55,870 bases of DNA from the NCBI GenBank assembly GCA_016781775.1, contig JADDPR010000068.1, positions 1-55,870 on the forward strand, written 5' to 3'. Shown piece by piece: positions 1 to 55,870 of this stretch. The translations under genes and the position numbers were made by a program. This DNA comes from Rubrobacter sp. (GTDB lineage Bacteria > Actinomycetota > Rubrobacteria > Rubrobacterales > Rubrobacteraceae). The stretch's first letter is position 1, and every line of letters starts with the position of its first letter. The notes below the pieces were generated by a model. The model ran no database searches, had not been told where the DNA came from, and saw only the letters and a program-made list of their open reading frames with translations.

Positions 1-763
1 GTAGAACGAACCGGAAGGTACCCTCGGGGAATTGCTCGTCGAGGGCGAGTTCCGTAACCTGCGCAACGTAGAACTCCTCGCCCCTGAGCCGCTCGGCGTA
101 GCGCAGGATGACCCCGATCTCCGCGTCGACCGAGAGCACGTAGTCGTCGGCTCCTTCCAATCCCGAGAGGCCGCATGGTGGGTAGTCCAGCGAGATCGTT
201 CGCGCCTCTACCTCCAGGGTCTCCCTGCCCGCGTGCGCTCCCTGGTCCACAATCCTCATCAGCACGGGGTTCAGACGCTCTCCGAGCAAGGAGGGATTCA
301 GGAGACCGAAGATGGGGGGCCAATTTCGGTTCACCGCGTAGTTGTCCGAGGTGTGGAACACCCGCTCCGGTGGGTCGTACACCCACCGGAGCCCTCCGTC
401 AGCCACGCTATAAAAGGTCTGTGGGTCGCCCTGACGCTCCACCTCTTCGCGCCAACGGTCGGGTTTCTCGTACCAGATCCGTACGGTATTCTCCGAGTCT
501 CCTATATCCCAGATCCACGAGAAGTGGTCGGGCGGGATCCCTACCGGCTCGTCTTCCTTGGACGAAACCCGTTCCCGTGAGTAAAGGTGGTAGATCATGC
601 CACGTTCCGAAGCATGGTCGTGGAACCGCTTGGCCGTCTGCGAAGCCAAGGTCCCGTTCGTGGCCACCCGGACGGTGGCCCGGACGGTGCGGTAGCGATC
701 GGGCGCGCCGAAGAGTAGATGCCTGAGATTTGGGAGGGCGATAAGCTCGCGGTAGTCGTCCAT
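1..763 (-). CDS. LolA/RseB-like lipoprotein-carrier-fold protein, C-terminus beyond left edge (partial)
   Basis: Open minus-strand frame from ATG at 763 running off the edge without a stop (MDDYRELIALPNLRHLLFGAPDRYRTVRATVRV...FSWIWDIGDSENTVRIWYEKPDRWREEVE...). The ORF track misses it because it has no stop in the window. Family assignment is by overall sequence style only. Confidence 0.55.
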   Translation of the reverse strand, partial: MDDYRELIALPNLRHLLFGAPDRYRTVRATVRVATNGTLASQTAKRFHDHASERGMIYHLYSRERVSSKEDEPVGIPPDHFSWIWDIGDSENTVRIWYEKPDRWREEVERQGDPQTFYSVADGGLRWVYDPPERVFHTSDNYAVNRNWPPIFGLLNPSLLGERLNPVLMRIVDQGAHAGRETLEVEARTISLDYPPCGLSGLEGADDYVLSVDAEIGVILRYAERLRGEEFYVAQVTELALDEQFPEGTFRFVL

Positions 764-876
764 GAACCGAGTCTAGCTTTATAGGCAGCCCACCGCAAAG
801 CGCTAGCGGGTTCGGACCCAGGTAGATCCCACCCCCAGCCCTGTACGACGAACTCGCCTTCGCTGCTGCTACTTAC

Positions 877-1365
877 CTAACGCGCCCTCCAGGGCTTGCG
901 CGGCTCGGGGACGCCCGCAGGACCCGGAACGAGCCGATCCACGAAAGCGCCGGTAGCGAAGGCGTAGACCGCCTTGTGCAGCAGGTCTATGGCCTGCTCG
1001 TCCACTGGCCACGTCCACGGGGGAGCGCCGACGCCGGTTGCGTTCTCCAGGGTCTGGTCATTTAAGAGGCGCAGATTTAGCAGCAGGAACGACCCGACTG
1101 GGCCGCGAAACCCGCGTTTCGCCATCAGCCCGCGTACCGCGCCGAGGATCGCGCCCTGCCCGTAGTGCGTGGCCCAGTTCAGCCACAACCGCTCCTCGTC
1201 GGGTTTCTCCCTAAGCCCGAGCAGCCGCTCCGTCTGGTGCGCGGGGACGAACGAGTTGGGCCGATGGGTCAGCGCCTGCTCCACCTTCTCGACGGCGGTC
1301 ATTACCGCGACCCCCGCAAGCCCCGCCGCGAACCCGCGTACCGCCGCACCCGTAGTCGTCGTCAA
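877..1365 (-). CDS. Hypothetical small membrane-associated protein
   Basis: 162-aa ORF, TTG start with GGAGG 6 nt upstream; Gly/Ala-rich hydrophobic segments. Confidence 0.65.
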   Translation of the reverse strand: MTTTTGAAVRGFAAGLAGVAVMTAVEKVEQALTHRPNSFVPAHQTERLLGLREKPDEERLWLNWATHYGQGAILGAVRGLMAKRGFRGPVGSFLLLNLRLLNDQTLENATGVGAPPWTWPVDEQAIDLLHKAVYAFATGAFVDRLVPGPAGVPEPRKPWRAR

Positions 1366-1552
1366 CGTATGCCTCCATAGATCTCGCCCTTACCACTCCT
1401 ACAACGTGTTCCTACCCCGACAGGCCGGACTTACTCATGGGAGGGAGGAGCCCCGGGTGCATCAACGAGAGGAGCCCGACGACCGAGGGGACAGATCCTC
1501 GTACCGCCGGGCTTCCCCGGGGTTTCTGATTTGGTGGTACCGGCCGTAAGGG

Positions 1553-5344
<3,792 letters not shown>

Positions 5345-5496
5345 GTTCCTCCTTCTGGCTTCCGGCCCTCAGCCTTCGACCTTCGGATCTTCGCCCCGCC
5401 GCCCTCGTACGCTGCCGGCGACTCTCTTTTGAACTACCGTCTCGCGGGCCGCATCGACGCCCCGCCGCGAACTGCTTGCTGAAGGCCGACGGCCGA

Positions 5497-7341
5497 TCAG
5501 CCTACGGCTTCGATAACGTCGCCGGCCAGGTGCGGCATCGAGGCGGGGGGCATGAGGTAGGCCCCGCCGACGAGCGGCTTCGCCTTCGCGAGCAGGTTCT
5601 GGGCGACCTCGACGCCGTACTTCGGGGCGTCCTCGGCGGCGAGCTCGGCGAGCTTCTTGCGGACGCTCTGAGGGATGTTTATGCCGGGGACCTCGTGGTG
5701 GAGGAACTCGGCCTGCCTCCCGCTCCTCAGGGGCATCAGGCCTAATAGGAGGGTGACGTCCATGTCCTGTATCTTCTCCAGCGCGCGCTCCAGGGCCCCG
5801 AGCTCGAAGACGGGCTGGGTCCAGAAAGCGTGCGCCCCCGCCCCGACCTTGCGCCAGAGCTTGTCGACCTCCGCATCGAGGTCCTCGGCCGTCGGGTTGA
5901 AGGACGCCCCGATCAGGAAGCCGGGCGGCTCGCCGATGGGGTTGCCCGCGAGGTCCTCGCCCCGGTTCATCTTCGAGAGGACGTGGACGAGGCCGACGGC
6001 GTCCGTGTCGAAGACGCTCGTCGCCTCGGGGTAGTCCCCGATCTGGGCCGGATCTCCCGTTACCGCGAGTATGTTCTTGACCCCGAGCGCCGCCGCCGAC
6101 AAGAGATCCGCCTGCAGCCCGATGATGTTCCGGTCGCGGCAGGACATGTGCGCGACCACCTCGATGCCGGCCTGCTCCTGCACGAGCCTCGCCACCGCGA
6201 TCGGGTGCATCCGAAGGCGCGCTCGCGCCCCGTCCGAAATATCTATCGCGTGAACGCCGCGCTCCTTCAGGGCCTTCGCCGCCTCGAGTACCCCGGAGAT
6301 GTCGTGCCCCCGTGGCAGGTCAACCTCGACCGCGACCGCGAACCCCTCCTTTATCTTCCGGGCGAACTCCGTCTCGGGCTCGGCCGCCGCCTTCTCGGTC
6401 TCGAGCTCCGGGGTAGAAGCCGAGACGCGCCGGGCGGACCTAGCCGCCGGCTTGAAGTCGCGGAGCGCTTCGGCGAGTGCCCGGACGTGCGACGGGGTCG
6501 TGCCGCAACAGCCGCCGACAATGTGGGCGCCGGCCTGGGCCAGCTTGAGGCCGTACTCGGCGAAGTGCTCGACGTCCCGGTTGTAGCGGACGACGCCGTT
6601 CACGAGCTGGGGGAGGCCCGGGTTCGGGTAGGCGGCGACGGGGCCGACCTCGGAGGCCATCGCCTCCGTGATCCCGAGCATCCGCTGCGGCCCGACGGTG
6701 CAGTTGGAGCCGGCGAGCAGCAAGCCCTCGGAACCCCACGAGGAGATGTCGCGCGCCACCCTCGCCGGCAGCCCCTCGGCGAGCGTCTCCCCGTCCTCGA
6801 CAAAGGTCTTGTGCGCGATCACGGGCACTCCTAGAGAAGCCACCGCGTCGTACGCGATCTTGAGCTCGGCGAGGTCCACGAAGGTCTCCAGGAGGATCGC
6901 GTCGGCGCCGCCTTCGAGGAGTGCTTCGGCCTGCTGCATGAACGCGGCCCGCGCCTCCTCAGGACGGATTGGGCCGATGGGGGCGAGGGGACGCCCTAAA
7001 GGTCCTACCGCGCCGAGCACGATCGCGTCGTCCCCGTTCGGAAGGGCATTCTCGACCGCGGACCGGGCCAGACGCGCCCCCTCGACGTTGATCTCCCGGA
7101 CCTGATCCCCGAGGTTCTTCAGGGCCAGTTTCGTCGCATTGGCGGAGAAAGTGTTCGTCTCGATGACCCTGGCGCCGGCGCGCACGTACTCCTCGTGTAC
7201 GGCCCGCACCACGTGCGGGTGCGTGAGGTTGGCCCGGTCGTAGGGGTGACCGTAGCCCACCCCACGCTCGGCCAAGAGCGTACCCATCGCGCCGTCGCCC
7301 ACGAGGAGCCGGCCGTCGAGCTTCTCCCTTAGATCCAACAA
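5497..7341 (-). CDS. Bifunctional homocysteine S-methyltransferase / methylenetetrahydrofolate reductase (YitJ-type fusion)
   Basis: N-terminal homocysteine methyltransferase domain ([20 protein letters not shown]) fused to a C-terminal MTHFR domain (NILAVTGDP, FWTQPVF). The ORF track start at 7446 lies inside the riboswitch; TTG at 7341 has GAGGGG 7 nt upstream. Confidence 0.92.
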   Translation of the reverse strand: MLDLREKLDGRLLVGDGAMGTLLAERGVGYGHPYDRANLTHPHVVRAVHEEYVRAGARVIETNTFSANATKLALKNLGDQVREINVEGARLARSAVENALPNGDDAIVLGAVGPLGRPLAPIGPIRPEEARAAFMQQAEALLEGGADAILLETFVDLAELKIAYDAVASLGVPVIAHKTFVEDGETLAEGLPARVARDISSWGSEGLLLAGSNCTVGPQRMLGITEAMASEVGPVAAYPNPGLPQLVNGVVRYNRDVEHFAEYGLKLAQAGAHIVGGCCGTTPSHVRALAEALRDFKPAARSARRVSASTPELETEKAAAEPETEFARKIKEGFAVAVEVDLPRGHDISGVLEAAKALKERGVHAIDISDGARARLRMHPIAVARLVQEQAGIEVVAHMSCRDRNIIGLQADLLSAAALGVKNILAVTGDPAQIGDYPEATSVFDTDAVGLVHVLSKMNRGEDLAGNPIGEPPGFLIGASFNPTAEDLDAEVDKLWRKVGAGAHAFWTQPVFELGALERALEKIQDMDVTLLLGLMPLRSGRQAEFLHHEVPGINIPQSVRKKLAELAAEDAPKYGVEVAQNLLAKAKPLVGGAYLMPPASMPHLAGDVIEAVG

Positions 7342-7410
7342 AAACAAACCCCTCTCTGCGTGTACAACGAGCCGTGCCGAGGGGCGGAAATGAGATGCAA
7401 AACCGACCGC

Positions 7411-7518
7411 CTCATCTTTCGGAGCTTCCTCCGCGGGATTTGGCACCCCATACGAGGCTTGCGCTCTCGCCGGTTGCCGCGGCTTCTTCGGGCCCGTCCC
7501 TCCACCGCTCTCGATGAG
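7411..7518 (-). ncRNA. SAM-I (S-box) riboswitch
   Basis: Minus strand reads CTCATCGAGAGCGGTGGAGGGACGGGCCCGAAGAAGCCGCGGCAACC...GGTGCCAAATCC...GAAAGATGAG. This has the S-box conserved core (AGAG-GGAGGGA-GGCCC-GCGGCAACC-GGTGCCAA) and a closing P1 helix CTCATC/GATGAG. It sits upstream of a methionine-cycle gene. Confidence 0.95.
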
Positions 7519-7632
7519 AACCGCGCCACGAAAAAACCCTCTCGCCGCGCGGCATCTGGTCCCCTGAAACTACCACGGGGGGAACCGCTTTACAACTCGC
7601 GCGCCCCCGGCGCACCCCCCGCGGCCCGGATT

Positions 7633-8469
7633 TTACGGCGCGTCGAAGCGGAAGATCCCCCACGCCAGGTACCCGCTGCGCCCGCCGTCGACCCAGTGCT
7701 GGAGGCCCTTCTTCATGCGCCGGATGTAATCCTCGCCGACGTGCTCGAGAAGCTCGTCCTCGCGCTTCTCCGTCTCCTCCAGGACGCGGGCGTAGTGGGT
7801 AGGAAGCTGCTCCGAGTGGTCCTCGAAGCCCGCGTCCTTCAGCCCCGCCGCCTCCGCCGCCTGCCCATAAAAGCCCGGGCTTCCTAAGGAGTCGAGGTGG
7901 ATGCGGTCCAGGATCGGCTGCAGCACCCCGTCCGGGCAGTCGTCGGCCTGCATCGGATCGGTGAAGGTGAACCTCCCGCCGGGCTTGAGGACGCGGGCGA
8001 CCTCCCGCAGGACGACCTCCCTCTCGCCGCTGTGCAGGATGGCGTCCTGCGACCATACGACGTCGAAGTGGTCGTCCCCGAAGGGGATCGCCTCGAAGCT
8101 CCCGTCGACGACCTCTATAAGCCCGTCGAGGCCCTGCTCGCGGTTCAACTCGCGGGTGCGCTCGTTCTCGACCTCGCTCAGGTTCAGCGCGACGATGCGG
8201 CAGCCGTGCGCGTTCGCGAGGTAACGTGCCGAGCCTCCGTAGCCCGAGCCCATGTCGAGGACGCGGCTCTCCGGACCGAGCCCTTGCAGGCTCGCCGCCA
8301 TCTTCTCGACGGTCCTGCGGCTCGCGCTGAAGATCGGCTCGTCGGGGCTCTCGTACAGCCCGATGTGGATATCCTCGCCGCCCCAGATCGTCGAGTAGAA
8401 CCGGTCGGCGTCGGGGGAGTTGTAGTAGTCGCGGGCGGTGTTCACCGCGCCCGAGTAGTTACCGCTCAC
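7633..8469 (-). CDS. Sarcosine/dimethylglycine N-methyltransferase (betaine synthesis)
   Basis: SAM-dependent MT motifs (VLDMGSGYGGSARYLA); N-terminal AVNTARDYYNSPDADRFYSTIWGGEDIHIGLY typical of SDMT; GTG start overlaps the stop of the upstream GSMT frame. Confidence 0.9.
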   Translation of the reverse strand: MSGNYSGAVNTARDYYNSPDADRFYSTIWGGEDIHIGLYESPDEPIFSASRRTVEKMAASLQGLGPESRVLDMGSGYGGSARYLANAHGCRIVALNLSEVENERTRELNREQGLDGLIEVVDGSFEAIPFGDDHFDVVWSQDAILHSGEREVVLREVARVLKPGGRFTFTDPMQADDCPDGVLQPILDRIHLDSLGSPGFYGQAAEAAGLKDAGFEDHSEQLPTHYARVLEETEKREDELLEHVGEDYIRRMKKGLQHWVDGGRSGYLAWGIFRFDAP

Positions 8470-9336
8470 CCTGGCCGTCCCCCTCGTCGTCGACGTAGAG
8501 CTTCTCCGCGACGTGGACGAAGAAGTCCGGCGTGTCCGGCCCGTCCTCTTGGTCCGACTTCTGGAAGTCCCCGTAGGTCTCGACGCGCTGGAAGCCGACC
8601 TCTTGCATCAGGCGCCTCGTGTACTCCTTGCGCAGGGGGAACATGTTCAGGTGGTAGACGGAGCCGTCCGGGAAGCCGTAGCGAAACCTGGCGAGCCCCT
8701 CGTCCACGTGCTCGGGGCCGGCGTCTACCGCCTTGCCGCAGTAGTAATACGTGTGGCTGCTCTCGTAGTCGCCGTCCAGGATGGCGTCGTAGTTGCGCTG
8801 GTCGAGGACGAGGACGCCGTCGTGCTTGAGCATCGCGTAGAACTCGGCGAGGGTCTTGCGCCGGTCGTGCTCGGAGAAGAGGTGAGTGAAGGAGTTGCCG
8901 AGGCAGATTATGGCGTCGAACTCGCCGTGTACGTCCCGGTTGAGCCAGCGCCAGTCGGCCAGAACGGTCCTCAGGATGTGGCCGCCGTGCTCCAGACCGT
9001 TCTCGAAGGCCTTGGCGAGCATCGTGGCGCTCCCGTCCACGCTGACCACCTCGAAGCCCTCGTTCAAGAGCCGGACCGAGTGGAAGCCGGTCCCGGTCGC
9101 GACTCGAGTACCCTCTTGGCCCCGCGCTCCTTAAGCTGGCGGATAAAGAAGTCTCCCTCGCTCTCGGCCCGCGAGTCCCAATCTATAAGCTCGTCCCACT
9201 TCTCGACGAAGCTCTTTATGTACTCGATCCTGTAGTGGTCGGTCTCGCGAACCTCGACCGGATCCTCACCAAACGACTGCCGCTCTTGAGCGGTCACGGG
9301 TTTTCTCCCCTCTGGAGACAGAACATGGTGTTCCAT
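8459..9336 (-). pseudogene. Glycine/sarcosine N-methyltransferase, frameshifted (two ORFs 9336-9064 and 9067-8459)
   Basis: N-terminal part DHYRIEYIKSFVEKWDELIDWDSRAESEGDFFIRQLKERGAKRVL and C-terminal part ATGTGFHSVRLLNEGFEVVSVDGSATMLAKAFENGLEHGG... join if one nucleotide is restored near 9103/9104 to give VLDVATGTGF. Confidence 0.85.
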
Positions 9337-9549
9337 GGTGATCTTCTCAATACCGGTAACCCCTACGCCCCCGAACCTCCCTCCGCCGTCGGGCACGTGC
9401 AACGCGACGGGAGATCGTTGGACGCCCCGTCCTCGTGATGCTCGTGTATGCGTCCGGCATGCGAAGCCGGGCGCGCCAAAAATGCCTCGCCGCTCTTATC
9501 GACGCGTTTTGCGCCCCTTATGCCCTCTTCCCTTCAAAGCATGGCGCAT

Positions 9550-9577
9550 ACTATACACGGGCCTGGAGCATGTGCAA
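9550..9577 (-). promoter_or_regulatory. Putative sigma-A promoter for the GSMT/SDMT block
   Basis: Minus strand TTGCAC - 16 nt - TATAGT, giving a leader of about 200 nt before the GSMT ATG at 9336. Confidence 0.5.
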
Positions 9578-9609
9578 CACGAAAAAGTATTAAATGTCTG
9601 TTCAGTAAC

Positions 9610-10566
9610 CTATCTCGGCGCGGGGATGCTTGCGGCAGACTTGCCGCGCAGCCGGGCCGGTATCTCCCCCGGATCCCTCGCCGCCACGGTGGCGGCGACT
9701 CGGACTTTGTGGGCGAAGGAGGTCTCCGCGCGGCGAGCGAAGACGTCGTATCCGGAGGCTTCTATCCGGTCGAGGATCGCGGCGTAGAGCTCCCTCGCCA
9801 CGACGACCGGGTAACGGCAGCCGCGCGGGATGTACTTCATCCCCTCGTCGGCGACCTTGTAGAGTTCGCGCGCCCGGGCTATCTCGAAGCGCATGAGGGC
9901 GACGAACCTCTCGTCGATCACCCCGCGCCCGAGATCCTCCTCAGCGTACCCGAAGCTTCTCAGGTCTTCGATCGGCAGGTAGATACGCCCCCGCGCCCGA
10001 TCCTCCCCGACGTCCCTCAGGAAGTTCGTGAGCTGCATCGCCACACCCAAAGCCTCGGCGTGCGGGGCGGCCGCCTCGCCCTTCGTCCCGACGACGCGGC
10101 ACATCATCAGGCCGACGACGGCGGCGCTCCCGTAGGTGTACGCCTGCAGGTCCTCGTAGGCCGGGTAGCGGAAGACGTGGGTATCCATCTTCATGCTCTT
10201 CATGAACGCCGTGATGAGGTCCGTCCCGATCCCGCGCAGGAGCACCGTGTTGGCGAAGGCGCGCAGCACGGGGTTGGGGACCGGTTCCCCGGCGACCGCG
10301 GACAGGGTCTCGGCCTCAAAGGCCTCGAGGCCCACCAGCTGCTCCTCCAGGGAGGTGGAGCCGGGGTTGTCCACGATCTCGTCGGCGTAGCGCATGAAGC
10401 CGTAGAGCGCGTGGACGTGCGGCCTGACCTCGCTGGGGAAGAGGCTCGTGGAGAAGTAGTAGGTTCTGCTGTGGGCCTTGTGGATCTGGCGGCAGAGCTC
10501 GTAGCACCCGGCGAGGGAGAGGCCGGCGCCGCTCAAGGGTCCGTCCGCAACCGGATCCAGTCGCAC
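9610..10566 (-). CDS. crtB: Phytoene/squalene synthase
   Basis: HSRTYYFSTSLFP, YGFMRYADEIVDNP and LGVAMQLTNFLRDVGEDRARGRIYLP motifs of phytoene synthases. Confidence 0.92.
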   Translation of the reverse strand: MRLDPVADGPLSGAGLSLAGCYELCRQIHKAHSRTYYFSTSLFPSEVRPHVHALYGFMRYADEIVDNPGSTSLEEQLVGLEAFEAETLSAVAGEPVPNPVLRAFANTVLLRGIGTDLITAFMKSMKMDTHVFRYPAYEDLQAYTYGSAAVVGLMMCRVVGTKGEAAAPHAEALGVAMQLTNFLRDVGEDRARGRIYLPIEDLRSFGYAEEDLGRGVIDERFVALMRFEIARARELYKVADEGMKYIPRGCRYPVVVARELYAAILDRIEASGYDVFARRAETSFAHKVRVAATVAARDPGEIPARLRGKSAASIPAPR

Positions 10567-10570
10567 GACC

Positions 10571-12133
10571 CTAGGCCCCGACCGGAGCCTTGAGACCGAG
10601 CATCTCCCGTCCCATGCGCCCGGCGACGAGCTTCGCCCCTATGGTCACCAGCGGCACCCCGGTGCCGGGACGCGTGCTCGCCCCGACGAAGTACACGTTC
10701 GGGACGGCCTTGGAGGCCATGGGCGGCCGGAAGTAGCCGACCTGGAAGATGCCGTGCCCGAGCCCGAACGCCGCCCCCTCTTCGAGGTTGTAGTCCGAGA
10801 GCCAGTCCTGTGGCGTCTTGACCCCCTCGTAGACGGCGTGGCGGCGGATGTCGGGGATGCCCGCGCGCTCCTCCAGGAGGTCGTAGATCTTCTCCTTGAA
10901 CGCGGGCCCCTCGTGTTCCCAGTCGACGTTCTCGCCGAGGTGCGGCGTGGGGACGAGGACGTAGAGGGATTCCATGCCCTCGGGCGCGGCGTTCCGGTCC
11001 GTGCGCGACGGGACGTTCGTGTAGAAGGAGGGATCGTCCGGGAGGCGACGCTCCGCGAAGATCTGCCGGAAGTTCTCTTTGTAGCGCGACGAGAGGTAGA
11101 CGTTGTGGTGCGAGACGTGATCCAACTCGCGGTCGAGCCCGAGGTACATCATGAACGACGAGGCGGTGTACAGAAGCTTCTCCCGCTTCCTCAGCTTGAA
11201 CCGGAAGTCCCGGGCCCCCGCCGAACTCGGCAGGAGCTCGCGGTAGACGTACGGAAGATCCGCGTTCGCGAGCACCGCATCTGCCCCGACGGTCTCGCCG
11301 TTGACGCGCACGCCGTGCGCACGTCCCCCGTCCACGACGATCTCCTCGACCGAGCTTTCGAGGTTGATCTTCACCTCGAGGTCCGCGGCGAGCCGTCCCA
11401 TCGCCAGGACGAGCTCGTACATGCCGCCCTTCGGGAACCACAGCCCGTCCTCCGCGAGCTCGGTGTAGGGGAGGAGGGCGTAGACCGCCGGCGCCTCGAA
11501 CGGCGAGAGGCCGAGGTACATCGTCTGAAACGAAAAGGTTTGGCGGAGCTTGTCCGTCCTGAAGAAGCGGGAGACGGACTTGTAGTAGTTGTTCACGGCC
11601 TTTGTTTTGAGAAGGAGCTTGAGGTTGCGGGGGCCGAAGAAGTCTCCGGCCTTCTCGAAGTCCCGCTCCACAAACTCGCTGCGCCCCAGGCGGTACTTCA
11701 TGCAGGCGTCCTCCATGAAGCGGTAGAAGCGGGGCGTCACGCCCGGCTCCACGCGCTCGAGCTCCGGGATGAGGGTGGGGAGGTTCGAGGAAACCTTTAT
11801 GGAGTCGCCGTCGCCGAAGTGGACCCGGTAGTTCGGGTCGAGCGGCATGAGGTCGACCTCGTCGTCGAGGGTGCGGCCCGCCGCCTTGAAGAGGTCGCGG
11901 TAGACGTCGGTCATGAGGAGCAGGGTCGGGCCCGTATCGAAGGTAAAACCGGATTCCTCCAGGCGACCGACGCGGCCCCCGATCTGCCCGTTCTTCTCGA
12001 AGACCTCGACGTCGAAGCCCATCAGCCTGAGGCGTATCGCCGCCGCGAGGCCGCCCATCCCGGCGCCAATGACCGCGACCCGCTTCCCCGAACGCATCTC
12101 GCTCGTTGTGCTAGGCCCCTGTGTCGCAGTCAA
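10571..12133 (-). CDS. crtI: Phytoene desaturase (CrtI family)
   Basis: N-terminal FAD motif VAVIGAGMGGLAAAIRLRLMGFDVEVFEKNGQIGGRVG and C-terminal NVYFVGASTRPGTGVPLVTIGAKLVA; 4-nt gap to crtB. Confidence 0.93.
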   Translation of the reverse strand: MTATQGPSTTSEMRSGKRVAVIGAGMGGLAAAIRLRLMGFDVEVFEKNGQIGGRVGRLEESGFTFDTGPTLLLMTDVYRDLFKAAGRTLDDEVDLMPLDPNYRVHFGDGDSIKVSSNLPTLIPELERVEPGVTPRFYRFMEDACMKYRLGRSEFVERDFEKAGDFFGPRNLKLLLKTKAVNNYYKSVSRFFRTDKLRQTFSFQTMYLGLSPFEAPAVYALLPYTELAEDGLWFPKGGMYELVLAMGRLAADLEVKINLESSVEEIVVDGGRAHGVRVNGETVGADAVLANADLPYVYRELLPSSAGARDFRFKLRKREKLLYTASSFMMYLGLDRELDHVSHHNVYLSSRYKENFRQIFAERRLPDDPSFYTNVPSRTDRNAAPEGMESLYVLVPTPHLGENVDWEHEGPAFKEKIYDLLEERAGIPDIRRHAVYEGVKTPQDWLSDYNLEEGAAFGLGHGIFQVGYFRPPMASKAVPNVYFVGASTRPGTGVPLVTIGAKLVAGRMGREMLGLKAPVGA

Positions 12134-12247
12134 ATTAGCCCGCCCTTCGCCGCCGGTCCCGCCCGAAAAGGGCGATATATTGAGTATACCCGTGCGATCC
12201 TAGCAAACAGGTTCGCGCGAACGGGTAAAGGAGACCACAGGAGAGCG

Positions 12248-13426
12248 ATGCGGACGGACACGATAGGGCGGGCGATACTCAAGGGCAAGGGCGCCGCGCG
12301 GGCGCGGGCCGGTCACCCCTGGATCTACCGCTCCGACGTCGCCGAGGCCGAGGGTGGAGCCGGCGACGTGGTCCGCGTCACCGACCGGGCCGGCCGCCTC
12401 CTCGGACGTGCCTTCTACAACCCCCAAAGCGAGATAACCCTCCGCATCGTCACCCGGGAGGATGAGGAGACGGACGAAGCCTGGTTTCGTGCCCGCATCC
12501 AGAAAGCCCTCGCCTACCGCGAAGGGCTGAAGATAGACGCCGATGCCTACCGCCTCGTCCACTCCGAAGCCGACGGTCTGCCCGGCCTCGTCGTCGACCG
12601 CTACGGCGCGTACCTCGTCCTCCAGATCGGCTCGGCGGCGGTGGAGCGACGCCTCGACTGGGTCCTCCCCGCCCTACAGGACGGTCTCGCCCCCACCGGC
12701 ATCCTGCTCCGTGGCGACGCCGCCTCCCGCAGAAGGGAGGGCCTGGAGGTCGGAATACGGGTGCTCGCCGGCGAGGTCCCGGACCTCGTCGTGGCACGCG
12801 AGGGGCGCGTGCGCTACGAAGCCCGCCTCAAGACGGGCCAGAAGACCGGCTCCTTTCTCGACCAGCGCGAGAACCACGAGGCCGCCGCCCGGTACGTGGA
12901 GGGTGCCGAGAACGTCCTCGACGTCTTCTCCTACGCCGGAGGGTTCGCCCTGCACGCCGCGCAGGTGGCCAAAGGAGTAGAGGCAGTCGATTCCAGCGGG
13001 GGCGCCCTCGACGCCGCCCGGCGCAACGCGGAGATTAACGGCCTCGAGAACCTGACCTTTACCAGGGCGAGCGCCTTCGACCTCTTGCGGGAGCGTTCCG
13101 ATCGGGGGGAGCGCTACGACGCCGTGATCCTGGACCCGCCCGCCTTCGCCAAGTCCAGGCGAGAGGCCCCAAGGGCGACGCGCGCGTACAAGGAGATCAA
13201 CCTGCGCGCCATGAAGCTTCTCGCCCCTGGTGGGATCCTCGTTACCTGCTCCTGCTCCTACCACTTCTCGCGCGAGCTCATGGAGGACACCCTGCGCTCC
13301 GCCGCAGCCGACGCCGGCCGCACCATGCGCATCCGCGAGTGGCGCGGGCAGGCCTCCGACCACCCCGAGGTCCTCACGGTCCCCGAGACCCGCTACCTCA
13401 AGTGCGCGATCCTGGAGCGTGGGTAG
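12248..13426 (+). CDS. RlmI-like class I SAM-dependent rRNA methyltransferase (PUA + MTase)
   Basis: N-terminal PUA-like segment (GHPWIYRSDVAE) and MTase motifs NVLDVFSYAGGFALHAA and DAVILDPPAFAKSR. ATG at 12248; the ORF track 10754 start is antisense read-through of crtI. Confidence 0.88.
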   Translation: MRTDTIGRAILKGKGAARARAGHPWIYRSDVAEAEGGAGDVVRVTDRAGRLLGRAFYNPQSEITLRIVTREDEETDEAWFRARIQKALAYREGLKIDADAYRLVHSEADGLPGLVVDRYGAYLVLQIGSAAVERRLDWVLPALQDGLAPTGILLRGDAASRRREGLEVGIRVLAGEVPDLVVAREGRVRYEARLKTGQKTGSFLDQRENHEAAARYVEGAENVLDVFSYAGGFALHAAQVAKGVEAVDSSGGALDAARRNAEINGLENLTFTRASAFDLLRERSDRGERYDAVILDPPAFAKSRREAPRATRAYKEINLRAMKLLAPGGILVTCSCSYHFSRELMEDTLRSAAADAGRTMRIREWRGQASDHPEVLTVPETRYLKCAILERG

Positions 13427-13429
13427 GGG

Positions 13430-15988
13430 CTACTCGTACTGGACGGCCTCGACGATGTTCGTCCTCGCCGCGGAGCGAGCGGGGAGGAGGCCCGCGAAGA
13501 CGCCGATAAAGAGCCCCGAGACGAGCGCCAACACCGCCGGGATCTCCGGGTAGTGGAAGACGACCTCGAAGCCTCCGGCGGAGGAGCCCAGGACGAAGAG
13601 GTAGCCGAGCAGGGAGCCAACCACTATGCCTACGGTGCAGCCTATGAGGCTTATGACGATGCCCTCGTCGATGATGAGGCGCCCGACCTGGAACCTCGTC
13701 GTGCCGATGGCTCTCAGGATTCCTATCTCCCGCGTACGCTCGAACACGCTCATGGACAAGGTGTTGACGACCCCGAAGGCCGAGACGGCGACGGAGACGC
13801 CCATGATGGCGTAGAAGAACACGTACTGGCGGTTGAAGTCGCTCTCTATCTGCTCCTTCCACTCGGCGTTGGAGTAGAGCGTGAGCTGCGGGTAGTCCTT
13901 CAGGACCGCCCCGACTTCCCTGCCGATCTCCCCCCGGTCGGCGCCGGGCTCGGCCCTTATGGCGAGAAACCCGTCCGCGTCCACCCCGAAGTCGCGAGCC
14001 ATCGTCTCCTTCGAGACGTACACCCCGGTTCCGCCGGCGAGAATGTCGTTCTCGACCACCCCGGCGACACGATAGGTTTGCGTACCCCGGATGCCCTTCA
14101 GCTCCACCTCGTCGCCCGGGCCCAGGTTCCGCCTCTCGGCGAGTTGCTGACCCACGAGCGCCTCGCCCTCGCTCAGAGCGGCGAAAGCTTCGGCGCCGCC
14201 GTTTATGTTCAGGCGGAAAATCTCCGGGTAGCTCTCGTCCACCCCGAGAACGACGTTGACCTCCCGGCCGTCGCGCCGGATCGTGGTGGCGATGCCGGTC
14301 GTCTCCGCGACGCCGGGGACGCGGGAAACCTCCTCCTCAAGCCCCCCGGAGAAGGTGACGTCGAAGTCCGAGTTCGCCGGCTGAACGACGAAGTCGCTGC
14401 CCAGGGAGTCTTCGAGGTAGGTACGGATCGAGCCGAGGACGCTCCCGCCGAGGGCACTGAAGGCGACGACGAGCGAGATCCCGACCATCAGCGCCGAGGC
14501 CGTGAGCGCCGTCCGTCCCCTGTTGCGCGTCGCGTTTGTAGCCGCCATCTTCCCCTCGACCCCGAAGAGGAGCCTCAAGAAGGGCGAGAAGAGGGCGGAG
14601 AGTGGCCGGACGAGCGCCGGGATGATCAGCGAAACCCCGAGGAACGTCCCCACCACGCCCGCTATGCCCGACGCATACACGAGCCCGCTCAGCTCCGTAG
14701 AAAGGTTCTTCGCCAGGTAGTAGGTCCACGGCGCCCCGACCCCGACGAGCAGGAGCCCCAGGACCGGCAGGAGGCGCGAGCCCCTCGTCCGGCCCGAAGC
14801 GGCGGACCCGCCCGTGCGGGCGCGCATCGCCTCGACGGGGCTGACCCTCCCGGCGCGCAGGGCCGGGTAGAGGGCGGCGAGGACGGTTACGAGCAGGCCG
14901 ACGACGACCGCCGCGACGATGGCGAAGGGGGAGAGGGAGAGCCCGGTGACCTCGAAACGGAAGGCGCGGCCGAAAAGGTAGACGAGGCCCCTCGCCATCC
15001 CGTAGCCTAAGAGGAGGCCCAGGACCGAGCCGATTATCCCGAGGATCGTCGCCTCCAGGATCACGGAGCGCGAGATCATGGCTCTCGTCGCCCCCAATGC
15101 CCGGAGCATCCCGAGCTCGCGCGTCCTCTCCAGGACGGTCATCGAGAGGGCGTTGAAGACGAGAAACGCGCCGACGAAGAGCGCGGTCCCGGCGAAGAAG
15201 AGCAGCGCGATCCTGAAGCCCTGAAATTGCGCATCGACCTGCGCCGTGCGCGTCTCGCTCCTCTCGGCCTGCAACCCCTCCCCGAGCCCCCGCTCCAGCC
15301 TGCCTTCGAGCGCGGCCACCGCCCCCTCGTCCGTCGCCTCGACGGCGATGCCCGTGATCTTGCCGGGCTTGTCGAAGACCCTCTGCGCCTCGGGGAGCGG
15401 CATCATCCCGAACGAGACCCCGCCGAAGGACCCGCCGGGAATCCGCAGAAGCCCCACGACCGTAAGATCGGTCGGCCCCTGGGCCGTCCCGATCCTGATC
15501 TCATCGCCCGGCCGAACCCCCAAGGACTCGGCCGAGTTGCCGTCCAGCGCGACCTGGGCCCCCTCCTCGGGGTACTCGCCCTCCGCGAGCTCGAAGCCCG
15601 TGGCGAGCGACGCGGTCTCCGGCTCGACCCCGAAGACGCGCATGCTCCGCACCTCCGGCAACCCTCGCTCGTCCACCCCTCCGAGCAGGAGCGAGGCCGA
15701 TTGCGAGAGCCTGGGGGCCGCGGACTCCACGTCGGGCGTGGCGCGAACCTCCTTTAGAAGCTCCTCGTCGAACGGCCCGTTGCCGCCCGCCGCCGTCACC
15801 GTCAGGTCGGCGGCGCCGTAGGCGCGGGAGAAAAGCTCCCTGAACGCCCCCGACATGGTGTCCGACAGCGTGATCACCCCGAAGACGATCCCGACGCCCA
15901 GCACGATCCCGACCGCCGTCAGGAGCGTGCGCTGAAGCCGGGCGCCGAGGTTGCGCAGGGAGAGGTTGGAGAAACGCTTGAGCCTCAT
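13430..15988 (-). CDS. ABC transporter permease, FtsX/MacB family (duplicated FtsX domains)
   Basis: 852 aa; two copies of the FtsX signature (VLERTRELGMLRALGATR and VFERTREIGILRAIGTTR). Confidence 0.9.
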   Translation of the reverse strand: MRLKRFSNLSLRNLGARLQRTLLTAVGIVLGVGIVFGVITLSDTMSGAFRELFSRAYGAADLTVTAAGGNGPFDEELLKEVRATPDVESAAPRLSQSASLLLGGVDERGLPEVRSMRVFGVEPETASLATGFELAEGEYPEEGAQVALDGNSAESLGVRPGDEIRIGTAQGPTDLTVVGLLRIPGGSFGGVSFGMMPLPEAQRVFDKPGKITGIAVEATDEGAVAALEGRLERGLGEGLQAERSETRTAQVDAQFQGFRIALLFFAGTALFVGAFLVFNALSMTVLERTRELGMLRALGATRAMISRSVILEATILGIIGSVLGLLLGYGMARGLVYLFGRAFRFEVTGLSLSPFAIVAAVVVGLLVTVLAALYPALRAGRVSPVEAMRARTGGSAASGRTRGSRLLPVLGLLLVGVGAPWTYYLAKNLSTELSGLVYASGIAGVVGTFLGVSLIIPALVRPLSALFSPFLRLLFGVEGKMAATNATRNRGRTALTASALMVGISLVVAFSALGGSVLGSIRTYLEDSLGSDFVVQPANSDFDVTFSGGLEEEVSRVPGVAETTGIATTIRRDGREVNVVLGVDESYPEIFRLNINGGAEAFAALSEGEALVGQQLAERRNLGPGDEVELKGIRGTQTYRVAGVVENDILAGGTGVYVSKETMARDFGVDADGFLAIRAEPGADRGEIGREVGAVLKDYPQLTLYSNAEWKEQIESDFNRQYVFFYAIMGVSVAVSAFGVVNTLSMSVFERTREIGILRAIGTTRFQVGRLIIDEGIVISLIGCTVGIVVGSLLGYLFVLGSSAGGFEVVFHYPEIPAVLALVSGLFIGVFAGLLPARSAARTNIVEAVQYE

Positions 15989-16015
15989 GGATGCTCCGAG
16001 TCTAGTTCATCGGGA

Positions 16016-16044
16016 TTGATAGGCGTCCGGTGCTGGCCTACACT
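16016..16044 (+). promoter_or_regulatory. Putative sigma-A promoter for the DUF4190-like gene
   Basis: TTGATA - 17 nt - TACACT. Confidence 0.5.
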
Positions 16045-16086
16045 TCGCGCGTCCATGCGAACGTGGGAGAGGATCTGGAGGGCGGG

Positions 16087-16491
16087 ATGGATCACGACGT
16101 AGGAGTCGTCGGGCGGGAGGACAGGCACTCCAGAATGGGGATCGCCTCGTTCGTCATCGCCATCCTGTCGATCCTGGGGATAGTCCTGTTCTTCGTCCTC
16201 ATCTCCTCCGTAGCCTCGTCCCTCGTGGGCCCCGACCCCCAGAACTTCGACCCCAACAGCATCAGCCCGGACTCGCCGCTGGCGACGACCCTTTTCTTCC
16301 TTTCGCTGTTGTTCTTCGGCAGCGTGCTCATAACCGTCGTCGGCCTCGGGCTCGGGATCGCCGGCCTCGTCCAACGCCGCCGCAAAAAGCTTTTCGCGGC
16401 CCTCGGCACCACCCTCAACGGCCTCATAGTCCTCGGCGTCGTCTCCCTCATCCTGCTGGGCATCGTCCTCGGAGGCGCAACGGGGGCGTAA
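16087..16491 (+). CDS. DUF4190-like small membrane protein
   Basis: SRMGIASFVIAILSILGIVLFF plus a second hydrophobic segment (GLGLGIAGLVQRRRKKLFAALGTTLNGLIVLGVV). ATG 16087; the ORF track start 16030 lies inside the promoter. Confidence 0.7.
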   Translation: MDHDVGVVGREDRHSRMGIASFVIAILSILGIVLFFVLISSVASSLVGPDPQNFDPNSISPDSPLATTLFFLSLLFFGSVLITVVGLGLGIAGLVQRRRKKLFAALGTTLNGLIVLGVVSLILLGIVLGGATGA

Positions 16492-16966
16492 CCGCTCAAC
16501 GCCCATCCCGCGCCACGCCCGCATTTCCAGGTTATCGCCTGGAGGGGAAACGGCGCGCACCGGCCACGAGTCCGACGGGACAGGCAAGACCCTTGCCCGG
16601 GCACATCTGCTGGAGAAGATAGAGGCCCGGGAGGCAGGTATGCCTCGTTCGTAATCGCCCCATTCGCAACCGTAGTCGTTATGCCCGCCGTTCCTACCGG
16701 CGATTCCGTAGATGCTTTAGCCTGGGGCGAGCGGTGCCGGTGGAGCATGCACCCACAAGCCCCGCTGATACTCCTCGCTAATACAGGCCTCGTAGCTATC
16801 TCTACCTTCTCCCTCGGTGCTCGGCGTCTACGGGCTCATTCGGGGGCCTCGGAACAAGCCCCTCGCCGGGCCAGGAGCCCTCCTGGCGGACCGGATGCGT
16901 CCGTCGCAGAGGCCCTCGGCGTACTCGTCGACTTCGGTATCGTGACGCAGGCAGGATTACGACGCC

Positions 16967-17719
16967 CTAGCCCGCCGATTCCAGCGTCCTGATGCGCTCG
17001 AAGATCTCGTCGGCGTCCGGCTCGCGGGCCTCGTCCACGACCCTTCCGTCGGCTAGAAACACGACCCTATCGGCCACGGCCGCCGCCCGCGCGTCGTGCG
17101 TGACCATGACCACCGTCTGCCCGTAGCGGGCCGCTGACTCCCGCAGAAGCTCCAGCACCCCGGCGCCCGTCTTCGAGTCGAGGTTGCCGGTCGGCTCGTC
17201 GGCGAGGACGAGGTCCGGGTTGCGCACGAGCGCGCGGGCTATGGCGACCCGTTGCTGTTCGCCCCCCGAGAGCTCGTCCGGCCTGTGGTTCCGGCGCTCC
17301 TCCAGCCCCACGAGCGAGAAAAGCTCGTCGAGACGCTCCGCATACCTCGCGGTCCCCTCGCCGGAGATAAGGACCGGCAGCATCACGTTCTCCTCCGCCG
17401 TGAGCGTCGGGATAAGGTTGAAAAACTGGAAGACGAACCCCATCCTCGACCTCCTCAGGAGCGTGAGCTTCTTGTCCGAGAGCCCCGAGAGGTCCGTACC
17501 CCCGATCACCACCCGCCCCGAGGAAGGCTCCTCCAGCGCCCCGAGGATGTGCAGCAGGGTGCTCTTCCCCGACCCCGAGGGACCCATGATCGCGGCGAAC
17601 TCCCCCGCCGCGAAACTTAGAGAAACGCCCTTCAAAGCCCGTACCGCCGTCGGCCCCGACCCGTAGACCTTCTCCAGGTCCACGACCTCGACCGCAACGT
17701 TGTTCGATCCCTCGCTCAC
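16967..17719 (-). CDS. ABC transporter ATP-binding protein (LolD/MacB type)
   Basis: Walker [10 protein letters not shown], signature [15 protein letters not shown], Walker [16 protein letters not shown] start at 17719. Confidence 0.92.
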
Positions 17720-17938
17720 ACACCGAGTATAGCCGCGCGGAGGCGAAGCAAGGTGAAGCCGGATACGCAACGAGAATCGCGCCGACAAAAGCTCGCCGGC
17801 GCCTTCGGGATCAGGCGCGACCAACACCGGTCCGCGCTACGGTCTAGCCAGCGAACGGTGCCGGCGAGTACGCCGGAGACCATCCTCGTCGTCGGCGGAA
17901 TGCTTGCGGTGAGCTGGCCTGCTCCGGCTCCCGGGAGT

Positions 17939-17967
17939 TTGTAACTCCATGACACTACTGTTAAACT
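17939..17967 (+). promoter_or_regulatory. Putative promoter of the rpsF operon
   Basis: TTGTAA - 17 nt - TAAACT. Confidence 0.4.
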
Positions 17968-18050
17968 AGCAAAGTAATCGAATAAGCCCCTGCTTTCCGG
18001 GCGGAGCCATCCGTTTGCGGGAAGCCGAACAAGACCGGAGGAGGCGCAAG

Positions 18051-18386
18051 ATAGATACTTACGAAGTAATGCTCATAGTCATCCCGGAGCTCGACGAGGA
18101 GCAGGTCGAGAACACGGTGGCGCGTTTTCGCACCATCATCGAGCGGACGGGCGGCGAGGTCGGCGAGCAGAACAACTGGGGCCGGCGCAAGCTGGCGTAC
18201 GAGATAGACCACCGCGCCGACGGTTTCTACTTCGTCGTGCAGTTCACCGCCGGCGAGCGGACGCTCGTGGAGCTCAAGCGCATCCTGCGCGTCTCCGACG
18301 ACGTCCTGCGGCACATGATCGTGAAGCTCCCGCCGAACTACGCAAGCCGGACGCTCTCCGAGGAGACGGCCGAGGTCGCGGGCTAG
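18051..18386 (+). CDS. rpsF: 30S ribosomal protein S6 (start codon uncertain)
   Basis: DTYEVMLIVIPELDEEQVENTVARFRTIIERTGGEV...WGRRKLAYEI. ORF-track start is TTG 18015; GGAGGAGG at 18037-18044 is best spaced for an in-frame ATA at 18051. Confidence 0.9.
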   Translation: MDTYEVMLIVIPELDEEQVENTVARFRTIIERTGGEVGEQNNWGRRKLAYEIDHRADGFYFVVQFTAGERTLVELKRILRVSDDVLRHMIVKLPPNYASRTLSEETAEVAG

Positions 18387-18413
18387 CACCCCAACAAGAG
18401 GAGAACACAAGAG

Positions 18414-18668
18414 ATGGGTCAGAGGAGAAGGAGCGGCGGCTCGCGCCGGGAGCGTCCGGTCAAGGCGAAGCCGTGCGTGTTCCACAAGGAAGACATAACG
18501 TACGTGGACTACAAGGACTACAACATGCTCCGCAGGTTCACGTCGGACCGCGGCAAGATCCGCGCCCGCAGGGTCACCGGGCTCTGCCCGCAGCACCAGC
18601 GCGAGGCCGCCGCGGCGATCAAGCGCGCCCGCGAGATGGCGCTCCTGCCGTACGTGGCCGGACAGTAG
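18414..18668 (+). CDS. rpsR: 30S ribosomal protein S18
   Basis: [60 protein letters not shown]. Confidence 0.97.
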
Positions 18669-18679
18669 GGGGGTACGCC

Positions 18680-19129
18680 ATGCAGGTGATCCTGAAGCAG
18701 GACGTAGAAAAGATCGGCCAGCGGGGCGAGATCGTGGACGTTAGCCGCGGCTACGTGCGCAACTTCCTCGTCCCGCGCGGCCTCGCCGAGGTGGCGACCG
18801 CCGCCAAGATGGAAGAGGCGCGACGCGAGATCCAGGAGGCCGAGGAGCGCGACCGCCGCATGGCCGAGCGCGCCGGCGAGGTGGCCGCGACCTTGAACAA
18901 GAGCGTCATCACCATCGAGGCCCGCACCGGGGAGGACGAGCGCATCTTCGGCTCTATCACCCCCGCGAACATCGCCCAGGCCATCGAGAGGGCCCGCGGC
19001 ATCCGGCTCGACCGGCGCCGCGTCAAGCTCGACGAGCCCATCAGGACCCTCGGCACCCACCAGGTGCCGGTCCAGGTGCACGGCGAGATCGAGGCGAGCG
19101 TCAAGGTCATCGTCGTTCCCAAGCTGTAA
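18680..19129 (+). CDS. rplI: 50S ribosomal protein L9
   Basis: MQVILKQDVEKIGQRGEIVDVSRGYVRNFLVPRGLA...FGSITPANIAQAI; ATG 18680. Confidence 0.97.
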   Translation: MQVILKQDVEKIGQRGEIVDVSRGYVRNFLVPRGLAEVATAAKMEEARREIQEAEERDRRMAERAGEVAATLNKSVITIEARTGEDERIFGSITPANIAQAIERARGIRLDRRRVKLDEPIRTLGTHQVPVQVHGEIEASVKVIVVPKL

Positions 19130-19179
19130 CGGGGCTAAAGCTCAGGTGTAACTTGGGCAGCAACCTAAACTAAAGCCTT

Positions 19180-19210
19180 AAGGACCCCGTCTTGTAACGG
19201 GGTCCTTTTT
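19180..19210 (+). terminator. Intrinsic terminator between rplI and dnaB
   Basis: AGGACCCCG-tcttgtaa-CGGGGTCCT followed by TTTTT. Confidence 0.85.
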
Positions 19211-19229
19211 GGTCCATCCTTGGGAGTCC

Positions 19230-20642
19230 ATGGAACGGAGTAGCAGGGGGAGGATACGAGGAGTACCGGCTGGCCCATCAGTGGGCCCGGCCGATGCTCG
19301 CGTGCCACCGCACGACCTCGACGCCGAGAGGGCGGTGATAGGGGCGATGCTCGTCTCGGAGGCGGCCGTCTCGGTGGTGAGCGAGCGCCTCCAGGACGGC
19401 GACTTCTACTCCGAGACGCACCGGGTCTTGTACAGGTGCATGATGCGCCTCGCCGAGCGCGGCGACCCCATAGACCAGCTCACCCTCGCCGGGGAGCTCC
19501 GCAACGTCGGCGAGTTCGACCGCGTGGGCGGACGCCAGTACGTCTTCCAGCTTGTCGAGAGCGTCCCGACCGCGGCGAACGCCGCGAGGTACGCGGAGAT
19601 CGTGCGCGGCAAAGCGCTGCTACGGTCCGTCATAGACGCCGGCAGCCGCATCACCGAAGAGGCCTTCAACGAGCCCGAGGACGTCACGCAGGCCCTCGAC
19701 GCCGCCGAGCAGCTTATCTACGGCGTCTCGAATCGCACCATGAAAGAGCAGCTCGCCCCCGTCTCCGAGCTCGCGCCGGGAGCTTTGGAGATGATTCAGA
19801 AGCTCTACGAGCAGGAGGGCGAGGTCACCGGCGTCGAGACGGGCTTCGAGGACCTCGACGGGTTGACGACCGGCTTCCACAAGAGCGATCTCGTGGTACT
19901 GGCCGCAAGGCCTGCAATGGGAAAAACCGCCATGGCGCTCAACGCTATCTGGCACGCGGCGGGGGTCAAGGGGTTGCCGGTTGCGATCTTTTCTCTGGAG
20001 ATGAGCAAGGAGCAGCTCGTCCAGCGCCTCATAAGCCAGACGACGCGTATCAGGACGCAGGACCTCAGGAGCGGTAACGTCAAGGCCGAGGACTGGCCGA
20101 AACTCGTGCGCGGGGTGGCTGAGGTCGCGCGGGCGCCCATCTGGATCGACGACTCCGCCGGCGTGAACCTCATGGAGATGCGCGCCAAGACGCGGCGTCT
20201 GGCGTCGCGCCTCAACTCGCAGAGGGACGAGAACGGGGAGCCGGGACCGCCGCTCTCCCTTATCGTCATCGACTACCTGCAGCTTATGGTCGGCAACAGC
20301 CGCGAGAACCGCCAGCAGGAGATCGCGGAGATCAGCCGCGGCCTCAAGGTGCTCGCCCGCGACCTGGACGTTCCGGTATTGGCTATCGCGCAGCTCTCCC
20401 GTGCCGTCGAGCAGCGCCACGACAAGCGCCCACTCCTCTCGGACCTTCGCGACTCGGGCGCCATCGAGCAGGACGCGGACATGGTGATGTTCCTCTACCG
20501 CGACGAGTACTACAACCCCGAGTCCGACGACAAGGGCATAGCCGAGGTCATCGTGGGCAAACACCGTAACGGCCCCACCGGCAAGGTCCAGCTCGCCTGG
20601 CTCGAGCAGTACACCAAGTTCGCCTCTCTGGCGCGGCGTTAG
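19230..20642 (+). CDS. dnaB: Replicative DNA helicase
   Basis: PPHDLDAERAVIGAML, Walker A ARPAMGKTAMALN, SLIVIDYLQLM, LSQLSR-like AIAQLSRAVEQRHDKRPLLSDLRDSGAIEQDADMVMFLYR. Confidence 0.97.
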   Translation: MERSSRGRIRGVPAGPSVGPADARVPPHDLDAERAVIGAMLVSEAAVSVVSERLQDGDFYSETHRVLYRCMMRLAERGDPIDQLTLAGELRNVGEFDRVGGRQYVFQLVESVPTAANAARYAEIVRGKALLRSVIDAGSRITEEAFNEPEDVTQALDAAEQLIYGVSNRTMKEQLAPVSELAPGALEMIQKLYEQEGEVTGVETGFEDLDGLTTGFHKSDLVVLAARPAMGKTAMALNAIWHAAGVKGLPVAIFSLEMSKEQLVQRLISQTTRIRTQDLRSGNVKAEDWPKLVRGVAEVARAPIWIDDSAGVNLMEMRAKTRRLASRLNSQRDENGEPGPPLSLIVIDYLQLMVGNSRENRQQEIAEISRGLKVLARDLDVPVLAIAQLSRAVEQRHDKRPLLSDLRDSGAIEQDADMVMFLYRDEYYNPESDDKGIAEVIVGKHRNGPTGKVQLAWLEQYTKFASLARR

Positions 20643-20649
20643 CTTCGGA

Positions 20650-20670
20650 GCACCGGTAAGAAGTCGGTGC
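20650..20670. terminator. Short hairpin between convergent dnaB and fabI
   Basis: GCACCG-gtaagaagt-CGGTGC; no long U tract. Confidence 0.4.
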
Positions 20671-20695
20671 CCCGCAGGCGTGGCGCGAACTTACG

Positions 20696-21472
20696 CTATC
20701 GGATCGGGGCGCCCATCGCGTGGTAGCCGCCGTCTACGTGGATAAGCTCTCCGGTCGTCGCCGGCCACCAGTCCGAGAGGAGGCTCACGACCGCCTTGCC
20801 GACGGGCTCGGGGTCGGTGGTGCTCCAGTCCAGGGGGGCCTGGCGCCCCCACTCGCCCTCGATCTCCTCGAAGCCCGAGATCCCCTTCGCCGCGAGCGTC
20901 CTCAGCGGCCCCGCCGAGACGAGGTTGACCCTTATCCCCTTCGGCCCGAGGTCGCGGGCGAGGTAGCGCGAGGTGGATTCGAGCGCGGCCTTGGCGACGC
21001 CCATCCAATCGTAGGCGGGCCAGGCGATGCGGGCGTCGAAGTCGAGGCCGACGACGGAGGCGCCCGGCTTCATCAGGTCGGAGAGCCCCGCCGCCAGCGC
21101 CTTCAAGGAGTAAGCGGAGGTCTGCACCGCCGTCGCGACGGAGGGCCACTCGGCCGTCAGGAAGTTCCCGCCCAGGGCGTCCTCGGGGGCGAAGGCGACG
21201 GCGTGCAGGATCCCGTGTAGCGCGCCCCAGCGCTCCTTGAGGTCCTCGGCCACCGCCTGTATATCCTCGGGCTTGTTGACGTCGAGCTCCAGCACCGGGG
21301 GGTCTCCGAGGCGCTTCGCCGTCCGGGTCGTCAGGCTCATCGCCCTCCCGAAGCCCGTCAGCGCGATCTCCGCGCCCTGCTCCACCGCCAGTCGCGCCGC
21401 CGAATAGGCGATGGACCGCCGGTCCAGAACGCCCGTTACTAGCACCTTCTTGCCTTCCAACAGACCGGCCAT
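20696..21472 (-). CDS. fabI: Enoyl-ACP reductase (NADH), InhA-like FabI
   Basis: GKKVLVTGVLDRRSIAYSAA, Y-x6-K motif AYDWMGVAKAALES, WWPATTGELIHVDGG. Confidence 0.93.
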   Translation of the reverse strand: MAGLLEGKKVLVTGVLDRRSIAYSAARLAVEQGAEIALTGFGRAMSLTTRTAKRLGDPPVLELDVNKPEDIQAVAEDLKERWGALHGILHAVAFAPEDALGGNFLTAEWPSVATAVQTSAYSLKALAAGLSDLMKPGASVVGLDFDARIAWPAYDWMGVAKAALESTSRYLARDLGPKGIRVNLVSAGPLRTLAAKGISGFEEIEGEWGRQAPLDWSTTDPEPVGKAVVSLLSDWWPATTGELIHVDGGYHAMGAPIR

Positions 21473-21585
21473 CGAACCTCCCGGGGTGTTTGGTATCTGC
21501 AGGGTCCTTCCGCGCCGAAAACGCAGGGGCACAGTCTAGGGGAAGCGCGCCGGGCCCGCCAGAAGGCTTGTAGAAGGGCGGGGCT

Positions 21586-23550
21586 CTACTCCGACATCAT
21601 CGTCGTCCCGCCCGAGAGCGAGTCGCGGTGGCGTTCGTAGATCGTGTTCACCTTCGAGCGCCAGGAGAGGAGGCTCTCGCGGCGACGGTCGATCTCCTCG
21701 GCGTGATCGTCGGCGACGTTCTGCTTCTCCATGGGGTCCTTGGTGAGGTCGAAGTACTCGTCTTCCTGGTTGCCAAAGTGATAGACGTACTTCTCGTTGT
21801 TCTTGATGCTCGTCAGGCAGGTCTGGTCGTAGAAGCAGGAGGCGTAGACGGCCCGGTCCATCGGGAGCGGGCGGACGAGCGAGGAGCCCGGGTAAGTGCC
21901 GCCGACGACGCCGTAACCCAGAAGGTCCAGCACCGTCGGCATGACGTCGAGCTGGCTTGTGGGCGGGATGACGCGCATCCCGTTCTGGAAGCGCTGCGGG
22001 TCGTGAATGAGGAGCGGTATCTTGATGCCCTCCTCGTAGATTGTGTTGTCGTGCTGGCGCCGCCCGTGCTCGCCGAAGCCCTCGCCGTGGTCGCCGTAGA
22101 GGACGAAGATCGTGTTCTCATAGAGCCCCATCTCCTTGTACTGGTTTATGAGGTTCTCCAGAAAGTGGTCCTGGTAGTAGATCGTGTTGAGGTAGCGGTT
22201 GAGCTCCTCGTCCTCGGCGAAGTCCTTGAAGCCGTAGCGGCCCGGGGTCTGGTAGTCGTGGTGGACCGTCACCGTGAGGTACTCGGCCACGAACGGCTTG
22301 CCCCGCTTTTTCTGCTCCTCCAGCCACTTCTTGCTCGGCTCGAGCATGATGTCGTCCTCGTAGCCGAAGTAGTTCGCCTGCTCGAAGCCCTCCTTCGGCA
22401 GCGCCTCCAGGGGATAAAACTCCTCGTAGCCGAAGTTCTTCGCGATCTGGGGACGGTTCTCGAAGTCCTGGGTCGCCGACTGGAAGAAGACGGAGTCGTA
22501 CCCCTGCTCCGTCAGAAGCTCGGGCAGGCAGCGCGCGGGGATACCGTTCGGCTCGGCCTCCGTGATCGACCGGACGAGGTTGGGGGTCACCCCGCAGTTG
22601 ACGGCGGTGATCGCCTTCGAGGTGTGGGGGACGACGGTGTAAGCGTTCTCGGCCATGAGGCTCTCGGCCGCGAGCTTGTCCATGAACGGCGTCGTCTTCA
22701 GGTCCTCGTTGTACGGGGTGGTCGACCGCGCCCGGGTGGATTCCAGGTGGATAAACACCACGTTGCGCTTCTGCGTACCCACGTTCTCGACCAGGGAGGC
22801 GTCCGTCGGCAGGTCTTCGGCGGCGAGCTCGGTTTCAATCTCCGGGCTCGTCTTCTCGAAGTCCGGCTCGGTGAACTCCGTGACGACCATGTTCGCCAGC
22901 GGGTCGCGGGAGAAGGACTTGCTCGACCCGGTAACGGCGGGCAGCAGGGAGAGCACGCCGAGGAATAGCGCCAGAAGGGAGATCGCGATCGGGGCGAACC
23001 GGACCCTGCCGGCGGTCTCGACGGGGACGTGCAGCCGCGAGCCGAAGAGGCCCGTCAGGAGAGCCGGCCCCGCTATGGCGTAGAAAATCACCACGGACAT
23101 GAGCAACCAGTGCAGCGTGGTGGTCTCGTTCGCGATGACGCCCTGTATGTCTCCCCAGGATCGGAGGGACTGGGCGATAAGGTCGTAGTCGAGGACGGAG
23201 CCCGTGGTCTTGTAAAAGAAGTGAGCGCTCGTCGCGATCGCCGCGATTAGCATCGCCGAGAGGTGGAAGAGCGCGAGCACCACCCACCGGCCGATCCCGC
23301 GCCGCAGGAGGGCGAAAAGTCCTACCCAGAGCGCCGCGTAACCGAGGTTGAAAAAGACCTCCGAGCGCACCTGATCCAAAAACTCCAGAGGCCCCACGGG
23401 GCCGGGAAGCCCCAGCACGCGCGACGCTTTGAGACCTACGTTGTATATGGCGAGCGGCACGAGCAGGCCGAGGAGATAAATCCAATCCTCACGGGCCAGA
23501 AGCGCGCGCAAACCACCCGCGGCCCTCGTTTCGCTTAATCTCCAGATCAT
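21586..23550 (-). CDS. LTA-synthase-like membrane sulfatase (alkaline phosphatase superfamily)
   Basis: N-terminal TM helices; catalytic domain VFIHLESTRARSTTPYN, FVLYGDHGEGFGEHGR; ends in MMSE. Confidence 0.85.
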   Translation of the reverse strand: MIWRLSETRAAGGLRALLAREDWIYLLGLLVPLAIYNVGLKASRVLGLPGPVGPLEFLDQVRSEVFFNLGYAALWVGLFALLRRGIGRWVVLALFHLSAMLIAAIATSAHFFYKTTGSVLDYDLIAQSLRSWGDIQGVIANETTTLHWLLMSVVIFYAIAGPALLTGLFGSRLHVPVETAGRVRFAPIAISLLALFLGVLSLLPAVTGSSKSFSRDPLANMVVTEFTEPDFEKTSPEIETELAAEDLPTDASLVENVGTQKRNVVFIHLESTRARSTTPYNEDLKTTPFMDKLAAESLMAENAYTVVPHTSKAITAVNCGVTPNLVRSITEAEPNGIPARCLPELLTEQGYDSVFFQSATQDFENRPQIAKNFGYEEFYPLEALPKEGFEQANYFGYEDDIMLEPSKKWLEEQKKRGKPFVAEYLTVTVHHDYQTPGRYGFKDFAEDEELNRYLNTIYYQDHFLENLINQYKEMGLYENTIFVLYGDHGEGFGEHGRRQHDNTIYEEGIKIPLLIHDPQRFQNGMRVIPPTSQLDVMPTVLDLLGYGVVGGTYPGSSLVRPLPMDRAVYASCFYDQTCLTSIKNNEKYVYHFGNQEDEYFDLTKDPMEKQNVADDHAEEIDRRRESLLSWRSKVNTIYERHRDSLSGGTTMMSE

Positions 23551-23679
23551 AAGGCCGAGATTTTAACAAACAATTTACGACCTACGGCCATATATGACAT
23601 ATCTCTACATAACGATACAATTCCGAGCTTCGACCACCGACCTCCGCGCAACTCGTATGCCCGAAAGGAGCGCACCACC

Positions 23680-24228
23680 TTGTCCGACTGGGAAGATCTG
23701 GCCTCCTTCCTCGCCGCCCTCGACGACGAGGACCGCGGACGTTTCTCCGCCCACGCGGCCCTGGATCTGCCCGAGGGCGAAGCCGAGGGCATCCTCCGTA
23801 CGCTCCGTACCTACGCCGACGCAAGCGGTGACGCGAGCCCGTCCTCCCTGCTCGCGACCACCGGAGCGCAGGCCGGTGCGGCCGGCGAGTTGGATCTGGC
23901 CGTCACCCTGGGGCGCGCCGCCCTGGACCTGGCGGAGAAGCCGGAGGACCTCGGGCTCGCCCACGTCTGCCTCGCCCAGACGCACTTTCGTCGCCGCAGA
24001 GATGGGGAGGAGCTCGCGCGCTTCGTGGAGCACTGCCGGGCGGCGATCTCGGCCGGACACGCGGGCACGTTCTGCTACGAGCGTCTCGCCGTCCTCTATG
24101 AGTACAGGGGCGAAAGGGAGGAGGCCGAGGAGGTTTGTCGCCGTGCCGTCGAGGTCTTGAGCGCCGCCGGGGACGACCGCTCCGTGGCCCGGTTCCGTAA
24201 GCGTCTGGAGCGGCTTTCGAGGCGTTAA
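23680..24228 (+). CDS. TPR-like helical repeat protein, hypothetical
   Basis: 182 aa, helical Ala/Leu/Glu-rich repeats (LDLAVTLGRAALDLAEKPEDLGLAHVCLAQTHFRR... FCYERLAVLYEYRGEREEAEEVCRRAVEVL). Confidence 0.65.
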   Translation: MSDWEDLASFLAALDDEDRGRFSAHAALDLPEGEAEGILRTLRTYADASGDASPSSLLATTGAQAGAAGELDLAVTLGRAALDLAEKPEDLGLAHVCLAQTHFRRRRDGEELARFVEHCRAAISAGHAGTFCYERLAVLYEYRGEREEAEEVCRRAVEVLSAAGDDRSVARFRKRLERLSRR

Positions 24229-24283
24229 GCCAACGGCCCGGAGGGGCCGGCGGTCCGCTCGCTCACGGCCCGCGTTGACCGTG

Positions 24284-24349
24284 GCCCCGCCGATGACTAT
24301 CCTGCACCCATGACCCTCCGAAGGTCGGGCGGATTGTCATCGGCGGGGC
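24284..24349. repeat. 19-bp near-perfect inverted repeat in the acs leader
   Basis: GCCCCGCCGATGACTATCC (24284-24302) / GGATTGTCATCGGCGGGGC (24331-24349), one mismatch, 28-nt loop. Confidence 0.85.
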
Positions 24350-24435
24350 GCGGGTATCCTTCGCGTATAGGGGGACCGCCGAGGTGCCGCCATGAGGCCC
24401 GGAGGGACGTTGTGGATGAAGGGGAAGGGAGAGCT

Positions 24436-26391
<1,956 letters not shown>

Positions 26392-26413
26392 GCCAAACAA
26401 TACGAAGCAACGG

Positions 26414-26445
26414 AAGGGGCGGGGTTCTTTCACCCGCCCCTTTTT
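26414..26445 (+). terminator. Intrinsic terminator after acs
   Basis: AAGGGGCGGG-loop-CCCGCCCC-TTTTT. Confidence 0.85.
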
Positions 26446-26495
26446 CGCGCCGTCGTACAATATCCTTGTCATTCCATAGATAAGGAAGGTTTCCC

Positions 26496-27206
26496 ATGGC
26501 GCTGAACACCTCATACGGCTCGCGACGGGGTGCTGCGGCTTACGCCCTGCCCGACGAGCGCGCCGGGTTTATCCGCAGGACTTACGCCCACCTCGCGGGG
26601 GCGATCCTCGCCTTCGTGCTGCTGGAGATGGCGATCTTCGCCACGCCAGCCGTAAGGGACACGCTCGTCGGTCTCCTGACTCAGAGCTGGCTGCTCACCC
26701 TCGCGTTGTTTATCGGGGCCTCGTGGGTAGCGGACCGCTGGGCACGCTCCGATGCCTCGCGCGGCCTGCAGTACGTCGGGCTCGGTGTATACGTGGCCTT
26801 GCAGGCGCTCATCTTCGTGCCGCTGCTGTACGTAGCATTGTTCTACGTAAACGACCCGACGCTGATCCCTACGGCGGGCATCATCACGGGGGCGCTGTTC
26901 CTCGGGCTCACGGCAATCGTTTTTACTACGCGAGCGGACTTCTCGTTTCTGCGCGGCGCGCTCGTCGTCGGCTCCCTCGTGGCCCTGGGCCTCATAGTGG
27001 CGAGTTTACTCTTCGGGTTCAGCCTCGGCGTCATCTTCTCGGTAGCGATGGTCGGACTCGCCGCCATCTCCATTCTGTACAGCACCTCGAACGTGCTCCA
27101 TTACTACCGGACCGACCAGTACGTCGCCGCCTCGCTCTCGCTCTTCGCCGCCGTCGCGCTGCTCTTCTATTACGTCGTCCGCATCCTTATCGCCATGAGG
27201 AGGTGA
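26496..27206 (+). CDS. Bax inhibitor-1/YccA family membrane protein
   Basis: Seven predicted hydrophobic helices; N-terminal FIRRTYAHLAGAILAFVLLEMAIF; C-terminal ILYSTSNVLHYYRTDQYVAASLSLFAAVALLFYYVVRIL. Confidence 0.88.
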   Translation: MALNTSYGSRRGAAAYALPDERAGFIRRTYAHLAGAILAFVLLEMAIFATPAVRDTLVGLLTQSWLLTLALFIGASWVADRWARSDASRGLQYVGLGVYVALQALIFVPLLYVALFYVNDPTLIPTAGIITGALFLGLTAIVFTTRADFSFLRGALVVGSLVALGLIVASLLFGFSLGVIFSVAMVGLAAISILYSTSNVLHYYRTDQYVAASLSLFAAVALLFYYVVRILIAMRR

Positions 27207-27330
27207 AGGCGACGTACGCACCGGGGTGCTCGTCGGCGCTCCGGTGCGTATACATGGGGAATCGCGGACTTGTTTTTCCCGCGCTGTAGTAAAATAAGGT
27301 CAAGAAAAAGCCTCTTCCAAGGAGAAGCGA

Positions 27331-28020
27331 ATGCTCGGTTTTTACCTGGTGATGGGCCTCGGACTACTGATTTCGGCGCTGGCCGGGGTCTGGGTCAAGA
27401 GCTCGTACTCGAAGTATTCCAAGCAGAGGAGTTACAGCGGGATGACGGGGGCAGAAGTCGCCCGTACCATTCTCGACCGTAACGGCCTCACGAACGTGCG
27501 CGTCGAGCCCGTGGCCGGCCAGCTCACCGACCACTACGACCCGAGCAGCAAGGTCGTCAGGCTCTCGGAGGGCAACTTCGCGCAGAACTCGATCGCGGCG
27601 GTCAGCGTCGCGGCTCACGAGGTCGGGCACGCCATCCAGGACGCCACGGGCTACCTGCCCATGAAGGCCCGCGCGGGGCTGTTCCCGGTCGTGAACTTCA
27701 GCAACCAGCTCTTCATGCCGCTGCTCTTCGGCGGCTTCCTCATGGGGGGCCTCAGCGGCCAGGGCGGGCTGGGTACGACGCTGATCCAGATCGCGGCCGT
27801 CCTGTTTATCGCGGTCTTCGCCTTCCACGTGGTCACGCTGCCGGTGGAGATCAACGCCTCCACCCGGGCCTACGGCCTCCTGACCCGCTACGGCATCCTG
27901 TCTCACAACGAGGCCGGCGGCACGAAGCGGGTGCTGACGGCGGCGGCCTTCACGTACATCGCGGCGGCGCTCACCTCGCTCCTGACGCTCGTCTACCTGC
28001 TCCTGGTGAGCCGGGACTAA
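27331..28020 (+). CDS. Neutral zinc metallopeptidase (YugP-like)
   Basis: SVAAHEVGHAIQDATGYLPMKAR (HExxH-like zinc site, HEVGH); membrane segments; VNASTRAY-like NASTRAYGLL. Confidence 0.9.
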   Translation: MLGFYLVMGLGLLISALAGVWVKSSYSKYSKQRSYSGMTGAEVARTILDRNGLTNVRVEPVAGQLTDHYDPSSKVVRLSEGNFAQNSIAAVSVAAHEVGHAIQDATGYLPMKARAGLFPVVNFSNQLFMPLLFGGFLMGGLSGQGGLGTTLIQIAAVLFIAVFAFHVVTLPVEINASTRAYGLLTRYGILSHNEAGGTKRVLTAAAFTYIAAALTSLLTLVYLLLVSRD

Positions 28021-28042
28021 GCACGGACAAGCGAGACGCCGT

Positions 28043-28075
28043 AAGGGGCGGGTCCTCCGGGGCCCGCCCCTTTTT
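28043..28075 (+). terminator. Intrinsic terminator after metallopeptidase
   Basis: AAGGGGCGGG-loop-CCCGCCCC-TTTTT. Confidence 0.85.
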
Positions 28076-28079
28076 CGTG

Positions 28080-28196
28080 CCGCGAGACGGCGTGGTACCG
28101 CTCCTGGCTAGCTTCCTTGTCGGGTTCTCGACCGGGGGAGTCTTCTTGGTCGAGATGGCGGGGCTGGCGGCCATCCCTTGCCTACCTCAAAGGTTG
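28080..28196 (+). pseudogene. Possible degenerate fragment of a Bax-inhibitor-1-like gene
   Basis: Frame reads LLASFLVGFSTGGVFLVEMAGLAAIP, colinear with VASLLFGFSLGVIFSVAMVGLAAIS of the intact gene at 26496-27206. Confidence 0.45.
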
Positions 28197-28379
28197 TTAT
28201 CAACGACGCACGGGCCGGTGCGAGGCGGCTTCTCTTCCGTTCTTCGCCGCCTCGCCGTGTTCACTAGTACGTGTCGAGGTCTAGTTCTGTCCTCGACGCC
28301 GACCGTGCGGTCGGGGACTTGTCCGGGTAGTAAAAGACTTCGCGCAGCTTCCGGGGACCCGTTGTAAAATAGCCGCCGT

Positions 28380-29000
28380 ATGGAGGAGATAAAGCGCATA
28401 ACCAAGCGTCGCCGCAGGCTGCGCAGCGTAGGGGAGCCGCATCCGTGGGAGCCCCGGCACATGAAGCTGTCGAACACGCGCTTCGCGGAGACGATCGGCG
28501 AGGCCGGCGGCAGGCGCAACGTCGCGCTCGGGGTGATACGCCACCTGTGGCGTGCGCCGGTACCGTTCGTCGGCTTCTACCCTCCCGAGGGCCAGAAGGT
28601 CACGGAGGGCAGGTTCTACACGCCGGCTCCACCGAAGCTCGTCGACGATACGGAGTACCTCGCGGGCGTGGAGGCGCACAAGAAGGTCTACGCCGCCGAC
28701 CTGCGGGCGACGATGCTCTCGTCCGGAAACCTTCCCGGCTACTTCGAAGTGCCCACCGACGAAGGTTGGAGCGTTGTCGTAGACCTCCCGGAGAAACGCC
28801 TGGAGCTCACGGACGCATGGGACTTCGGGACCAGCGTGGGGGTGGTCGGGAACCTCGAGCCCTTCGTCTGGGCGTACAGGCGGTGCGGGTTCTGCATCCT
28901 CACCATCTTCGACAAGGACCTCGGGGAGATTCGGGACGACCTTCTCTTCTTCGCCAAGCGCAAGGGCGTTGAGTTACGGTGGGACCGCAAGGCGGCGTGA
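28380..29000 (+). CDS. Hypothetical protein, no recognised family
   Basis: 206-aa ORF with promoter-like TAAAAT at 28365-28370 and ATG at 28380; good coding character. Confidence 0.75.
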   Translation: MEEIKRITKRRRRLRSVGEPHPWEPRHMKLSNTRFAETIGEAGGRRNVALGVIRHLWRAPVPFVGFYPPEGQKVTEGRFYTPAPPKLVDDTEYLAGVEAHKKVYAADLRATMLSSGNLPGYFEVPTDEGWSVVVDLPEKRLELTDAWDFGTSVGVVGNLEPFVWAYRRCGFCILTIFDKDLGEIRDDLLFFAKRKGVELRWDRKAA

Positions 29001-29031
29001 ACACCCCGCAAGCTGCGGAAACTGGCCGGGA

Positions 29032-29062
29032 AACCCCGCTCCCTGCGACCGTTAGCGGGGTT
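29032..29062 (+). terminator. Hairpin after the 28380-29000 gene
   Basis: AACCCCGCT-loop-AGCGGGGTT. Confidence 0.5.
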
Positions 29063-29156
29063 CGGGTATCGGGTATAATATGTGTTACATCCCTGGGTCT
29101 GGAGGAGAGGTTCGGGGACGGGAGGATGTCTTCGAGGAGAGAGGTGAGCAGCACGC

Positions 29157-29879
29157 ATGCTTAGGCACGACACCGGGAGCTTCGCGGCGGACTCGGCGCC
29201 TGTGGGTTTCGGTACCGAAGACTTCGAGAAGGCGGGGATCAGGGTCGCCGAGCGGCGCTTCAGGGCCAAGGACACCATCTTTACGCCGGGCGATCCCGAC
29301 GACCAGCTCTACTTCGTGATCGAAGGGACGATCCGGCTCTACAAAATCTACGGCGACTACAAGGAGGCCACCACCGCGCTCCTCAAGGACAGGGGCGTCT
29401 TCGGCAAGCTGAGCCTGGTGGAGGGCCGCTGGCAGGACGTCTTCGCCGAGGCCGTCAGCGACGTGCGGGTGGCCGCCGTCCAGAAGGCGACGATCACCGA
29501 GGTCATCAAGCGACATCCGGATTTCGCCGTCAAGCTCTTCTCCTCCTTCTCCGAGCGCCTCAGGCAGTCCGACGAGGTTATAGAGAGCCTCCTCCACCGC
29601 GAGGTCTCGACCCGCCTGGCGACGCTTCTGCTAAACCTCGGCGAGCGCTTCGGGGAGCAGAACGGGGTTGGGACACAGCTCGACATGCGCCTCACCCACC
29701 AGGACCTCGCGAACATGATCGCCTCCACCCGAGAGGCCGTCTCCAAGGTGATGAGCGAGTTGCAGCGCGAGGGCGCCATCAAGGTGGAGAACCGCAAGAT
29801 CGTCCTCGTGGACAAGGACGCCCTCGCTGAGCACTCTGGCCCCTCCGGCCTCTCCGTGGACGGCCAGCTCTCCATCTAA
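29157..29879 (+). CDS. Crp/Fnr family transcriptional regulator
   Basis: Cyclic-nucleotide-binding-fold N-terminus (KDTIFTPGDPDDQLYFVIEGTIRLYKIYGD) and HTH LTHQDLANMIASTREAVSKVMSELQREGAI. Confidence 0.92.
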   Translation: MLRHDTGSFAADSAPVGFGTEDFEKAGIRVAERRFRAKDTIFTPGDPDDQLYFVIEGTIRLYKIYGDYKEATTALLKDRGVFGKLSLVEGRWQDVFAEAVSDVRVAAVQKATITEVIKRHPDFAVKLFSSFSERLRQSDEVIESLLHREVSTRLATLLLNLGERFGEQNGVGTQLDMRLTHQDLANMIASTREAVSKVMSELQREGAIKVENRKIVLVDKDALAEHSGPSGLSVDGQLSI

Positions 29880-30022
29880 GCGGTAAGTCCCTCCATACGC
29901 CTCGCGAAGGATTCGTTCCGACGATCCTTCGTCCGTACTACGTGGGTGCGTTCCATGCCGAGGACGCGAAGCTCAGCGTCCGCGCTGGCTGGTTGGTCGC
30001 ACCGGTGTCCTAGAATGAGGGC

Positions 30023-31765
30023 GTGGAAGGACGGGGCGGGAAGACGGGGCTCGGTAGGACCGAGCGGTTGCTTCTAGCCCTGTACCTGTGGGCACTTCTG
30101 CTCCTCGGGATGTTGACGGTTGGGGAGCAGGGGATTACCTGGGACGAGCCGAACTACTTCGGCTCCTCGTATTCTTACCTGTCCTGGTTCGGGCACGTTC
30201 TGACGGAGCCGGCGGACTGGTGGAGGTCCATCGACCGCTTCTGGGAGCCGAGCCACGAGGCGCCGCCGTTCTTCAAGCTCTGGGCCGGGTTGTTCGCGGG
30301 GGGTGCGACGCTCCTCGTCGGTACGGAGGATCTGGGCGCGATCGGGGACGGCTATCGGATCGGCTCTTACGTCCTTTTCCTGCTCGCGACTTACGCGGCG
30401 TTTCGGTTTGTGCGTTGGGAGTTCGGGGCCGTAGCGGCGTGGGGGGCGGCCTTTGGCATGCCCCTGATCCCGGCGCTCTTCGGCTTCGCCCGTCTCGGGC
30501 AGCTCGACGGGGCCGTGGCCTCGATGTTCCTCCTCTCGGCGCTCGCGACGTTCCGGATGCTCACGCGTGGTGGGAGGGGGCGCGCCGTGTGGTCCGGCGT
30601 TCTGCTGGGGCTCGCGTTCGCCACCAAGGTCAACGTCTTCCCCCTCGTCCTGGCCGCCCTTTTGTGGGTTCTGGTCTACGAGCGTGGGGGAGACCTCCGG
30701 GTGGCCTTGCGGAGGCTCCTCGCCAGCTTCGGGATCGGTGCCCTGACCTTCTTTGCGATATGGCCGTGGCTGTGGCGGGAGCCCGTGGGGCGGCTGTGGG
30801 GGTATCTGACTTGGGCGGGCGGGCTGCAGGACGAGCGCTTTGCCTACTACCTCGGGGAGTGGTGGGCGGGGGCGCCGTTCCATTATCCGATCGTGGCGCT
30901 CCTAGTCTACGTGCCGATCGTGGTGGCGGTAGCGGGGGGCTGCGGGGTCTTCCGGATGCTCCGCGAGGCTTGGAGGCCCGCGGCCGGTTGGATCCTGCTG
31001 CACCTCGTGTTCGTCCTCGCCGTGGCGGGGTCCGGGCTCGTGCCGATCTACGGCGGGCCGCGCCAGTTTCTCACCGCCTTCCCGCTCTGGGCGGTCTGCG
31101 CCGGCGTAGGCCTCGGCTGGGTGGCCTCCCGGCTCCGACTGCGTCGACCGGCTGTGCCCGTCGCGCTCTACTGCGCCCTCGCTCTGCCCGGCATAGCGTG
31201 GACCGGAACGGAGAACTCACTCGAATATTACGGGGAGGCGGTAGGCCTGATCCCCGGCGCCCAGGTTCTGGGCTTCGAGACGACGTACCTGGCGGACACT
31301 TACAAACCCGCCGTCGCTTACCTGAATGAGGAGGCCGGTGAAGGGGCGACGGTCTACGTTCAGGCGGGTACCTTCGCCGTTCTGGAGGCGTACCGCAGGA
31401 CGGGCGAGCTGCGCGAGGACCTTCGGCCGGCGTACCTTGCACCGATAGCGCCCGAGAAGTACACGGTCGACGACGAGCCTAGAGGCGGCTCCTTCTTCCT
31501 CTTCCTGCCCCGTCAATCCATATACACGAACGGGATGCTGGAGCTGGAAAAGAAGCCGCCCCTCTACGCCTATGAGAGGGGTGGGGTGCCGCTCGTGAAG
31601 GTCTACTCCGGCGAGGCGGTGGGGGAGACGCTCGGGGTTCGGGGCGCTCCGGAGCCGCGGGAAGTCGGGCTAGGGAACGCGCTCGTCGCCGGCGGGCTCT
31701 TCCTGATCGTGCTCCACCGTCTCTTCAGGGCGCAGAAGCAGCAGGGCGAAGAGGGGGAGGAGTAG
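30023..31765 (+). CDS. Membrane glycosyltransferase, ArnT/PMT-like (GT39/GT83-like)
   Basis: Multi-TM protein with early acidic motif GITWDEPNYF and PMT-like helices; GTG start at 30023. Confidence 0.75.
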   Translation: MEGRGGKTGLGRTERLLLALYLWALLLLGMLTVGEQGITWDEPNYFGSSYSYLSWFGHVLTEPADWWRSIDRFWEPSHEAPPFFKLWAGLFAGGATLLVGTEDLGAIGDGYRIGSYVLFLLATYAAFRFVRWEFGAVAAWGAAFGMPLIPALFGFARLGQLDGAVASMFLLSALATFRMLTRGGRGRAVWSGVLLGLAFATKVNVFPLVLAALLWVLVYERGGDLRVALRRLLASFGIGALTFFAIWPWLWREPVGRLWGYLTWAGGLQDERFAYYLGEWWAGAPFHYPIVALLVYVPIVVAVAGGCGVFRMLREAWRPAAGWILLHLVFVLAVAGSGLVPIYGGPRQFLTAFPLWAVCAGVGLGWVASRLRLRRPAVPVALYCALALPGIAWTGTENSLEYYGEAVGLIPGAQVLGFETTYLADTYKPAVAYLNEEAGEGATVYVQAGTFAVLEAYRRTGELREDLRPAYLAPIAPEKYTVDDEPRGGSFFLFLPRQSIYTNGMLELEKKPPLYAYERGGVPLVKVYSGEAVGETLGVRGAPEPREVGLGNALVAGGLFLIVLHRLFRAQKQQGEEGEE

Positions 31766-32893
31766 CGCGTTTCGCGCCGAGAGCATGGCGGTGAAGTACG
31801 GCAGGTTCTCGGAGATCGCCCAGTACTGCTCGTTGATGGCGGTGGTCAGGCCTATCGCCGCGAGGTACAGCGCCCAGACCGCACGCCCGTGCCTCAGCCC
31901 ACCCAATGCCGTGACGAGCGCGAGGAGGGGGAGCGGCCAGAGCAGGAAGTGCGGGCTCAAGACCTTGCCGAAGACGGCGAAAGCGAACGTCGCCACCGCG
32001 GCCGCCCGCAGGGCCCCGGTCCTCGGGGCCCGCCGCGAGCCCCGGTAAGGGACCAGCAGGGCAACGCCGACCGCGAGGAGTTGCAGGGCGCCGAAGAGGC
32101 CGACCAGGACCTCGCCGAGCGGTCCGATCACGTTGAAGCTCCCGTAGGAGCGGACCACCTCCGCCCCCGGCAGCAGGAGCAGGACGTTCGCGGGGAGGCT
32201 CTCGATCATGGCGGGCCGGTCCGCGTGGTAGCCGAGAAACGAGAAAGTATCCGGGCCGAACGCCAGAACGCCCCAGAGCACCCCGGCCGCGAAGACGACC
32301 GCCGCGACCGCCCACCGCTTCAGCGTCTCCAGAAGGCCGCTACCGAAGGCCAGGGCCGGCGCCGCGACCATCGGGTAGAGCTTCAGGGCACCGCCGATAC
32401 CCCACATAACCGCCGCCCACGTTCCGCGTCCGCGCAGGAGAAGGTAGGCCCCAACGGTTGCGGCGGCGACGGGGGCGAGGTCGTGGCGTATGAAGGGGAG
32501 GCGCCAGAAGAGGAGGAAGCCGACGCCGTAAAGAACTACCGCCCTGCGGTCCACGCGGGAGAGGACGTACAGGATGGTCCAGTCCAGGAGGAGCATCTCG
32601 ACCCCGAAAGCGGTCGCGTAGGCCTTCGCGCCGGTGCTCGCGAGGCCGGGCAGGAGGAGGACGGGGAGGCTCAGGGGCGGGTATTCGTAGGGGAAGCCGG
32701 AGTAGGGCGTCTCCCCGACGAAGATGCGCTGTGCGTAGGCTCGGAAGATCTCGAGCTGAAACGCGGGTTCGCGGGCATCACTAGAATACAGGTAGAGCGT
32801 GACGGCGAGGAGCACGAGGGCATGGCCCAGGGCGAACAGGACGAAGAGGGGGTCCGGGTGGCGGTCTCCGCGTTCTTCGCGCACGACGCGCAT
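31670..32893 (-). CDS. DUF2029-type membrane glycosyltransferase (GT87-like)
   Basis: Multi-TM; YPPLSLPVLLLP, AVMWGIGGALKLYPMVAAPAL, FGKVLSPHFLLWPLPLLAL typical of DUF2029. Internal start MRVVREERG at 32893 preferred. Confidence 0.75.
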   Translation of the reverse strand: MRVVREERGDRHPDPLFVLFALGHALVLLAVTLYLYSSDAREPAFQLEIFRAYAQRIFVGETPYSGFPYEYPPLSLPVLLLPGLASTGAKAYATAFGVEMLLLDWTILYVLSRVDRRAVVLYGVGFLLFWRLPFIRHDLAPVAAATVGAYLLLRGRGTWAAVMWGIGGALKLYPMVAAPALAFGSGLLETLKRWAVAAVVFAAGVLWGVLAFGPDTFSFLGYHADRPAMIESLPANVLLLLPGAEVVRSYGSFNVIGPLGEVLVGLFGALQLLAVGVALLVPYRGSRRAPRTGALRAAAVATFAFAVFGKVLSPHFLLWPLPLLALVTALGGLRHGRAVWALYLAAIGLTTAINEQYWAISENLPYFTAMLSARNALLLPLFALLLLRPEETVEHDQEEPAGDERVP

Positions 32894-32910
32894 TTTCTCA
32901 GACCCTTCGA

Positions 32911-32935
32911 GAAACTTTATGGGCGGGGCAGCGTA
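32911..32935 (+). promoter_or_regulatory. Putative ECF-type promoter GAAAC-N16-CGTA
   Basis: gaGAAACtttatgggcggggcagCGTAtaaac ending 13 nt before the sigma-factor ATG; matches the spacing and elements of Bacillus SigW-type promoters. Confidence 0.55.
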
Positions 32936-32948
32936 TAAACTTATCGAG

Positions 32949-33572
32949 ATGGAGCACACGGCCAACATGACGGTGGGGGGTTGGCGGGAGAGGGTCAAAC
33001 GCCTCTCCGTCGGCCGCGCGCGCCTCTCGGACAACGAGCTCGTGACGCGCTCCCTGAAGGGGGACGTCCGCTCGTACGAGGAGCTCGTCAGGCGCTACGA
33101 ACGCCTGGTCGGTCGCGTCATCTACCCCTACGCCGGCCGCGACGCCGCCGTCGAGGATCTGACTCAGGAGACGTTTCTCAGGGCCTACGACCGGTTGAGC
33201 ACCTTCAATCCCGAGTACCGTTTCAAGACCTGGCTTCTCGCCATCGCCAACAACCTCGGCATCGACACGCTCAGGCGCCGCAGGGACGTGGTCGAGTTTA
33301 ACCCCGACCTGCACGGTCGGGTCACGCGGGGCCCCGAGGCCGCCGCCGCGCAGGCCGAGCTCTCCAGGAGCGTGCAAGACGCCGTGATCTCGCTGCCCGA
33401 GGCTTACAGCGTCCCGCTGGTCCTGCGCTACGCAGAGGGACTCTCCTACGCGGAGATAGCGGAGATCGTCGGGATAAGCATCCCGGCCCTCAAGAGCCGC
33501 CTCTTCCGCGCCCGCAACATGCTGGCCGGCAGCCTCGAGGACGAGAGGCCCAAGGGTAACGCGGTCCGATGA
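32949..33572 (+). CDS. ECF-subfamily RNA polymerase sigma factor
   Basis: Region 2: YEELVRRYERLVGRVIYPYAGRDAAVEDLTQETFLRAYDRLSTF; region 4: LPEAYSVPLVLRYAEGLSYAEIAEIVGISIPALKSRLFRAR. Confidence 0.95.
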   Translation: MEHTANMTVGGWRERVKRLSVGRARLSDNELVTRSLKGDVRSYEELVRRYERLVGRVIYPYAGRDAAVEDLTQETFLRAYDRLSTFNPEYRFKTWLLAIANNLGIDTLRRRRDVVEFNPDLHGRVTRGPEAAAAQAELSRSVQDAVISLPEAYSVPLVLRYAEGLSYAEIAEIVGISIPALKSRLFRARNMLAGSLEDERPKGNAVR

Positions 33573-34090
33573 ACGAGCAAGGCCCGAACCCCAGTGCCTG
33601 CGACCACGAGCTGGTCTTCGAGCTCGCCGACGGGGGGCTCGAAGGGGAGACGGCCGCCTCCCTCCGCGGCCACCTGCAACGCTGCCCCGAGTGCCGCGAG
33701 CTCTACGAACGCGAGCTCGACCTGAACGCGTACCTCTCTTCCCTTACCTTCCCGGAGCCGCGCTCCTGTTCCGTCCACAGGGGGGTGGCGATGGCGTTGC
33801 CGACGCGTTCGTTGTCCGCGCGCCTGTTGTGGGCCGCGCTCGCCCTGACGCTCCTCGGCCTCGTGTTCGTCTACCTCGAGCTCAACGGGGCGCAACCCTT
33901 GATCTTCGCGGCCGGCGTCCTCGCCGCCGGATGGGGTCTGGTCCTCGGGTCGACCGACGTGGCGCACACGCTCCTCGCCGCCGCGGGCTCGACCATACTC
34001 CTCGTACTGGCCGTGGGCGCCCTCGTGGACCTGCTTATAGCGCTCGCGTTCGTCTCCGTGCACCGGAGGCGCCGGGCGCGAGAGGCATGA
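33569..34090 (+). CDS. Zinc-finger (zf-HC2) anti-sigma factor with C-terminal TM segments
   Basis: HxxxCxxC motif GHLQRCPEC; ATGA overlap with the sigma gene; several TM segments. Confidence 0.85.
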   Translation: MNEQGPNPSACDHELVFELADGGLEGETAASLRGHLQRCPECRELYERELDLNAYLSSLTFPEPRSCSVHRGVAMALPTRSLSARLLWAALALTLLGLVFVYLELNGAQPLIFAAGVLAAGWGLVLGSTDVAHTLLAAAGSTILLVLAVGALVDLLIALAFVSVHRRRRAREA

Positions 34091-35082
34091 GGCCCGCCGG
34101 TACCGTACTGCTGCTCCCCGCGCTGCTCGTGGCGTACCTCGTCCATTCGGCGTCCCCGGCGCAGGCCCTGGCGCTCGAGAAGGAGATCTTCGGGGAGGTG
34201 GTCGTTGAGGAGGGGGAGGTCGTCGACGAGGTCTCGACGGCCTGGGGCGACGTCGTCGTGCACGGGCGCGTCACGGGGGACGTCCACTCGGGATTCGGAG
34301 ACGTGACCGCCGAGGGGCCCGTAGGGGGCGACGTCGAAGCCGGCTTCGGGGACGTCCGCGTGGACGGCCCGGTCGGCGGCGATGTGAAGGCCGGATTCGG
34401 GAGCGTGTTCCTGGAGCGCGGCGCCCGCATCGGGGGCGAGGTGGGCCTCGGGTACGGCGCGGTAAAGGAGCAGCACCCCGACGCCAGCGTGGGAGGAGAG
34501 GTGCGGACGGCCGACATGGCCGACGACGAGTCTTCCGAGTCCGGCGCTTCCCCCGGCGCCATCGCGAAGGGCGTCGCGACGCTCGGGTTCGCCGCGGCGG
34601 CGTTGCTGCTCGCCGTCGTCGCGCCCCGGCCGCTCAGGGCCTCCGCCCGGCGCCTCGAAGCGTCACCGGGCTGGGCCCTGGCCGTCGGCGTCGCCTCCGT
34701 ACCGGTGCTTATCGTCGGTTCGGTCTTGCTCGCCCTCAGCGGCGTGGGACTCCTGCTCCTCCCCCTCGTGTGGCCCGCGTACCTCGTGCTCGTGCTCTTC
34801 GGGGCGATCGTCTCCGCGTATTACCTGGGGAGCAGGGTCGTGCTCGCCACCGGACGCTACCGTGCCGGCGACACCCTGGCCGCCATCGTCGGTGCCCTGA
34901 TAATCTCGGCGCTCTCCCTGATCCCCATCCTCGGCGGCCTCCTGCTCGCCGGCCTCGTCCTGCTCGGCACCGGCGCGGCCCTCTCCGCCCTCGTCTCCCG
35001 GCGCCGTCCCCTGATATCCCCACGCCCGACCTACGCCTCTTACGAGGACTACTCCAAGGCTCACCGCGAAGAAAGCCCCTAG
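34087..35082 (+). CDS. Bactofilin-like/polymer-forming beta-repeat protein with TM C-terminus
   Basis: Signal-like N-terminus, repeats GDVHSGFGDVTAEGPVGGDVEAGFGDVRVDGPVGGDVKAGFGSVFLERGARIGGEVGLGYG, then several TM helices; ATGA overlap with the anti-sigma gene. Confidence 0.8.
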   Translation: MRPAGTVLLLPALLVAYLVHSASPAQALALEKEIFGEVVVEEGEVVDEVSTAWGDVVVHGRVTGDVHSGFGDVTAEGPVGGDVEAGFGDVRVDGPVGGDVKAGFGSVFLERGARIGGEVGLGYGAVKEQHPDASVGGEVRTADMADDESSESGASPGAIAKGVATLGFAAAALLLAVVAPRPLRASARRLEASPGWALAVGVASVPVLIVGSVLLALSGVGLLLLPLVWPAYLVLVLFGAIVSAYYLGSRVVLATGRYRAGDTLAAIVGALIISALSLIPILGGLLLAGLVLLGTGAALSALVSRRRPLISPRPTYASYEDYSKAHREESP

Positions 35083-35083
35083 G

Positions 35084-35113
35084 CGCGCCGGCCGGGCGTG
35101 CCCGACCGGCGCG
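35084..35113 (+). terminator. GC-rich hairpin after the sigma/anti-sigma module
   Basis: CGCGCCGG ... CCGGCGCG. Confidence 0.45.
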
Positions 35114-35286
35114 GTGCCCGCTGTTGCGTGGCAAATCGGGAGACCCCTATACTGCCCGTGGGTGGGTATGGCGGCCCTGCCGGCGGCAGCCGGAGTGGTG
35201 GTGATAGGGAGAGGTGGCAGGCCCGTACCCCGGGAATAAGGGAACGGACCCGTCTCTTTAGGGTCCCGTAGGGAAAGGACCTCGAT

Positions 35287-36888
35287 TTGGAGAGAGCGTG
35301 GACGTGTAGCCCGAGATTGCTGCTACCCGCGGCGATACTTACGACCCTGCTCCTGATGGCGGGTTGCGGCGGCGGTGGCGGCGGCCAGGGTAGCGGAGGA
35401 GGTGGCGGAGGCGGCGGGGCCGAGGGTAAGAACCTCGTCGTCGGCTACGATCAGGAGCCGGCGATCCTCAACAACTACGTCGTGGGCGGCGACCTCGTGG
35501 CGACCGTCGACACCACCGCCGGCATCCTCCAGGCACCCGTGGAGCCCAACCCCGACCTCGAGTTCTCCCCGGAGTTGGCCGAGGAGGTGCCGAAGGTGGT
35601 GAGCGAGGACCCGCTGGTGATCGAGTACAAGCTCAGGGAGGGCCTGAAGTGGTCCGACGGCAAGCCCCTGACGAGCGCCGACGCGAAGTTCACGTACGAG
35701 CAGATCATGAACCCCGACAACCAGATCATCACGCGCATCGGCTGGGAGAAGGTCGAGAAGTTCGAGACCCCCGACGAGCGGACGGTGAGGCTCAGCTTCT
35801 CCGAACCCTACGCGCCCTGGCGCGACATGCTGGTCGACGAGATCCTGCCGAAGCACGTCTACGAGGGGAAGGACTTCAACAAGGACCTGAACAACGAGGT
35901 CGTGGGGAGCGGGCCTTTCCAGCTCAAGGAGTGGAAGAAGGGCGAGAGCCTGACGTGGGAGCGTAACCCGAACTACTGGGGGAAGAAGCCCGCGCTCGAC
36001 ACCGTGACGTTCCGCTTTATTCCCGATACCAACTCGCTGACGGCGGCGTTGCAGTCCGGCGAGGTTGGCTTCATCACGCCGCCTCCCGATCTCGGCCTGA
36101 TCGAGAAGCTCGAAGGCATAGATGGTGTCAAGGTCGACACGAAGTTCGGCACCGAGTGGGAGCACATCGCCTTCAACACCGAGAAGGTGGACAACCTCAA
36201 GCTGAGGCAGGCCATCGCCTACGGCATCGACCGCAAGCAGATTATCGACGAGATCCTGCCGGGCCAGGCCCGCGAGTTGAACAGCGTCGTGGTCCCCGAG
36301 CAGGAGGAGTACTACACCCCGGCCTGGGAGGGCTACCAGTTCGACCAGGATAGGGCTCGCCAGCTTGTCGAGGAGGCGAAGGCCGAGGGCGCGCAGACCA
36401 CGATCGAGTTCTCCACGACCTCCGGCAACAAGCTGCGCGAGACGCTCCAGCAGATCGTCCAGAAGCAGCTCGGAGAGATCGGCATGACCGTCGAGATCAA
36501 CAACTCCGCCCCCGAGGTCTTCTTCGGCGAGCGCACGCCGGCCGGCGACTTCGAGATGGGCGACTGGGCGTGGTCGGCGAGCCCCGACCCCGAGCTCGCA
36601 ACGCTCTTCAGCGCGAACTCATTCCCGCCGGACGGCCAGAACTACTACCGCTACAAGAACGACGAGGTCACGAGGCTGCTCGAGCAGTCCGAGGAGACGG
36701 TCGACGTCACCGAGAGGGCGGAGCTCGTCAAGCAAGCTTCGCAGATCATGGCCGAAGATCTGCCGCTGATACCGCTCTACCAGCGTCCGAACATCTACGC
36801 CTTCTCCGAGAATCTCAAGGGCCCGCAGAACAACCCGACCGAGGCCGGGCCCTTCTGGAACGTGGAGGAGTGGTCGATAGGACAGTAG
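35287..36888 (+). CDS. Peptide/oligopeptide ABC transporter substrate-binding lipoprotein (family 5), copy 1
   Basis: Lipobox LLMAGCGG, Gly-rich linker, SBP_bac_5 features (LVIEYKLREGLKWSDGKPLTSADAKFTYE; LRQAIAYGIDRKQII). Confidence 0.93.
   Translation: MERAWTCSPRLLLPAAILTTLLLMAGCGGGGGGQGSGGGGGGGGAEGKNLVVGYDQEPAILNNYVVGGDLVATVDTTAGILQAPVEPNPDLEFSPELAEEVPKVVSEDPLVIEYKLREGLKWSDGKPLTSADAKFTYEQIMNPDNQIITRIGWEKVEKFETPDERTVRLSFSEPYAPWRDMLVDEILPKHVYEGKDFNKDLNNEVVGSGPFQLKEWKKGESLTWERNPNYWGKKPALDTVTFRFIPDTNSLTAALQSGEVGFITPPPDLGLIEKLEGIDGVKVDTKFGTEWEHIAFNTEKVDNLKLRQAIAYGIDRKQIIDEILPGQARELNSVVVPEQEEYYTPAWEGYQFDQDRARQLVEEAKAEGAQTTIEFSTTSGNKLRETLQQIVQKQLGEIGMTVEINNSAPEVFFGERTPAGDFEMGDWAWSASPDPELATLFSANSFPPDGQNYYRYKNDEVTRLLEQSEETVDVTERAELVKQASQIMAEDLPLIPLYQRPNIYAFSENLKGPQNNPTEAGPFWNVEEWSIGQ
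35590..35900 (+). repeat. 311-bp perfect direct repeat, copy A
   Basis: Identical by inspection to 37257-37567 (offset 1667), from ccgaaggtggtgagcg to aacaacgaggt. Confidence 0.9.
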
Positions 36889-36901
36889 GCGAGACGATTA
36901 T

Positions 36902-36939
36902 GCGAGGCGGGGGGCGCGTGCCCCCCGCCTCGCGTTCTT
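36902..36939 (+). terminator. Strong hairpin between the two substrate-binding-protein genes
   Basis: GCGAGGCGGGGGGC-gcgt-GCCCCCCGCCTCGC (14-bp perfect stem) followed by gttcttt. Confidence 0.8.
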
Positions 36940-36968
36940 TAGGATACAGCAGAAAGGACGCCCGGTAG

Positions 36969-38555
36969 ATGAAGAGAAAGATGCGTGGTTCACGGCTGAT
37001 CCTGGCGATCGCCGTCGTCCTACTGGCCGCGGCGGGCTGCGGTGGGGGCGGCGGTGGCGGGCAGGGTAGCGGAGGCGGCGGGCAGGGGGGCGGCAACAAC
37101 CTCGTGGTCGGTTACCAGGAGGAGCCGAAGATCCTCAACGGGTACATCGTCGGCGGCGACCTTCTGGCGACCGCGGACATGATCTCGGGGATACTGGAGT
37201 CTCCGCTTCAGATTCAGCCAGACCTCTCCTACGCCCCCGAGCTCACCGACGGGGACCCGAAGGTGGTGAGCGAGGACCCGCTGGTGATCGAGTACAAGCT
37301 CAGGGAGGGCCTGAAGTGGTCCGACGGCAAGCCCCTGACGAGCGCCGACGCGAAGTTCACGTACGAGCAGATCATGAACCCCGACAACCAGATCATCACG
37401 CGCATCGGCTGGGAGAAGGTCGAGAAGTTCGAGACCCCCGACGAGCGGACGGTGAGGCTCAGCTTCTCCGAACCCTACGCGCCCTGGCGCGACATGCTGG
37501 TCGACGAGATCCTGCCGAAGCACGTCTACGAGGGGAAGGACTTCAACAAGGACCTGAACAACGAGGTGATCGGCAGCGGTCCGTTCAAGCTGAGGGAGTG
37601 GAGGAAGGGCGAGAGCTTCGTCGTCGAGAGGAACGAGAACTACTGGGGCGAGAAGGCGCCGCTCGATTCCGTGACGTTCCGCTTCATCCCGGACTCGAAC
37701 TCGCTTATAACCGCGCTCACCTCCGGCGAGGTGGACTTTATCAACCCGCCGCCGGACATAGGTCTCCAGGAGCGCCTCGAAGGGATAGAGGGGGCGAAGG
37801 TCCTGAGCGAGGTCGGGACGCAGTGGGAGCACCTGGCGTTCAACACCGAGAAGGTGAACAACCTCAAGCTCAGGCAGGCCATCGCCTACGGCATCGACCG
37901 CGAGCAGATCGTGAACGAGGTCCTCAAGGGGCAGGTGGAGCCGCTGCAGAGCGTGCTGATGCCCGAGCAGGGCAAGTACTACGCCCCGGCCTGGGAGGAG
38001 TACACCTTCGATCAGGGGAAGGCGAGGCAGCTCGTCGAGGAGGCGAAGGCCGAGGGGGCCGCGACGAAGATCGTCTACACGACGACCACGGGCGATAAGC
38101 TCCGGGAGACCTTGCAGCAGGTCGTGCAGAAGCAGCTGGGGGACATCGGGTTGGAGGTCGAGATCCGCAACGCCTCCGCCGAGACCTTTTATGGCGAGTG
38201 GACGCCCGCCGGAGACTACGAGCTCGGCGAGTGGAACTGGTTCACGAGCCCCGATCCGCAGGTGACGACACTCTTCTCGGCGAACCAGATCCCGCCGAAG
38301 GGCCAGAACTACTACCGCTACGGGAACGAAGAGGTCGCCGAGCTTCTGGAGCGCTCGGACGTCACCGCGAACGAGGAGGAGCGGGCCGAGCTCCTGACGC
38401 GGGCGCAGGAGATTATGGCCGAGGACGTGCCGCTCATTCCCCTCTACCAGGTACCTTACGTCTACGCCCACGACGAGGCGATCTCCGGCCCGGAGGTCAA
38501 CCCGACGCTCGCCGGGGCGTTTTGGAACATCGGGAAGTGGTCGCTCCAGCGCTAG
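36969..38555 (+). CDS. Peptide/oligopeptide ABC transporter substrate-binding lipoprotein (family 5), copy 2
   Basis: Lipobox LLAAAGCGG, Gly-rich linker, same SBP_bac_5 motifs as copy 1. Confidence 0.93.
   Translation: MKRKMRGSRLILAIAVVLLAAAGCGGGGGGGQGSGGGGQGGGNNLVVGYQEEPKILNGYIVGGDLLATADMISGILESPLQIQPDLSYAPELTDGDPKVVSEDPLVIEYKLREGLKWSDGKPLTSADAKFTYEQIMNPDNQIITRIGWEKVEKFETPDERTVRLSFSEPYAPWRDMLVDEILPKHVYEGKDFNKDLNNEVIGSGPFKLREWRKGESFVVERNENYWGEKAPLDSVTFRFIPDSNSLITALTSGEVDFINPPPDIGLQERLEGIEGAKVLSEVGTQWEHLAFNTEKVNNLKLRQAIAYGIDREQIVNEVLKGQVEPLQSVLMPEQGKYYAPAWEEYTFDQGKARQLVEEAKAEGAATKIVYTTTTGDKLRETLQQVVQKQLGDIGLEVEIRNASAETFYGEWTPAGDYELGEWNWFTSPDPQVTTLFSANQIPPKGQNYYRYGNEEVAELLERSDVTANEEERAELLTRAQEIMAEDVPLIPLYQVPYVYAHDEAISGPEVNPTLAGAFWNIGKWSLQR
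37257..37567 (+). repeat. 311-bp perfect direct repeat, copy B
   Basis: See 35590-35900. Confidence 0.9.
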
Positions 38556-38568
38556 CGGTCCAACGATC

Positions 38569-38598
38569 GGGGCCGGGCGCGGAAGAGCGCCCGGCCCC
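38569..38598 (+). terminator. Hairpin between second SBP gene and permease genes
   Basis: GGGGCCGGGCGC-ggaaga-GCGCCCGGCCCC (12-bp perfect stem), no strong U tract. Confidence 0.6.
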
Positions 38599-38682
38599 CC
38601 TGAGGGGATGGCTTGCGGAGAGGAGATGGCTTGGGTTTAATGAGGGCGGGATGCGGGTGAGGCGTCGGGAGGTGGTTGGGGC

Positions 38683-39651
38683 GTGATCTCTTACGTGATA
38701 CGCAAGGTCCTCTTCAGCCTCGTCGTGCTCGTGTTCGCGAGCATCTTTATCTTCGGGCTCGTGAGTCTCGCGGGCGATCCGCTGGTTGAGCTCAAGCAGA
38801 ACCCGCGCATCCGGGCCGAGGACATACAGCGCATAAGCGCCATCTACGGGCTCGACCGCTCCTACCCCGAGCAGTACCTGTTCTGGATCAAGGGCGTGTT
38901 GCAGGGGGACCTCGGGACCAGCTTCAAGCAGAACGCGCCCGTCAACGAGATCATCGGTCAGAGGATCTTCCCGACCGTGCTCCTCATGGGCACCTCCATC
39001 CTCATCACGATGATCTTCGCCATCCCGTTCGGCATCTACTCGGCCATAAGGAAGTACAGTTGGCTCGACAACCTGGGGACGTTCTTCGCCTTCCTCGGGT
39101 TCAGCATGCCGATCTTCTGGCTCGCCCTGATCCTGCAGCTCGTCTTCGGGGTGTACCTGACGGAGTGGGCGGGGACGAGGGTCTTCTACACCTCCGGGAT
39201 CAGCGACACCAACTCGGGCGGTGGTCTCGTGGACCTGATAAAACACCTGACCCTGCCCGCCCTCTCGCTCGCGATCATCCAGAGCGCGGTCTACAGCCGC
39301 TTCCAGCGCAGCGCGATGCTGGACGTGCTCTCCTCGGACTACCTGAGGACCGCGCGGGCCAAGGGGCTCTCGCGCAGGACGGTCTACCTCAAACACGCCC
39401 TGAGGAACGCGCTCATCCCCACCGTGACCCTGCTCGCGCTGTACATGGGCACGATCCTCGGCGGGGCGATCATCACGGAGACCGTGTTCGCGTGGCCGGG
39501 CCTCGGGTTTCTTTTCGCCGACGCCCTCTTCAAGGGGGACTTCAACGTGGCGCGCGGGATCCTGCTGCTCATCGCGGTGCTCGTGGTGTTCTTCAACCTC
39601 GTCGCCGACCTGGTCTACGCCTTTGTGGACCCGAGGATCAGCTACGACTAG
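38683..39651 (+). CDS. Peptide ABC transporter permease (DppB/OppB-like)
   Basis: BPD_transp signature YLRTARAKGLSRRTVYLKHALRNALIPTVT; GTG start. Confidence 0.93.
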   Translation: MISYVIRKVLFSLVVLVFASIFIFGLVSLAGDPLVELKQNPRIRAEDIQRISAIYGLDRSYPEQYLFWIKGVLQGDLGTSFKQNAPVNEIIGQRIFPTVLLMGTSILITMIFAIPFGIYSAIRKYSWLDNLGTFFAFLGFSMPIFWLALILQLVFGVYLTEWAGTRVFYTSGISDTNSGGGLVDLIKHLTLPALSLAIIQSAVYSRFQRSAMLDVLSSDYLRTARAKGLSRRTVYLKHALRNALIPTVTLLALYMGTILGGAIITETVFAWPGLGFLFADALFKGDFNVARGILLLIAVLVVFFNLVADLVYAFVDPRISYD

Positions 39652-39663
39652 CAAGGGGACGTA

Positions 39664-40596
39664 ATGACGGAGAGGGAGATCGCGGCAGGGGGGACGCAGG
39701 CCGGGTTGGAGCCGTCGCCGGCGGCATTGGGCGACGAGCACGGCAAGGTCGAGGGGCGGACGCAGCGCGAGATCATCTGGCGCCGCTTCAAACGCCACAA
39801 GCTCGCCATGGTAGGCGGGGTGGTCCTCCTCCTGCTCTTTCTGGCCGCGCTCGCGGCGCCCGCGCTGGCCCCCTACGAGTACGACGAGATCGACTACACC
39901 GCGATAAACCAGGGGCCAAACGCCAGCCACCCGATGGGCGCCGACAACCTGGGCCGCGACGAGCTTACCCGCGTCCTCTACGGAGGGCGGGTCTCGCTTC
40001 TGGTGGGCTTGAGCGTCGGGGTGTTCTCGACCCTGCTCGGCGCGGTCGTCGGCATCGTCGCCGGCTACTATGGGCGCTTCGTGGACGTGGGGGCGATGGG
40101 CTTTGTGGACTTTATGCTCACCCTACCCTTCCTGCCGGTGCTGCTGGTGTTGGGCAAGATCTACCAGTTCACCGCGATCACGATAGCCGCCGCCGTGGCG
40201 CTGCTGGTGTGGATGCCGATCGCGCGCCTGGTGCGTGGGCAGGTCTTGAGCGTGCGCAACCAGGAGTACGTGCAGGCGGCCCACGCCATCGGGGTCTCGG
40301 GGCCGAGGACGATGCTGCGGCACATCTTCCCGAACGTCGTCGGCGTCATGGTAGTGCAGGCCACGCTCATAACCGGCGAGGCGATCCTGATCGAGAGCGC
40401 CCTCTCCTTCCTGGGCCTCGGCATCCAGCCGCCGACCCCTTCGTGGGGGAACATGCTGGAGGACGCCCGCACCACGATGACGACCCAGTGGTGGCTCACC
40501 TACTTCCCGGGCCTCATGATCGTCGTGACCGTCCTCTGCGTGAACTTCCTCGGCGACGGCCTGCGCGACGCCCTGGACCCGAAGGCCGTGGAGTAG
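39664..40596 (+). CDS. Peptide ABC transporter permease (DppC/OppC-like)
   Basis: HPMGADNLGRDELTRVLYGGRVSLLVG and YVQAAHAIGVSGPRTMLRHIFPNVVG. Confidence 0.94.
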   Translation: MTEREIAAGGTQAGLEPSPAALGDEHGKVEGRTQREIIWRRFKRHKLAMVGGVVLLLLFLAALAAPALAPYEYDEIDYTAINQGPNASHPMGADNLGRDELTRVLYGGRVSLLVGLSVGVFSTLLGAVVGIVAGYYGRFVDVGAMGFVDFMLTLPFLPVLLVLGKIYQFTAITIAAAVALLVWMPIARLVRGQVLSVRNQEYVQAAHAIGVSGPRTMLRHIFPNVVGVMVVQATLITGEAILIESALSFLGLGIQPPTPSWGNMLEDARTTMTTQWWLTYFPGLMIVVTVLCVNFLGDGLRDALDPKAVE

Positions 40597-41486
40597 TGGG
40601 GCCGAACGCGGGTGGCAGGATCGTCGCCACCTTCTCCATCGTCGCCTACGACCCCGAGACGGGCGGGTTCGGGGTCGCCGTGCAGTCGAAATTCCTCGCG
40701 GTCGGGGCGGCGGTCCCCTGGGCGAAGGCGGGGGTGGGGGCGGTCGCGACCCAGGCGCTCGCCAACCTCTCTTACGGACCGAAGGGCCTGGAGCTCATGG
40801 CCGGCGGCAAGAGCGCGAGGGAGACCGTGGAGGCCCTCACCGCCGGGGATGAGGGCAGGGCCGACCGGCAGGTCGGGGTGGTGGACGCCACGGGCGCCGC
40901 CGCGACCTATACGGGGGAGGACTGCTTCGACTGGGCCGGGGGCGTGACCGGCGATCACTACGCCGCCCAGGGGAACATCCTCGTGGGCCGGGAGACCGTG
41001 GAGGCGATGGCGAGAACGTACGAGGAGAGGACCGCCGCGGGGGGGATCTCCTTCGCGAAGCGTTTGATCGTCGCGCTCGACGCGGGGCAGGAGGCCGGCG
41101 GGGACTCGCGGGGCCGGCAGTCCGCGGCCGTGCTCGTCGTCGCGGAGGGGGGCGGCTACGGGGGCGACGAGCGGACCGTGGACCTGCGCGTCGACGACCA
41201 TCCGGACCCCATAAAGGAGCTCATGCGGCTCTACGAGTTGCACGAGCTTTACTTTGGGGAGGCGAAGCCGGAGGACGTGGTCCCGATCGAGGGGGAGGTG
41301 AGGGGAGAGGTCGTGGCCTCCCTCCGGCGCTTCGGCTACCTGGAGGCCGACGACCCGGGGGACGACGCCCTGTTCGGCGCGCTGAGAGCTTGGACGCGCA
41401 CGGAGAACTTCGAAGGGCGGGAGCAGGGGAGAGGCTACCTGGACCGCGCGGTGTTGCGGTTCATGAAGGGCAAGGCGGGGACGTAG
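40596..41486 (+). CDS. DUF1028 family protein (putative Ntn-hydrolase fold)
   Basis: ATFSIVAYDPETGGFGVAVQSKFLAVGAAVPWAKAGVGAVATQALANLSYGPKGLELM, QGNILVG, DSRGRQSAAVLVV. GTG start overlaps the upstream TAG by 1 nt (TAGTG). Confidence 0.88.
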   Translation: MGPNAGGRIVATFSIVAYDPETGGFGVAVQSKFLAVGAAVPWAKAGVGAVATQALANLSYGPKGLELMAGGKSARETVEALTAGDEGRADRQVGVVDATGAAATYTGEDCFDWAGGVTGDHYAAQGNILVGRETVEAMARTYEERTAAGGISFAKRLIVALDAGQEAGGDSRGRQSAAVLVVAEGGGYGGDERTVDLRVDDHPDPIKELMRLYELHELYFGEAKPEDVVPIEGEVRGEVVASLRRFGYLEADDPGDDALFGALRAWTRTENFEGREQGRGYLDRAVLRFMKGKAGT

Positions 41487-41585
41487 GTGGCAGGCGGTCG
41501 TTGTGCCGGAGCCCGTGGCTACTGTAGGCTGCGTGGCGAAGGGGTACGGGAGGCCCGGAATTCGAAAGCGGTGGGTAGTTAGAGT

Positions 41586-42605
41586 ATGGCGATGCTGGAA
41601 GTAAACAACCTCAAGACTCACTTCAAGACCCAGGACGGGGTCGTCAAGGCCGTGGACGGGGTCTCGTTCTCGCTGGAGCCCGGGGAGACCCTGGGGATCG
41701 TCGGGGAGTCGGGGAGCGGCAAGAGCGTGACGGCCCTGAGCCTCATGCAGCTCAACCCCAGCCCCCCCGTCTCGTACCCGGAGGGCGAGATCCTCTTCGA
41801 GGGGCAGGACCTCCTCAAGGCGAGCGAGGGGAGGATGCAGAAGATCCGGGGCAACGACATCGCCATGATCTTCCAGGACCCGATGACGAGTCTGAACCCG
41901 GTCTTCACGGTAGGGGATCAGATTATGGAGGCCATCCGCATCCACCAGCAGGTCTCCAAGGGCGAGGCGAAGAAGCGCGCGATCCAGGTCCTGCGCGACG
42001 TCGGGATCGCCAACCCGGAGAGGCGCGTCGACGAGTACCCGCACCAGTACTCCGGCGGGATGCGCCAGAGGGCCATGATCGCGATGGGCCTCTCGTGCAA
42101 CCCGAAGGTACTCATAGCCGACGAGCCGACGACCGCGCTCGACGTGACGATACAGGCCCAGATTCTGGAGCTCATGGTCGACCTGCAGGAGAAGTACGGG
42201 ACGGCGATCGTGATGATCACGCACGACCTCGGGGTGGTCGCTCAGCTTGCGGACAAGGTTATGGTGATGTACGCCGGTCGCGCCGTCGAGCAGGGGCCGA
42301 CGGACGACGTCTTCTACGACCCGATGATGCCATACACGTGGTCGCTCTTGCGCTCCATACCGCGCCTGGACACGGCGGGGGAGGTGAGGCTCCTACCGAT
42401 CAAGGGGACGCCGCCCAGCTTGATCTTCTTGCCGGAGGGCTGCAACTTCAACCCGCGCTGCCCGTTCGTCAAGGACGAGTGCCTCAGGATAGACCCCGCG
42501 CTCGAAAGGAAGAAGCCGGGCCACTCGGCCGCCTGCATCCTCTCGCCGGAGGAGCTGGAGAACAAAAAGCACCGCGTCGACCAGGAGCTGGGGGTGGAGG
42601 GATGA
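41586..42605 (+). CDS. Peptide ABC transporter ATP-binding protein (DppD/OppD-like)
   Basis: [53 protein letters not shown]-terminal [10 protein letters not shown]. Confidence 0.96.
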
Positions 42606-43729
42606 CCGAAGCACCGAACGGCCGCGCGGAAGCGGCGGGTATGCCCCCAGGCGCGCCGTCCGGCGAGTACCTGCTGGAGACCCGCGGCCTGAAGATGCAC
42701 TTCCCCATAAAGGCCGGCGTGTTCAAGCGGACGGTCGGGCACGTCAAGGCGGTGGACGGGGTGGATCTTCAGGTGCGCCAGGGGGAGACTCTGGGTCTCG
42801 TAGGGGAGTCCGGGTGCGGCAAGAGCACGCTGGCGCGCCTGATCCTGCGTCTTTTAGAGCCTACCGACGGCGAGGTGATCTTCGGTGGGGAGAACATTCT
42901 CCGGTACGACCGCAAGCAGATGCTGCGCGTTCGGCGGGACATGCAGATTATCTTCCAGGACCCTTACGCGAGCTTGAACCCGCGCATGACCGTCGGAAAC
43001 ATCATCGCCGAGCCCCTGAAGACGCACGGCGTGGGCGGCAGCGGAGCTGGGGAGCGCAAGCGCCGGGTGCAGGAGCTCCTGGAGATCGTGGGTCTCAACC
43101 CCGAGCACTACAACCGCTACCCGCACGAGTTCTCGGGCGGGCAGCGACAGAGGATCGGGGTCGCGCGCGCCGTCGCCCTGAACCCGAAGCTGATCATCTG
43201 CGACGAGCCGGTCTCGGCGCTGGACGTCTCGATCCAGGCTCAGGTCGTGAACCTCCTGCAGGACCTGCAGAAGGAGTTCGGGCTGACGTACGTCTTTATC
43301 GCGCACGACCTCTCGGTGGTGAAGCACATCTCCGACCGGGTAGCGGTGATGTACCTCGGCAAGATCGCGGAGATCTCCGATCGCAAGGGCCTCTACGCCG
43401 AGCCGCGTCACCCGTACACGAACGCCCTCCTCTCGGCGATCCCGGTCCCCGACCCCGAGAAGGAGCGTGCGCGCCGCCGCGTCGTGCTCGCCGGCGACGT
43501 CCCGTCCCCCGCGAACCCCCCGAGCGGGTGCGTCTTCCACACCCGCTGCCCCAGGGCGCGGGAGTACTGCAAGCAGCACGTCCCCCCGCTTATACCCCAG
43601 GATAAAGATGATGGGGCCGAGATCGGGGGCAAGCCCGACCACCGCGCCTCTTGCTTCTTCCCCGTTCTCGAAGGACAGCCTATAAACCAGCGCGCCGAGG
43701 GCACCCCTTACAGGGTCTCGGACGCTTAA
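42602..43729 (+). CDS. Peptide ABC transporter ATP-binding protein (DppF/OppF-like)
   Basis: [54 protein letters not shown] overlap with the upstream gene. Confidence 0.96.
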
Positions 43730-43795
43730 CCGCCCTCCGCGCCGCGGCCGGATTCATAGGATGCCAAACGGTAAAGCGGCTATATAATCAGGCGC

Positions 43796-45103
43796 GTGTG
43801 GAGGAACACCTCGACCAAGCTTGATCTGCGGCGCTCGATCGTGCGGGTGTTCGCGCTCGTGCTCGTGCTTCTTGCCTCCATGCTCGCCGCCTATGCTTAC
43901 GGAAGGTCTCAGAGCCCGGCCTCCCTCTCGGGGGAGAACCAGGAGAGCGTGAGGCTCTACGCCGAGGCTCTCAAGGAGGTCGAGGACGACTACGTCGACC
44001 AGGAGGCCGTCGACCCGGAGAAGCAGACCTACGGGGCTATCCAGGGCATGATCGAGTCTTTAGGCGACGAGGGGCACACGCGCTTCTTGACCCCGGAGGA
44101 GGTCGAGAGGAACCGCCAGGGCTTATCCGGCAAGTACGTAGGCATAGGCGTCCAGCTCGAGAACCGGGAGGAGAGGGTCGTCGTCTCGTCCCCCATCGAT
44201 GGTTCTCCGGCCGACGAGGCGGGGGTAAAGACGGGGGACGTGATCGTCGCCGTCGACGGCAAGGGCGTCGAGGGGGAAGACGTCGCCCAGATCGCCGAGA
44301 AGGTGCGGGGGCCGGAGGGCAGCCCCGTGGAGCTGACCGTCCGTCGCGGCGAGGAGGAGCAGAGCTTCAAGCTGGAGCGCGAGGAACTCGCCGTAGAGAC
44401 CGCGTCGTGGAACCTTATCCCCGGGACCGACGTCGCCCACCTCAGGCTCGCTTCTTTCTCGCAGGACGCCGCAGAACAGCTCCGCTCGGCGATGGACGAA
44501 GCGAGGGAAGCTGGGGCCGAGCGGTTCATCCTCGACCTGAGGGACAATCCGGGCGGTCAGGTGGACCAGGCCGTAGGCGTCGCCGAGCTCTTTCTGGGGC
44601 CCGAGGAGGTGGTCTACGTCCGCAGGGATGCCTCCGGCGAGAAGGACGAGGTGCGGACCTCCGACGACGCGGAGCCCACGGACGCCCCGGTCGTCGTCCT
44701 GACCAACGGCGGGACGGCGTCGAGCGCGGAGATCGTGGCCGGGGCCCTCCGCGACAACGGCCGGGCGAAGGTCGTCGGCGAGACGACGTTCGGGACGGGC
44801 ACCGTCCTCGCCGAGCGGACCCTGAGCGATGGATCGGCGATCCTGCTCGGCATAGCGGAGTGGCTGACCCCGAACGGGGACTTTATCCGGGAGTCCGGGA
44901 TCGAGCCGGACGTCAGGGTGGTGCTCGCGGAGGGCCAGGAGCCCCTCATCCCGGGCGAGGAAGAGGAGATGACCCGGGAGGAGATCCTCGACGGGGACGC
45001 GCAGCTGTCGCGTGCCTTCGAGGCGCTGGAGGGAGCGCCACCACAGGAAGAGCCTCCGCAAGCCTCCTCGCAGGCGTTGCGGGCGCCGGACGGGGGCGCT
45101 TAG
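43796..45103 (+). CDS. S41 family C-terminal processing peptidase with PDZ domain
   Basis: GKYVGIGVQLENREERVVVSSPIDGSPADEAGVKTGDVIVAVDG; FILDLRDNPGGQVDQAVGVAELFL; NGGTASSAEIVAGALRDNGRAKVVGETTFGTGTV. Confidence 0.94.
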   Translation: MWRNTSTKLDLRRSIVRVFALVLVLLASMLAAYAYGRSQSPASLSGENQESVRLYAEALKEVEDDYVDQEAVDPEKQTYGAIQGMIESLGDEGHTRFLTPEEVERNRQGLSGKYVGIGVQLENREERVVVSSPIDGSPADEAGVKTGDVIVAVDGKGVEGEDVAQIAEKVRGPEGSPVELTVRRGEEEQSFKLEREELAVETASWNLIPGTDVAHLRLASFSQDAAEQLRSAMDEAREAGAERFILDLRDNPGGQVDQAVGVAELFLGPEEVVYVRRDASGEKDEVRTSDDAEPTDAPVVVLTNGGTASSAEIVAGALRDNGRAKVVGETTFGTGTVLAERTLSDGSAILLGIAEWLTPNGDFIRESGIEPDVRVVLAEGQEPLIPGEEEEMTREEILDGDAQLSRAFEALEGAPPQEEPPQASSQALRAPDGGA

Positions 45104-45177
45104 GGATCTGGCACCGAGGGTAGAATTTCGGGAGCGAGGGGTGCCGAGGCTCCTCGAAAAGTTTTCGGGGAGGAATT

Positions 45178-45636
45178 ATGGGTTTCACGGAACGCGCTTT
45201 GTACGGGGCCCTCGGCGGGGCCGGTGGGACGGTGGCATTGAGCGGGCTAAGGTGGGCTCTGACGGGCGTGGGTTTGGTCCAAAAGACCGCGCCCGAGCAG
45301 GTCGTCGGAAGGCTAGAAGAGCTGGGGCTCGTAGACGACTGGTCGAAAGGCGCCCGGCGCGCTCTCACGGTGGTTGCGCACCTCGCCTACGGTCTGGGGA
45401 TCGGGACGTCGCTGGGTCTGTTGCGTCGGGAGAGCGGGGACTCTGTCGAGGAGGCCGCCGTGGGCTCGGCCCTGGGGCTTTTGGCGTGGGGCGTCGGCTG
45501 GGCCACCTGGCTTCCGCTCACCGGCGTACACCAGCCCCCTTGGAAGCAACGCAGCCCCAAGGTCCTACTGCCGGTTCTGGACCATGCCGTCTTCGGCGCG
45601 GTGTGGGGTTTGATCTTCCGCACCCGAAACTCTTAG
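45178..45636 (+). CDS. Hypothetical small membrane protein
   Basis: 152 aa, Gly-rich hydrophobic helices, SD GGGGAGG before ATG. Confidence 0.7.
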   Translation: MGFTERALYGALGGAGGTVALSGLRWALTGVGLVQKTAPEQVVGRLEELGLVDDWSKGARRALTVVAHLAYGLGIGTSLGLLRRESGDSVEEAAVGSALGLLAWGVGWATWLPLTGVHQPPWKQRSPKVLLPVLDHAVFGAVWGLIFRTRNS

Positions 45637-45708
45637 ATGCACAAGCAAGTTTAAGCATGTTCGGACGGTGACAGGGACCGCGGGTAGGGGTGGCTGCCGG
45701 GTGGGCGG

Positions 45709-46197
45709 ATGGCCGGTATGACGTCCGCCAGGGACGTCCCCGACGGGCTAAGGTCCTTGCGGAAGAGTGGGGGGCGCGTCGTCTTCACCAACGGCTGCTT
45801 CGACCTCTTGCACCCCGGGCACGTGGCGTATCTCGAGGCGGCGCGCGCTCTCGGAGATGCCCTCGTGGTCGGCCTCAACTCCGATGAGTCGGTTCGGGGG
45901 CTCGGGAAAGGCCCGGACCGTCCCATCGTCGCGGAAGGGGACCGCGCCGCCGTCCTTGGCGCCCTTCGGGCGGTCGACGCCGTCGTGATCTTCGATGAGC
46001 AGACGCCGATACGCCTCATGCGCGAGGTCCGTCCTGCCGTATACGTCAAAGGCGGCGATTATCGCATCGAGGATCTGCCCGAGGCCGAGGTTGCGGAGGA
46101 GATCGGGGCCGAGGTCAGGATCATCCCCTTCGTGGCCGGCTACTCGACGAGCGCGCTGTTGGAGAAGATAAGAAGAGCACCTTCGCCGGGAGCGTAA
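45709..46197 (+). CDS. RfaE2/HldE-type nucleotidyltransferase (D-glycero-beta-D-manno-heptose 1-phosphate adenylyltransferase-like)
   Basis: VVFTNGCFDLLHPGHVAYLEAARALGDALVVGLNSDESVRGLGKGPDRPIV; YVKGGDYRIEDLPE. Confidence 0.88.
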   Translation: MAGMTSARDVPDGLRSLRKSGGRVVFTNGCFDLLHPGHVAYLEAARALGDALVVGLNSDESVRGLGKGPDRPIVAEGDRAAVLGALRAVDAVVIFDEQTPIRLMREVRPAVYVKGGDYRIEDLPEAEVAEEIGAEVRIIPFVAGYSTSALLEKIRRAPSPGA

Positions 46198-46424
46198 AGC
46201 TCGGGCGTCGGGTCGAGGTGCCGGTGGACGCTCCAGAGCGGGCGAAGCCTGGTTTTTGGTAACGCCTTTCCCCCATCGGTGAGCGGCGCACCGTGCAAAC
46301 CAGTGCCACATTCACCGCCGCGCTTGTGCAGTCGCCCCGGGACGGGCGGTCGTCCCGGAAAGGAGAAGCGAAATCCTTTTGCGCGGGAGTGGGCGACGGG
46401 CAGAGCGAGGACGAGCGTGCGCGG

Positions 46425-46898
46425 TCAGGGCAGGCGGGGGTCGGTTTGTCGGAGGGCCTCGAACAGTACGATGCCCATGGCGACGCCGAGGTTGAGGCTC
46501 TGGGTTTCTCCTTGCTGCGGAATCGTCACCCGTTCGTCGCACAGCGCCAGCAGTTCGGGTCGGATGCCGTGCCCCTCGGAGCCGAACACGAGGAGGTCGT
46601 CCGGCCGGAAAGAGAAGCGGGTTAGCGGTTCTGCGTTGCGGTCCGGTACCGTCGCCACCCCTCGGCCCGGAGACGTTCGGAGGAAGGCTTCGGGCTCCTC
46701 GACGCGTTCGAAGGCGACGCGGAAGAAGGCCCCCGCCGAGACCACCTTGATGCGGCGGGTTCGGCTCTTCCCGTAGCTCGGGCGTATGAGGCGGTGCGGG
46801 TCGTAGACGTAGCATCGCCCGACCCCGAGCGTCTCCAGGGTCCTCGAGATCACGCAGACGTGCTCGAAGTCGCGCGGCGCGTCGAGGAAGACGTTCAT
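46425..46898 (-). CDS. SpoU/TrmH family RNA 2'-O-methyltransferase
   Basis: LLVFGSEGHGIRPELL, IPQQGETQSLNLGVAMGIVLFEALRQ. Confidence 0.88.
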   Translation of the reverse strand: MNVFLDAPRDFEHVCVISRTLETLGVGRCYVYDPHRLIRPSYGKSRTRRIKVVSAGAFFRVAFERVEEPEAFLRTSPGRGVATVPDRNAEPLTRFSFRPDDLLVFGSEGHGIRPELLALCDERVTIPQQGETQSLNLGVAMGIVLFEALRQTDPRLP

Positions 46899-46940
46899 GG
46901 GTGGTCCGGACCCAACGGAGGGGTAGGTGCCGGGGGGAGT

Positions 46941-48038
46941 CTAGTCCAGAAGGTCGCGCAGGGACGCGGCGTGGGGACTCGACTTGATCTTGGCGAGCGC
47001 CGTTAGTTGTATCTGGCGGATGCGTTCGCGGGTGACGTCGAAGCGCTCGCCGACCTCTTCGAGGGTCTTGGGCTGGCCGCCGGTGAGGCCGAAGCGGTAC
47101 TCGAGGACCATGCGCTCGCGCTCGGGGAGGCTGCCGAGGGCCTCTTGCATGCGGCTCTTGAGGAGCGAGGTCTTGGCGAGGTCGTGGGGGGTTTCGGAGT
47201 CCTCGTCGGCGATAAAGTCGCCGAGCTCGGAGGAGTGGTCCTCCCCGACCGGGGTTTCGAGGGAGATGGAGCGGCGGCTGACGCGCCTTATGCGCCCGAT
47301 CTCCTCGACCTCGATCTCCATGTGGACCGCGACCTCCTCGTCCGTGGGGTCGCGGTTCAGCTCGGCGGCGAGGGAGCGCTGCACCCGGTAGTACTTGTTT
47401 ATCTTCTCGACCATGTGGACGGGGACGCGGATGGTGCGGCCCTTGTCCGCGATGGCGCGGGTCACGGCCTGGCGGATCCACCACGTCGCATATGTGGAGA
47501 ACTTGAAGCCCTTGCGGTAGTTGAACTTCTCGACCGCCCGCATCAGGCCGATGTTCCCCTCCTGGATGAGGTCGAGGAGAGAGACGCCGCGGCTCGCGTA
47601 CTTCTTCGCGATGGAGACGACGAGCCTCAGGTTCGCGCGCGTCAGGTGGGCCTTGGCCCGCTTGTCGCCGCGCTCGACGCGCTTGGCGAGGTAGACCTCC
47701 TGGCCCTTGGTGAGGAGCGGGGTCTTGCCGATCTCGTCGAGGTACATCTGGACGGCGTCGCCGGTGTAGCGGGTGCGAAGGTCGCTCTCGAGGACCTCCT
47801 CGACAATCTGGGCGTCCTCTTCCTCGTTGTGGAGGGTGTCGTTCAGGAACTCGGCGTCCACCACTTCGACGCCGTGCTCGCGAAGGAGGCCGTAGACCTG
47901 CTGGATCTCCTCGGTCGAGAGGTCCACTTCCTGGAGGAGGTCCAAGACCTCGCTGGACTCGAGGGTACCGGAGCTTTGTCCGGCCTCGAAGAGATCCTGG
48001 ATCTCCTCTATCTCACGAAGGTCGCGTTGGGGCTGCAA
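46941..48038 (-). CDS. rpoD: Primary RNA polymerase sigma factor
   Basis: [77 protein letters not shown]-terminal [17 protein letters not shown]. Confidence 0.95.
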
Positions 48039-48155
48039 GGTCTCCTCTGGTCTACTGTGGTCGGTCCATCGGTTCCCGAAACACTAGCCTTATTGACGCG
48101 TAATATATCCGATAAGGGACAAAGATCAACGAGCGCGTTACGAAAGGGGCACGCC

Positions 48156-48923
48156 TTGCTGGGCTTGAGAAACCTGTACCGGGTCTTCCAGGAATCGCGC
48201 ACCGCGGCCCGTAGACAGACGACCCTCGCGGTCGCAGGCGACGCCCCCGAGGCAGCCGCCTTGGCGTCCCTCCTGAACGCCTCCGGTTCCGCGAACGGGG
48301 CGGAGGTACTCCTCTCCGTCTCGCCCCGTCCGGGCGGAGGGGCGGAGGTCTCGTTCTCCGGCCGGGGCGTGGAGGACGAGGACAGGGTTACGCTCTCGAC
48401 GGTCACGGAAGAGGCCGTCCGGGCGGAGCTCGCGCCGAGGCTCGTGTCGGCGCTGGACGAGGACTACCTCGTGCCTCTCGCCAAAGGGTATGCGCTCTTC
48501 AGGAGGGCGGCTTGCGAGGAGATCGTGCGGAAGAACGCCCGCCAGAACGCCGTGATCGGGGTGCTGCCCATCCCCGGCGCGGATATGCCTGCTATCACCG
48601 CGAACCAGGGCAGGATGGTCTTGAACATCGCCGCGGCCTACGGTGAGGAGCTGACGATGGAGCGGGCGCGCGAGCTCGTCGGGGTACTCGCGGCCGGCTT
48701 CGGCCTCCGGGCGGTCAGCCGTCAGGTCTTGAAGCTGGTGCCCGTCGCGGGCTGGGCGGCCTCCGGGGCGATCGGCTACGCCGGGACGGTGGCGATGGGG
48801 CGAGCGGCGATCCTGTACTTCGAGCGCGGCGGGGTGCAGCCGGGCCCCGGCGAGAGGTCCGAGATCCTGCGCCGCGCCCAGGAGGAGGCGAAGGCCTTCG
48901 CCTCGCGCATTCGCCGGCGCTAG
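48156..48923 (+). CDS. DUF697/YcjF-like membrane-associated protein
   Basis: NARQNAVIGVLPIPGADMPAITANQGRMVLNIAAAYG... VLKLVPVAGWAASGAIGYAGTVAMGRAAILYFERGG. TTG start 48156 with AAAGGGG upstream; the ORF track extension to 47007 is antisense to rpoD. Confidence 0.75.
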   Translation: MLGLRNLYRVFQESRTAARRQTTLAVAGDAPEAAALASLLNASGSANGAEVLLSVSPRPGGGAEVSFSGRGVEDEDRVTLSTVTEEAVRAELAPRLVSALDEDYLVPLAKGYALFRRAACEEIVRKNARQNAVIGVLPIPGADMPAITANQGRMVLNIAAAYGEELTMERARELVGVLAAGFGLRAVSRQVLKLVPVAGWAASGAIGYAGTVAMGRAAILYFERGGVQPGPGERSEILRRAQEEAKAFASRIRRR

Positions 48924-49016
48924 ACCGGCCCTTCGAGCGCCGTTTCTGCCCCCGAAAGAAAGCTGGCGCGGCCCGCCGGCGTTTGTTCCGCCGGAGCGGT
49001 GCATATAATCCTCTAT

Positions 49017-50294
49017 ATGGTCTCGGAGATACTGGGTGCGATAAACGTCGTGCGAAGAGCGTTCGCGGAGGTCCGCAGGCTTGGGGTCCGGCTCTTTCTC
49101 GCGTTCACTGGCGTGCAGGCGGTGCTCGTGGCGGGGCTTATCGCTCTCGCCGAGATCCGCAAGCGCCGGTTCGGGCCGAGCGACGGTTTCCCGTGGGAGG
49201 AGCAGCCCGAGGTCGAACTTGATTCCGGGGGCATGCTTAAGCTGTATTCCTTCGGGGTGAAGCTCTACGAGTCGATGCTCGAGGAGATAGAGGGGGCCGA
49301 GGAGGCCATCTTCGTCGGCACGTTCATCTGGAAGGGCGACGAGATGGGGAAGCGCTTCGTGGAGGCGCTCCGGAGAAAGGCCCAGGAGGGCGTGAAGGTC
49401 TGCGTGATCTTCGATGGGCTTGCGAACGTGGGCGTGCCCCCGTCGTTCAAGCAGTTTCCGGAGGAGATCCAGACGCTCCATTTCCGTCCGCTCTGGGGGC
49501 CCGCGAACCTCGCCAACCCGAGGAACGTCTTCCGGTACCACCGTCACACGATGATCGTGGACGGCAAGGTAGGCTTTGTGGGCGGCTACAACATAGGTTC
49601 GCTCTACGAGGCGGGATGGCGCGACACGCACATCAAGATCCGGGGCTGGGAGGCCCGGGAGCTCGAGAACGACTTCGTGGACTTCTGGAACAGCCACCGC
49701 ACCGACGATCTAGAGCCCATAAAGATCGAGCGCAGGCGCAGCTGGAACCCGGCCGTCGTCTTCCGCCGCAACGACCCTTACTTGAGGATCTTCCCCATAA
49801 GGGCGATGTACATCGAGGCTATGGACCGGGCGAACCACCACATCTACCTCACCCACGCCTACTTCGTCCCCGACCGGGCGATGCGGGCGGGGCTGATCGA
49901 GGCGGCCAAAAGGGGCGTGGACGTGCAGGTTCTCATCCCGCGCGACTCGAACCACGTCACCGCCGACTGGCTCGCCCGGCGCCACTTCCACGAGCTCCTG
50001 AGCGCGGGCGCGAGGATCTTCCGCTACAAGCACATCATGATCCACTCCAAGACCGCGACGATAGACGGGGTCTGGTCCACGGTCGGCACAGCGAACATCG
50101 ACCGCTACAGCATGCTGGGGAACTACGAGATCAACCTCGAGGTCTACGACGAGCGCCTCGCCGACCAGATGGAGCGCATGTTCGCCCTCGACAAGACCAA
50201 CGCCGATGAGCTTACGCTGGAGAAATGGGAGAGTCGCCCGCTGCCCTCGAAGGTCGTGGAACGCGCCCTCGCCACCCTGAGCCCGCTGGTCTAG
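49017..50294 (+). CDS. Phospholipase D/cardiolipin synthase-like protein
   Basis: Two HKD-region motifs: HRHTMIVDGKVGFVGGYNIG (first, K to H) and HSKTATIDGVWSTVGTANID (second, canonical). ATG 49017; the 48999 start overlaps the -10 TATAAT. Confidence 0.88.
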   Translation: MVSEILGAINVVRRAFAEVRRLGVRLFLAFTGVQAVLVAGLIALAEIRKRRFGPSDGFPWEEQPEVELDSGGMLKLYSFGVKLYESMLEEIEGAEEAIFVGTFIWKGDEMGKRFVEALRRKAQEGVKVCVIFDGLANVGVPPSFKQFPEEIQTLHFRPLWGPANLANPRNVFRYHRHTMIVDGKVGFVGGYNIGSLYEAGWRDTHIKIRGWEARELENDFVDFWNSHRTDDLEPIKIERRRSWNPAVVFRRNDPYLRIFPIRAMYIEAMDRANHHIYLTHAYFVPDRAMRAGLIEAAKRGVDVQVLIPRDSNHVTADWLARRHFHELLSAGARIFRYKHIMIHSKTATIDGVWSTVGTANIDRYSMLGNYEINLEVYDERLADQMERMFALDKTNADELTLEKWESRPLPSKVVERALATLSPLV

Positions 50295-50571
50295 AGCCGC
50301 CCGGATCAGGGTCGGCCTCGTAACCACGAGGCAAAGACGCTTCCGAGACCATCCTCCAAGGATGAAGACTCGCGGTAGAGCGCAGGTAGAGTACGGTCAC
50401 GCGCGGGAGGCTAACCGTGGGGCGTCGAGTCGGGAAGGGGGGCGATTGCCGAAGGACAGCCCGCCACGCTCGCGAGTAGGGACACGCTTCGCGTTCGTGC
50501 GTGATGGGGCGTCCGTAACGCTTTGTATAATGCGAGCAGTAGTAGGTTCGGTTTGTATGGGAGGAGACGGG

Positions 50572-52242
50572 TTGGCGGAGTGGCGGCTCCTGGAGCCGGG
50601 GGCGGACGTCGTCGCGGAGCTTCGGCGCGCGGCGGAGGTAGACGAGCTGTGCGCCCGCGTGCTCGCGAACAGGGGCGTCGACGCCGGGGCCGCCTCGGGG
50701 TTTCTCTCGCCTTCGTTGAAGGCCATCGGGGCGCCGGAGGAGGAGGCGTGGCGGGTCGCGGCGCGCAGGGTTGCGCGGGCCGTAAAGGGCGGCGAGCGCA
50801 TCGGGATCTTCGGGGATTACGACACGGACGGGATCACCTCGTCCGCGGTGCTCTACCTCGCGCTCTCCCGGTACACGGAGAACCTCGCCGTCAAGCTTCC
50901 GACGCGCCAGACGGGGTACAGCCTGCTGGAGCCGTACGTCCGGGACCTCTTCGCCGACGGGGTGGACCTCGTCGTCACCGCCGACTGCGGCATCTCCAAC
51001 AAGGCGGGGGTCGAGCTCGCGGCCTCGCTTGGGATGGACGTGATCGTGACGGACCACCACATCCCGCCGGAGGACCCGCCCGAAGCCCCGTCCGCCGTCG
51101 CGGTCCTCAACCCCAAGCTCTGGAACAGGGACGACCCGTTGGCGGGGGTCGGGGTCGCCTGGAAGTTCGCCTGGGCCGTGGCCCGGGAGATGGGGGATAC
51201 GGACGGTAGGAAGCACCTCGGGAGGCTTCTGGACCTCGTGGCTCTGGGGACGATCGTGGACATAGCGCCCCTCGTCGGGGACAACCGCGCGCTCGCCGCG
51301 ACGGGCCTCAAGCACATGAACCGCTCCCTGATCGCCGGCGCCGCCCGCCCGGGGCTCGGGGCGCTCGTGAAGGTGGCGGGGGTGAGGGGCGCTTTGGACG
51401 AGGGAGACCTCGGCTGGAAGCTCGGGCCGAGGATCAACTCCATCGGCAGGATAAAGCACCCCGGGCCCGCCCTCGAACTCCTCCTTACGGACGATTCGAG
51501 GGAGGCGATGAAGCTGGCGGTCCTCTTGAACCAGATGAACTCGGACCGCCAGCAGCGCACCCGTTACGCCGTGGAGAGGGCGATGGAGGGGGTCGTGCCG
51601 GAGCAGGACTTCAAGGTCGTGGTCGCCGAGGAGGGGATGCTCGGGGGGCTCGCGGGGCTCGTCGCCGGCAGGGTCGCGGGGGCGACGGGGAGGCCGGCGG
51701 CGGTCCTCAACCGGCGGGCCGACGGCTCCTACGGCGGGTCGGCGCGGGCGGGGGAGACGGACGTGGACCTGTACGGCGCTCTGCACGAGGTGCGCCACCT
51801 TCTCGGAGAGTGGGGCGGGCACCGCAAGGCGGCCGGGCTCTCGGTCAAGGCTGGGGCGTTCGACGACTTCGTGGCCGGGGTGAACGAGGCGGTACGGGCC
51901 CAGACCCTGGAGGAGCCGGAGATCCTGACGCCCCCGGTGGAGGTGGACGCCGAGGTGCCGCTGGAGAAACTCTCCAACGGGCTGCTCGACTGGCACGAGA
52001 AGATCGCGCCGTTCGGGAGCGGGAACCAGCGTCCCGTCTTCGTGAGCGAGGGGCTCAAGGTTCAGGGATCGCGCAAGCTCTGGGAGGGTATGAACCTCCT
52101 CACCCTGACGGGGGGGCTCTCCGCAAAGCTCGCGGGACAGGAAGAGGTCGTCCCCGCGGGGGCATTCGATGCGGCGTACACGGTGAGACGGAACGCCTAC
52201 ACCGGGGGGACCGAGCTCGAGATACTTGACTGGAGGGGGTAG
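50572..52242 (+). CDS. recJ: Single-stranded-DNA-specific exonuclease RecJ
   Basis: DHH motifs IGIFGDYDTDGITSSAVL, VTADCGISN, VTDHHIPPEDPP, LGTIVDIAPL; DHHA1 GGHRKAAGLSV. TTG 50572 behind GGGAGGAG. Confidence 0.94.
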   Translation: MAEWRLLEPGADVVAELRRAAEVDELCARVLANRGVDAGAASGFLSPSLKAIGAPEEEAWRVAARRVARAVKGGERIGIFGDYDTDGITSSAVLYLALSRYTENLAVKLPTRQTGYSLLEPYVRDLFADGVDLVVTADCGISNKAGVELAASLGMDVIVTDHHIPPEDPPEAPSAVAVLNPKLWNRDDPLAGVGVAWKFAWAVAREMGDTDGRKHLGRLLDLVALGTIVDIAPLVGDNRALAATGLKHMNRSLIAGAARPGLGALVKVAGVRGALDEGDLGWKLGPRINSIGRIKHPGPALELLLTDDSREAMKLAVLLNQMNSDRQQRTRYAVERAMEGVVPEQDFKVVVAEEGMLGGLAGLVAGRVAGATGRPAAVLNRRADGSYGGSARAGETDVDLYGALHEVRHLLGEWGGHRKAAGLSVKAGAFDDFVAGVNEAVRAQTLEEPEILTPPVEVDAEVPLEKLSNGLLDWHEKIAPFGSGNQRPVFVSEGLKVQGSRKLWEGMNLLTLTGGLSAKLAGQEEVVPAGAFDAAYTVRRNAYTGGTELEILDWRG

Positions 52243-53193
52243 TTGAACGCCATCGGGGTCGACGTCGGGGGAACCAAGATCGCCGCCGGTGTCGTGACGC
52301 CGGAGGGGAAGCTTCTCAACGAGGTCCGCTACCCCTCGTCGGGCCCGACGGAGAGGCTCTTGTCGAGCATCGCCCGAGCGATCAACGACGTGGGGGACGG
52401 GTACGAGGTCGGCGGGGTCTGTCTCGCCGTGCCCGGCAACATCCTGGCGACGGAGAACAGAGTGGTCTTTTCGCCCAACCTGCACACCATAGAGAACATC
52501 GACCTCAAGAAGGAGATGAAGGGGAGGACGGGGCTCGACCTCACCGTGGAGAACGACGCGAACGCGGCGGCCTGGGGCGAGTTCCGGTTCGGGGCGGGGG
52601 CCGCGTACGACCATCTCGTCTTCATCACCTTGGGCACCGGGGTGGGGGGCGGGGTGATCTCGCACGGCATGCTCCTGCGCGGCGCGCAGGGGGCGGGCGG
52701 GGAGCTCGGGCACATGACCATCAACGCGACTGGCCCGCGCTGCGGCTGCGGCAACCGGGGCTGCCTGGAGTCGCTCGCCTCGGGGACCGCGATCCAACGG
52801 CGCGCCCGCGAGGTCGCGGCCGAGGAGCCGGGCTCGGCCCTGGGGAGGCTCGCCATCAACCGCAAGGTCCTCGGGGAGGACGTCACGAGGCTCGCCCGGG
52901 AGGGGGACAAGGCGGCGCTCTCGGTGCTGGAGGAGACGGGGATGTGGCTCGGGATCGGGCTCGCGGGCTACACGAACGTCTTCAACCCCGAGGTGATCGC
53001 CATCGGCGGCGGGGCTTCGGCGGCGGGCGACCTGATCCTGGACGCCGCGCGCCGCGAGGTCCACCTTCGCGCCCACTCCCCTGCCCGCGACCTCGTGGAG
53101 ATCAAGGAAGCAACCCTGGGCCCGGAGTCCGGCGTACTCGGTGCCGCGGCCCTCGCCCGCGACGCCTCCGGCGAGTACGTCCTGGGCACCTGA
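52243..53193 (+). CDS. ROK family sugar kinase (glucokinase-like)
   Basis: IGVDVGGTKIAAGVV, ENDANAAAWGEFRFGAG, TLGTGVGGGVI, GELGHMTINATGPRCGCGNRGCLESLASG. TTG start directly after the recJ stop. Confidence 0.94.
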   Translation: MNAIGVDVGGTKIAAGVVTPEGKLLNEVRYPSSGPTERLLSSIARAINDVGDGYEVGGVCLAVPGNILATENRVVFSPNLHTIENIDLKKEMKGRTGLDLTVENDANAAAWGEFRFGAGAAYDHLVFITLGTGVGGGVISHGMLLRGAQGAGGELGHMTINATGPRCGCGNRGCLESLASGTAIQRRAREVAAEEPGSALGRLAINRKVLGEDVTRLAREGDKAALSVLEETGMWLGIGLAGYTNVFNPEVIAIGGGASAAGDLILDAARREVHLRAHSPARDLVEIKEATLGPESGVLGAAALARDASGEYVLGT

Positions 53194-53203
53194 AGACGGC
53201 GCC

Positions 53204-53998
53204 TTGCCCCTCGTAGTCGTCCCGACCCCGATAGGCAACCTCGAAGACATTACGCTTCGCGCCCTGAGGATGCTCGGGGAGGCGGACGTCGTCGCCTGCG
53301 AGGACACCCGCCGCACCGGGCGGCTCCTCGCCCACTACGAGATAAAGAAGCCCCTCGTCCCCCACCACGAGCACAACGAGGAGCGCTCCGCCGAAGGGCT
53401 GGCCCGGAGGGCGCGAGACGAGAAGGTCGCGCTCGTCTCCGACGCCGGCACCCCGCTCGTCTCCGATCCCGGATTCCCGCTCGTGCGGGCGTGCATCGAG
53501 GCCGGCGTGAACGTGGAGGTTCTGCCCGGGCCCTCCGCCCTTATGACGGCGCTCGTCGCCTCTGGGCTCCCGACGGACGTGGTCGTCTTTCTCGGGTTCC
53601 TCCCGCGCAAGGGCCGCGAGCGGAAGGAGCTTCTGGAGAGGATGGGGCGCGAGCCCTCGACGTTCGTGGTCTACGAGTCGCCCCACCGCCTCCTGAAGAC
53701 GCTCGGGGAGCTGCCCCCGGAGGCCCCGGTTGCGGTGTGCAGGGAGCTCACGAAGCTGCACGAGGAGGTCTTCAGGGGGGCGGCGGCGGAGGCGAGGGAG
53801 CATTTCTCCGGCGAGGTGAAGGGGGAGGTCGTGCTCGTCGTCAGGGGCGGCTCGGAGGAGGAGCCCGCGAGCTTCGAGGAGGCCGTCGAGAGGGCGAAGG
53901 GGTACGTCGCGGACGGTGAGAGCACGTCGAGGGCGGCGGCGCGGGCGGCGAAGGAGACGGGGCAGAGGCGGTCGGAGATCTACGACCGTCTCGTGTGA
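53204..53998 (+). CDS. rsmI: 16S rRNA (cytidine-1402-2'-O)-methyltransferase
   Basis: PLVVVPTPIGNLEDITLRALRMLGEADVVACEDTRRTGRLLAHY, SDAGTPLVSDPGFPLVRACIEAG, FLGFLPRKGRERKELLE. Confidence 0.95.
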   Translation: MPLVVVPTPIGNLEDITLRALRMLGEADVVACEDTRRTGRLLAHYEIKKPLVPHHEHNEERSAEGLARRARDEKVALVSDAGTPLVSDPGFPLVRACIEAGVNVEVLPGPSALMTALVASGLPTDVVVFLGFLPRKGRERKELLERMGREPSTFVVYESPHRLLKTLGELPPEAPVAVCRELTKLHEEVFRGAAAEAREHFSGEVKGEVVLVVRGGSEEEPASFEEAVERAKGYVADGESTSRAAARAAKETGQRRSEIYDRLV

Positions 53999-54199
53999 GC
54001 TCCGCTGACGGTCCACCCGGGCCCACTCCTTCAGGTCAGGCGTTGACGGAGCTGCGGGTCCCTTCTTCGAACCTCCCGAGTCGGGGGCGGCAGGCGAATC
54101 TCGTCGCCGCGAACTCCGCCGCGCTACCGGCCAAGGCCGGCGGGATGCCGTCCGGGCTGCCGCAGGCGCGGCGCGCTTTAGGCCGGTGATATCGGGATG

Positions 54200-54270
54200 C
54201 TGCACGAACGACCTGTCGTGACTGTGATCGGCGCTGCGGCGACGCTCGGCTTTGCCCGCCGTTCGTGCAG
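54200..54270. repeat. 11-bp perfect inverted repeat enclosing 49 nt
   Basis: CTGCACGAACG (54200-54210) ... CGTTCGTGCAG (54260-54270). Confidence 0.8.
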
Positions 54271-54546
54271 TACCCTTCCCCTGGGCAACCCGCCGTATTC
54301 TTGCGGGCACCTCCCTTCGTACGCCGGGCGATCGGTGTGCCACCCCTGGCCAACGTCGATAACCCGCAGTTGTGGAACCGCCCGAGCACCTCCTCTACCT
54401 CCGACGTATAGATCCCCACGAACCCTTAGCCCTTCGCCCCGTGCCGAGGCCGCCGATTCGCTGCCGACTGGCGCGCCGCAGCCTGCGCTTCAGAGTCGTT
54501 CGTTTGCTTGGCTCGCCCAGAACCCTCGCCTTGAGTCAGGGCAGAT

Positions 54547-54575
54547 CGCCGGGGAGCGCGCTCCCGGCGGTTTTT
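54547..54575 (+). terminator. Intrinsic terminator-like hairpin in gene-free region
   Basis: CGCCGGGGAGC-GC-GCTCCCGGCG with one bulged G, followed by GTTTTT. Confidence 0.65.
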
Positions 54576-54836
54576 GGCATGTCCGCCGAAGGATCTTCCT
54601 TCCCCCGTATTCTGCCGACGGCTGTTCGTTCGTCCACTCGCCCTCCCTTCCGACCGATCCACGCCGAAGGAAGACGCCTGCGAGACCGAGCGGTGGACCA
54701 AGCAACTTTAGAATAGAAGGCGGCAGGGTGGGCGCACGGTCGTGGTGCGGTTAACATAGGTTTTGGGTGGGTTTGGTTGCACGAGCCCTGGCGGGGCGAT
54801 CATACGCCAGGCGCAACGAGCACGAGGGAGGAAACG

Positions 54837-55520
54837 GTGGATCAGGTACGCGGCATCGGGAGAGACCGCGAGATGCGTCCCGTGAGGGTGTTGTTGGCCG
54901 ACGACCATACGTTGTTCCGTCAGGGGCTGGCGGGTGTCCTGGCCTCCTACGAGGGCATGGAGGTCGTGGGCGAGGTCCCCAACGACGCCGCCGCGCTCGA
55001 GCTCGCCCGCGAGTTGGAGCCCGACGTGGTCGTGATGCAGGTGCAGGTGCCCCTCGAGAGGGCCAAGGAGGCCCTGCGCGAGCTGCAGGAACTTCCGCGC
55101 CCACCCAAGGTCGTTATAGTCACCATGTTCGAGGATCCCCGCTATGTGAGGGAACTGATGGGGTTCGGGGCGAACGCCTATCTCCTCAAGAGCTCTTCGG
55201 CGGAGCACCTCATCGCCGCCATGCGTGCCGCCGTCTTCGACCCGGATGGAGAGCACGTCGTGGTGGAGATGCCGCGCTCGATGCTGGAGATCCGGGGCGG
55301 CGAGGGCGGCGTCCTGTCGGCGAGGGAGATGGAGGTAATTTTGCTGGCGGCGAGGGGGCTCTCCAACCGTCAGATCTCGCGGTCCCTCCACCTCTCGGAG
55401 GCCACGGTCAAGCGCCACCTCGCCAACATCTACCCGAAGATGGGCGTCTCCTCCCGCGGCGAGGCCGCGAGAAAGGCGCTGGCGGAAAATTGGATCACCA
55501 TAGAAGACGTCACCGAGTAG
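54837..55520 (+). CDS. NarL/FixJ-type regulator with atypical receiver domain
   Basis: Receiver VRVLLADDHTLFRQGLAGVL...PDVVVMQVQVP...VTMFEDPRYVRELMGFGANAYLLKSSS; LuxR HTH LSAREMEVILLAARGLSNRQISRSLHLSEATVKRHLANIYPKMGV. GTG 54837 preceded by GGGAGG. Confidence 0.9.
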   Translation: MDQVRGIGRDREMRPVRVLLADDHTLFRQGLAGVLASYEGMEVVGEVPNDAAALELARELEPDVVVMQVQVPLERAKEALRELQELPRPPKVVIVTMFEDPRYVRELMGFGANAYLLKSSSAEHLIAAMRAAVFDPDGEHVVVEMPRSMLEIRGGEGGVLSAREMEVILLAARGLSNRQISRSLHLSEATVKRHLANIYPKMGVSSRGEAARKALAENWITIEDVTE

Positions 55521-55545
55521 GGATCCCGTGGAGAGAGCCGACGGG

Positions 55546-55866
55546 CTAGCAGACGCCCTCCTTCCGGCTCTCGACGAGCGCCTCCGCCTTGTCGAGGGCC
55601 GAGAGCAGACCATTCATGGTCACGTCGTGCGCGTCGGAGGTACGCCCGCCCACTGAGATCACGGCATTCATGCTGTCGGTGATAAGCACGCCCACCCAGC
55701 ACACGACGCCCCGGGGGACCTCCGATCCCTCCCCATCGTAGTTTCTCACCAGCGCGTGGGGCGAGAAGCACTCCGTTTGCGCTTCGAGTTCTTCCGGGGA
55801 GGCGAGGAGCACGTCGTCGCCGGGGCGGTGCTTGAGTAAGGCCAGGCCCAGGGCTTGCCGGTACAT
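55546..55866 (-). CDS. Hypothetical protein, may extend beyond right edge
   Basis: 106-aa minus-strand ORF (LGLALLKHRPGDDVLLASPEELEAQTECFSPHALVRNYDGEG...). Confidence 0.55.
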   Translation of the reverse strand: MYRQALGLALLKHRPGDDVLLASPEELEAQTECFSPHALVRNYDGEGSEVPRGVVCWVGVLITDSMNAVISVGGRTSDAHDVTMNGLLSALDKAEALVESRKEGVC

Positions 55867-55870
55867 CTGA

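Follow-up and report, generated by a model that had tools for sequence, protein, structure and literature searches.

In the tuf genes of Salmonella, the conversion data are consistent with a walk averaging ~500 nt to either side (PMC5485169), while conversion falls steeply with sequence divergence, the reviewed cases in Mycobacterium tuberculosis being those of close paralogues (PMC12046097). Both systems resemble a pair of adjacent binding-protein genes that we analyzed in a 55,870-nucleotide stretch of a Rubrobacter sp. contig (the window). As in the Salmonella pair, a continuous block of sequence appears to have been copied non-reciprocally between homologous genes on the same chromosome (PMC5485169) and, as in the PE/PPE genes of M. 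tuberculosis, which include adjacent pairs such as pe_pgrs17/18, a mosaic gene finds an exact match in its paralogue (PMC12046097). The locus can also be likened to that of DppA1-A5 of Pseudomonas aeruginosa, in which several homologous binding proteins share one dipeptide permease (PMC4206461). Our search of the literature retrieved nothing relevant on gene conversion in substrate-binding proteins or in Rubrobacter.

The first of the two genes, SBP_A (35287-36888, forward strand), was taken from the list of open reading frames and encodes 533 amino acids; it begins with a TTG codon preceded just 5' by a ribosome-site-like stretch (GGGAAAGGA), and this start region is kept in the sister genome G002. 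Its paralogue SBP_B (36969-38555, forward strand), from the same list, adjoins it and encodes 528 amino acids. Both products match the SBP_bac_5 profile (PF00496; E 1.1e-87 and 3.3e-85, respectively) with 295 and 286.8 bits, passing the curated cut-off of 32.4 bits. Since the NCBIfam models all fell below their cut-offs (the best of the named oligopeptide and nickel binding proteins, among them Opp4A and NikA, scored 191 bits where 650 were required), neither protein was given a substrate. The two intact genes, adjacent and on the same strand, open an Opp/Dpp-type operon in which two permeases and two ATPases follow. An OppB/DppB-type permease lies downstream in the same gene cluster (38683-39651; BPD_transp_1), followed on the same strand by an OppC/DppC-type permease (39664-40596; BPD_transp_1 and OppC_N), a DUF1028 protein with a putative peptidoglycan-binding-like domain (40590-41486; Pfam) and an OppD-type ATPase (41586-42605; profile match). 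The order of the genes suggests that SBP_A and SBP_B are served by one permease. A GC-rich, near-perfect hairpin occupies positions 36902-36933 between the two binding-protein genes and may separate or attenuate their transcripts.

The segment that sets this pair apart spans 35590-35900 in SBP_A (codons 102-204 plus two bases) and 37257-37567 in SBP_B (codons 97-199 plus two bases), both on the forward strand. At an offset of 1667, the two copies are identical in 311 of 311 bases, and the match extends by 0 bases on either side, the first base outside differing at each end. Beyond these sharp edges the genes share ~55-80% identity per 60-nt window (~72% at the nucleotide level outside the tract), and the longest exact run that they have in common there is 30 nt. 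Within the tract, all 103 codons specify the same residue and none of the 98 comparable synonymous codons differs, versus identity in 274 of 424 residues (~65% protein identity) and 167 of 265 synonymous codons (63%) in the remainder. At the rate observed outside, the chance of such a perfect synonymous match is ~2e-20; likewise, as many as 103 identical codons follow one another, whereas no run exceeded 25 when the same columns were shuffled 20,000 times. The first-pass annotation, which had described a perfect repeat down to every synonymous position, with the genes diverging right beside it, is thus borne out, and synonymous divergence is low within the tract only, not uniformly along the pair.

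The tract sequence occurs just twice in the whole assembly, once in SBP_A and once in SBP_B, which rules out a genome-wide repeat or mobile element as its source. At third codon positions, GC is 0.99 within the tract and 0.92 outside; as the relatives also tend to higher values in this segment, GC-biased conversion is not claimed. Judging by match ranges to OppA-type chains, the tract corresponds to approximately chain positions 68-185 of OppA, which we take to be largely the domain with the least ligand contact, so that a swap of this segment would presumably be readily tolerated.

To place the identity in context, the pair was compared with 16 single-copy relatives of the same family, with one genome per species. 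Among these, protein identity is ~60% in the tract segment versus 61% in the 3' part. The excess of nucleotide identity in the tract over that in the 3' part is +0.279 for SBP_A and SBP_B, whereas the 120 pairs of relatives show a mean of +0.002 (sd 0.041) and a maximum of 0.106. In the relatives, therefore, the segment shows no conservation beyond that of the remaining gene, and constraint or selection does not explain the identity. In the 3' part, SBP_A and SBP_B share a nucleotide identity of 0.72, and their identity to the relatives is 0.66-0.73. Since the divergence outside the tract is roughly that to orthologues in other genera, the two genes appear to be an old pair and do not look like a recent duplication. 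The copying event, by contrast, seems young: the lack of any difference in 98 synonymous codons places a 95% upper bound of ~3% on synonymous-codon divergence, while the flanking genes share 84-87% nucleotide identity with the sister genome (13-16% divergence), which most likely dates the event to after the split from G002.

Taken on sequence evidence, the tract is probably explained by a single, recent intrachromosomal gene conversion between SBP_A and SBP_B. A break or gap would have arisen in one of the two tandem genes, and its repair would have copied ~311 bp non-reciprocally from the other gene, so that the recipient lost its native sequence there while both frames stayed open; the agent would presumably be RecA-type homologous repair, in what was likely one copying event of recent date. 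The observations underlying this reading are the identity itself, its sharp edges and the lack of additional constraint in the relatives, and with the diverged flanks they lend support to the earlier proposal of a recent conversion tract. What speaks against it is that the genes are only ~72% identical outside the tract, with no exact run above 30 nt there. Given the average walk in the tuf genes, 311 bp is an ordinary length for a conversion, and the unusual aspect of the tract is the divergence of the gene pair, not its length. As for the donor, the protein likelihood favors SBP_A by 1.4 units, the nucleotide likelihood favors SBP_B by 11.5 on a tree with poor support, and codon usage carries no information on direction. 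MutS was not found in the genome, although it is present in six of nine congeners, and a full-length match to NucS was likewise not found there. Absent mismatch repair was not adopted as a cause, since the gene neighboring MutS is missing too and an assembly gap is equally likely.

The strongest competitor to gene conversion, though an unlikely one, is an error of assembly, in which the assembler or a gap filler put one segment into both genes, one of which truly carries another, or smoothed small differences within it. The assembly is certainly fragmented (578 contigs, 89.94% complete, with the sampled contigs mostly 1-14 kb long), and an exact repeat of 311 bp exceeds typical short-read k-mers and would form one shared edge in the assembly graph, where small internal variants between identical ends could be merged. 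Wholesale merging is harder to envisage, because the two genes differ just beyond each end of the tract and, from the way graph assemblers behave, diverged versions lacking common end points should not be fused. For a real repeat, moreover, the graph has a single walk in which every edge is used once, and this walk gives the observed order. Both frames are intact, the window holds no N, and no similar repeat was found in the 173 kb sampled (window included), where no further repeat reached 97% identity, a weak result in that the scan did not list the known 311-bp match separately either. A search for contigs sharing the ends of this contig, from which the assembler's k-mer length might be read, found none. 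Overall, the evidence makes an assembly error, the alternative named in the first-pass annotation, less likely.

The history of the locus bears on a further alternative. Among the 18 genomes of the family with a high-scoring copy of this binding-protein gene, only this one carries the tandem pair. In comparison with the sister genome, the Crp, OppD, OppF and S41 protease proteins are 88-96% identical and other neighbors 80-85%, whereas the binding protein, OppB and OppC reach only 60-73% and are no closer than those of other genera. Identity to G002 drops 3' of a bactofilin-like gene and returns to ~87% at the OppD start codon, with the exception of a short stretch around the start of SBP_A that is also conserved. 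The SBP-OppB-OppC(-DUF1028) block, at 35083-41585, thus stands much further from its counterpart in the sister genome than do the genes that flank it. Trees of OppD/OppF place the two genomes as sisters with full support, at a distance of ~0.07, versus ~0.6 in the OppB/OppC trees; because the topology test was not significant (p 0.22), the evidence for an exchange is mainly that of distance. Here the DUF1028 gene lies between OppC and OppD; several relatives carry it 5' of the binding protein, and the sister locus lacks it. These comparisons make it evident that at least one exchange of the block took place at this locus, and such an exchange offers a plausible way in which a second binding-protein gene, of foreign origin, could have come to stand beside the first. 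The binding protein, OppB and OppC of two genomes from different genera, G009 (L033) and G034 (L124), are unusually similar (77-88% identity), possibly another case of block exchange.

With a block exchanged relative to the sister genome and a tandem pair found in this genome only, the tract could also be the scar of a larger rearrangement, either a crossover of an imported with a resident allele or an under-assembled tandem array, extra copies of a 1667-bp unit being expected to collapse to one in a short-read assembly. We regard this as very improbable, because a simple single crossover of diverged alleles would leave a junction, not 311 identical bases flanking the insert on both sides. Strong purifying selection acting on the segment alone since the copies diverged, suggested by the fact that it forms one continuous part of the protein, can be dismissed almost entirely, being contradicted both by the unbroken synonymous identity and by relatives that are no more alike in the segment than elsewhere.

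The two tract copies form a direct repeat. If they recombined, 1667 bp would be lost and a single in-frame hybrid would remain, with the 5' part of SBP_A, the tract and the 3' part of SBP_B, computed to be an open frame of 533 amino acids. One may speculate, with little confidence, that the locus is a recombination hot spot in which modules of binding protein and permease are swapped under conserved ATPases, the 311-bp direct repeat giving the cell a means of deleting or amplifying the 1667-bp unit and so of making in-frame hybrids. Should the conversion be genuine, it would offer a clean example from bacterial paralogues with differences at over a quarter of their bases, a divergence at which conversion is expected to be rare, and would indicate that one portion of a nutrient receptor can be exchanged while the gene stays intact. 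More broadly, this would be a transporter locus in which the receptor and membrane parts are exchanged and the energy-supplying parts kept.

Set against the described systems, the Rubrobacter pair differs from each. For DppA1-A5 of P. aeruginosa, we saw no description of a conversion tract (PMC4206461). The PE/PPE event in M. tuberculosis was shown through unconverted strains and long reads (PMC12046097), whereas the tract in SBP_A and SBP_B is known from the assembled sequence of one genome. Finally, tufA and tufB of Salmonella differ at only 12 positions (PMC5485169), whereas SBP_A and SBP_B, which lie side by side, are ~28% diverged outside the tract. The tract is most likely the product of an ordinary bacterial process, new as an instance and not as a kind.
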